Shown here one piece after another: positions 1-35,468 of a DNA stretch of 35,468 bases. Where the stretch lies: positions 3,089 to 38,556 of IMG/VR virus record IMGVR_UViG_3300030380_005651. The stretch is one strand, 5' to 3'. The position numbers and the translations under genes were made by a program. Source of the stretch: a virus. Position 1 is the stretch's first letter; the number at the start of each line of letters is the position of its first letter. Below the pieces are notes generated by a model. The model was given only the letters and a program-made list of their open reading frames with translations, was not told where the DNA came from and did not search any database.

Positions 1-2
1 CC

Positions 3-740
3 GCTTCCACATTATGCACGGTTTCATCAGGGCAATCTTTTTTAACTAGTCTCATACCTACATCAGTTGGTGGAGCTACAAAAGTATTTGATGCTGACTC
101 CGGTTTAACAGATACGGCTATTAGTGGAGCATATATAGATGAAATATTTTTTAGATACACAAAAAGAGTTTTACAAACAATAGATGCTGTAACTGCACCG
201 ACAGGAACCTATTCTGCTAATAGCACAACTTGTACAGTAACTTTATCTTCGGGACATAATTTAGAAATAGGACAGAATGTATTTTTAGATTTTAAAACAT
301 ATAGTTCAGGAGTAGTTCCAAAAGATGATGTATTTGAAGTTAAAGACACAGTAAATTTCACCTCCACAACATTTGATGTAGATATACCTTCTTTAAGCGG
401 AACAATTACAGGAAACGTAGATATCTCTTTACCTACTGATTTTTGTTTTTATCTTGTAAATACAGGTACGGTAACAAACATAAATCAATTTTTCCCATTA
501 TTTGTTGCAAGTATAGATTGCAGTCAGCAAACTTACAGTTTAACTTTGAATGAAATATTACCTTTTATTAATCATCCTACTGTACAAGCTGGGTCAAACT
601 TTGGATCAGCAAATAATGAGATAGCACCAAAACAAAGAGGATTAATGTTAAAAAGAGGACAAGCATTATATGTAGCTGCAAGTGGTGCTACAGCTCTAAC
701 AAATGGATTCTATTGTAATGTTCAAGGTGGATTCTACTAA
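3..740 (+). CDS. Virion structural protein, C-terminal part (cut by window start)
   Basis: The reading frame is open from base 3 to the stop at 738-740, with no stop before the window edge, so this is the 3' end of a longer gene. It encodes about 245 residues rich in Ser, Thr, Val and Gly. Around residues 72-145 there is a beta-rich unit: TCTVTLSSGHNLEIGQNVFL, then a segment ending in FDVDIPSLSGTITGNVDI. This is the same pattern as three units in the gene at 1122-3395 and resembles the FCCH-like beta-domain of phage tail proteins. The next gene's ATG follows the stop directly, which fits co-transcription of a structural operon. A virion or tail role is inferred; the exact protein is not identified. 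Confidence 0.75.
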   Translation, partial: ASTLCTVSSGQSFLTSLIPTSVGGATKVFDADSGLTDTAISGAYIDEIFFRYTKRVLQTIDAVTAPTGTYSANSTTCTVTLSSGHNLEIGQNVFLDFKTYSSGVVPKDDVFEVKDTVNFTSTTFDVDIPSLSGTITGNVDISLPTDFCFYLVNTGTVTNINQFFPLFVASIDCSQQTYSLTLNEILPFINHPTVQAGSNFGSANNEIAPKQRGLMLKRGQALYVAASGATALTNGFYCNVQGGFY

Positions 741-1118
741 ATGGAGAATAAATTTAGAGAGATAGCATCTTCTAACCAAGGTTTCCCTATCTTTAATCAA
801 TTTTTAGATGAGACAGGTGCTAAAGATACTGCAATAGATTTTGCAAAAAATTTTATAAAAGATAAGTTTAATAAAAAAGAAAATAATACAAATGAAATAC
901 AAAATAATATGGATCAAAATAGTAACACCATAACAAAAACTCAAAACCTTTTAAATAAAATTAATCAAATAGGATTGTCAGCAGATCTTTCAGGTGTAGG
1001 AATTGAAAAGACATTTGGCGACAAAAATCAAGGAATAAATACAACTGTTTTTGGTAGGCAGGATTTCGGAAAACCTACACAGTATGGTGCAAAATTAGGG
1101 TTTAATTATAAGTTTTAA
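741..1118 (+). CDS. Hypothetical protein, probable virion component
   Basis: It encodes 125 residues and I do not recognise the family. The N-terminal half is charged and helical. Residues 45-70 are an Asn/Gln/Thr-rich low-complexity stretch. The C-terminal 45 residues alternate polar and hydrophobic positions and end in GFNYKF, like a terminal beta-strand. There is no signal peptide and no membrane segment. The ATG follows the preceding stop without a gap, and the next gene starts four bases after this stop, so it sits inside a tightly packed virion operon. Function is unknown; a small structural or assembly protein is the likeliest reading from context. Confidence 0.7.
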   Translation: MENKFREIASSNQGFPIFNQFLDETGAKDTAIDFAKNFIKDKFNKKENNTNEIQNNMDQNSNTITKTQNLLNKINQIGLSADLSGVGIEKTFGDKNQGINTTVFGRQDFGKPTQYGAKLGFNYKF

Positions 1119-1121
1119 ATT

Positions 1122-3395
1122 ATGGCATTCGAAATAAAAGGTTTCGGTGAGCCATCAAAGTTTAACTTTAAAAGTTTTGAGAATTTTAATAATAAACCAA
1201 AAAAACCAAATATTTATCCAAGAGGATCTGATGGTTATCAATTAGAAAGTGAAGTAAAATTTTATAATCAGGATTCTTTATGGACTAGGTGGAGAAGAGG
1301 ATATGAATTGTATGTAATGATGCAGACATTATTAGGATCTACTTCGAAAGAAAGAGATAGAAGAGGAGACTATAGATTATTTTTTACTTTTCAACAATTT
1401 CCTGGAGTATTTATTCCTGCAAGAATTTTTACTTTTCCTTCTAAAAATAAAGAATTAGGTGAACATGTTTGTGGAATGAGAGATACAGATGGATTTAGTT
1501 TTTACAATTTTGGTTTACCAATACTTGCAGTTAGATACTTAGCCCCATCAGTAGATGCAACTTATCAACAAACAGGAACTACTTTAGTTGTGAGTAAAAC
1601 TGATCATGGGTTATTCCCAGGAGATGATGTTTTTTTAGATATTTCTACTGGAACTGCGATTGATGAGACATTAGAAATTGTTAGTAAAACTCAAAATACA
1701 TTTACTGTTACAGCAACAAATTCATTAACAACTTCAGGAAATGTAACTTATCATAATTCAACAGCGTTTACTGATACTAGATGGAGATTTGTAAGAGTTA
1801 AATTAAGAACTTTGCCAACAGAAGTAGCTTTTCTTTCTGGAGAGAGAATGGCTGATCGAATAATTGAAAAAGATCCCGGTATTACTTCTACCTACACCAG
1901 ATCAGGTTCTACAGTTACCATCACTTGTAGTTCAGTTCATGGTTTATCAACAGGTAATAAAGTGTTCCTAGATGTAAGCACAGGAAATGTAAGTTCTGGA
2001 AGATACACAATTGAAGTTACATCAACCACTCAATTTAAAGTCACTACAATAACTAGCGGATCTACTTCGGGAAACCTCACCTTAAGTAGATTGCTAAGAG
2101 GTTTTAGATATGACGATTATGTAGGGTATACCGTAACTGGATCTGATGTTAATACGAATGAGATAATTTTCCAAAAAAAGGATAGTTATGGAGCAAGAAC
2201 TATTGATACGGTAGCAAAAACAACTGTCCCAGCTCATAGAGGTTTTGCAGTAGGAAGATTTCTAACCACAGAATTAAGATGGAATTGTTCTTGTCAGGAT
2301 TTCTCTAGAAGAGATTCTTATGATTTATTTAAAAGATCTACTGATTCAAGATTTCCGGTAACTCCAATTAGAGATACAAAACCAGGAAATGTGCTACAAC
2401 CAGATGGAACTCTTAGTGATGAAAGAGACATTCCTGGTACGTTTAGAGATTTAGGTTATGTAACTATTAATAATTTTTATGAATTACCAGAATATGAAGA
2501 TAAAAAAGAAGATTCTTTTCAAAATTTACAATATTATCAACTTCGTTGGTGTAAACATATTTATGCAGCAATGTGGTCACTTGTTCATGATGAAGGTAAT
2601 GAGCCACTAAAATTAGCAGCAAAATATTCTCAATCCGGAGTAAATATAATTGTTGATTTTGAAAATCATAATTTAAATAAAAATGATAAAATTCAATTAA
2701 ATTTTACAAGTGGTAATGCAATTTCAGGAGAGTACACAATAAGTGATGTTCCAAATCCAAATAGTTTTGTAGTTATATACCCTTTTGATGAGACTACAAG
2801 TGGTTATGTGACAGTAGAAAATTTAAAAAAACATGAGTATGTAGGAGCTTGGTTATTAGAACCTAATGACAAACCTATAGGTCAAGGTCTTGAAGCATGG
2901 GAAAGAAATTGGAAAAAAGAACAAGAGAAGCTTAGAGAATCTGCAGAGATATTTGCTTTATATAATCGATCAACAAAATGGGAAGGTAATAAAGAAATTA
3001 TTGGTAATTTTAATAATAAACAAAATGTAGCTAATTTTGATCCATCCGTTGTGGCAATGACTTTGACAGATAGTTTAAAAAGAGATGCAAAAGGAGGATT
3101 GGACAGATCAGGACAATCTTTAAATACTACAAATAGAATGATTGCAATGGTAAATAAATTATTTAATAAGTCTCCAACAGTTTTAGATGATATAAAATTT
3201 GGGATAATAAATAAACCTCTAATTGAATTTACAGATATTTTTGAATCTGGTTTGATTAATGCAGGCGATTATATAAATGGAGAACTAGTAGATTCTGCAA
3301 TAAATACTAGCAATCTTGATGCCAGTACATATAATCCAGATACTGATCAAGATACAGTAGTAGATGCAGGATTATATATAAATGTAGAGGCTTAA
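1122..3395 (+). CDS. Large virion structural protein with FCCH-like repeats and a SWIM-type zinc motif
   Basis: It encodes 757 residues. Three copies of a beta-rich unit of about 60 residues lie near 152-212, 262-322 and 506-567. Their shared pattern is HGL, then G, then VFLD, then TG, a central F-x-V strand and TSGNVT; this resembles the FCCH-like domain common in phage tail proteins. Cys389 and Cys391 (NCSCQDFSRR) with Cys477 and His479 (RWCKHIYAA) give the CxC...CxH ligand set of SWIM zinc fingers, with an unusually long 85-residue insertion. The C-terminal 180 residues are helical and charged. Its size, position and repeats suggest a baseplate or tail protein. The zinc site and virion role are inferred. 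Confidence 0.8.
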   Translation: MAFEIKGFGEPSKFNFKSFENFNNKPKKPNIYPRGSDGYQLESEVKFYNQDSLWTRWRRGYELYVMMQTLLGSTSKERDRRGDYRLFFTFQQFPGVFIPARIFTFPSKNKELGEHVCGMRDTDGFSFYNFGLPILAVRYLAPSVDATYQQTGTTLVVSKTDHGLFPGDDVFLDISTGTAIDETLEIVSKTQNTFTVTATNSLTTSGNVTYHNSTAFTDTRWRFVRVKLRTLPTEVAFLSGERMADRIIEKDPGITSTYTRSGSTVTITCSSVHGLSTGNKVFLDVSTGNVSSGRYTIEVTSTTQFKVTTITSGSTSGNLTLSRLLRGFRYDDYVGYTVTGSDVNTNEIIFQKKDSYGARTIDTVAKTTVPAHRGFAVGRFLTTELRWNCSCQDFSRRDSYDLFKRSTDSRFPVTPIRDTKPGNVLQPDGTLSDERDIPGTFRDLGYVTINNFYELPEYEDKKEDSFQNLQYYQLRWCKHIYAAMWSLVHDEGNEPLKLAAKYSQSGVNIIVDFENHNLNKNDKIQLNFTSGNAISGEYTISDVPNPNSFVVIYPFDETTSGYVTVENLKKHEYVGAWLLEPNDKPIGQGLEAWERNWKKEQEKLRESAEIFALYNRSTKWEGNKEIIGNFNNKQNVANFDPSVVAMTLTDSLKRDAKGGLDRSGQSLNTTNRMIAMVNKLFNKSPTVLDDIKFGIINKPLIEFTDIFESGLINAGDYINGELVDSAINTSNLDASTYNPDTDQDTVVDAGLYINVEA

Positions 3396-3397
3396 TT

Positions 3398-3832
3398 ATG
3401 GCAGTACAAATTCAAACACGAAGATCAAGCACACTTAATGATAGGCCATTTCCTATAAGATTAGGAGAAGGAGAACTTGCTTTAAATAATAACAATGTAA
3501 GCCCAGGTTTATTTTTTGCCGATAATGTATCTTCACCAAGCACTGGATTAATAAAGGTAGGACCTGTACATATTGGTAATACCGCACCAAATAGTTCTGC
3601 TGCTGGATTTACATCATCAAGTAAAGGTGAGACTTGGTTAGACACAGTAAGTACCCATATATTTAAAGTATTTGATGGATCATCATTTCAACCTGTAAAA
3701 GCTGTAGCTTCTGTATCTGCTGGTCAACCTGCTAACCCAATTGATGGACAATTACATTGGGATACGTCTGGTGGTGGTAGTGGTGTGCTAAAGATATATC
3801 TAGCATCTAGTTCTGCTTGGGTTAATGTTTAA
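3398..3832 (+). CDS. Short tail-fibre or attachment protein with MTD-like N-terminus
   Basis: It encodes 144 residues. The start (VQIQTRRSSTLNDRPFP, then GEGELALNNN, then LFFAD) matches the short beta-structured N-terminal module found on phage tropism determinants and fibres, where IQ-x-RR is followed by a GE-E-A turn. A second half (GETWLDTVSTHIFKVFDGSS; QLHWDTSG) looks like two copies of the W-D strand motif seen in fibre or adhesin stalks. No enzymatic motif is present. It starts three bases after the previous gene. Its stop codon overlaps the stop of the opposite-strand gene at 3829-4074. Attachment of a fibre or decoration of the tail tip is inferred. Confidence 0.75.
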   Translation: MAVQIQTRRSSTLNDRPFPIRLGEGELALNNNNVSPGLFFADNVSSPSTGLIKVGPVHIGNTAPNSSAAGFTSSSKGETWLDTVSTHIFKVFDGSSFQPVKAVASVSAGQPANPIDGQLHWDTSGGGSGVLKIYLASSSAWVNV

Positions 3833-4074
3833 TTCTTACTTAAAAGATGATCTAAAATTCTGTCTAATTTAGTATGTACTGCTTGCATTTCTCTTAAAAA
3901 GTCTTCTTTTAAAACATAATCATGAATTACACTATTTTTTAAATCATCTACTTCCCTTTGAACACGATCAAATTTTTTATCAATTTTTCTATTAAAATTA
4001 CTTAAAGCTCTACTGATACCAGCAAAGGCACCAATACTACCCGATATAATTGCAGCAATTACTTGAGGTTCCAT
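3829..4074 (-). CDS. Small membrane-anchored coiled-coil protein
   Basis: It encodes 81 residues. Residues 4-22 (QVIAAIISGSIGAFAGISR) form one Gly/Ala-rich membrane segment. The rest (about 26-78) is a charged heptad-like helix (FNRKIDKKFDRVQREVDDLK), as in small phage anchor or holin-accessory proteins. It runs against the surrounding rightward structural genes. Its start lies close to the next gene's 5' region, and an AT-rich element containing TATAAT lies just before its ATG. I recall similar short proteins in cyanophages but cannot name a family. A lysis-accessory or membrane-anchoring role is only a possibility. Confidence 0.7.
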   Translation of the reverse strand: MEPQVIAAIISGSIGAFAGISRALSNFNRKIDKKFDRVQREVDDLKNSVIHDYVLKEDFLREMQAVHTKLDRILDHLLSKN

Positions 4075-4128
4075 ACTTCTATTATAATAGTAGGCACAGT
4101 TTAAAATAGATATTAATAGAGGTTAACT

Positions 4129-4659
4129 ATGTCTACTGCTTACGAACCTAATATTCAGGGAGCTATTGCAGTCTTACGAGACTTGATGATAGCTAATAGT
4201 TTTACAATGACTCGTGAACCATATGAGCCTAATTACAGAGGTTTGGTGGATGCCGTCATTGATTTAAAAGAAGGATTTCCAACTTTTGCTCCATTACAGG
4301 TTGGTTTTGATGCAACTGCATTTGAAAATGTTACTGAAGGAGATGCTTTGTTTATGAGAACAAGTGATGGTCAAGTTGGTAAAGCTAGTGCCTCTAATGG
4401 TCTACAAGAAAACGCTCAAGTCGTAGGATTTGCTAATGCAGATGCTACTGCAAATGCGATAGTAAAAGTAATTGTTATTGGATTAAAATCAATGTCTGGT
4501 TTAGATGCAGGAGATCTATATTTTCTTTCACCATCTACTGCAGGTGCTATAACCCTCACGCCTCCTTCATCTGCTGGGCAAGCTGTAGTAAGAGTTGGAG
4601 AAGCATCTACTGCAACACAGCTTGCAATTCGAATTGAACCACCTATAAAATTAAGCTAA
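4129..4659 (+). CDS. Virion or fibre-associated protein, paralogue A of a tandem pair
   Basis: It encodes 176 residues. The N-terminus carries the motif YEPN-x2-G-x6-DL twice (YEPNIQGAIAVLRDL and YEPNYRGLVDAVIDL). A beta-rich body follows with FENVTEGDALFMRTSDGQVG, GLDAGDLYFLSPSTAGAI and a terminal RIEPPIKLS. The same body occurs in the next gene, so the two are paralogues. Domains of this kind occur on phage capsid-decoration and fibre-tip proteins, where GD-x-F-x(A/M)R and AG-x-YFLSP strands repeat. The stop overlaps the next ATG as TAATG, implying translational coupling. Receptor contact or virion decoration is inferred. Confidence 0.8.
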   Translation: MSTAYEPNIQGAIAVLRDLMIANSFTMTREPYEPNYRGLVDAVIDLKEGFPTFAPLQVGFDATAFENVTEGDALFMRTSDGQVGKASASNGLQENAQVVGFANADATANAIVKVIVIGLKSMSGLDAGDLYFLSPSTAGAITLTPPSSAGQAVVRVGEASTATQLAIRIEPPIKLS

Positions 4660-5123
4660 TGTCAAGTGTAGAAGCTCTCGCTCCATATCAACCTAATGCT
4701 CAAGGTCTTACGGAAGCTTTAATTGATTTAAAGTCTACAATGCCCAGTCAAACAGTATTTAAGGTTACTGGATATGTAGCTACATGTTTTGAAAATGTTA
4801 CACAAGGTGATGCAGTCTTTGCAAGAGCAAGTGATGGACAAGTTGGTAAAGCTATAGCTAATGACACTTTTGATAAGGCTTTAGTTGCTGGTGTGGCAGA
4901 GACAACAAAATCTGCAGGTCAATCAGTAAGAGTAATTGTTGTTGGTATAGTTTCAACTTCAGGTTTAAATGCAGGTGACCAATATTTTTTATCCGCAGCT
5001 TCTGCTGGGGCAATCGTTGAAACACCTCCGACAACTGCTGGTCACTTCGTAACAAGAGTAGGGGAAGCTGGTAGTACTGGTCAATTCATAGTCAATGCTG
5101 AACGACCAATTCTTTTAAGCTGA
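4659..5123 (+). CDS. Virion or fibre-associated protein, paralogue B of a tandem pair
   Basis: It encodes 154 residues and is closely similar along its length to the preceding gene: FENVTQGDAVFARASDGQVG, GLNAGDQYFLSAASAGAI, TRVGEAGSTGQFIV and a terminal ERPILLS. It carries one copy of the N-terminal YQPNAQGLTEALIDLK motif, whereas the upstream copy has two. The ATG overlaps the upstream stop. The arrangement indicates a tandem duplication followed by divergence, perhaps giving two related tip or decoration subunits. No catalytic residues are visible. Confidence 0.8.
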   Translation: MSSVEALAPYQPNAQGLTEALIDLKSTMPSQTVFKVTGYVATCFENVTQGDAVFARASDGQVGKAIANDTFDKALVAGVAETTKSAGQSVRVIVVGIVSTSGLNAGDQYFLSAASAGAIVETPPTTAGHFVTRVGEAGSTGQFIVNAERPILLS

Positions 5124-5155
5124 CAGTTTACTGGACGTAAAATAAATATAACTAG

Positions 5156-5177
5156 CAATTCAATAATTTTTGAATTG
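5156..5177 (+). other. Perfect 8-bp hairpin in intergenic leader
   Basis: CAATTCAA, a six-base loop and TTGAATTG form a perfect 8-bp stem in the 68-base gap before the long fibre gene at 5192. It is AT-rich and lacks a following T-tract, so it is not a convincing intrinsic terminator. It could stabilise or process the fibre mRNA, or act as a DNA dyad. Confidence 0.5.
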
Positions 5178-5191
5178 TATCGGAATATAAA

Positions 5192-6628
5192 ATGGCAACA
5201 AGAAAGGCACTTGTTTTAGTTTCAGGTCTATTTCAGGAGTTAAATTCTTCTTCTGATAAATTAGATTTTGCTGGAAATAGTACAACTGATTTAAGTGAAG
5301 GTTCGAATCAATATTTCACAACATCTAGAGCTAGAGGATCCGTATCAGTAACCGACAGTGGTGGAGATGGTTCTTTAGCTTACAACAGCACTTCGGGAGT
5401 AATCACATACACAGGTCCTTCAGCCTCCGAAGCTAGGGCACATTTTAGTGTTGCATCTGGATCAGGATTATCTTACAACTCAAGTTCTGGAGAATTTGGA
5501 ACATCTGCAATACCAAATAGCCAACTTGCTAATGATGACATAACAATAGGAAGCACTGCAGTTGCACTCGGAGGTTCGCAAGGAACTTTTACAGGTTTAA
5601 CTTCTTTAGCCTCAACAACCTTAATATCAGGTGTAGCTGATGCAGCAAACTCTATAAAGTTAGCTAGTGGAAATATTACTTTCGAAGGATCTACAGCAGA
5701 TGCAAATGAAACAATTCTTACTGCTACTGATGCAACAGGTGGAGACAAAACTCTAACCTTACCAAATGAGACTGGAACAATATTATCTACTGCATCTTCA
5801 ATTGCTAACAGTAACCTAGCTAATTCGGCTGTTACTATTGGATCAACTTCTATCAGTCTTGGAGGAACAGTAACTACATTTACTGGTTTATCTTCTTTAA
5901 CCTCTACAACTTTAGTTGGTACAACACTTATTTCAGGTACAGCTGATGCAGCAAATTCAATAAAAATTGCAAGTGGAAATATTGTTTTTGAAGGATCTAG
6001 TGCAAATGATTTTGAGACAACTCTTACCGTAACTAATCCAACAGCGGATAGGACAATTACATTCCCAGATTCAACAGGTACCGTAGTTTTATTAGGATCT
6101 TTAAGTGTAGCTGCCGGATCGGGATTAACTTATAACAGTGGAACTGGACAATTTGGGACAAGTTCCATACCAAATGCTCAATTAGCAAACAGTACTGTGA
6201 CGGTTGGAAGCACAGCTGTAGCTTTAGGAGCAAGTGCCACGACATTTACTGGATTGGCTTCCATAACTTCAACCGCTGTAGTAACAAATGACAGCGGATT
6301 TAGAGTTAGAAATAATAGTGATAATACAAAAATACTAGCCCTAGATTGCTCTTCTATATCAGGAAGCACAACAAGGACGTTAGTAGTTCCTGATTCAAAT
6401 GGAACAATTGCAACTCAAGCTTATGTCCAAGCTCAGATTACCGCTGAAGATCTCGACATAACCACAGATTCTGGAACGATTGCTATCGATTTAGATTCTG
6501 AAACTCTACAGCTATCAGGAGGCACTGGAATTGATACAAGTGCTTCTGGTAACACAGTTACAGTGGCTGTAGATTCAACTATAGCAACTGAAAGTTTTGC
6601 TACCGCAATAGCAGTGGCGTTAGGATAG
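5192..6628 (+). CDS. Repeat-rich tail fibre protein
   Basis: It encodes 478 residues of Ser/Thr/Gly/Ala-rich beta-structure. About three units of roughly 100 residues begin near 105, 205 and 325, each with (S)-x-LAN(S/D), then TIGST, then LGG, TFTGL and a TST strand. Units one and two continue with SG-x-ADAANSIK-(I/L)-ASGNI-x-FEGS. The N-terminal part (TTDLSEGSNQYFTTSRA) is typical of cyanophage fibre proteins. The C-terminus (ATAIAVALG) resembles that of the next gene (ALIIALG), perhaps a shared interface. Trimeric fibre shaft is the expected role. No S74 chaperone domain is present, so folding probably relies on other proteins. Confidence 0.85.
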   Translation: MATRKALVLVSGLFQELNSSSDKLDFAGNSTTDLSEGSNQYFTTSRARGSVSVTDSGGDGSLAYNSTSGVITYTGPSASEARAHFSVASGSGLSYNSSSGEFGTSAIPNSQLANDDITIGSTAVALGGSQGTFTGLTSLASTTLISGVADAANSIKLASGNITFEGSTADANETILTATDATGGDKTLTLPNETGTILSTASSIANSNLANSAVTIGSTSISLGGTVTTFTGLSSLTSTTLVGTTLISGTADAANSIKIASGNIVFEGSSANDFETTLTVTNPTADRTITFPDSTGTVVLLGSLSVAAGSGLTYNSGTGQFGTSSIPNAQLANSTVTVGSTAVALGASATTFTGLASITSTAVVTNDSGFRVRNNSDNTKILALDCSSISGSTTRTLVVPDSNGTIATQAYVQAQITAEDLDITTDSGTIAIDLDSETLQLSGGTGIDTSASGNTVTVAVDSTIATESFATAIAVALG

Positions 6629-6632
6629 TATT

Positions 6633-7037
6633 ATGGCAACCCAAGTTCAATTTAGAAGAGGAACAACAGCTGAGCACTCAGGATTTAAAGGTGCAGATGG
6701 TGAAGTAACTGTAGATACTTCATTAAAAACTGTTGTTATACATGATGCAATAACAAATGGTGGTTTTCCAGTTTTAAGACAAGATGGTTCTAATTCACAA
6801 TTTGAAAGAGGATCAACAACAAACTGTGCATTAAAATTTGCAGGAGATCCTAATACAGGAATAATTAGTCCAGCTTCCGATGAAATTGCTCTCGTAACTG
6901 GTGGGTCTACTCATCTTACAATAGATGCTAATGGAGCTGCTACCTTTACAGGTAATGTCCAAGTAAATGGATCTTTATCAGTCACAGGTAATTTCGATTC
7001 CGGAGAAAACTTAGCATTAATTATTGCTTTAGGATAA
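6633..7037 (+). CDS. Short tail-fibre protein with MTD-like N-terminus
   Basis: It encodes 134 residues. The start (TQVQFRRGTTAEHSGF, then ADGEVTVDTSLKTVVIHD) is the tropism-determinant-type N-terminal module: Q-x-RRGT followed by an E-x-x-x-D turn and a KT-x-x-(I/V)-HD strand. A fibre-type segment follows (FAGDPNTGIISPASDEIALVTGG; AATFTGNVQVNGSLSVTGNF), and the protein ends in ALIIALG like the upstream fibre. It starts five bases after that gene's stop. The two probably act in the same fibre, this one as an adaptor or tip subunit. Confidence 0.8.
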   Translation: MATQVQFRRGTTAEHSGFKGADGEVTVDTSLKTVVIHDAITNGGFPVLRQDGSNSQFERGSTTNCALKFAGDPNTGIISPASDEIALVTGGSTHLTIDANGAATFTGNVQVNGSLSVTGNFDSGENLALIIALG

Positions 7038-7038
7038 T

Positions 7039-7380
7039 ATGGCAAACACCTTCAAAGTCGATACAAAATCAAGTTGTGTTACAGATGCACATACGAGTTC
7101 AAATGCGAATGTCTTATCAGCAGGAGGTTCTGCTACATTAGTTCTTTTAAGTATTTTAGTTGCAAATAAGACAGGAGCTAGTGCTGATGTAGATGTTTTC
7201 TTAGTGACGAATACAGGTGATGACGTTTTTCTTTTAAGAAACGCACCGATACCAGCAGGATCTTCGCTTGAATTAATTAGTGGATCAAAAGTAATTATGG
7301 AGAGTAGTGATGTTCTTAGGGTTAGAACTGATACCGCTAGTGCTATTGATGTAGCAATAAGTTATCTAGAGCAGACATAA
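7039..7380 (+). CDS. Conserved cyanophage virion-associated protein
   Basis: It encodes 113 residues with a compact predicted beta-sandwich. Visible features are ATLVLLSILVANKTGASADV, a GDDVFLLRNAPIPAGSSLE turn and SKVIMESSDVLRVRTDTASA. I recall homologues next to fibre genes in marine cyanophages, where the NAPLP-x-GSS-E and K-x-VME-x-GD strands are conserved; no function is established. It starts two bases after the preceding stop and is followed by the fibre-assembly chaperone. Decoration or fibre attachment is the probable role. Confidence 0.75.
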   Translation: MANTFKVDTKSSCVTDAHTSSNANVLSAGGSATLVLLSILVANKTGASADVDVFLVTNTGDDVFLLRNAPIPAGSSLELISGSKVIMESSDVLRVRTDTASAIDVAISYLEQT

Positions 7381-7381
7381 A

Positions 7382-7699
7382 ATGGGATTATCAGTAAATA
7401 ACGACCTTGTAAATTTATCTGATAATTTTGAGATACTTAAGGCAAAGGTTGAGGCTATTGAAATTATACTTTACGGTGAAAGAGTTTTAGAATTAGATGA
7501 CTCTACTTGGGAAAATATTCGAAAAAAAAGAGATTATATTTTAAAATCTACAGATTGGACAGTTATACCAGGATGCTCAGTAGATCAAGCACAATGGTCT
7601 GCATATAGGCAAAATTTAAGAGATATTCCTCAGACATACACAGTAATTACAGATGTTACTTGGCCGACGCAGCCCTCTACTTCTGGACCTAACAGTTAG
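7382..7699 (+). CDS. Phage tail-fibre assembly chaperone-like protein
   Basis: It encodes 105 residues. The C-terminal half has the arrangement K-RDYIL-x-STDW, a short loop, W-x-x-YRQNLRDIP and then a VTWPTQP segment. This is characteristic of the phage tail assembly chaperone family (Phage_tail_APC type). The N-terminal 35 residues are a helical or coiled region. These small proteins help fibres fold or attach and are normally encoded beside the fibre they serve, as here between two fibre clusters. The ATG follows the previous stop by one base. Confidence in the family is good; the partner fibre is inferred from position. Confidence 0.8.
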   Translation: MGLSVNNDLVNLSDNFEILKAKVEAIEIILYGERVLELDDSTWENIRKKRDYILKSTDWTVIPGCSVDQAQWSAYRQNLRDIPQTYTVITDVTWPTQPSTSGPNS

Positions 7700-7766
7700 A
7701 AAGTTCCCATATTTACTGAGCTTAAAATAATTAAAGAAATAAAGAAGACTTCTAGTTTAATCTGCT

Positions 7767-9839
7767 ATGCCATATATAGGAAATACTATTCGTGCTGCTG
7801 ACGATTATAGATTAATTGATGACATAAGCAGTGGATTCAACGGCAGCACCACAAGTTTTGCATTACAAGTTGCTGGTTCAGCTCCAGTTCCTTTTCCAAA
7901 ATCACCTCAACAGGTTTTAATATCAGTAAACGGAGTTATTCAAGAACCTGATCCTACTGGAGCTTCAGGATTTAATTTAGTTGGTACAAATATAGTTTTT
8001 AGTTCTGCTCCTACAAATGGGCATGCATTTTTTGGAATAATATATGCGACTGCTGATTACCTAAATGCAGGTGGTAACTTCCCTGCAGGTAGTTTGGGTG
8101 CTCCATCTATCACGTTCATAGGGGATGAAAATAGTGGTCTATTTAGAAAAAGCGGTGGTAGTGTAGGTTTTGTTTCTGATGCTACTGAGATAGCTAATTT
8201 TGATAGTAATGGAATAACTATTTCCTCTGGTAATTTAATTATTCCTGACAGTATTATTCATAATGGAGATGCAAATACAAAGATACGATTTCCAGCTGTT
8301 GATACAGTAACGATAGAAACTGCTGGTAGTGAGAGACTAAGAGTTGATTCGTCTGGAAATGTAGGTATAGGTACAACAGGTCCAGCACGTAATTTGGAAG
8401 TTAAAGGTGCATCAGGTGATCCAGTTCATTTTAAATTAGAAGGAGATCCAGCTGACTATGCACGTATAATGTTTGCTGATGGCACTGACGATAATATTGG
8501 TGAGATACGTTATAACTTTGGTAGCGATTTTATGTCGTTCACTGCAAATGCAACAGAGCGTATGCGTATAGATTCGTCTGGAAGAGTTGGTATAGGTACA
8601 ACAAGTCCAGGTTCATATAACGGTGGTTTTGATAATTTCGTTATAAGAGGATCTGGTAATACTGGACTGACTATAAGCACTGATGATAATAGCTTCGGAC
8701 AAATCTGTTTTAGTAATGCTGAAGATGCTCATGTCTCAGGAGCTATACAATATCGTAACAGTGATAACATCCTTGAATTAAGGGCAGGTGAGTCTAATGG
8801 AGCAGTAATTTTTTCTACAGTTTCCAATACAGAACGCATGCGTATAGATTCGTCTGGAAACGTAGGTATTGGAATTACAGATCCAGATCAAAAAGTTGAA
8901 GTGGCAGGTGTTGTCGCTGGAAATGATTTAATGGTTGGTCGAACAGCAAATAGATTTCCAATTATACAAAGGCACACTGTATCTGCAGGAAGTCAAAGTT
9001 TGACTATTACAGCAGGGGCAGGGTTAACAACTAACTCTACCTCAGCACCAACCCTTAATGATGCTTTAAATGGTGCTGCGATACAAATAGTAGGTGGTAA
9101 TCCAACAAGTGATGTTTTTGGTGGTGGTATTAGATATTATGCAAATGGTCATACAAGTCCTAATAACCCAGGCACTGGAAATCAACACGTTTTTTATAGA
9201 AGGTCAGCAGCAAATACTTTTACTGAAGCAGTAAGAATAACACATACTGGTCACTTTAAAGCTTCAACTGAAGGTAACTATGTAGATATTACTGGAAATT
9301 ATCATGAAAGTTTCACTAATACAAATAATCAACATATTCACTGGTTTCAGCATAGTGGTAGTACGCAAGCACAACAATTTGGTATAAGAGTCCGGACAGG
9401 TGATGATGGTAATGACTCAAATGCTTTAATACAAGCTTCAAGTGGTAGTGCAACTGCTGGTTTAATTTTACGAAATGGCTCTTTCCAAAGTCGTAATAAT
9501 TCTTTTGGTGGAATATCTGACATAAAATTAAAAGAAAATATTGTTGATGCAAAATCTCAATGGGATGACATAAAAGCAATAAAATTTAGAAATTTTAATT
9601 TTAAAGATAATCCAACACAAAAAATGTTAGGTGTTGTTGCACAAGAAATTGAACTTGTTTCTGCTGGTTTAGTTGAAGATATTCCAGATAGAGATCCAGA
9701 TACAAATGAAGATTTAGGCACTGTTACAAAACATGTAAAAAGTTCTATTCTTTATATGAAAGCAATGAAGTGTTTACAGGAAGCTATGGCAAAAATAGAG
9801 GTGTTAGAAACAGAAGTTGCAGCATTAAAAGCAGCTTAA
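7767..9839 (+). CDS. Tail fibre with C-terminal S74 endosialidase-type chaperone
   Basis: It encodes 690 residues. The N-terminus (YIGNTIRAADDYRLIDDIS, then FNGSTTSFALQVAG) is a cyanophage fibre attachment module shared with the gene at 10256. The middle has three RMRIDSSGNVGIG-type repeats (about 190-205, 268-280 and 358-372) that precede fibre domains. The last 107 residues start with SDIKLKENI, the signature of the intramolecular chaperone (peptidase S74); Ser584 is the expected self-cleavage residue. A short coiled coil closes the protein. The chaperone should drive trimer folding and then cleave itself off. The assignment rests on a strong motif, while receptor specificity is unknown. 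Confidence 0.9.
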   Translation: MPYIGNTIRAADDYRLIDDISSGFNGSTTSFALQVAGSAPVPFPKSPQQVLISVNGVIQEPDPTGASGFNLVGTNIVFSSAPTNGHAFFGIIYATADYLNAGGNFPAGSLGAPSITFIGDENSGLFRKSGGSVGFVSDATEIANFDSNGITISSGNLIIPDSIIHNGDANTKIRFPAVDTVTIETAGSERLRVDSSGNVGIGTTGPARNLEVKGASGDPVHFKLEGDPADYARIMFADGTDDNIGEIRYNFGSDFMSFTANATERMRIDSSGRVGIGTTSPGSYNGGFDNFVIRGSGNTGLTISTDDNSFGQICFSNAEDAHVSGAIQYRNSDNILELRAGESNGAVIFSTVSNTERMRIDSSGNVGIGITDPDQKVEVAGVVAGNDLMVGRTANRFPIIQRHTVSAGSQSLTITAGAGLTTNSTSAPTLNDALNGAAIQIVGGNPTSDVFGGGIRYYANGHTSPNNPGTGNQHVFYRRSAANTFTEAVRITHTGHFKASTEGNYVDITGNYHESFTNTNNQHIHWFQHSGSTQAQQFGIRVRTGDDGNDSNALIQASSGSATAGLILRNGSFQSRNNSFGGISDIKLKENIVDAKSQWDDIKAIKFRNFNFKDNPTQKMLGVVAQEIELVSAGLVEDIPDRDPDTNEDLGTVTKHVKSSILYMKAMKCLQEAMAKIEVLETEVAALKAA

Positions 9840-9885
9840 AAATAAGTCAAAGTAAAATTAAAATATATTGATTATTTTTTAAAAA

Positions 9886-10212
9886 ATGGCTGTTACATGG
9901 GGTGTTGTTTCTCTTGATTCAACAAAAACAGTAGGAAGTTTATCTAATGTCGTGACTACTGTTCATTGGACTGCTTCGGAAAGTGAGACTGTTGGTGAAG
10001 ATACATATACAGGAAGCTCATATGGTTCTGTAGGTTTAGCTGAGGCTGACTCATCATCTTTTACTGCTTATAGTGACATTAAAGAATCTGATGCTATTGC
10101 ATGGGCGAAGGCTGCAATAGGAGCTGATGAAGTTACTGCAATAGAAACAAGTATTGCTAATCAAATTACTGAAGCTAAAACACCAACTACAGCCACTGGA
10201 GTACCTTGGTAA
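9886..10212 (+). CDS. DUF7936-like cyanophage protein
   Basis: It encodes 108 residues. The pattern AVTWGVVSLDSTKTVGSLSN, then HWTASE, then YGSVGL and DAIAWAKAAIGADEVTAIE, ending TTATGVPW, matches as I recall the small DUF7936-type proteins next to cyanophage fibre genes. They begin with a beta-sandwich and end in a helix. There is no signal, membrane segment or catalytic signature. It sits alone between two fibre genes with gaps of about 45 bases on each side. It is probably a fibre accessory or virion decoration protein; function is not established. Confidence 0.75.
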   Translation: MAVTWGVVSLDSTKTVGSLSNVVTTVHWTASESETVGEDTYTGSSYGSVGLAEADSSSFTAYSDIKESDAIAWAKAAIGADEVTAIETSIANQITEAKTPTTATGVPW

Positions 10213-10255
10213 AATTAGCCATTTTAAACTAGATATATCAAAACTAGTTATTTAG

Positions 10256-11827
10256 ATGGCATACATAGGAGCAGAACCTGTACCAGGTCAGAATAGAGAA
10301 GTTGATGACATATCAAGTGGTTTTAATGGCAGCACTACTGCATTTACCCTTCAAGTTTCCTCATCAAATGTAAGTCCAGAAAGTGCAAATAACATACTAA
10401 TAAATCTTGGTGGTGTTTTACAGAATCCCGGAACAGATTATACAATTGCTGCGAGTACCATAACTTTTACTACAGCTCCAGCAGCCGGTCTTAGTTTCTT
10501 TGGATTGATATTAGGAGCTGGAATAAATACAGCAACTGTAGCCGATGACACGATAGGTGCTTCTAAATTAATTGATACAGCGGTTACCGCAGGTAGTTAT
10601 ACGACTGCTGACATTACAGTTGATGCTCAGGGAAGAATTACAGCTGCAGCAAGTGGAACAATCTCAGGAGCTGAGATAGCTGATCAGGCCGTAACAAATG
10701 CCAAGGTAAATAACTCAGCTGCTATTGCAGGTACAAAGATTAGTCCAGATTTTGGATCTCAGGCAATATCTACAACTAATGATTCCGTTACTATCGGTGA
10801 TAGTATTATTCACTCTGGTGATACAAACACAAAGATAAGATTCCCAGCAGCCGATACAGTCACAGTCGAAACTGCTGGTTCAGAACGTATGCGTATAGAT
10901 TCGTCTGGAAACGTAGGTATAGGTTCTTCAGTTACAAATCAATTTGGTCATAAATTATGTATTGAGGATACAAGTGGATCAATATTTTATGCACAACACT
11001 CAACATCAGGAATACAATTAAAACTGAATTTAGATAATACTAATAATGTTGCATTATTTGGAACAGTTTCTTCAGACGACTTACAATTTGTTACCGCAAA
11101 TAATAATGCCCTTCTTATAGACTCGTCTGGGAGGTTATTAACAGGTGGAGCTACATCTTCGCATGGATCAACAAATGCTGATGATTTACAGATTGGTGCA
11201 AATAATCAAGGTAATCAAACTGGAATTACTTTAGGAAGTGCTAGTGCAAGTAGTGTTAGATTTGCTGACGCTAGTGATGACACTTCTGGAGCGATAAATT
11301 ATATACATAGTGATGATACCATGCGTTTTTCAACTGGATCTAGTGAAAGAGTAAGATTTGATAGTGATGGATTAAAGTTTAACGGAGACACGTCAGCAGA
11401 TAACGCACTTGACGACTATGAAGAGGGAACTTTCACGCCACAATTTGCTGGTGTAGGTGGTGGTCCAACCTCAATAACTTTTGGAACTAACAACGGAGGA
11501 AACTATGTAAAAATAGGTCATCTTGTATTTGTTTCAGGCCGATCTGAAATTACTGCTTCTTCAGGTGGTAGTCAGCATTGGTTAATAACTAATATGCCGT
11601 TTGTTTCAAAATCTGGTGGGAAACAATTTGAGTCAATAGGTCATATTGCTCTTGAAAACTTTGCTATTCCTGATGATGTAATAGACCTTGTTGCAGTTAA
11701 GGAGCAAGGTAATAACAATATGCTCTTTAGTGGTACTAGAAAAAATAATACCTTAACTGTTGGTATTAGTCATGGAAATGATCAAGTTTATAACGTATCA
11801 TTTGCAGTTTGTTATAGGACTGCTTAG
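10256..11827 (+). CDS. Tail fibre protein without S74 chaperone
   Basis: It encodes 523 residues. The N-terminal about 110 residues (YIGAEPVPGQNREVDDISSG, then FNGSTTAFTLQV and QNPGTDYTI) resemble the gene at 7767 and typical cyanophage fibres. Then come VADDTIGASKLIDTAVTAG shaft repeats and a SIIHSGDTNTKIRFPAADTV segment shared with 7767. One ERMRIDSSGNVGIG unit is followed by a distinct C-terminal head after LDDYEEGTFTPQF (about 390-523), rich in short beta-strands. That head is the likely receptor-binding part. Shared modules at protein and DNA level suggest assembly by recombination with the other fibre genes. Confidence 0.85.
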   Translation: MAYIGAEPVPGQNREVDDISSGFNGSTTAFTLQVSSSNVSPESANNILINLGGVLQNPGTDYTIAASTITFTTAPAAGLSFFGLILGAGINTATVADDTIGASKLIDTAVTAGSYTTADITVDAQGRITAAASGTISGAEIADQAVTNAKVNNSAAIAGTKISPDFGSQAISTTNDSVTIGDSIIHSGDTNTKIRFPAADTVTVETAGSERMRIDSSGNVGIGSSVTNQFGHKLCIEDTSGSIFYAQHSTSGIQLKLNLDNTNNVALFGTVSSDDLQFVTANNNALLIDSSGRLLTGGATSSHGSTNADDLQIGANNQGNQTGITLGSASASSVRFADASDDTSGAINYIHSDDTMRFSTGSSERVRFDSDGLKFNGDTSADNALDDYEEGTFTPQFAGVGGGPTSITFGTNNGGNYVKIGHLVFVSGRSEITASSGGSQHWLITNMPFVSKSGGKQFESIGHIALENFAIPDDVIDLVAVKEQGNNNMLFSGTRKNNTLTVGISHGNDQVYNVSFAVCYRTA

Positions 11828-11884
11828 ACCGTTAGCAAGTCTTTAAACTATGCCTAAACCTGTTTTAATTGGAGATTAATCCTA

Positions 11885-12172
11885 ATGGCACTTACAGAAT
11901 CAATTGAATACGACAAAATAGAAGTTGTTGGTGAGTACAACATTGTACAAGTAAGAAAGAAAAATGCAGTTAAAAAAGATGGAGTGGAAATTGCTTCCAG
12001 CTTTGAAAGATATAGCTTAAATCCAGGATCGTTAGATGGTTCTGATAATTTAGTAGATAGAGATTTATCAGCAGAACCAGAAAAAGTAAAATCAATTTGT
12101 AACGCTGTATGGACTGATGATATAAAAGCTACGTGGAAAGCTAGACTGATAGCAGATAAACCAAGCTCATAA
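11885..12172 (+). CDS. Small conserved cyanophage protein of fibre region
   Basis: It encodes 95 residues. It starts with SIEYDKIEVVGEYNIVQVRK, an alternating beta pattern. A Lys-rich turn, an SFERYSLNPGS strand and a terminal helix (VKSICNAVWTDDIKATWKAR) follow. I recall proteins of this layout at the end of cyanophage fibre clusters, without known function. A clear ribosome-binding sequence (GGAG, 10 bases upstream of the ATG) supports the start. No membrane or secretion signal is present. A fibre accessory role is inferred from position only. Confidence 0.75.
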   Translation: MALTESIEYDKIEVVGEYNIVQVRKKNAVKKDGVEIASSFERYSLNPGSLDGSDNLVDRDLSAEPEKVKSICNAVWTDDIKATWKARLIADKPSS

Positions 12173-12227
12173 TAATTATTGCTACATTAAAAACATCTTG
12201 ATAATATTTAAATAAATACTTTAAAAA

Positions 12228-12440
12228 ATGCAAAAAATTTTTAACGCTATCGCTGTAGCTTCAGGAGTTCTTACTTTAACAATAATAGGAGTTGGTATCT
12301 ATGGCTATAAATATTTAACTAGTGATAATTTTGAAAAATTAATTAAAAACAAAATCATGGGAGATATACAAAATGTTCTCCCAAAAGCAATAGAAAATGA
12401 ATTGCCAACAAAAACAGGAGTATCAATACCATTTAAATGA
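12228..12440 (+). CDS. Small single-pass membrane protein
   Basis: It encodes 70 residues. Residues 5-30 (FNAIAVASGVLTLTIIGVGI) form one strong membrane segment near the N-terminus. A charged amphipathic region follows (NFEKLIKNKIMGDIQNVLPK). The stop overlaps the next ATG (ATGA), so the two genes are translationally coupled and their products may act together; the next one carries a C-terminal membrane anchor. Its position beside exported and membrane proteins suggests an envelope role in lysis or ejection, but no specific family is recognised. Confidence 0.75.
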   Translation: MQKIFNAIAVASGVLTLTIIGVGIYGYKYLTSDNFEKLIKNKIMGDIQNVLPKAIENELPTKTGVSIPFK

Positions 12441-13120
12441 CCATCCCTGTTATAGGTGTACCTGATATATCTATACCTCATATACCTGTTCAAGTTATAG
12501 AGCCAGTAAGAGTATTTGGAGATTACGTAATCCATCCTTCTTTTAGTGAACCATCTCTAATGCTTCCAGGATGCTATAAAACTCATCGTGATGCGGATAA
12601 AAATTCTAATCTTATAAATGATGACCCTAAAGGATCTTTTTGGAATTGCCCTTGGGGTGAAGTAGCAGAAATTATGCCTTTACAATTTGATAGGTCAAAA
12701 ATGATCTATTCAAATGATGTAAAGGAAGAAAAGAAAAAAGAAGAACCAGTAATAATAAAAGAAACAAAAGAAACAAAAATTCCAGAAAAAAAAGAAAAAA
12801 AGATATTTTTTCCTCCATGTCCAGATCCTAATTCAAAGCTTAGAGTAGGATCATTTGCCAATGAAAAAAGATTAGAGAAAGTTAAAGAGTTTCGCTATAA
12901 CGAATCAAAAACCGAATGCTTAACCATTTGGGAAGATGTGTCCTATGTTGACCAATGGCTACCAGAACCAACCCTAGTCATAAACACAATAATAATAGCC
13001 TCGATAGCAGCTTCCAGTCCTATTTTAGTAAATGTTATTAAAGGACTTACGAAGAATATTGTTAAAAAAATTACTTCTTCTCGGAAGAAAAAGAATGATA
13101 ATGCTTCTCAATCTGATTAG
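12437..13120 (+). CDS. Membrane-anchored Pro-rich protein with conserved cysteines
   Basis: It encodes 227 residues. It starts with a Pro/Ile-rich stretch (IPVIGVPDISIPHIPVQVIE). A Cys-containing domain follows (PGCYKTHRDAD; FWNCPWGEV). Residues 96-122 are a Lys/Glu linker, then FFPPCPDP with Cys128 and a last Cys at 161. Residues 179-202 (TLVINTIIIASIAASSPILV) form a membrane segment before a Lys/Arg tail. I recall a T4-like cyanophage family with this order. The four cysteines could form two disulfides if the N-terminal part is outside the cytoplasm. It overlaps the upstream membrane gene by four bases and the converging gene by about 50 bases. Confidence 0.75.
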   Translation: MTIPVIGVPDISIPHIPVQVIEPVRVFGDYVIHPSFSEPSLMLPGCYKTHRDADKNSNLINDDPKGSFWNCPWGEVAEIMPLQFDRSKMIYSNDVKEEKKKEEPVIIKETKETKIPEKKEKKIFFPPCPDPNSKLRVGSFANEKRLEKVKEFRYNESKTECLTIWEDVSYVDQWLPEPTLVINTIIIASIAASSPILVNVIKGLTKNIVKKITSSRKKKNDNASQSD

Positions 13121-13736
13121 GTTGAGGGGTAAGATAAACATCAGCACAGACAGAATGGAAGACCGTTCCTTTTTTTACGTTTATGCCCTTTTGCATTAAT
13201 TCTCCACAGTGTTTTACCCTAGCGACATGCCATTCAAGTTCTAAGTTTTTAAGTTTTTGTTTTTGAATATTAATTTGAGTTTTAGCTGCAGCTTTACATT
13301 GTCTACCTAGTTCCCTATCTAATGGTATAGAAAAATTTAGAGTAATCCCTGTGCCCAAGGAATATGCATCTTTATTAGTTCCTGAATAATTTTGTTGATA
13401 ATAAAGAATATTACCAGGATTATCAGGAGTTCCATCTCCTATAGGGTTACCATCATCATCAAAATCACCCTTTATATCTGTTGGATCATATACTGGAGTT
13501 TCATATCTGTGATCAAAAGGTTTCTGAAAATTTGAATTAAATGTAGAAAAGGGAGTGATGTTCATCATAGCTCCTTGACAGACTATATTTCCTCCATATT
13601 GATTGGTGTGAAAACTCCCATTATTGACATTATAATTTTGATTTGTAACACTTCCAGTATTTGATTGACTTACTGCATTAGCTAATACTGATGTAGGAGA
13701 GAGCAGTAAAACTAATGCTATTTTTGAAAAATTGAT
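13071..13736 (-). CDS. Exported virion-type protein with no canonical start codon
   Basis: The mature region has NVNNGSFHTNQYGGNIVCQG, SPFD-like strands, GTGITLNFSIPLDRELGRQC and a helical tail with Cys residues; this matches a protein I recall beside two other exported proteins in marine cyanophages. A signal peptide is readable as INFSKIALVLLLSPTSVLANA. No ATG, GTG or TTG lies in frame near it. The only upstream in-frame ATG, at 13889, adds about 50 residues of shadow sequence and overlaps the next gene by some 170 bases. The start given is an in-frame ATC at 13734-13736 (ATC AAT TTT); an ATA just downstream is the alternative. Translation is probably coupled to the preceding gene. Confidence 0.65.
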   Translation of the reverse strand: MNFSKIALVLLLSPTSVLANAVSQSNTGSVTNQNYNVNNGSFHTNQYGGNIVCQGAMMNITPFSTFNSNFQKPFDHRYETPVYDPTDIKGDFDDDGNPIGDGTPDNPGNILYYQQNYSGTNKDAYSLGTGITLNFSIPLDRELGRQCKAAAKTQINIQKQKLKNLELEWHVARVKHCGELMQKGINVKKGTVFHSVCADVYLTPQPNQIEKHYHSFSSEKK

Positions 13737-14146
13737 TGCGTGACTGTTGTGCTTTCCACGGTTATTTGGCGATTTATAGTTGTGACGTTGGAGAGCCCTG
13801 GCCCCATATAACTTTCCGTTAGTTGGAAGGGAGCTCCGTTTTCTGTCTGTACGAAGGTTGGTTTTGTACTGAAATCTAAACCAGTCCATGAGTAACTAAC
13901 TCCATCTGTAGTTCCATTCGTTTGAACAGCACTTGGTATCATACTACCGCTGTTTTGCAATTCTACGCCAGTACCTGAAACACTATAGGTATATCCTGAA
14001 TTATAGTCTTTTGAAACCACTGATTCAACTATAGTTTGCTGTGTCGTGGTAGTAGAATTCATAGTCCCAGTTGTGAAGGCTCCAGTGATAGGTGAGGCTT
14101 TTAAAGGGACAGGTAAAAATATAAACAGTAATAAGAACCGTTTCAC
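13718..14146 (-). CDS. Exported cyanophage protein (Ser/Thr-rich, signal peptide)
   Basis: It encodes 142 residues. The first 18 (MKRFLLLFIFLPVPLKAS) are a classic Sec signal peptide with a likely cut after KAS. The mature part is rich in Thr, Ser and Gly with GTMNSTTTTQQTIVE, a SYSWTG turn and a C-terminal TTVTQSIFQK. I recall cyanophage homologues starting MKR-LLL-LP and ending in a similar SVF strand. It is the middle of three leftward exported-protein genes, overlapping the upstream stop by one base. The trio interrupts rightward virion genes. Periplasmic location is inferred from the signal; function is unknown. Confidence 0.8.
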   Translation of the reverse strand: MKRFLLLFIFLPVPLKASPITGAFTTGTMNSTTTTQQTIVESVVSKDYNSGYTYSVSGTGVELQNSGSMIPSAVQTNGTTDGVSYSWTGLDFSTKPTFVQTENGAPFQLTESYMGPGLSNVTTINRQITVESTTVTQSIFQK

Positions 14147-14631
14147 TAGTCTAGGGTAAGTCCAACTACAAATTGACCAGTAACCGTGGTGCCTGCTCCT
14201 CCTGCAGTTATTGTAATATCATTTTTAGTATCAATAGTACCTGCTAATGAGCCTGCTACACCAGCCGATGTGCTTGTAAGATCCCCGAATGGGCTTGTCT
14301 CACCAACCGTTAAGCTAGTTGCTACCGTATCACCGGCAGTATAACTACTCGAAAATGAGAAAGCGTCGCCTGAAGTCAATTGGCTTGCAGTGATTGGTGT
14401 GTAAGCATTTACGCCATTTGTGGCTGCTCCTAGACCGCCTACGCTACCTGTTGTTGTTCCATCGGTAGTATTGACCCCAGAGCCACTTATACTCATAGAG
14501 TTACCAATGCGATCTGCAGCGGTTGCTGCTGCTGAAACCTCTAGTTTTACCGATGAGCTAATTGAGTGAGTAATATCGGCTTTTACACTAGGGGTTAATA
14601 AGATTATTAATAGTGAAAAATACTTTAACAT
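14146..14631 (-). CDS. Exported Gly/Ser/Thr-rich beta-protein
   Basis: It encodes 161 residues. MLKYFSLLIILLTPSVKA is a signal peptide with cleavage probably after VKA. The mature chain is low-complexity beta sequence, with AAATAADRIGNSMSISGSGV, a GLGAATNGVNAYTP turn, AFSFSSSYTAGD and a C-terminal TITAGGAGTTVTGQFVVGLT. As I recall, this order is conserved in T4-like cyanophages. It is first of the leftward trio and probably drives it from the short divergent region at 14632-14701, which contains a 9-bp hairpin. Its envelope or virion role is unknown. Confidence 0.8.
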   Translation of the reverse strand: MLKYFSLLIILLTPSVKADITHSISSSVKLEVSAAATAADRIGNSMSISGSGVNTTDGTTTGSVGGLGAATNGVNAYTPITASQLTSGDAFSFSSSYTAGDTVATSLTVGETSPFGDLTSTSAGVAGSLAGTIDTKNDITITAGGAGTTVTGQFVVGLTLD

Positions 14632-14658
14632 TTGACTAAAACTAGGGCTTAGTACCTA

Positions 14659-14682
14659 TAAGTTTACATGAAGGTAAACTTA
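14659..14682. promoter_or_regulatory. Perfect 9-bp dyad between divergent genes
   Basis: TAAGTTTAC, loop ATGAAG, GTAAACTTA: a perfect inverted repeat in the 70-base gap between the leftward exported-protein operon (first codon at 14631) and the rightward gene at 14702. The site could be an operator for both directions or an mRNA hairpin. No sequence-specific regulator can be named. Confidence 0.5.
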
Positions 14683-14701
14683 GTATGTATGGGATAAAAA
14701 A

Positions 14702-15079
14702 ATGACAGAAAATCCAAAAGAAAAGAAGAATGTTTTCTCGAAAATAAAAGAAAACATGGATGACAAAGAAGAACAAATGGCCTTTTTAGGTACTTTGATT
14801 AGACTTGGCGTAATGGTGTGGGCCGGATTTATAATTTCTTTAAACTACATCACAATACCTGGTATCACTGAAGATAGAGAGGTTAAGGATATAACTTTTA
14901 TCGCTTCGGTATTTACAGGATGCCTAGCCACCTTTAATATTACCCCAGGTGGTAAGAAGAAAAAAGATGAGAAAGAAGGAACTAAGTTAGCTTCATCAGG
15001 AGTAACTACACAAATATTGCGTATTGAACAAGCTCCTATTAAAATAGTGACTGAAGATATTAATAAAAAGAATGTATAG
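14702..15079 (+). CDS. Two-pass membrane protein, possible holin
   Basis: It encodes 125 residues. A charged Lys/Glu-rich N-terminus (about 1-28) precedes two membrane segments near 29-50 (LGTLIRLGVMVWAGFIISLN) and 63-81 (DITFIASVFTGCLATFNI). A Lys-rich cytoplasmic tail follows (TPGGKKKKDEKEG). Small size, two segments and charged ends fit a holin-like layout, and I recall this family as conserved in T4-like cyanophages. No holin of another type is seen in this window, and the lysozyme-like gene lies at 18708. The holin reading is an inference. It overlaps the next gene by eight bases. Confidence 0.7.
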   Translation: MTENPKEKKNVFSKIKENMDDKEEQMAFLGTLIRLGVMVWAGFIISLNYITIPGITEDREVKDITFIASVFTGCLATFNITPGGKKKKDEKEGTKLASSGVTTQILRIEQAPIKIVTEDINKKNV

Positions 15080-15620
15080 TAGACCAAAAAGAAACTGGGG
15101 AACTATTGGATTAGTTTCCCTTTTGGGAGTATCAAATATAAGTTTAATAAGTAATTTATCTAATAAAACTAATCTTCCTGTAATTAATTTACCTGTAGGT
15201 CCCTACACTACATATCAGGTAGATGCTTCTGAATTCGGATATAAAATTTCTTATATGGCTAATGATCCCAAGGTTTTAAATAGTGTAAGAAGATCTGAAA
15301 CACCTAAAGGATTTTTTGGTAATAAGACAGAAAAAATCATAATTAGTAAAGAATTTACAATGAACGGTGAGATAATGAACTCAGATACCTCTAAAGAAGG
15401 ATCTACTCCTACAGACAAAGAGATCGCATGTTACAAGATAGAAGGAAGCGGAGAGTCTACAGGAAGGCTTGTAGGAGCCTCTGTAGGTGTCAAGGCAGCT
15501 CCAGCTGTTACTAACATTCCAATAATAGGTTGGATAGCTGCAGGATGGATTACTATGTTTGGTCAGGATAAAGGAGCAGATATAGGTGGACAGATAGCCA
15601 GAGATTTTAATGATTGTTAA
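15072..15620 (+). CDS. Membrane-associated conserved cyanophage protein
   Basis: It encodes 182 residues. A hydrophobic N-terminal segment (about 11-30, TIGLVSLLGVSNISLISNL) could be an uncleaved signal anchor. The middle is a polar beta region (ASEFGYKISYMANDPKVLNS; KIIISKEFTMNGE). The C-terminal quarter is glycine-rich and hydrophobic (SVGVKAAPAVTNIPIIGWIA), suggesting a membrane-inserting hairpin, and the chain ends in a Cys. The start overlaps the upstream two-pass membrane gene, implying joint action at the inner membrane. Function is unknown. Confidence 0.75.
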   Translation: MYSRPKRNWGTIGLVSLLGVSNISLISNLSNKTNLPVINLPVGPYTTYQVDASEFGYKISYMANDPKVLNSVRRSETPKGFFGNKTEKIIISKEFTMNGEIMNSDTSKEGSTPTDKEIACYKIEGSGESTGRLVGASVGVKAAPAVTNIPIIGWIAAGWITMFGQDKGADIGGQIARDFNDC

Positions 15621-15661
15621 TAAGTTATTCTAGGGTTATACTCTAAATAGTTACTTATTAA
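15617..15661 (+). promoter_or_regulatory. Late-promoter-like CTAAATA inside a 9-bp inverted repeat
   Basis: CTAAATA at 15643-15649 lies 14 bases before the ATG of the gene at 15664. It matches the late-promoter core that I recall for T4-like cyanophages. It is flanked by TTAATAAGT (15617-15625) and ACTTATTAA (15653-15661), a perfect 9-bp inverted repeat. This could be an mRNA stem sequestering the start region or a DNA dyad around the promoter. Confidence 0.45.
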
Positions 15662-15663
15662 AC

Positions 15664-15894
15664 ATGTCTTGTGGATTAGAAATGGACAAGCTTAAAGATT
15701 TTGACAAGCAATTAGATGAACAAGCTACCACATTAGCAAATCAAATTCAACAATTAGAAACTCAATTAGCCACTGCCAAAAATACCTATTTAAAGGTTTT
15801 AGGTGCAAAAGAATTTTCAACTTCATTAATTAAAGAAGCCACACCAGCTGATGAAGCTACAGCTGAAGTTGTGCCAGAGGCAAGTGGTGATTAA
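15664..15894 (+). CDS. Small coiled-coil protein
   Basis: It encodes 76 residues. Residues 8-50 form a heptad-like helix (LKDFDKQLDEQATTLANQIQ) followed by a disordered acidic Ala/Glu/Pro tail ending EASGD. A Met at residue 7 is an alternative start (CGLEM precedes it). It lies behind a CTAAATA element, consistent with late expression. No known family is recognised. A scaffolding or virion role is possible from its timing element and coiled coil. Confidence 0.7.
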   Translation: MSCGLEMDKLKDFDKQLDEQATTLANQIQQLETQLATAKNTYLKVLGAKEFSTSLIKEATPADEATAEVVPEASGD

Positions 15895-15895
15895 G

Positions 15896-16120
15896 ATGTT
15901 AAGGGAGATGAATAGAGATAGATATAAAGCCTTACAACTATTAGCAGATCATTTACGCACTCCACCAAAAGATTTGTCTTTAGATGCTATTTTTAATGAC
16001 GTAAAAGATGAAGATCTTAAATGGGTAACAGAAAAAATTCATTATTATTTATTAAGACTTCTCGAAGATGCAGACTATGAAAAAGAAGAAGAGGTGGAGT
16101 TAATTTCATTAATGGAATAA
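15896..16120 (+). CDS. Small helical hypothetical protein
   Basis: It encodes 74 residues, taking the ATG one base after the preceding stop. The frame is open further upstream, but those codons overlap the previous gene and look like shadow sequence. It is predicted to be mainly helical and strongly charged (MNRDRYKALQLLADHLRTPP; DAIFNDVKDEDLKWVTEKIH), ending in an acidic EKEEEVELISLME stretch. It is co-transcribed with the gene at 15664. Function is not recognised. Confidence 0.7.
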   Translation: MLREMNRDRYKALQLLADHLRTPPKDLSLDAIFNDVKDEDLKWVTEKIHYYLLRLLEDADYEKEEEVELISLME

Positions 16121-16178
16121 TCAATACACTTGTGTAAGTTTATGCAGCATAAAGTTTCTACAAGGTTGCAAGGTACAT

Positions 16179-16586
16179 GTGATTCACTGCGAGCAAGATC
16201 TTCTAGCAAATTTAATTGAACTCTCTCCAAAAAATGCTCGCCATAAATTTCGACAATGTATATTTGAATCTTGGAATTGGAAATGTGCTTACTGTGACAA
16301 AGTATTAGATAACAAAACAGCAACTATTGATCATATACTTCCAAAATTTAAAGGTGGACATAATGTTAAGTCAAATATGATTTGTTCTTGTTCCAAATGT
16401 AATAGATTAAAAGGATCACATCTTTTAAAAGATTGGTACAATCCCACATATAAGTTTTACCAAGAGGAGAGACTTGATAAGATAAAGCAGTGGATGGATC
16501 AAGATAACTCTATTAAAATCCTCTCCCCTGATACAGCAACACCATATATCACAAATGAATTCTACATTGGATGGGCAGCTTCCTGA
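16179..16586 (+). CDS. HNH endonuclease
   Basis: It encodes 135 residues with a GTG start. The zinc pairs are Cys36/Cys39 (KCAYCD) and Cys71/Cys74 (CSKC). The catalytic core is TIDHILPKFKGGHNVKSNMI with Asp51-His52, His61 and Asn66, followed by NRLKGS. All key HNH residues are present, so the enzyme should cut DNA with a divalent metal. It could be a free-standing homing endonuclease or a packaging or host-DNA nuclease; small HNH genes are common in marine cyanophages. The stop lies 32 bases inside the next gene, which uses another frame. Confidence 0.88.
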   Translation: MIHCEQDLLANLIELSPKNARHKFRQCIFESWNWKCAYCDKVLDNKTATIDHILPKFKGGHNVKSNMICSCSKCNRLKGSHLLKDWYNPTYKFYQEERLDKIKQWMDQDNSIKILSPDTATPYITNEFYIGWAAS

Positions 16587-16764
16587 AGACCAAGCTAAAG
16601 CATTTGCAAAGCAGTATGCAAAAGAGTTACAGGAAGAGAAACAAGCAAAAAATGATGCTTTGGTAGAAGCAAGATCCTTAAAAGAAGGAGATACTGCTTT
16701 GTATGGTAAACCAGGCCAAGATTTAAATTCTAAAATACAATCAGGAGAGATAAAAATTATTTAA
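16555..16764 (+). CDS. Small helical hypothetical protein
   Basis: It encodes 69 residues. A long charged helix (DQAKAFAKQYAKELQEEKQA) is followed by a short beta-turn region (GDTALYGKPGQDLNSKIQSG). It overlaps the end of the HNH gene by 32 bases in a different frame. I recall similar small proteins in cyanophages but no function. There is no membrane or secretion signal. Confidence 0.65.
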   Translation: MNSTLDGQLPEDQAKAFAKQYAKELQEEKQAKNDALVEARSLKEGDTALYGKPGQDLNSKIQSGEIKII

Positions 16765-16840
16765 CAAGAAATAATCTATAAAACCCAATGGCATCTTCAA
16801 GTTACAATGACATATATGACTTGTAATAAAGAAAGAACTG

Positions 16841-17128
16841 ATGTCAAAGAGGGCAAAAGCTAAAAAACTTTCAAAAGAACATTTGAAATGTAATAAACCT
16901 AGAAGGACTCCTAATCATAAAACAAAATCTCATGTAGTAAAAGCATGTGATAATGGCAAAGAAAAACTAATAAGATTTGGTCAGCAAGGTGTCAAAGGTG
17001 CTGGTAAAAATCCAAAAACTGCTAAAGAAAAAGCAAGAAAGAAATCTTATTATGCTAGACATAATGCTCAAGATAAGAATCCTAGTAAAATGTCAGCTAG
17101 ATATTGGTCACATAAAGTTAAGTGGTAA
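16841..17128 (+). CDS. Small highly basic conserved cyanophage protein
   Basis: It encodes 95 residues and is extremely rich in Lys and Arg. The central signature KLIRFGQQGVKGAGKNPKT, then EKARKKSYYARHNAQ and a terminal MSARYWSHKVKW is, as I recall, strongly conserved in marine cyanophages. A start region with KCNKPRRTPNHKTKSH could bind nucleic acid. The net charge suggests DNA or RNA binding, though no enzymatic motif is known. Its stop abuts the converging oxygenase gene at 17129. Confidence 0.78.
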   Translation: MSKRAKAKKLSKEHLKCNKPRRTPNHKTKSHVVKACDNGKEKLIRFGQQGVKGAGKNPKTAKEKARKKSYYARHNAQDKNPSKMSARYWSHKVKW

Positions 17129-17923
17129 TTAAATAAGACTCCAACTTCTCCACCATTTAGTAATTATATATTTATCTCCACTAATAGGTGGTAAAGCCTC
17201 ATGAAGCGTTTTAAAATTTGGAATTCCGTTAAAAAATAAGTTATTCCAAGCAATTAATAAGCCTTTTTTTGGTTTTATCTTTAAATTAAGATGTTTGAAA
17301 TAAGTTTCTCCCCCATCTTCAACATCATTTAGATATATCATTGTTGTCCAAGTTCTCTGACCCATCCATTCACAATAAGTTTTGTATTCAGCTGTAAATG
17401 GAGTAAAGAAATCATGATGTTCTTTGTAATATTCTCCTATTGCATATTTTTGACCTTGCATATTTTCCCCAATAAACGGATTTAAATTTAATAAATTTAC
17501 TAATTTTTTATCAATATTTAAAAAAAATTCATCTTCAAAGTATCCTAAACTTGCCGATTGACTTGTTCTGTAATCATTCACAAGGCAGGAATCATTTGGA
17601 TCTGCAACTGTAGATGCTGTTAGTCGAGAATCTATAAAAGTAATCATATCAGTGCATTCGTTGTCTGTTAGAAAATTTTCGTGTTTATATACTTGAGTAA
17701 ATGGATATTTAATTCTTTCACATTGAGTAGTTAATCTATTTTTATAAAAATCTAAATAATTAATTTTTTTTGGTTTTTTCTTAAAAGAACAAACTTTAAA
17801 CAAATATTTAATATCTTCATCATTTAATTTATATGTATTTTTAAATTCACGTATCACTTGCGTTTTACTAGCACCACTTAAGGCACATTCCATAAATCTT
17901 TCTATTATGTAATCGTTTTTCAC
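17129..17923 (-). CDS. 2-oxoglutarate/Fe(II) oxygenase of the prolyl 4-hydroxylase type
   Basis: It encodes 264 residues with a GTG start. The double-stranded beta-helix region starts after about residue 75. The iron ligands are H169-x-D171 (KEHHDFF) and His241 (TLHEAL), with Lys251 in GDKYIITKWWRS as the expected 2-oxoglutarate carboxylate ligand, ten residues later. The segment TTMIYLNDVEDGGETYF is typical of the P4H family. The N-terminal 70 residues form a separate helical domain. Such enzymes hydroxylate protein side chains or other substrates and are common in cyanophages, but the substrate is unknown. It is divergent from the small membrane gene at 17971. Confidence 0.88.
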   Translation of the reverse strand: MKNDYIIERFMECALSGASKTQVIREFKNTYKLNDEDIKYLFKVCSFKKKPKKINYLDFYKNRLTTQCERIKYPFTQVYKHENFLTDNECTDMITFIDSRLTASTVADPNDSCLVNDYRTSQSASLGYFEDEFFLNIDKKLVNLLNLNPFIGENMQGQKYAIGEYYKEHHDFFTPFTAEYKTYCEWMGQRTWTTMIYLNDVEDGGETYFKHLNLKIKPKKGLLIAWNNLFFNGIPNFKTLHEALPPISGDKYIITKWWRSWSLI

Positions 17924-17940
17924 CCTAAGTTTTAGTAGTC

Positions 17941-17955
17941 CTAAAATGATTTTAG
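17941..17955. promoter_or_regulatory. Operator-like 7-bp dyad between divergent genes
   Basis: CTAAAAT-G-ATTTTAG is a perfect palindrome with one central base, in the 47-base gap between the oxygenase gene (start 17923, leftward) and the small gene at 17971 (rightward). It could be an operator for both promoters. Confidence 0.4.
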
Positions 17956-17958
17956 ACG

Positions 17959-17965
17959 CTAAATA
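17959..17965 (+). promoter_or_regulatory. Late-promoter-like CTAAATA
   Basis: CTAAATA ends five bases before the ATG at 17971. It matches the late-promoter core I recall for T4-like cyanophages, but the distance is very short for a normal leader. The element is suggestive only. Confidence 0.35.
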
Positions 17966-17970
17966 GGATT

Positions 17971-18069
17971 ATGGAAGTAGTCGCTGTCAGTTTCATCATC
18001 TTATTTGGGAGCACATATGGGGTGGGAACACTTTTTTTAACACGAAAAGATTCTGATAAACTAAATTAA
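17971..18069 (+). CDS. 32-residue single-pass membrane peptide
   Basis: ATG at 17971 opens a 33-codon frame ending in TAA. The product has a hydrophobic helix over about residues 2-24 (EVVAVSFIILFGSTYGVGTL) and a charged RKDSDKLN tail. The size resembles small photosystem or cytochrome-complex subunits, but no residue signature identifies one. It lies behind a CTAAATA element and just upstream of the NblA-like gene. It is too short for routine gene finders, so its reality rests on composition and context. Confidence 0.5.
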   Translation: MEVVAVSFIILFGSTYGVGTLFLTRKDSDKLN

Positions 18070-18119
18070 TTGCTGATTAATTCACTGTTGGTACTATATG
18101 TATAAAGGTTTTTATTTAT

Positions 18120-18332
18120 ATGGATCTTAACCTTCCGACAAATGTTGAATTTTCTATTCATGCTGCGTCTTTGGCGATACAATCTTTAGATAGAGTAGAA
18201 TTGGAAGAGGCATTTATCGAGCTTTTACATCAAAAAGCATTAGATCGTCAGATGTTTTACGGCATACTGAAGGATCATGGCATTGATGCCAACATTCAAT
18301 TCCAGCTCTCTACTGAAGGGCAAATTTCTTAA
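18120..18332 (+). CDS. nblA: NblA-like phycobilisome-degradation adaptor
   Basis: It encodes 70 residues. Residues 10-53 (FSIHAASLAI, then LDRVELEEAFIELLHQKALD, then RQMFYGILKDHG) match the NblA layout: an F-x-(I/L) start, an (S/D)RE-x-(A/L)-x-(E/D)-x-L middle, and a helix carrying R-x-x-(M/L)-Y-x-x-LLK. NblA bridges phycobilisomes to the Clp protease in host cyanobacteria and triggers their degradation, releasing amino acids. Phage-borne nblA is known from freshwater Microcystis phage Ma-LMM01 and uncultured marine cyanophages. The C-terminal 17 residues (IDANIQFQLSTEGQIS) are an extension beyond the usual short family. The match is by motif only; other small helical families cannot be excluded. 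Confidence 0.6.
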   Translation: MDLNLPTNVEFSIHAASLAIQSLDRVELEEAFIELLHQKALDRQMFYGILKDHGIDANIQFQLSTEGQIS

Positions 18333-18337
18333 GAAAC

Positions 18338-18721
18338 ATGGCTACAAGAACGATTGAGGCAACTCTAGATAGATTCAGTGTTGATGCTGGATCTGAGATT
18401 ACATATCTCGGACCTACAGCAGCAGGTAATAAAGGTGATGCGGTAAGAGGATTTAGGGTTAATCCTGGGAGCACAGGGGACATTAAAGTGACTATTGATA
18501 GATCAGAGGGTGTAAATACAATTCAAATATTTCAAGAAGATGCTTTTGCCACAGGTAGTGCTCCTACTGGATTTCAAAAATTCTTTGACATAGCAAAAGC
18601 TGGTAAGGGTAAGGGAGCTGTAGGTGTCACAGTAACTAATGCTGCCAAGAACTATGTTGTACTTTTAGAATTAGATGGTTATTCTGAAGTAAGCTATAAC
18701 GGTTCTGTTGTCGTCCCATAA
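18338..18721 (+). CDS. Small beta-rich protein, probable virion component
   Basis: It encodes 127 residues. The sequence alternates short strands (TIEATLDRFSVDAGSEITYL; GFRVNPGSTGDIKVTIDRSE; YVVLLELDGYSEVSYNGSVV) and has no catalytic signature, signal or membrane segment. This fits a beta-sandwich decoration protein. It starts five bases after the NblA-like gene and overlaps the lysozyme-like gene, so it is co-transcribed with both. No family is recognised. Confidence 0.7.
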   Translation: MATRTIEATLDRFSVDAGSEITYLGPTAAGNKGDAVRGFRVNPGSTGDIKVTIDRSEGVNTIQIFQEDAFATGSAPTGFQKFFDIAKAGKGKGAVGVTVTNAAKNYVVLLELDGYSEVSYNGSVVVP

Positions 18722-19424
18722 ATATTCTTTATTTACTGAAAAAGGTTATCAATTAACAAAAAAATATACTGTTCCTAGAACTTATCTAGGAATGGGTAAA
18801 TATGCTGCATATAAAGATTTTGGTGAAAGTGTTTGGAGAATAGGTTATGGGAGTGAAATTATAGATAATCATTACTTGGATGCTAATGATAAAGCAACTC
18901 AAGATGACATTGATAAACAATTTTATGAAGATTTAAAGGGCTTTGCAAAAGATGTTGAGCAATACATTTTTGTCAATTTAAATAAAAATAAACGAGCAGC
19001 CCTTTTGAGTTTTGCTCATAGTATTGGTTTATGTTCATTTAAATCTTGTAAATTACTTGATTTAATAAACAGTTACGGGTCTAAAAATAAAATAATAAAA
19101 GAGTGGAGTCCCTATATTAATCGTATATGGATGTCAGGAGGCGACCTGATGATCGATAGGAGGCGTACAGAGTTAGATATGTACTTTGCCCCAGATAAAG
19201 AAATACCTACCTTCTATCGCCATAAATGCCATGCTAAGGTTTGTCTATTAAATATTGCGGAAACTTATAACGGATCTGCCACACAAATTAAAGGTATTGA
19301 ATATTTAGAAAAAAAAATTAAAGAACTTGACCCATCTGGGGACATACTTCGTCAGTTTTTTCGATACTGGAACAGTACTCCAAGTGGTCTAGGATCTCCT
19401 TTGCGTCGTAAGGTCGATCCTTAA
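18708..19424 (+). CDS. GH24 lysozyme-like protein
   Basis: It encodes 238 residues, taken from a TTG start that overlaps the previous gene by 14 bases. KYAAYKDFGESVWRIGYGS (31-49) matches the T4-lysozyme pattern aYkD-x-G-x-x-TIGyGh, with Asp37 at the catalytic Asp position. Downstream are KNKRAALLSFAHSIG, EWSPYIN and GGDLMIDRRRTELDMY, the family's final helix motif. The C-terminus ends in a basic FRYWNSTPSGLGSPLRR tail. Two usual active-site features are missing (the Thr before IGYG is Trp-Arg; the terminal His is Ser), and the Glu is not obvious. I recall a cyanophage family of this size. It may be a diverged peptidoglycan hydrolase or a non-catalytic homologue. Confidence 0.6.
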   Translation: MSSHKYSLFTEKGYQLTKKYTVPRTYLGMGKYAAYKDFGESVWRIGYGSEIIDNHYLDANDKATQDDIDKQFYEDLKGFAKDVEQYIFVNLNKNKRAALLSFAHSIGLCSFKSCKLLDLINSYGSKNKIIKEWSPYINRIWMSGGDLMIDRRRTELDMYFAPDKEIPTFYRHKCHAKVCLLNIAETYNGSATQIKGIEYLEKKIKELDPSGDILRQFFRYWNSTPSGLGSPLRRKVDP

Positions 19425-19506
19425 GCCAATCAATACAATCCATTAGTAAAAGTTCTCGACTATAATTTTTTTCAAATTCTTTGTAATTAATCGAAGTCTC
19501 GGTCAT
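19318..19506 (-). CDS. Small hypothetical protein overlapping lysozyme-like gene
   Basis: It encodes 62 residues from an ATG that overlaps the upstream DUF1599-like gene by about 20 bases. The sequence is charged and helical with SRELLLMDCIDWLKDRPYDA and DAKEILDHLEYC segments and no strand repetition. Its last 107 bases run antisense to the lysozyme-like gene's conserved C-terminus, so one of the two ends may be mis-read. It is kept because the upstream overlap suggests a coupled gene. Function is unknown. Confidence 0.45.
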   Translation of the reverse strand: MTETSINYKEFEKNYSRELLLMDCIDWLKDRPYDAKEILDHLEYCSSIEKTDEVCPQMGQVL

Positions 19507-19858
19507 GATCGAGGATATCTCGTGGTTTAAGTTCAATGTTTCCATTTTCGAAGAGTGATCTTGCTGTTTCATGGATTTCATCGTTTTGATCAGATGCCAT
19601 ACTTATTTTTAGCAGTACTAAATATCCAATAAGATCATTTACAACATCCTCATCATTAGCTAAGAGTCCAGCTCCCTTCATAATTCGATTTAATTTATCA
19701 TCTATACGAACTAATAACTGTTCTGTTGCAGAGCATTTACTAAAAATTCTGTTTGGTTCTAATGCCGAATTACCATATTTTCTATTTTTGTGAATTAAAA
19801 GTTCTTTAATATCATCACAGACTTCACTGATTTTTATTTCGGTTTGATTCATTGCCAT
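19487..19858 (-). CDS. DUF1599-like nucleotide-modification-associated protein
   Basis: It encodes 123 residues from an ATG preceded by GGAGATTAAC, a good ribosome-binding site; an upstream ATG in the same frame has none. The pattern KELLIHKNRKYGNSALEPNR, then ATEQLLVRIDDKLNRIMKG and NDEDVVNDLIGYLVLLKI matches the DUF1599 (nucleotide modification associated domain 1) family. Such proteins occur with phage DNA-modification or nucleotide-metabolism genes, and a Dam-like methyltransferase lies nearby. The reaction is not established. Confidence 0.75.
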   Translation of the reverse strand: MAMNQTEIKISEVCDDIKELLIHKNRKYGNSALEPNRIFSKCSATEQLLVRIDDKLNRIMKGAGLLANDEDVVNDLIGYLVLLKISMASDQNDEIHETARSLFENGNIELKPRDILDHDRDFD

Positions 19859-19882
19859 GTTAATCTCCAATAGAATAAACTT

Positions 19883-20080
19883 ATGAAACCTCAGTCTACC
19901 CAAAGTTACGACGTTGACAATCGCTATAGATTTTATAAGTCGTTAAATTCCAAAAAAGATATCAGTCCTGACAGGAGGGGAGTAAGACCTGCTGTGGATA
20001 ATAATAGTTCAAAAAATTTTTTAAAAACTTATATTGGTCAATTAAGGGACACAAATTTTCCTAGACAAATGCTTGACTAA
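19883..20080 (+). CDS. Small hypothetical protein
   Basis: It encodes 65 residues. The sequence is polar and basic with SYDVDNRYRFYKSLNSKKDI and a terminal KTYIGQLRDTNFPRQM segment, and it has no membrane segment. It is divergent from the DUF1599-like gene with a 24-base gap. Its stop overlaps the stop of the converging methyltransferase gene, an exact fit that favours a real gene. Nothing more can be said of its role. Confidence 0.5.
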   Translation: MKPQSTQSYDVDNRYRFYKSLNSKKDISPDRRGVRPAVDNNSSKNFLKTYIGQLRDTNFPRQMLD

Positions 20081-20697
20081 CAAATAACTTTACCTATATG
20101 TGAAAATATATTTTTAAATCTTTCTGTTTGATTAAATCCTAAATTTATTTCAGGTAAATAAATAAAATATCCCCAATTTATAGGTGACTCTAAACATTCG
20201 AATTTGTTACCGTGTATTAAATTAGCTCTATCTGTTGGGACACACACTGGAAAATCCCACATTTCTGGGCATGTTCTAATCATTTCAGGGTATGTAGTAA
20301 AAAATAAAGCTTCTGGTATATTTCTAAGTTTCCATTCCCTAAGTAATCTCCTAAACCAAATAACAGAGGGAGCCTTTGCACCTCTTCCTGCAGAAACACT
20401 CCATCTCCATGTGCCTCTTTTTTCTGCAAAAGAACATCTGCCATATGTTGGAGGAAATAAATAAGTCTTTCCAGTCCAAGGCTCTTCAATGTTTAAACCA
20501 TCTATTTCATATGTATATATTTTTGTTGCTCTTAAAAATTGATTATTAGCATCATATGTAGAGCATGGATCTAAATCTATATTTTTAAGTAATGCATCTA
20601 TGTAGGGAATGTATTCACATGGAGTTAACCAATCATGAGTTATATGATCTACTTGTGCTAAAGATCTTTTACTAGCACCCCATGATCCTTTGGTCAC
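20077..20697 (-). CDS. Dam-like phage N6-adenine methyltransferase homologue
   Basis: It encodes 206 residues with a GTG start overlapping the upstream stop (GTGA). Motifs of the phage Dam family are in order: HDWLTPCEYI (21-30), IDLDPCSTYDANNQF (40-54), DGLNIEEPW (66-74) and FPPTYG (81-86) where the family usually has (N/D)PPY. The region RGTWRWS, then KAPSVIWFRRLLREW and RANLIHGNKF follows. The altered motif IV (Phe for Asn/Asp and an extra Thr) raises doubt about catalysis; I recall the same variant in cyanophage relatives, so it may be a specialised subfamily. It would methylate or bind DNA. Confidence 0.72.
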   Translation of the reverse strand: MTKGSWGASKRSLAQVDHITHDWLTPCEYIPYIDALLKNIDLDPCSTYDANNQFLRATKIYTYEIDGLNIEEPWTGKTYLFPPTYGRCSFAEKRGTWRWSVSAGRGAKAPSVIWFRRLLREWKLRNIPEALFFTTYPEMIRTCPEMWDFPVCVPTDRANLIHGNKFECLESPINWGYFIYLPEINLGFNQTERFKNIFSHIGKVIC

Positions 20698-21101
20698 ATT
20701 ATTTTAAAACCAGTTCCTTCGCAATCTATTTTATAGTGAACAAGAGACATTTCTTTTGCATCTTGAATTATAAATAAAGCTTCTTTATCAGGATCTAATT
20801 TTTCTGCTCTGACTATAGCTTGCTTCATTACGTCTGCAGCTCCTTCCATATCACGCTTATTAAGGTCATCCACTGCCGTAATAAGGTTATTAACTGTTAA
20901 ATAAAACATAGATTTTTTCTCATCTTTGTGGTCTGGTACATAAACCATAGCTCCAGGACCTTCTTTGTTATAAAATCTAAAATAATAATCACACATATCA
21001 GCACATATTCTTTCTATAGTTAATTTATACAGCTTTTTTTCATCCTCTCCTATTGCTGTACCAATTAATTTTTTTAATAGTTGGTTTCTTCTGCTAGTCA
21101 T
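20694..21101 (-). CDS. Hypothetical protein
   Basis: It encodes 135 residues and is mostly helical. It has KKLIGTAIGEDEKKLYKLTI, a DYYFRFYNKEGPGAMVYVPD strand and a helix (ITAVDDLNKRDMEGAADVMK). The last part includes ALFIIQDAKEMSLVHYKIDC. It overlaps the neighbouring genes on both sides, so it belongs to the methyltransferase operon. I recall similar unnamed cyanophage proteins. No catalytic motif is clear. Confidence 0.65.
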   Translation of the reverse strand: MTSRRNQLLKKLIGTAIGEDEKKLYKLTIERICADMCDYYFRFYNKEGPGAMVYVPDHKDEKKSMFYLTVNNLITAVDDLNKRDMEGAADVMKQAIVRAEKLDPDKEALFIIQDAKEMSLVHYKIDCEGTGFKIM

Positions 21102-21702
21102 TTTTTACTCCATCTGTTACATTCTTATCATTTTTTTTATCTTTGTCAATTTTAATTAGATCCCCTAATCCCGATTTTTTAAGTGTTTCTAATAATTTTG
21201 GTAGTGGTCTGTAAAGTACTACAGCCTTTTGCATATTTCCTATTTTTTTAATTAATTTACCGTTTTTATCTCTTAATTTAGTTAATTCACCTTGTCTAAT
21301 TAAATACTCTGCCACACATCTATATCTTCTTTTTTCAGCTAAATTTATTTCTGGATATCTATCACAAATTGTACTAGTTTTCATATCACTGAAAGTTAAC
21401 CTTATTTGATCTGCCAGTGATAAGCCTAATATTAAATCTTTAGTGCTTGTTTCATAGCTTGAAACTAACTCTAAATATCTTCTAAGATCTTGATTATTAA
21501 AACTACCAGAGGGAGGTATAAATATTTCTACTTGTTCAATCAAGGATTTGCACAATTTTTTTCTAAAATTTTTAGTTGTTACTGAATTTATATCTAAATC
21601 AACAAATCGATAGCTCTGATAGAGATTATCAGGGTCTTTGTGTGGTGCATAATTTGTCGTATCTAAGATATCTACCCAGTCCTCTAATTGTTGTGCTTCC
21701 AT
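21094..21702 (-). CDS. Hypothetical protein with possible winged-helix segment
   Basis: It encodes 202 residues. The middle and end suggest a helix-turn-helix or wing (INLAEKRRYRCVAEYLIRQG; KLRDKNGKLIKKIGNMQKAV), with a Lys/Asp-rich tail. The start is acidic (EAQQLEDWVDILDTTNY). It overlaps the next gene by eight bases within a leftward operon of DNA-linked genes, which makes a DNA-binding role plausible but unproven. Confidence 0.55.
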   Translation of the reverse strand: MEAQQLEDWVDILDTTNYAPHKDPDNLYQSYRFVDLDINSVTTKNFRKKLCKSLIEQVEIFIPPSGSFNNQDLRRYLELVSSYETSTKDLILGLSLADQIRLTFSDMKTSTICDRYPEINLAEKRRYRCVAEYLIRQGELTKLRDKNGKLIKKIGNMQKAVVLYRPLPKLLETLKKSGLGDLIKIDKDKKNDKNVTDGVKND

Positions 21703-21731
21703 ATGAGGACACTATCTGTTCAGATACTAGC

Positions 21732-22100
21732 TTACTTTTTAATATCATTCCATTGTTGTCTATGACTAATTAGTAAAGCCCATATATAGTAATACTTTAG
21801 ACTCGTAAAATGATCTTTGAGTTTTACATACTCATCCCAATCCTCACCATATAGTTCAGTCAATCTTTTTTTACATTTTTCTAATGAACCACTATAATTT
21901 GTAGCTTCCCAAAATGATTTAGCTAATAACATTTCTTGTAATGTACATAAGCCTTGCAAATCTAAAGTAGACAGACTATGTAGAAGTTGGCTAATATCGG
22001 AATGATATGGATATTGTTTGTCATGCGTCGCCCTATTACTTATGCTGAATTGATCTTGATTTTGTTCTTGCTCCCTGTTGGGTACGTCGGAGCTAATCAT
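21732..22100 (-). CDS. Hypothetical protein with uncertain N-terminus
   Basis: It encodes 122 residues if the first ATG is used. The C-terminal two thirds (LQGLCTLQEMLLAKSFWEAT; DEYVKLKDHFTSLKYYYIWA) are helical and look real. The first about 26 residues are polar low complexity and run antisense to the small gene at 22023-22154, so the true start may be further in. It is in a leftward operon with unknown genes. No family is recognised. Confidence 0.5.
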   Translation of the reverse strand: MISSDVPNREQEQNQDQFSISNRATHDKQYPYHSDISQLLHSLSTLDLQGLCTLQEMLLAKSFWEATNYSGSLEKCKKRLTELYGEDWDEYVKLKDHFTSLKYYYIWALLISHRQQWNDIKK

Positions 22101-22154
22101 TTGTATGAGTTTGTTTCGGATAGAATCACTATAGAAGTAAAATTTAAAAAGTAA
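22023..22154 (+). CDS. 43-residue single-pass membrane protein
   Basis: This 44-codon frame starts with ATG and ends one base before the next gene's ATG. The product has a basic N-terminus (MRRPITYAELI), a membrane helix over about 8-27 (AELILILFLLPVGYVGANHL) and a polar tail ending KVEIRFKK-like (TIEVKFKK). It overlaps the 5' end of the leftward gene at 21732-22100 by 78 bases. I recall small cyanophage membrane proteins with a similar start and end. It is co-transcribed with the virion gene at 22156. Confidence 0.6.
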   Translation: MRRPITYAELILILFLLPVGYVGANHLYEFVSDRITIEVKFKK

Positions 22155-22155
22155 A

Positions 22156-22734
22156 ATGGGTGGAAGCAGACCATCACCTCCTACAATAATAATGCCAGAA
22201 GAGTCGAACCCACAGGCTTTTCAAACAATAGTTCCGCAAAAGAGTTATAAAGACCTAGCAGAATCTATGCGTAGGACTGAAAAAGAATATAATCGTTTAG
22301 TGGATCAAAGATATGATACTGTTGGAACAGCTGCGGAAATGGGTGCTAGAGATAAAGGTATACAAATGCAGGAAGCTGCATCTTATTTATCCTCTCTACC
22401 GGCAGGTGGATCTCCAGACACGAGTTTTAAAGAAACACCGAGAGCTTTTCCAATTAAATCCAATAGAAGATCAACATTTGATACAGTTCCTGGCTCAATG
22501 TCAGGTTTTGGTAGCACAAGACCGGGGACAGGTACTGGAACTAGCATGGGAGGATCTTTAGCAAATGATCCGGCAAAGGAGGCAGCAGCGAAAAGATATG
22601 AAGAATCAAAAAAAACATATGCAAAGGCATTAGATAAAGCTAAGAAGACACCTAGATCATTTATGCCGGAAACCAAAGATCCAGGATTTGCTCAAAATCC
22701 AGACTCTATGTATATTCCACAGCAAATAAATTAA
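22156..22734 (+). CDS. Virion-type Gly/Pro-rich protein
   Basis: It encodes 192 residues. The N-terminus (GGSRPSPPTIIMPEESNPQA, then VPQKSYKDLAESMRRTEKEY) recalls a family I know from marine cyanophage virions: a Pro-rich flexible start, a DLA helix and a Q-x-AASY-x-x-SLP turn. The middle is disordered (GSTRPGTGTGTSMGG) and the end is helical and Lys-rich. The stop overlaps the converging gene's stop. A structural role is inferred. Confidence 0.7.
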   Translation: MGGSRPSPPTIIMPEESNPQAFQTIVPQKSYKDLAESMRRTEKEYNRLVDQRYDTVGTAAEMGARDKGIQMQEAASYLSSLPAGGSPDTSFKETPRAFPIKSNRRSTFDTVPGSMSGFGSTRPGTGTGTSMGGSLANDPAKEAAAKRYEESKKTYAKALDKAKKTPRSFMPETKDPGFAQNPDSMYIPQQIN

Positions 22735-23405
22735 ATATTACCAAAGTTGACATTGCTAGTTACTTGTTGAGCAGTTATTAATCCAAAGTCAATTTGTTCT
22801 TCAATATTTTCATTGACAAATCTCCAGTCTAAAACTGACACGTTTAATCCTATAGAATAAGTAGTTTCTAAATATCTAATATCATTTGTAATAACAAATA
22901 AATATCTACCTACATCAAGTCTGGTAATTGGATAATCTTGATTAAAAAGTATTCCTTCATCATCGTTGTAATCTATAGCTCCTTCATGATAGACATAACC
23001 CTCATCATTTATAGGTAATTCCTGTCTGTGACCATTCTCATCTATTTGATAAAAGGCTAACAAAGTATTTCTATTAGTTTGTTCTTCATAGGATGTACGA
23101 GAAAACTCTTGTGTAAACTGAACAGTTCTAGGTAGAGTTAATCTCATTTCATAAAATGTACTTTGTTTTCTAGATAAACCTCCATGACTATTAGATATTA
23201 TTTGTGTTTTAAATATTGATGAAAAATCTCCTAAATCAATAGGATTATTTAAATTATCGCCTTGTTCTGCAGGTCTTGGATCTGATCCAAAATAAGATGT
23301 CGGACCATATGCTGTAGGTCCACCACCCCCTGTAGGGTATGACTCGACTTTACCTAAATTAAAAAATCCTAAATTACTTGGAATAGTAGTAAGAAATCTT
23401 GCCAC
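22731..23405 (-). CDS. Beta-rich virion-type protein, possible PPC-like domain
   Basis: It encodes 224 residues. A flexible start (TGGGGPTAYGPTSYFGSDPR) precedes a beta-sandwich-like body: NNPIDLGDF, YEMRLTLPRTVQFTQEF, ALAFYQIDENGHRQ-like strands, and LDVGRYLFVITNDIRYLETT. The pattern of polar D-x-Y-x-x-x-L and a late G-(R/T)-Y strand recalls pre-peptidase C-terminal domains. No catalytic residues are visible. It converges on the virion gene at 22156. A binding or surface role is possible. Confidence 0.55.
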   Translation of the reverse strand: MARFLTTIPSNLGFFNLGKVESYPTGGGGPTAYGPTSYFGSDPRPAEQGDNLNNPIDLGDFSSIFKTQIISNSHGGLSRKQSTFYEMRLTLPRTVQFTQEFSRTSYEEQTNRNTLLAFYQIDENGHRQELPINDEGYVYHEGAIDYNDDEGILFNQDYPITRLDVGRYLFVITNDIRYLETTYSIGLNVSVLDWRFVNENIEEQIDFGLITAQQVTSNVNFGNI

Positions 23406-23406
23406 C

Positions 23407-24567
23407 TTAACTTTGTTTATTTCTTTCTCTATGATACTGCAGAATATTTTCGTGATGAAGCTTAATCTCTTTTATAGCCTTGCATTTAGGTATTTCTCTT
23501 AAACCTTTTATCATCAAATGTTTTGGATTACAGCAAAATGCTTTGCATTCCGGCTGACTAAATATTCTATATTTACCTGTATATCCACGGCTTAACCAAA
23601 ATGCAATTCGTGGTGCCGATTGAGTTTTACCTGAATGGAAAGGAGAAGGAAAATATGCTGTAGATTCAGTCCCATTTTTTCTGGTTGCACCCTTCCATTC
23701 CCAACAATCATCTTCTCCCTTTATATCTACCTGTTCCCAAAATCTTTTTACCTGCCAATACCATTTCATTTCAAATTCTCTTACATCTACAGTGCATCTA
23801 GCTTTTTTGATTTCTTGCATACAATCTAGGCACTCTCCCATTATTCCAAAGTTACCTTTATGTTTAGTGTTACCTTGTATATGCCAAGGACATTCATAGT
23901 GTTGAGTTTCTGTCACGACTCCTCTAAAATTTTTTGCTTCATTTGGATGTGCTCTCATTAAATTTATACAAACATCTGAGAGATTAGACCAAATCTTTTC
24001 TTCATTATATTGCTCTTCTTTTTCCTCGGCATTCTCATATGTCTCTCCTGAACAGATTCTTCTTACCGAATGATAAGGTAATCGATAGTGTTTGGATAAT
24101 TTTCTACTACTGACACCACTATTACTTTCTGTTCTCAACTTACTTATTAAGTCAACATCTATAGATTTATTATTAGTTTTTGCATTTTCATAAGCCACAT
24201 CCTTTCTAGTTCCCCAATAATAATGTGCAGGATTAAGACAATATTGAGACTTACATTCACTTCTTTTTACAATTATTGGATTTTCTTCTGTATAATTTCT
24301 ACCTGTCATACTAAGTATTAATGGTCTGGCATCATGACCTTTATACATAAGTTTTGTTTTTTTACTTGTTGTAAATCCTTTAAATCCAGCATTATTCATT
24401 TTGGTTAAACACCAGCAAGATTCTTTACCAAAGTGTTCTAATGCTGTTTGAAATGCTCGTACAAATAATATCTGATCATATGCAGTCAAATTTTTATATA
24501 AAAAGGCATCGTTATTTTTCATGCAAAGTAGGGGGTAGGTGTATTCGTAAGCATACAACCCTTTCAT
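23407..24567 (-). CDS. Large zinc-binding HNH-like protein with internal HTH
   Basis: It encodes 386 residues from ATG at 24567; the frame is open to an ATG at 24672, but the upstream part covers a duplicated noncoding hairpin, so the later start is preferred. Two half-HNH (HNH_3-like) signatures are seen: CKSQYCLNPAHYYWGTRKD (105-123) and DCWEWKG (287-293) with CKAFCCNPKHLM (341-352). Both keep the CxNP-x-H element but lack the usual upstream His. Between them lie a helix-turn-helix (SSRKLSKHYRLPYHSVRRIC) and a CxxH/CxxC zinc site (YECPWH; GECLDC). It could be a homing-type endonuclease, possibly inactive, or a DNA-binding regulator. Confidence 0.6.
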   Translation of the reverse strand: MKGLYAYEYTYPLLCMKNNDAFLYKNLTAYDQILFVRAFQTALEHFGKESCWCLTKMNNAGFKGFTTSKKTKLMYKGHDARPLILSMTGRNYTEENPIIVKRSECKSQYCLNPAHYYWGTRKDVAYENAKTNNKSIDVDLISKLRTESNSGVSSRKLSKHYRLPYHSVRRICSGETYENAEEKEEQYNEEKIWSNLSDVCINLMRAHPNEAKNFRGVVTETQHYECPWHIQGNTKHKGNFGIMGECLDCMQEIKKARCTVDVREFEMKWYWQVKRFWEQVDIKGEDDCWEWKGATRKNGTESTAYFPSPFHSGKTQSAPRIAFWLSRGYTGKYRIFSQPECKAFCCNPKHLMIKGLREIPKCKAIKEIKLHHENILQYHRERNKQS

Positions 24568-24638
24568 AGCAATGGCAATCGTTGAACACCCAAATACCAA
24601 AAAAATTTCCCTATTTATATTACTTTTATAGAGGATGA

Positions 24639-24686
24639 GGTTAGGTGCATGACTGTTTAATTTTATGTACACTCACATACCTAACC
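24639..24686 (+). repeat. Conserved RNA-type hairpin, copy 1
   Basis: GGTTAGGT at the 5' side pairs with ACCTAACC at the 3' side. The helix then continues after a two-base internal mismatch through ATGACTGT/ACACTCAC with one C-C mismatch; the loop is about 12 bases. The outer arms and the inner arm are repeated in copy 2 at 24853-24901, while the loop differs. Confidence 0.6.
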
Positions 24687-24852
24687 ACCGCTTACATGCA
24701 GATAAGTAAAATACCTATATTTTTTAGGGACTTGGGTGTTCATAGCAAACCTCAGTCATATAAAGCTACTTAAAAGGCAAAGTACAAATATTTGCACTAA
24801 CCCTACCACTATTTTTGAATATAAAAGGAGAAAGATAAGATACAAAGTTTTG

Positions 24853-24901
24853 GGTTAGGTAGATGACTGTTTAAAAAAACTGTACACTCACATGCCTAGC
24901 C
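24853..24901 (+). repeat. Conserved RNA-type hairpin, copy 2
   Basis: Same helix as copy 1, 214 bases away. The differences from copy 1 in the arms keep base pairing when read as RNA from the plus strand: U-A becomes U-G at two positions and G-U becomes A-U at one. Read as the minus-strand RNA, two of these would become A-C mismatches. It ends 49 bases before the ATG at 24951. Confidence 0.6.
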
Positions 24902-24950
24902 TCGAAGTCTTGTCAATGATATTATTGAAATAACAATTTTGTAAAGTTAA

Positions 24951-25172
24951 ATGCCGGGATATTCAATGCAGGCTGGATTCGATCAAAGTTCTCTTATGTC
25001 AGATCCAAAACTTAAACAACAGGAGACTATGAATCAGGGAAATATGGTTAGTCAGCCTTATTTTCAGGCTAATAAGCTGGCTGCTGAGAATACAAATCCC
25101 ATGAATGCAAGATCACAAGAGACACCAGTTGGTGATAGGGTTGCTGATTTTTTAAATAGAATGAGTAAATAA
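24951..25172 (+). CDS. Small hypothetical protein, Gln/Asn/Met-rich
   Basis: It encodes 73 residues of polar sequence (QAGFDQSSLMSDPKLKQQET; MVSQPYFQANKLAAENTNPM) ending in a helix, RVADFLNRMSK. It lies behind the duplicated hairpin segment and its stop abuts the next ATG. No membrane or catalytic feature is visible. A small virion or scaffold protein is possible from its neighbours. Confidence 0.65.
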   Translation: MPGYSMQAGFDQSSLMSDPKLKQQETMNQGNMVSQPYFQANKLAAENTNPMNARSQETPVGDRVADFLNRMSK

Positions 25173-25361
25173 ATGTTTATGGATAATGATTTTCCAGCTG
25201 TAATGGCAAACGGAGGAGGTAAAACTTTTTTATCTGGTTTTGTTAAAGGTAGAAATCTAATTAGTCAGTCCGGAACAGACGTAGATGACTTTGAGATGGA
25301 GAGAGAATATAAGCAGGAGTTAGGTAAACCAATGATAGAGACAGTCAGATTTCGTAAATAA
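25173..25361 (+). CDS. Small hypothetical protein
   Basis: It encodes 62 residues. It contains a Gly-rich segment (ANGGGKTFLSGFVKG), then acidic and basic stretches (DVDDFEMEREYKQELG). The GGGKT string is not in a P-loop context (no following hydrophobic strand and Asp), so ATP binding is not claimed. The ATG follows the preceding stop directly and the fibre gene starts 42 bases on. Unknown role. Confidence 0.6.
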   Translation: MFMDNDFPAVMANGGGKTFLSGFVKGRNLISQSGTDVDDFEMEREYKQELGKPMIETVRFRK

Positions 25362-25403
25362 AGCCATCGTAAAATTGAGTTAATAATTAAGTTTGAATAA
25401 TAA

Positions 25404-27260
25404 ATGTCTCAGACTAAGGCTCAATTAATTGATCCAGTAGATGGAACAATAGTAAATGCAGATATAAATGATAGTGCAGCAATAGCTGGAACAAAAATAT
25501 CTCCTGATTTTGGATCGCAAAATATAACTACAACTGGATCTTTAGGTGCTAGTGGCTTTAGCACTACTGGAGGGGAAATTTCTTTAACTGGAACAGTTCC
25601 AAGAATTGGTTTTACAGATTCAAATGCGAATAGTGATTTCAGACTCAAGGTTGATGGTGGTTCTTTTCAAATAGAAGATATTACTAATAGTAGTGCTGAT
25701 AGATTAGTAATAAATTCATCTGGCAACGTAGGTATAGGCACATCAAGTCCAATTGCAAAATTCGATGTTACAGATGGTACAACAAGTATTTCTTTTAATA
25801 AGACAAACAATACACCACGAATTGATTTTAAAGGTAATAATGTTTCAGATTTATGCCAAATAAAAGCAGCAGAATCTAGTGGGGGAGGAATTTTTCAATT
25901 TCTTACAAAAACTACTGGTGGCACTGCTACAGAACGCATGCGTATAGATTCGTCTGGATCTGTAAATATTGGATCTACTGGTTATGCAGGGGGTGGTGTT
26001 AATCCAATACTTTATTTAAGAAGCACTAGTGGAAGACAAATGAAAATTCATAATACTGCTAGCTCTACTTGTGGAATACAGCTTTCAAATAATACAACAG
26101 GTGAGGGAGAAGATGCTGGATTCCAACTTGCAGTTTTAAGTACTGGTGATGGGTTTATAAATAATCCTCATTCTAAAGCAATAATATTTAATACTGCCAA
26201 TACAGAACGTATGCGTATAGATTCGTCTGGAAAAATAGGTATTGGTAGAACTGATCCAGTTAACTTTGTTGACATACATCGTGGTGCGGATGAAGATAAT
26301 ATTTTAATAGTTCGTGGTCAAGATACAAGTGGTGAATATTGTGCATTAGGTGTAAATGGAAGTAATGCAATCGTTACTGCTGGAGGTGTAAGCGGTAATA
26401 ACACTAATTTAGTTTTTAGAACTGCACCTAATGGTAACGAAACAGAACGTATGCGTATAGACTCGTCTGGAAGGGTGCTTATAGGTACAACTTCTGTTGG
26501 AGCACATGAAGGAGGAAATAATTTTACGATTGCAGAAAGTGGACATTGTGGAATGACAATACGATCAAGTACATCTACAAGTGGAAATATTTATTTTGCC
26601 GATGGTACAAGCTCAGGTGAATCAGCTAGAGGAGAAATAAGTTACAGACACGCCACAGATGATTTAAGAATTTTTACCGCAGCAACAGAACGTATGCGTA
26701 TCAATAGTACTGGTGATATTTTTATAGCAACTACTACAACAAACCCTGGTTTTGGTAATAATTCTGACCCAGGACATTATATAAACCATGTGGGTTATGT
26801 AATGCACTCAAGGGATAATGGTACTGCATTATATGTCGCAAGAAATGATAGTACAGGTTCATTAGTTTCATTTAACTATAATGGTGGTGGTCAAATAGCA
26901 GATATTACAACAAACGGTTCTAGTGTTTCTTATGGTACTGGTTCTGATTACAGGCTTAAGGAAAATATAACTACTTTAACAAATGCAATAACAAGATTAA
27001 AAAATTTAAAACCTTCAAGATTTAATTTTTTAACAACTCCATCATTAACACAAGATGGATTTATTGCACATGAAGTACAGGAAGTCGTACCAGAAGCAGT
27101 TACAGGAGTAAAAGATGAAGTACGTACAGAAGATGGTGATATGGGACAGAAAAAGGGAGATCCAGTCATGCAAAGCTTAGATGTTGCAAAACTTGTTCCC
27201 TTACTTACTGCTGCTGTACAGGAACTAATTACAAAAGTTGAAACTTTAGAATCTGCTTAG
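25404..27260 (+). CDS. Second S74-chaperone tail fibre
   Basis: It encodes 618 residues. A short head (DPVDGTIVNADINDSAAIAG, then TKISPDFGSQNITTTGSLGA) shares the ISPDFGSQ module with the gene at 10256. The body has five units near 106, 180, 275, 350 and 432, most with TERMRIDSSG-(N/K/R)-x-x-IG, spaced by variable fibre domains. The last 105 residues begin SDYRLKENI, the S74 chaperone signature, with Ser514 as the expected cleavage residue. It ends in a short coiled coil. It should fold as a trimer and release the chaperone. The 20-base core of its repeats is identical in DNA to that of the 8-11 kb fibres. Confidence 0.9.
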   Translation: MSQTKAQLIDPVDGTIVNADINDSAAIAGTKISPDFGSQNITTTGSLGASGFSTTGGEISLTGTVPRIGFTDSNANSDFRLKVDGGSFQIEDITNSSADRLVINSSGNVGIGTSSPIAKFDVTDGTTSISFNKTNNTPRIDFKGNNVSDLCQIKAAESSGGGIFQFLTKTTGGTATERMRIDSSGSVNIGSTGYAGGGVNPILYLRSTSGRQMKIHNTASSTCGIQLSNNTTGEGEDAGFQLAVLSTGDGFINNPHSKAIIFNTANTERMRIDSSGKIGIGRTDPVNFVDIHRGADEDNILIVRGQDTSGEYCALGVNGSNAIVTAGGVSGNNTNLVFRTAPNGNETERMRIDSSGRVLIGTTSVGAHEGGNNFTIAESGHCGMTIRSSTSTSGNIYFADGTSSGESARGEISYRHATDDLRIFTAATERMRINSTGDIFIATTTTNPGFGNNSDPGHYINHVGYVMHSRDNGTALYVARNDSTGSLVSFNYNGGGQIADITTNGSSVSYGTGSDYRLKENITTLTNAITRLKNLKPSRFNFLTTPSLTQDGFIAHEVQEVVPEAVTGVKDEVRTEDGDMGQKKGDPVMQSLDVAKLVPLLTAAVQELITKVETLESA

Positions 27261-27285
27261 TAGTATTAAATAAATTTAAAAAGCT

Positions 27286-27489
27286 ATGTTATTTAACGTG
27301 ATTTGTTGGCATTTAGCATTGCATTTAAGGATTACTCAAATATTATATAAAGAGATGGTTGATTTATACGATTTAGAAGAAACTAATCATAGGTTACTTC
27401 TTATCTTTAAAACAGAAAAACCATTACAAGAAGCATCAGAAGGTGCTTGGACAATTCTTACAAAAGAATTAAAAAAAATTAAATTATGA
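27286..27489 (+). CDS. Small helical protein coupled to next gene
   Basis: It encodes 67 residues, predicted mostly helical: LFNVICWHLALHLRITQILY, then DLYDLEETNHRLLLIFKTEK, then EGAWTILTKELKKIKL. The first part is hydrophobic but interrupted by His and Arg, so it is more likely an amphipathic helix than a membrane segment. The stop overlaps the next ATG (ATGA). No family is recognised. Confidence 0.6.
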   Translation: MLFNVICWHLALHLRITQILYKEMVDLYDLEETNHRLLLIFKTEKPLQEASEGAWTILTKELKKIKL

Positions 27490-27827
27490 ACCTTTTTTTA
27501 TCTTGCCCTCCTGTATACACATTGCCAGGAACTTGGACTGACCCTGATAAAATTGCTAAATGTAAGGATACTTTAATTCCGCATGGAAATTTAGGACAGG
27601 GTATAGCTTTTGCTTTATTTATTGGAGTATTATTAATATTTTTGATCCTTTATGGGTTATATATGACTTTTGGCAAGGGTGGTAAAAATTTAAAAGATGA
27701 GATCAAAGAGCATGCTAGATTGCATGAATTAGGTATTGCTCATGGTCATGAGGGAGGAGGAGAAAGGTTTAACTTATCAAAGCAAGCTATGGAGAAAGAT
27801 TATCCACAACATAAACATAAAAAATAA
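27486..27827 (+). CDS. Single-pass membrane protein with charged tail
   Basis: It encodes 113 residues. The N-terminus has Cys7 and Cys26 and a Pro-rich start (CPPVYTLPGTWTDPDKIAKC). Residues 37-62 (GQGIAFALFIGVLLIFLILY) form one membrane segment, followed by a Lys-rich cytoplasmic tail and a His-rich end (HELGIAHGHEG; PQHKHKK). It is translationally coupled to the preceding gene. The role is not known; lysis accessory or envelope protein is possible. It converges on the small leftward gene at 27828. Confidence 0.65.
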   Translation: MNLFLSCPPVYTLPGTWTDPDKIAKCKDTLIPHGNLGQGIAFALFIGVLLIFLILYGLYMTFGKGGKNLKDEIKEHARLHELGIAHGHEGGGERFNLSKQAMEKDYPQHKHKK

Positions 27828-27959
27828 TTACTTTAATCCTCGATCTTTACTACCTTTAAACCATTTTTTTTCAGACTTTTCTAATTTATTTTTTTTATCT
27901 TCTAAGGCTAATTTAGCGTCTACAAAAAAAGGTAAATTCTTTAATTTGTAAGTTTGCAT
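27828..27959 (-). CDS. 43-residue basic protein, last of the hli operon
   Basis: A 44-codon frame from ATG to TAA. The product is highly basic with QTYKLKNLPFFVDAKLALED, then KKNKLEKSEKKWFKGSKDRG. It has no membrane segment. It lies 31 bases after the 33-residue membrane peptide, and a TATAAATA element stands about 28 bases before its ATG, which could give separate late expression. Basic charge suggests nucleic-acid or membrane-surface contact; no family is known. Confidence 0.55.
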   Translation of the reverse strand: MQTYKLKNLPFFVDAKLALEDKKNKLEKSEKKWFKGSKDRGLK

Positions 27960-27987
27960 TTTTAAAGAGTATTATCTTTAATTTTAT

Positions 27988-27995
27988 TATTTATA
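27988..27995 (-). promoter_or_regulatory. Late-promoter-like TATAAATA
   Basis: Read leftward, TATAAATA stands 28 bases before the ATG at 27959, the spacing expected of a T4-type late promoter. It overlaps the end of the gene at 27991. The consensus match is exact, but such AT-rich strings also occur by chance in this genome. Confidence 0.4.
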
Positions 27996-28092
27996 CTTCT
28001 AATAAACCATTCATTCCTGCTATTGTTCCAACAATAACAAAAAAAATAAACTCAAATAATGAGTAATAAGGGCTGTAGAAAATTTTAGTCAC
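27991..28092 (-). CDS. 33-residue membrane peptide
   Basis: A GTG start lies inside the preceding gene's stop (GTGA overlap), giving a 34-codon frame. The product starts MTKIFYSPYYSLFEF, with a membrane helix over about 11-28 (SLFEFIFFVIVGTIAGMN), and ends GLLEV. The overlap with the preceding small frame argues for translation as a unit. The size resembles small photosystem subunits. No signature permits a name. Confidence 0.5.
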   Translation of the reverse strand: MTKIFYSPYYSLFEFIFFVIVGTIAGMNGLLEV

Positions 28093-28163
28093 GCAAATAC
28101 AATTGATCCTACATTAGTAAAAATGTATAAGGAAATTAAAGTTGTAAAAAGAAGATGATTCAT
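28089..28163 (-). CDS. 24-residue hydrophobic peptide
   Basis: ATG to TGA frame of 25 codons, overlapping the preceding stop as ATGA and the next GTG as GTGA. The product is almost entirely hydrophobic (MNHLLFTTLISLYIFTNVGS, then IVFA) and could be a membrane peptide or a signal-type leader that mainly carries ribosomes to the next start. Its reality rests on the precise overlap chain. Very short frames like this occur by chance, so caution is needed. Confidence 0.4.
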   Translation of the reverse strand: MNHLLFTTLISLYIFTNVGSIVFA

Positions 28164-28330
28164 TTTGCTTTTTGATAAATGGGAGTCATAATACCACCGC
28201 CTTGATCGTCGTCATCATCGCCATCAATTGCACGTAGTATTAGTTCTATTAAAACTAAACAACCTATGGGATAAAAGACCCATAAGGCTGCTGTAGAGGA
28301 GGATATTAGATATGAATTTTCTAATATCAT
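28160..28330 (-). CDS. 56-residue membrane protein with acidic Asp run
   Basis: ATG to TGA frame of 57 codons whose start overlaps the hli stop (TAATG). The product has a membrane helix over about 10-33 (SSTAALWVFYPIGCLVLIEL) followed by RAIDGDDDDDQGGGIMTPIY. I recall cyanophage proteins with an identical layout: one helix, five or so Asp residues, then QGGGMM and P-x-Y. It ends one frame before the next gene with an ATGA overlap. Function unknown; coupling to hli suggests a photosynthetic-membrane role. Confidence 0.65.
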   Translation of the reverse strand: MILENSYLISSSTAALWVFYPIGCLVLIELILRAIDGDDDDDQGGGIMTPIYQKAK

Positions 28331-28473
28331 TAAATAAAACCAGGAATTAGCTGTCCTGTAGTTAGATAAGCACCAACTGCAGCAACTACACCTAACATTG
28401 CTAATTGACCATTTAATCTCTCAGCAATTATTTTTTGTTTTTCAACTGGTTTTGTATAAGATTGAATGTCCAT
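28330..28473 (-). CDS. hli: High-light-inducible protein D
   Basis: It encodes 47 residues from ATG at 28473; the preceding frame is the shadow of another hli. KIIAERLNGQLAMLGVVAAV, then GAYLTTGQLIPGFI is the HLIP chlorophyll-binding helix. The Glu of E-x-x-NG is kept, but the usual Arg two residues after Asn is Gln. HLIPs are one-helix LHC relatives that bind chlorophyll and carotenoid and protect photosystems. The start overlaps the preceding hli stop (TAATG) and the stop overlaps the next gene (TAATG). Thylakoid location is inferred. Confidence 0.85.
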   Translation of the reverse strand: MDIQSYTKPVEKQKIIAERLNGQLAMLGVVAAVGAYLTTGQLIPGFI

Positions 28474-28586
28474 TACACATATCCTGGGATTAGTTGTCCT
28501 GTAAAGCCATAGACTGTACATATAACCACAAAACCCATCATTGCTGCTCGGCCTTGTGCTTTAAAAAAAATATCCTTGTTATCCAT
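28473..28586 (-). CDS. hli: High-light-inducible protein C (divergent)
   Basis: It encodes 37 residues and is easy to miss. The signature is FFKAQGRAAMMGFVVICTVY, then GFTGQLIPGYV: the LHC-type GRxAM-x-GF core and the TGQ(L/I)IPG end are present. The Glu normally three residues before Asn is Phe, and Asn itself is Gln, so one chlorophyll ligand is absent. The Arg is kept. It overlaps the previous and following hli genes by the TAATG junction. Despite the altered ligands its place in the operon and conserved ends support a real HLIP-family protein. Confidence 0.75.
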   Translation of the reverse strand: MDNKDIFFKAQGRAAMMGFVVICTVYGFTGQLIPGYV

Positions 28587-28738
28587 TAGAATATGCCAGG
28601 AATTATATTACCTGTTGTTGCGTATGCACCAACTGCTGCTACGAATCCAAGCATTGCTGCCCAGCCGTTAAATCTTTCTGCTTCAGGAGTCATGATGTTG
28701 TACCTTTGAGTAATTGTAAATTGGGAATTGATTTTCAT
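28586..28738 (-). CDS. hli: High-light-inducible protein B
   Basis: It encodes 50 residues from ATG at 28738, chosen because AAGGAGA lies nine bases upstream; an earlier in-frame ATG has no such site. MTPEAERFNGWAAMLGFVAA, then VGAYATTGNIIPGIF is a typical cyanophage HLIP. The ligand Glu is present while the family Arg is Trp. It lies ten bases behind the first hli and overlaps the third as TAATG. The role is photosystem protection during infection. Confidence 0.9.
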   Translation of the reverse strand: MKINSQFTITQRYNIMTPEAERFNGWAAMLGFVAAVGAYATTGNIIPGIF

Positions 28739-28748
28739 CCAAGTCTCC

Positions 28749-28940
28749 TTAGAAGATTCCTGGAATAATCTGACCGGTTGTTGAATAAGCACCTATCAAA
28801 GCCACGAAACCAATCATTGCCCAACGTCCATTAGCTTTTTCAGCCTCTTCTGGATAACCCTTATAATTAGGATCTATCTCAGTATGTGGCTCAATAGAAT
28901 AGATGTTTTGGCGATTGCCACTTTCTGTAACTGTTGTCAT
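28749..28940 (-). CDS. hli: High-light-inducible protein A, first of operon
   Basis: It encodes 63 residues. After a polar start of about 30 residues comes PEEAEKANGRWAMIGFVALI, then GAYSTTGQIIPGIF, with both the E-x-x-NGR chlorophyll ligand set and the TGQIIPG end intact. It is the only canonical HLIP of the four. It directly follows the NtcA-type promoter (box 28990-29003, -10 at 28963-28968). The protein should bind chlorophyll in the host thylakoid and dissipate excess energy. Confidence 0.92.
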   Translation of the reverse strand: MTTVTESGNRQNIYSIEPHTEIDPNYKGYPEEAEKANGRWAMIGFVALIGAYSTTGQIIPGIF

Positions 28941-28962
28941 TAGGTATTTATATCTTCTTTAT

Positions 28963-29003
28963 ATTTTACACTTGTTACATTTTGTAACAGTACTTAATAT
29001 TAC
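28963..29003 (-). promoter_or_regulatory. NtcA-type promoter of the hli operon
   Basis: Read leftward: GTA-ATATTAAG-TAC (29003-28990) is a perfect NtcA box (GTA-N8-TAC). It is followed after 21 bases by TAAAAT (28968-28963), a TAN3T-type -10, and the ATG lies 22 bases further on at 28940. Box and spacing fit the known class of NtcA-activated cyanobacterial promoters (box, 20-24 bases, -10). NtcA is the host nitrogen regulator activated by 2-oxoglutarate. Confidence 0.65.
28973..28989. promoter_or_regulatory. Dyad TGTTACA-TTT-TGTAACA between NtcA box and -10
   Basis: A perfect inverted repeat with 7-bp arms and a three-base centre occupies nearly all of the spacer between the NtcA box and the -10. 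A protein bound here would block the polymerase or compete with NtcA. It also fits a looser NtcA-like dyad (TGT...ACA). Confidence 0.5.
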
Positions 29004-29032
29004 TTAACAAAAATAATGTATACTATTAGTTT

Positions 29033-29040
29033 TATTTATA
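29033..29040 (-). promoter_or_regulatory. Late-promoter-like TATAAATA upstream of hli
   Basis: Read leftward, TATAAATA stands about 90 bases before the first hli ATG and just beyond the primase stop at 29045. It would allow separate late transcription of the hli operon. A second exact copy at 28945-28952 is only five bases from the ATG and is too close to be a normal promoter. Confidence 0.4.
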
Positions 29041-29044
29041 TCTC

Positions 29045-31615
29045 TTACTGTGATTGTCTTTCTGGGAGTATAGTTACTGAGGATTTAAATTTTTCGTCAG
29101 AATTTCTTATTGCCAATCCTTTTATAAATGGTCTTCCTTTTTTACTAAAGCTAATTATTTCTTTCATTCCCAACTGATTTTTACAACAATCTAATAAAAG
29201 GGCTATAAATCTTTTCTGACCTACTGGCTTAGAACCTGTATCTTCACAATATGAACAATATGAGGCATAAAGATGAAAATTACTATTTACATATCTTTCC
29301 TTAGAATCTTTAGCAGCTGGGATTTTTTTACCCACAGCGGATACTGACTCTGGTGAATGAACTACTTCAGACTGTAGCCATTCAACTAAATTATTACTAG
29401 TTAAAAGAATACTATTTCTTACAGCTTTTAAATGATCAACTTTTTCATAAGTATCAAGTAAATATTCTCTCATTTCTTTAGTTTCCATTTGTAAGACCCA
29501 ATTAACTAATCCTGGTAAATAAGACTTCCATAACCCCTTTACCTCGCCATTTTCAAGTTTTATCATCTCTACTGCTTCAGAATTTTTATCCCAAAGTGGC
29601 CTGTTAAATTCAACAGTTAATCTTCTTCTTGTAAGACCAGAGGTATTATCAGTCGTTTGTATTGGCTCATTGGCACAAACCATAACCATTCCTGTATATA
29701 CAAAAGGCTCTCCAACATTTTTATTTTTTTCTTCGAATCTTAAATTATCTCCTCCTGTTAAAGCTTTGAATATTTGTGCAGATCCTCCATATCTTTCTGA
29801 GTCATTAATCAAAGTAAGTCTTTTACCTTTGATAGAAGCAATTTCAAAACGACTTTGCTCTAATTGATTTAATGTTGTAGATGCATAATTACCATTACCA
29901 ATTAAAGCACAACATAAATTAGCGAAGGTTGATTTACCTCTACCACCAGGGCCAATAACTTCCAAGAATCGTTGTAATTCATGGCCTTTCCCTACTAAAC
30001 ATGCTTTTAACCATGCTCTTAATACTTGTACTCTTTCCTCATCATTGTATTGAGTTTTCCTTAACCATTGAATTATAGGTCCTGATTCAGCGTTAGGATC
30101 ATACTCAAAATCTAAACCCCAAGTTAGATAATTTTCTTGGTCATGTGGGAGAAACTCTGATGTGCTCATTTCTAAGACACCATTACGAAAAGCTAATTTG
30201 TCAGGATCATCATTCCAATAAGGTTGAGTAATATAAGCTTTTGTTAAATTTGTTACATCAGATAAAAGATGAGATGTAAAGCCACCTGGGGTTGGTATAC
30301 TTTCTCTTAAAAATAAATCCTGAACAAAATGTTTATATTCATCTTTATATTCTTCTCTTCGCCATGTTCCCTTTTTAGATTGGTAAAACATAAATGTATC
30401 ATATTTAGGATCATATCTCCAACCACATTCAATAACCATTCCTGTAACCATTTCAGCTAATTCCGAAGCCGGTGCAGTTTTAGGTCTTCCTTTGTTGCTA
30501 ATTTTTTCTTTTATATTTAATTTTTCTTTCTTTGTAGGTTCGCCTATTAACTCGGTTAATACTTGATTTACAAATGGCATGGGTAATTCAGCATTATCTT
30601 GTTGAAATGCTTTTTTAGCCTTTTCTGCTAATACATCTGCCGATTCAACAACAAAGCCTCCTACGTCTATATATCCGTCTTCTTTTGCCATAGCTCGAAG
30701 ATGATGTAAACCACAACGATTTTCTGGGGCAGGACCACCTTCTACGACTTCAAATGTATCCCATTTCTTTTCACATACCCCATCTTGAAAATTCTCTGCT
30801 TGTTTTGACCAATCAATCCAATCACCAAGTAAAGCCTCATCTACTTGTTTAAGACTCATACCTACCTTTAACCAGTCATCATAATCAGCCGATCTTTCAG
30901 GATTTAAATGATCTAGATAAATTTTTGCTTCATTAACATATTCTTCTTGCTGATATTCCGATCCTTCCTCATAATCTAAATTTACTTGCTGGGTTACAAT
31001 ACCTGATTTTACTGGTTTTTTATATTTATTTAAAGGATATGCCTTAGCTATTGCATCGTATAACCACTCAGGCATTTCTGGAGGATTTTTTGCAAATTCA
31101 AATCCACCATGTTGAGTTGTAAAATAACCTTCTGTATCTGGATGACTACCCATTATTGCACCTTGTCTAGATCTAAATAAGATTTCAAAACAAGGAATAC
31201 CTATTTTTATCGTTGCTTTATCAGGTAATAAATTTAATTTTGCAGCTGGTACACTGAAAAGCATTCTCTGCCTATCTGGTTTTCCAGATGAAATAGTAAG
31301 GGTTGGTGGAAAAGCACCCGATATAGGAGCTCCTGCAAGCTCTTCAAGGTCTTTTATCGCATCTGTGCCATCTATATCTACCCAAACTAAACCACCGCTG
31401 TTTGACCATACACCTGTAATTAATCCAATCCCTGTTGCCTTTCCCTGATCAAACTCACGTTTTATCTCTTCTATTGAATATGGTTGAGTAGTCCACCCAG
31501 CTACATATGCCCTTTTACCTTGTAATGGAGTAAGAGCCCAATCTTTAGGGATTAAATCAAAATTAATCTCTCCGGGTTTTAAATGATTATTTGGTTCTGG
31601 TGATGCAGTTGGCAT
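29045..31615 (-). CDS. Prim-Pol / SF3 helicase fusion (phage D5-like primase)
   Basis: It encodes 856 residues. The N-terminal primase-polymerase domain (about 25-190) has VDIDG with D80-x-D82, then SSGKPDRQRMLF (109-120), a GKP-x-R-x-Q variant also known in cyanobacterial relatives, and FEILFRSRQGAIM. A PriCT-like segment follows near 225-290 (YDDWLKVGMSL; WIDWSKQA). The helicase has Walker A GPGGRGKST (555-563), LTLINDSE as Walker B (600-607), a sensor MVMVCANEPI (643-652) and Arg finger candidates at 663-665. This is a primase-helicase for phage DNA replication and differs in type from T4 gp41/gp61. It is the last gene of the replication operon. Confidence 0.9.
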   Translation of the reverse strand: MPTASPEPNNHLKPGEINFDLIPKDWALTPLQGKRAYVAGWTTQPYSIEEIKREFDQGKATGIGLITGVWSNSGGLVWVDIDGTDAIKDLEELAGAPISGAFPPTLTISSGKPDRQRMLFSVPAAKLNLLPDKATIKIGIPCFEILFRSRQGAIMGSHPDTEGYFTTQHGGFEFAKNPPEMPEWLYDAIAKAYPLNKYKKPVKSGIVTQQVNLDYEEGSEYQQEEYVNEAKIYLDHLNPERSADYDDWLKVGMSLKQVDEALLGDWIDWSKQAENFQDGVCEKKWDTFEVVEGGPAPENRCGLHHLRAMAKEDGYIDVGGFVVESADVLAEKAKKAFQQDNAELPMPFVNQVLTELIGEPTKKEKLNIKEKISNKGRPKTAPASELAEMVTGMVIECGWRYDPKYDTFMFYQSKKGTWRREEYKDEYKHFVQDLFLRESIPTPGGFTSHLLSDVTNLTKAYITQPYWNDDPDKLAFRNGVLEMSTSEFLPHDQENYLTWGLDFEYDPNAESGPIIQWLRKTQYNDEERVQVLRAWLKACLVGKGHELQRFLEVIGPGGRGKSTFANLCCALIGNGNYASTTLNQLEQSRFEIASIKGKRLTLINDSERYGGSAQIFKALTGGDNLRFEEKNKNVGEPFVYTGMVMVCANEPIQTTDNTSGLTRRRLTVEFNRPLWDKNSEAVEMIKLENGEVKGLWKSYLPGLVNWVLQMETKEMREYLLDTYEKVDHLKAVRNSILLTSNNLVEWLQSEVVHSPESVSAVGKKIPAAKDSKERYVNSNFHLYASYCSYCEDTGSKPVGQKRFIALLLDCCKNQLGMKEIISFSKKGRPFIKGLAIRNSDEKFKSSVTILPERQSQ

Positions 31616-31761
31616 TATTTATAATTTTTTGTCTAACAGTATGAGAGTAACTCTTATTTTCGACTAGGAAACCCCTACATATAGGGAAATTTTCTTTTTT
31701 CTTTGGATTTGTACCCCACAGTTAGTGTTGATATCCTTTAATTTATGCTACATAGACCTGT

Positions 31762-32589
31762 CTATGCTGGGTCTGTATTATCCCCATCAATCCCCTCCAT
31801 CTCAATCTCTGATTGCTTTTCTGAGGGGAGAACTTCTTCGTAATACTTTGTAACTATACCTTTCCATTTTTGTTTATACTTCTCAATAGTATGTTTTTGA
31901 ATAACAAATACCTGAGAAATTTCTCTTGTTGCAACGAAAGTCATACATAAGTCAGGAATTATATTTATTGTGTGTTCAAGACCTAACGCATAAGCAGCGA
32001 GTTGTAGTTGACATTTTTGATATTTCATAAATCCTGATCTTTTTTTTCCATATTCACTTTTAGGAGTGCTCGAATCAGGCCATTTAGAACAGTATGGATT
32101 GGTAGAGGTTTTTAAATCACCTAATACAATTTGTCCTTTGTATTCGGCTACAATATCAGGTGCTCCTGCCCATCCATAATTTTTATTTTCATGAAAACCA
32201 GGATGCCATACACGAGATATGCCATCAGATCCTTTTGTCCAAGCATAGTCATCAACATTTGCTGGATTCTCAGCCCATATTACGTTACTTAATTTACTTA
32301 AATTTGCAGGTAATCCATCCCAATACTCTGCAATTTCTTTGTTTTCTATTACAGGATCTTTATCAATGCCTAATAAATATTCTTCCATTAAGGAGTGAAC
32401 CTTAGTGCCTCTTGCAGCTGCAGCTTCCCGACCCCCAGGATTTTTTTTTGCCCATCTTTCTAAAGCAGCTTTGTTGCCTTGAGTTGCAGAGAGAATAGTA
32501 GTTACAGATGGTAGAGCACCATAAGGAGTCTTATAGTGCCTTGACCCATTTATAGTAACTCTTGTGTCGCCTTGAGAACGATAATCCAA
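31762..32589 (-). CDS. PD-(D/E)XK exonuclease (Cas4/MGME1-like)
   Basis: It encodes 275 residues from a TTG start; the frame is open further upstream, so the start is not certain. The nuclease elements are in order: LPSVTTIL (26-33), GTKVHSLMEEYL with His65, GAPDIVAEY with Asp145, GDLKTS with Asp158 and Lys160, and QLQLAAYALG (194-203). The fold is expected to digest DNA from an end or single strand, for recombination or degradation of host DNA. It is in the leftward replication operon before the primase. A leader of 146 bases with a CCCTA/TAGGG stem separates them. Confidence 0.85.
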   Translation of the reverse strand: MDYRSQGDTRVTINGSRHYKTPYGALPSVTTILSATQGNKAALERWAKKNPGGREAAAARGTKVHSLMEEYLLGIDKDPVIENKEIAEYWDGLPANLSKLSNVIWAENPANVDDYAWTKGSDGISRVWHPGFHENKNYGWAGAPDIVAEYKGQIVLGDLKTSTNPYCSKWPDSSTPKSEYGKKRSGFMKYQKCQLQLAAYALGLEHTINIIPDLCMTFVATREISQVFVIQKHTIEKYKQKWKGIVTKYYEEVLPSEKQSEIEMEGIDGDNTDPA

Positions 32590-32624
32590 GAATAAATAGT
32601 CAGCTGATGACAGGATATCGCCCC

Positions 32625-32936
32625 CTAATCTTGCTCTACTTCTGGCGGTCTTTCCTCAAAACAATTATCAATTTTAGATGCAAAAGTAATATTCTGATAA
32701 TTAGCTACATGACCTTGAATTCTTTTATGAATATCAAAGGCTGATTTAATAGCATCATCAGGGCTAATCATTAATTTAGAGTTAGCTAAAAGACCAGCTG
32801 TAAGCATAGTAATTGCTAGTTCTTGAGGATTTATGGTGAATCCTCTTAATGATTTACCATTATCGGTAAAAGAGGATAGTAAAAAATCAAGATGCTCAAT
32901 GTATGGGTCTTGTCTTGGGTTGCCTCCGGTAGTCAT
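32625..32936 (-). CDS. Hypothetical protein of replication operon
   Basis: It encodes 103 residues. It has a helical core (TINPQELAITMLTAGLLANS; DAIKSAFDIHKRIQGHVANY), an acidic tail and no clear motif. The ATG overlaps the preceding stop (TAATG). Its position between a winged-helix gene and the exonuclease suggests a DNA-metabolism accessory, but this is not shown. Confidence 0.65.
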   Translation of the reverse strand: MTTGGNPRQDPYIEHLDFLLSSFTDNGKSLRGFTINPQELAITMLTAGLLANSKLMISPDDAIKSAFDIHKRIQGHVANYQNITFASKIDNCFEERPPEVEQD

Positions 32937-33175
32937 TATTCCTCCTGATTGAGTATTTGATAAAGAGTAATTGTGTTTCTCTTTATTATGGGTATAAGTA
33001 ATCCCTCATCTTTCAATGCAGAGATTCTTCTTTGAATTGTTCTATGATTTCGCTGAAACTTTTTTACAACATCAGTGATAGGTACTAAAACAAAATGATT
33101 ACCTTCAAATTCTGTTGAAGATTCATAAAGATATTTATAAATACCCTTAGCTAAATCATCCATCAAGTTACTCAT
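32936..33175 (-). CDS. Winged-helix DNA-binding protein
   Basis: It encodes 79 residues from an ATG with AAAGG upstream; another in-frame ATG 24 bases earlier overlaps the previous stop and gives 87 residues. HFVLVPITDVVKKFQRNHRT, then IQRRISALKDEGLLIPII is a helix-turn-helix with wing: a recognition helix HRTIQRRISALKDEG and a strand KRNTITLYQIL. It could regulate the replication operon or bind origin DNA. It overlaps the next gene by one base. Confidence 0.7.
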   Translation of the reverse strand: MSNLMDDLAKGIYKYLYESSTEFEGNHFVLVPITDVVKKFQRNHRTIQRRISALKDEGLLIPIIKRNTITLYQILNQEE

Positions 33176-33198
33176 GAGTGACCTTTCTATAGTTAACA

Positions 33199-33435
33199 TT
33201 ATTTAGAAGTTTTTTTGTTTTTGGTTTGTTGTAAAAATTTTTCTACTCCTGTTTTAGCACTTTCTAAACAGCTAGTCCAACAACCTTCCCAGTTGTACAT
33301 CTTACTTGGATATTTATATAAGACTAATCCTGTATTCCCATGTTTTAAACTTTTAATTTTATAGCCTTCATGGACAATAGATTCTAGTGGTAATGAGGTA
33401 CCACCAAATGTTTTGGACTTTTTCTGACCAGACAT
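33199..33435 (-). CDS. Small basic hypothetical protein
   Basis: It encodes 78 residues with a basic start (SGQKKSKTFGGTSLPLES), a compact middle (YKIKSLKHGNTGLVLYKYPS; NWEGCWTSCLESAKTGVEKF) and a Lys-rich tail. The middle resembles a small beta-alpha single-strand-binding layout, but no family is confirmed. It overlaps the winged-helix gene's alternative start by one base. Confidence 0.6.
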   Translation of the reverse strand: MSGQKKSKTFGGTSLPLESIVHEGYKIKSLKHGNTGLVLYKYPSKMYNWEGCWTSCLESAKTGVEKFLQQTKNKKTSK

Positions 33436-33481
33436 GTTACTTAGGTAAGTATGTCTAGGATATCCGCCCTGTATCTAGGAA

Positions 33482-33625
33482 TTATCTATCAAATAGTTGA
33501 TAGTTTTCCATAGTTCCTTTTTTTAAATTTTCTTTATGTCCTTTTAACATATTTTCTATTTTTACAGCTTCTACATTGAGAGCTGCATTTTCGATAAATT
33601 TGTTAAATTTTTCTTTTTTTGTCAT
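33482..33625 (-). CDS. 47-residue helical protein
   Basis: A 48-codon ATG to TAA frame. The product is charged and helical (MTKKEKFNKFIENAALNVEA, then VKIENMLKGHKENLKKGTME) with no membrane segment. It fills most of the gap between the small basic gene and the Gp157-like gene. A 7-bp hairpin (CTATCAA-ATAG-TTGATAG) overlaps its 3' end. Unknown role; included as part of the replication operon. Confidence 0.5.
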   Translation of the reverse strand: MTKKEKFNKFIENAALNVEAVKIENMLKGHKENLKKGTMENYQLFDR

Positions 33626-33668
33626 AATTTTTTTTCTTATTTTAGTAGTAGTTAATGTAAATTCAAGT

Positions 33669-34268
33669 TTATATACCTGTTTTTAATCTTTTTCTTAAGT
33701 TATATGTCAGCGACACTCTCTGGACTAATTTCGCCTTCGAAGGGGCAGTTGTTGGGTTTTCGACTAATGCTTTTCTTAAATACTCTTTATCCGGTAATTT
33801 TTCTGCTGATTTTTTTAATACTTCACCATTAAAAATTCTTTTTAAAAAAGTTTCTTTTACAAGTCCAAATTTTACTTTTTCTTCTGCAGACCAACTTTCA
33901 AAATCATCAACTAACTTTGATTTTACAGATTTAATTGTTGCTTGATATTTATTTCCCGTAGGCATAGAAGTTATTAAGTTGTTTTCGTAAGCAGTCTTAA
34001 TAATGTTAATAATAGATTTTCTTTTATTTTTCCAAAAATTTTGATTTTTTTTCAACTCTATAATTTCTTTTTCTCTATTTGAAATTTGTTTATCACAATC
34101 TTTTATTACACTAATTATTGCATCAAATTTTGATTCCTCTCTAGATTTAAGACAATTCCAAATATATTCCAGTTCCTCTTTTTCTTCAATGTCAACTGAA
34201 GATTGTAATAATTCATCGATTTCTTTACTTTTTTCCAGTAACTGATTGTAACTTAGAGGATCTGCCAT
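33669..34268 (-). CDS. Gp157-like phage protein
   Basis: It encodes 199 residues. The coiled region SKFDAIISVIKDCDKQISNR, then EKEIIELKKNQNFWKNKRKS and IINIIKTAYENN match the Sipho_Gp157 family layout, in which a long charged helical hairpin precedes a beta segment (KYQATIKSVKSKLVDDFES). The family sits in the replication and recombination regions of many siphophages and is linked to phage resistance. It is first in the leftward operon behind the sigma70-like promoter at 34288-34315. Confidence 0.6.
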   Translation of the reverse strand: MADPLSYNQLLEKSKEIDELLQSSVDIEEKEELEYIWNCLKSREESKFDAIISVIKDCDKQISNREKEIIELKKNQNFWKNKRKSIINIIKTAYENNLITSMPTGNKYQATIKSVKSKLVDDFESWSAEEKVKFGLVKETFLKRIFNGEVLKKSAEKLPDKEYLRKALVENPTTAPSKAKLVQRVSLTYNLRKRLKTGI

Positions 34269-34287
34269 AATTACATGTTTTGGTCAA

Positions 34288-34315
34288 ATTGTAAGTTGTG
34301 TACGGTTTCTGTCAA
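34288..34315 (-). promoter_or_regulatory. Sigma70-like early promoter of replication operon
   Basis: Read leftward: TTGACA (34315-34310), a 16-base spacer, TACAAT (34293-34288), and the ATG of the Gp157-like gene 20 bases further. The -35 is perfect and the -10 differs from consensus at one base. The spacer is one base short of optimal. Confidence 0.6.
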
Positions 34316-34351
34316 TAACTGAAGTAGAATAAGTAAAGAATCCTCATACTT

Positions 34352-34603
34352 ATGGCATCTTTTGATTTAATCGAATTGTCTATTGATCCTTTAGATATGG
34401 AACCAACACTAGAGGATGAGTTCACAGCTACTGTGGTTAAAAATCAAATTGACGATTTAGATGACATTGATCATGTAAAAATTGCTACAAAGCAATTAGT
34501 CAACATAGTGATGCAAAGACAGGCAATGATAAGAGCGTTATGTAAGCGACTATCTGATATAGAAAAAGGGGATAACATACGAATACAAAGATTTAAGGGG
34601 TAA
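34352..34603 (+). CDS. Small helical hypothetical protein
   Basis: It encodes 83 residues. An acidic start (LIELSIDPLDMEPTLEDEFT) precedes a helical segment (IATKQLVNIVMQRQAMIRAL) with a basic end (KRLSDIEKGDNIRIQRFKG). It is divergent from the replication operon. The stop directly precedes the TTG-start small gene at 34605. No family is recognised. Confidence 0.6.
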   Translation: MASFDLIELSIDPLDMEPTLEDEFTATVVKNQIDDLDDIDHVKIATKQLVNIVMQRQAMIRALCKRLSDIEKGDNIRIQRFKG

Positions 34604-34604
34604 C

Positions 34605-34745
34605 TTGTCTATTGAATTAAAAACATCGAAACTATTAAAAATTTTGGAGCAAGCTACTGTATGTGAGGACAGAGAAAAAGCACAAAAGCTCATAAAAAAA
34701 GCGGATAAAGTTTCTAGGAAACTCTCCGCCTTATCAGATTTTTAA
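34605..34745 (+). CDS. 46-residue helical protein, TTG start
   Basis: A TTG start one base after the previous stop gives a 47-codon frame ending in TAA. The product is charged and helical (SIELKTSKLLKILEQATVCE, then DREKAQKLIKKADKVSRKLS). Placement against the previous stop favours coupled translation, although there is no ATG. Unknown role. Confidence 0.5.
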   Translation: MSIELKTSKLLKILEQATVCEDREKAQKLIKKADKVSRKLSALSDF

Positions 34746-34751
34746 TTAGTA

Positions 34752-35468
34752 CTAGGTTAATCCACCAACTAATTCCCCTGTTTCGGTACTTCTTTTTCCT
34801 AAGTCATCCGCAGCTGGAAGGATTGGAGCTGCACTCAGATCGACCCCTGGGGCTAATGCATTAATTCCTACCTCTTCCTGCATCTGCTTGAAGAAGTTCT
34901 TACCGTATGCCTCTACAGGGAAACATTCATAGATGTTTTCATAGTTATCTATGTCTTCATCTTTTTTCGGCCAGAAGTTTTCAATGGTTTTTGGTGTAGG
35001 TTCTAGCCATTTATTTGGGGATAAAACTTTTGCACCAAAGTCACCAAATTTTGTAACTCCAAAGGTTGGTGTCCATATTACGGAGGCACACATTTTTTCA
35101 CCAAAGCCCTCAGCGTTTGTATCTCCAGTGGCCTTTGCATAAGAACTTTCTAGTTGTTCTAAGAATTGTGAATATTTTTGTACAAAATTCTTTTGTGCTC
35201 CACCACCAAGGGATAGTACTACAGGTTTGCTATGAACCGCCTTACCATTTTTATCTACTAAGTAGACAAGCATAATTCTTCTAACCTTATAAGGAGAAGA
35301 TTTAGGACCACCTGCGTTTTCTGTTTTCCAGTTGTCCCAAAGGTATTTAGCATCTTCATAGAATCCCATAATGGTGCTTTTGTTTTTGCCATCAGGACCT
35401 TCTTCATTTTTTTCTAAAAAGGTTGGATCAGTATTTTGAGCACCCCGAAGTAAAATTAGTCGAGGAGT
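34752..35468 (-). CDS. DUF5895-like protein, cut by window end
   Basis: The frame stays open to the last base, so the N-terminus is missing; an internal ATG at 35369 is not a proven start. The visible part has TPRLILLRGAQNTDPTF, then YKVRRIMLVYLVDKNGKAVH, KPVVLSLGGGAQKNF and a Trp/Asp-rich middle. It ends in a disordered ALAPGVDLSAAPILPAADDL tail, common in single-stranded-DNA-binding proteins. The opening resembles the cyanobacterial DUF5895 family as I recall it. Beside Gp157-like, exonuclease and primase genes, an ssDNA-binding or annealing role is a reasonable inference. Confidence 0.6.
   Translation of the reverse strand, partial: TPRLILLRGAQNTDPTFLEKNEEGPDGKNKSTIMGFYEDAKYLWDNWKTENAGGPKSSPYKVRRIMLVYLVDKNGKAVHSKPVVLSLGGGAQKNFVQKYSQFLEQLESSYAKATGDTNAEGFGEKMCASVIWTPTFGVTKFGDFGAKVLSPNKWLEPTPKTIENFWPKKDEDIDNYENIYECFPVEAYGKNFFKQMQEEVGINALAPGVDLSAAPILPAADDLGKRSTETGELVGGLT

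Follow-up and report, generated by a model that had tools for sequence, protein, structure and literature searches.

The SWIM zinc finger, said to have been described by Makarova et al. in 2002, is a compact domain in which a CxC and a CxH pair are joined by a short linker, with a β-hairpin before the first pair and an α-helix after the second. In ZSWIM8, a SWIM domain that has been solved is described as the central organizer of its fold (PMC13083262). A viral protein with a putative SWIM-like motif is also on record, the 8K protein of Potato mop-top virus; however, its motif has the form CxCxnCxC, the protein is short and comes from a plant RNA virus, and it is not related to the protein described here (PMC6638219). 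The homologue from a named virus is AHV82237.1 of cyanophage S-EIVl, a 527-aa protein annotated as hypothetical, with no zinc annotation. S-EIV1 itself is described as a cyanopodovirus forming its own lineage (PMC8557907).

Here we analyzed a window of 35,468 nucleotides, positions 3089-38556 of the 38,556-base viral record IMGVR_UViG_3300030380_005651. An earlier note, made from the letters of this stretch, had proposed SWIM-type zinc ligands within one of its proteins.

Results

ORF 1122..3395 on the plus strand encodes a 757-aa protein, probably of the tail region of the S-EIV1 lineage, in which four residues form a CxC-x85-CxH arrangement. The first predicted ligand pair, recognized by motif and alignment as is the second, consists of C389 (2286-2288) and C391 (2292-2294), and the second of C477 (2550-2552) and H479 (2556-2558), all on the plus strand. 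Rechecking the ORF and the DNA showed that the coordinates and residues of the earlier note, two pairs 85 residues apart in a 757-residue protein, were correct. The pairs are flanked as in SWIM domains (C[ST]C and CKH..A). Between them, the linker (2295..2549, plus strand) carries conserved FPxT and RDxPGxFRDxG blocks and has low pLDDT values. AlphaFold2 predicts a β-hairpin leading into the CxC pair, with strands at residues 379-383 and 386-389 (2256..2288, plus strand), and a helix at residues 478-488, directly after C477 (2553..2585, plus strand). Far upstream, at residues 53-71 (1278..1334, plus strand), alignment and AlphaFold2 place a predicted helix with a near-invariant WxRWRRGxE block.

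Relatives were collected from IMG/VR in several scans, of which 80 were kept each time: with six peptide patterns of the window protein (107 relatives), with the S-EIVl protein (256), with a profile (at least 577), and with two outlying members (215 and 209). Scanning bacterial and archaeal genomes yielded 3 relatives, and the sets from all scans overlap. These 3, out of 37 pattern matches on genome contigs, sit on MAG contigs that were taken for phage. The family ORF was present in all 391 loci, which include several from one contig with different flanks; collapsing them gave 268 distinct stop-to-stop ORFs, near-identical ones being kept, and the window and S-EIVl bring the alignment to 270. 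A set of 65, from which ORFs under 480 aa were dropped, comprises 64 representatives with less than 90% mutual identity and the window. None of the six patterns that fetched the first 80 relatives holds a ligand, which limits fetch bias, although some later patterns did include ligand residues. Among these first 80, a regular expression found both motifs in 75; L063, L075, L076, L079, and L081, which it missed, are ORFs cut at the 5′ end, and the alignment shows the cysteines there. In the phage collection, S-EIVl was the only member bearing the core, and matches to Streptomyces phages (E 0.09-0.5) were dismissed.

All 270 distinct sequences, that of cyanophage S-EIVl included, carry C389, C391, C477, and H479 unchanged, and hence the ligand loss among homologues that the earlier note had named as grounds for refutation was not seen. 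C117 and C269, on the other hand, vary among these sequences. Within the set of 65, the window protein has 14 Cys/His columns, and only the four ligand columns are identical throughout (65/65), the other ten all being variable. Since the two main branches share only 25 to 31% identity over the protein, the invariance of the ligands reflects more than close kinship. The codons at the four positions differ synonymously (TGT/TGC and CAT/CAC), and the constraint therefore acts on the protein. The anchors are kept while the linker grows from 85 residues in the window's branch to 142-173 in the S-EIVl branch. This four-ligand pattern is beyond chance.

Against the SWIM profile (PF04434; Pfam cut-off, 19.6 bits), the full-length window protein scored 11.9 bits (E 0.17) and a contiguous 124-aa piece of the region 18.1 bits (E 0.002). 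When such pieces of the 65 diverse members were compared with Pfam, 63 matched SWIM at an E of 1 or less (best, 5.5e-4) and two had no SWIM match, while no other family was matched by more than two pieces. Ten other pieces scanned singly all matched SWIM, at 9.8 to 17.4 bits; among the scores read individually, for the window and these ten, none reached the cut-off. In L228, L233, L236, and L149 the best stretch was the CxC half, lying on profile positions 12-23, and in six of the ten it was the CxH half, on positions 25-36. The two halves thus fall on successive halves of the profile in the proper order, with an expanded spacing between them. No SWIM match was obtained with either isolated half of L163 or L231, or with the CxC half of the window by itself.

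An AlphaFold2 model of the window protein built from the 65 sequences had a mean pLDDT of 64.3; the loop stretches 393-426 and 429-471 fell below 50, whereas the hairpin (379-389) stood at 88 and 81 and the helix (478-488) at 69 and 78, by blocks. A model of an S-EIV1-type member (mean pLDDT, 58.6) had the same order of hairpin and helix. In these models of low mean confidence, C389 is predicted to end the hairpin and C477 to lie just before the helix, as in SWIM domains. The SWIM-type reading is thus upheld by the conserved ligands, the ordered profile halves, and the predicted placement of hairpin and helix. We call the site SWIM-like: ligands, flanks, and order agree with SWIM, but the scores stay below the cut-off and the short linker of a compact domain is not found in the phage family. 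The 85-residue spacing, which the earlier note had called unusual, is so when compared with ordinary SWIM domains (five CxC/CxH regular-expression matches in three bacterial control loci had linkers of 7 to 14 residues) but not within the family, where the other of the two forms is longer still.

The loop retains FPxT, PG, and RDxPGxFRDxG blocks, and F411, G422, D436, G439, and G445 are invariant in the set of 65; it is more than random filler. Its net charge is acidic (9 K+R versus 14 D+E).

Fold searches with the S-EIV1-type model against a viral library, the PDB, and VIA-align gave nothing above noise (best, a Foldseek E of 0.039 against the PDB and a Z of 5.6), and the tail chains of Mystique, Chi, Sf11, and GTA, at Z 4.7 to 4.9, lay within this noise and were not used. 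With the window model, significant matches were confined to the inserted barrels described below. No SWIM chain was among the fold matches listed, which carries no weight against the SWIM reading. A profile search of PDB sequences produced nothing meaningful (best, HflK at E 1), and a CD276 match in a single-sequence PDB search (E 0.045-0.05) was set aside, as it covers residues 259-345, mostly the second barrel.

Three copies of one β-barrel domain, 30 to 42% identical, lie at residues 142-215 (1545..1766), 249-325 (1866..2096), and 496-568 (2607..2825) on the plus strand, the first two recognized by sequence and fold match and the third by sequence comparison. A fourth copy (about 201-428) is found in the upstream neighbor, ORF 3..740 on the plus strand, the 5′ end of which lies outside the window. 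With four copies in two adjacent genes and the same kind in further structural genes of cyanophages, it looks as if the barrel were a mobile decoration domain. The folds of the first two domains (taken here as 142-215 and 250-324) resemble the endosialidase barrel of phi92 (4hiz; Z 9.5, 1.9 Å over 75) and a tail tube domain of T1 (9l0f; Z 9.0, 2.0 Å over 76). An equally good match to UBA6 (Z 9.6, 2.2 Å over 75) means that no function follows from the barrel fold. The endosialidase barrel family PF12195 matched the inserted domains at 17.7 bits (E 0.0034), below its 35-bit cut-off. Other structural genes of cyanophages, among them one for a capsid protein of P-SSP2, contain similar sequence. 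PHROG 5838, "virion structural protein," was rejected as evidence on the core, its match covering residues 152-317 only. The S-EIVl protein lacks at least the second and third domains, and the barrels are therefore additions around the presumed zinc site rather than parts of it.

In S-EIVl and its marine relatives, a portal-like gene is followed by the major head protein gene, a gene of about 270 aa, a gene with a weak ComEA-like helix-hairpin-helix (HhH) match (in the window's own record), a 135-159-aa gene, further genes, a 259-266-aa gene, and the SWIM-like gene. The portal-like protein belongs to phrog_20475, with a weak match to the portal family phrog_64, and the major head protein to phrog_1357 (E 2.8e-15 in the relative L021). 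Identities between the window's record and S-EIVl are 53% for the major head protein fragment, 44% for a 143-aa gene, 57% for a 135-aa gene, and 28% for the SWIM-like gene, and the portal of L021 is 52% identical to its S-EIVl counterpart. Because its proteins have homologues that are arranged alike in S-EIVl, the record belongs to the S-EIV1 lineage. AHV82237.1 takes the place of the SWIM-like gene and is homologous to it (27% identity over the region, E 7e-7), with the differences that it lacks barrels 2 and 3 and has a linker of 149 rather than 85 residues. The counterparts of ORF 3..740 in L021, L211, L214, L217, L221, and L231 match AHV82236.1 of S-EIVl. All ten long relatives, which had been picked as records holding the family, have the gene at one place, the match falling into two pieces in six of them. 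On the 3′ side, the neighbor at 3398..3832 has a minor-tail PHROG match, and S74-chaperone fiber genes follow further downstream. The core of the protein has no PHROG or NCBIfam match and no annotated function; one S-EIV1-type member matched PF24155 (DUF7406), below the cut-off of that family. The conserved gene order points to the connector or tail region for the SWIM-like protein. A tail or baseplate location is plausible on this order, which is also the basis on which "virion" or "structural" would apply to the protein.

Several other features of these genomes were noticed. A 125-aa ORF with no notable family match (741..1118) separates ORF 3..740 from the SWIM-like gene; in L021 this ORF is missing and the two genes adjoin directly. 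The two fiber-like genes of the window (7767-9839 and 25404-27260) each end in a C-terminal Peptidase_S74 intramolecular chaperone domain. The major head protein of S-EIVl is annotated as a 156-aa fragment only, its 5′ part being covered by an ORF called on the minus strand. At this place 389 codons are open in one frame (L239:20854-22008; KJ410740.1, about 60853-62007), and their translation shares 84% identity with the L122 head protein. A 146-aa gene between the head and tail genes, upstream of the window in its own record (L240:1273-1713), has a ComEA-like HhH match (TIGR00426, E 8e-6, under the cut-off); it is 44% identical to its S-EIVl counterpart and may encode a DNA-binding part of the particle. 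The minus strand encodes a prim-pol/D5-type primase (29045-31615) and a 2OG-Fe(II) oxygenase-like protein (17129-17923).

Discussion

The data presented here make it reasonably probable that the 757-aa protein is a tail-region virion protein of the marine S-EIV1 branch with an interrupted, structural SWIM-like zinc site. In such a protein, which would be a connector, nozzle, or fiber-base component of the tail region, one zinc ion would be held by all four ligands, C389 and C391 where the hairpin ends and C477 and H479 where the helix begins. The ion would act as a staple, pinning the hairpin to the helix and closing the base of the long, partly conserved loop, and the loop displayed in this way (85 or 142-173 residues) probably contacts a partner subunit. 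We favor a structural staple because the ligands outlast the other cysteines and histidines, the loop is acidic, and the SWIM domain of ZSWIM8 is described as organizing its surroundings. The metal is presumably zinc, and the site presumably structural rather than nucleic acid binding.

Other uses of these four residues have to be weighed. In phage lambda, gpL of the tail tip holds an iron-sulfur cluster by four cysteines. Three invariant cysteines and one invariant histidine would also serve for a Cys3His cluster site, or the cysteines might form disulfides in the finished particle, and S-EIVl-type members keep two more cysteines (position 289 in 34 of 39 rows and position 500 in 35 of 39). 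These extra cysteines, however, are missing from the window's branch, disulfides leave the invariant histidine unexplained, and the site agrees in spacing, flanks, and order with SWIM, the sole recurrent Pfam family; we therefore consider a cluster or disulfides unlikely, if worth keeping in mind.

It is also conceivable that the site binds nucleic acid and contacts the end of the genome within the head-tail channel. SWIM domains are reported to be potential binders of DNA or protein (PMC8161499), the gene lies in a connector/tail module that is also home to the ComEA-like HhH gene, and an invariant WxRWRRG block precedes the site. That block is about 330 residues away, however, the loop is net acidic, and the protein matches no DNA-binding family. 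DNA binding by the site, one of the roles offered in the earlier note, thus found no support, a structural role being more likely, and we rate an element of this kind as distinctly unlikely.

A role outside the particle, with the zinc site in a chaperone or assembly factor, would agree with the lack of a structural PHROG match for the core. Yet the gene sits within a portal-capsid-tail module and the protein carries inserted barrels resembling those of virion proteins, which leaves such a role improbable. The SWIM score of the whole protein falls short of significance (E 0.17), but a chance resemblance, in which the cysteines and the histidine share no role, can hardly account for exactly these four residues being invariant across such diverged branches and a change in linker length, or for SWIM matches in nearly all diverse members, and is discounted.

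For a structural SWIM-like zinc site, the motif class is already known, and what the literature searched does not describe is the long linker and the occurrence of the motif in a probable phage tail protein; our search, which was thin on subscription papers, found no report of a SWIM domain in a phage structural protein. The present family would add a probable phage tail protein to those with SWIM-like sites, and it suggests that a long loop can separate the two halves of such a site. The invariant predicted metal site also offers the first testable handle on a protein that has no annotated function. The lineage concerned is not rare: in one marine survey, the cluster containing S-EIV1 is given as 3.3% of cyanophage content (PMC5332604). 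As a speculation to which we attach little probability, the split SWIM might serve as a latch in which zinc closes the base of a functional loop of 85-173 residues with a conserved RDxPGxFRDxG core, and tail assembly or DNA release might include a step in which the latch is reshaped. If this were true, a widespread cyanophage lineage would depend on zinc for its infectivity.
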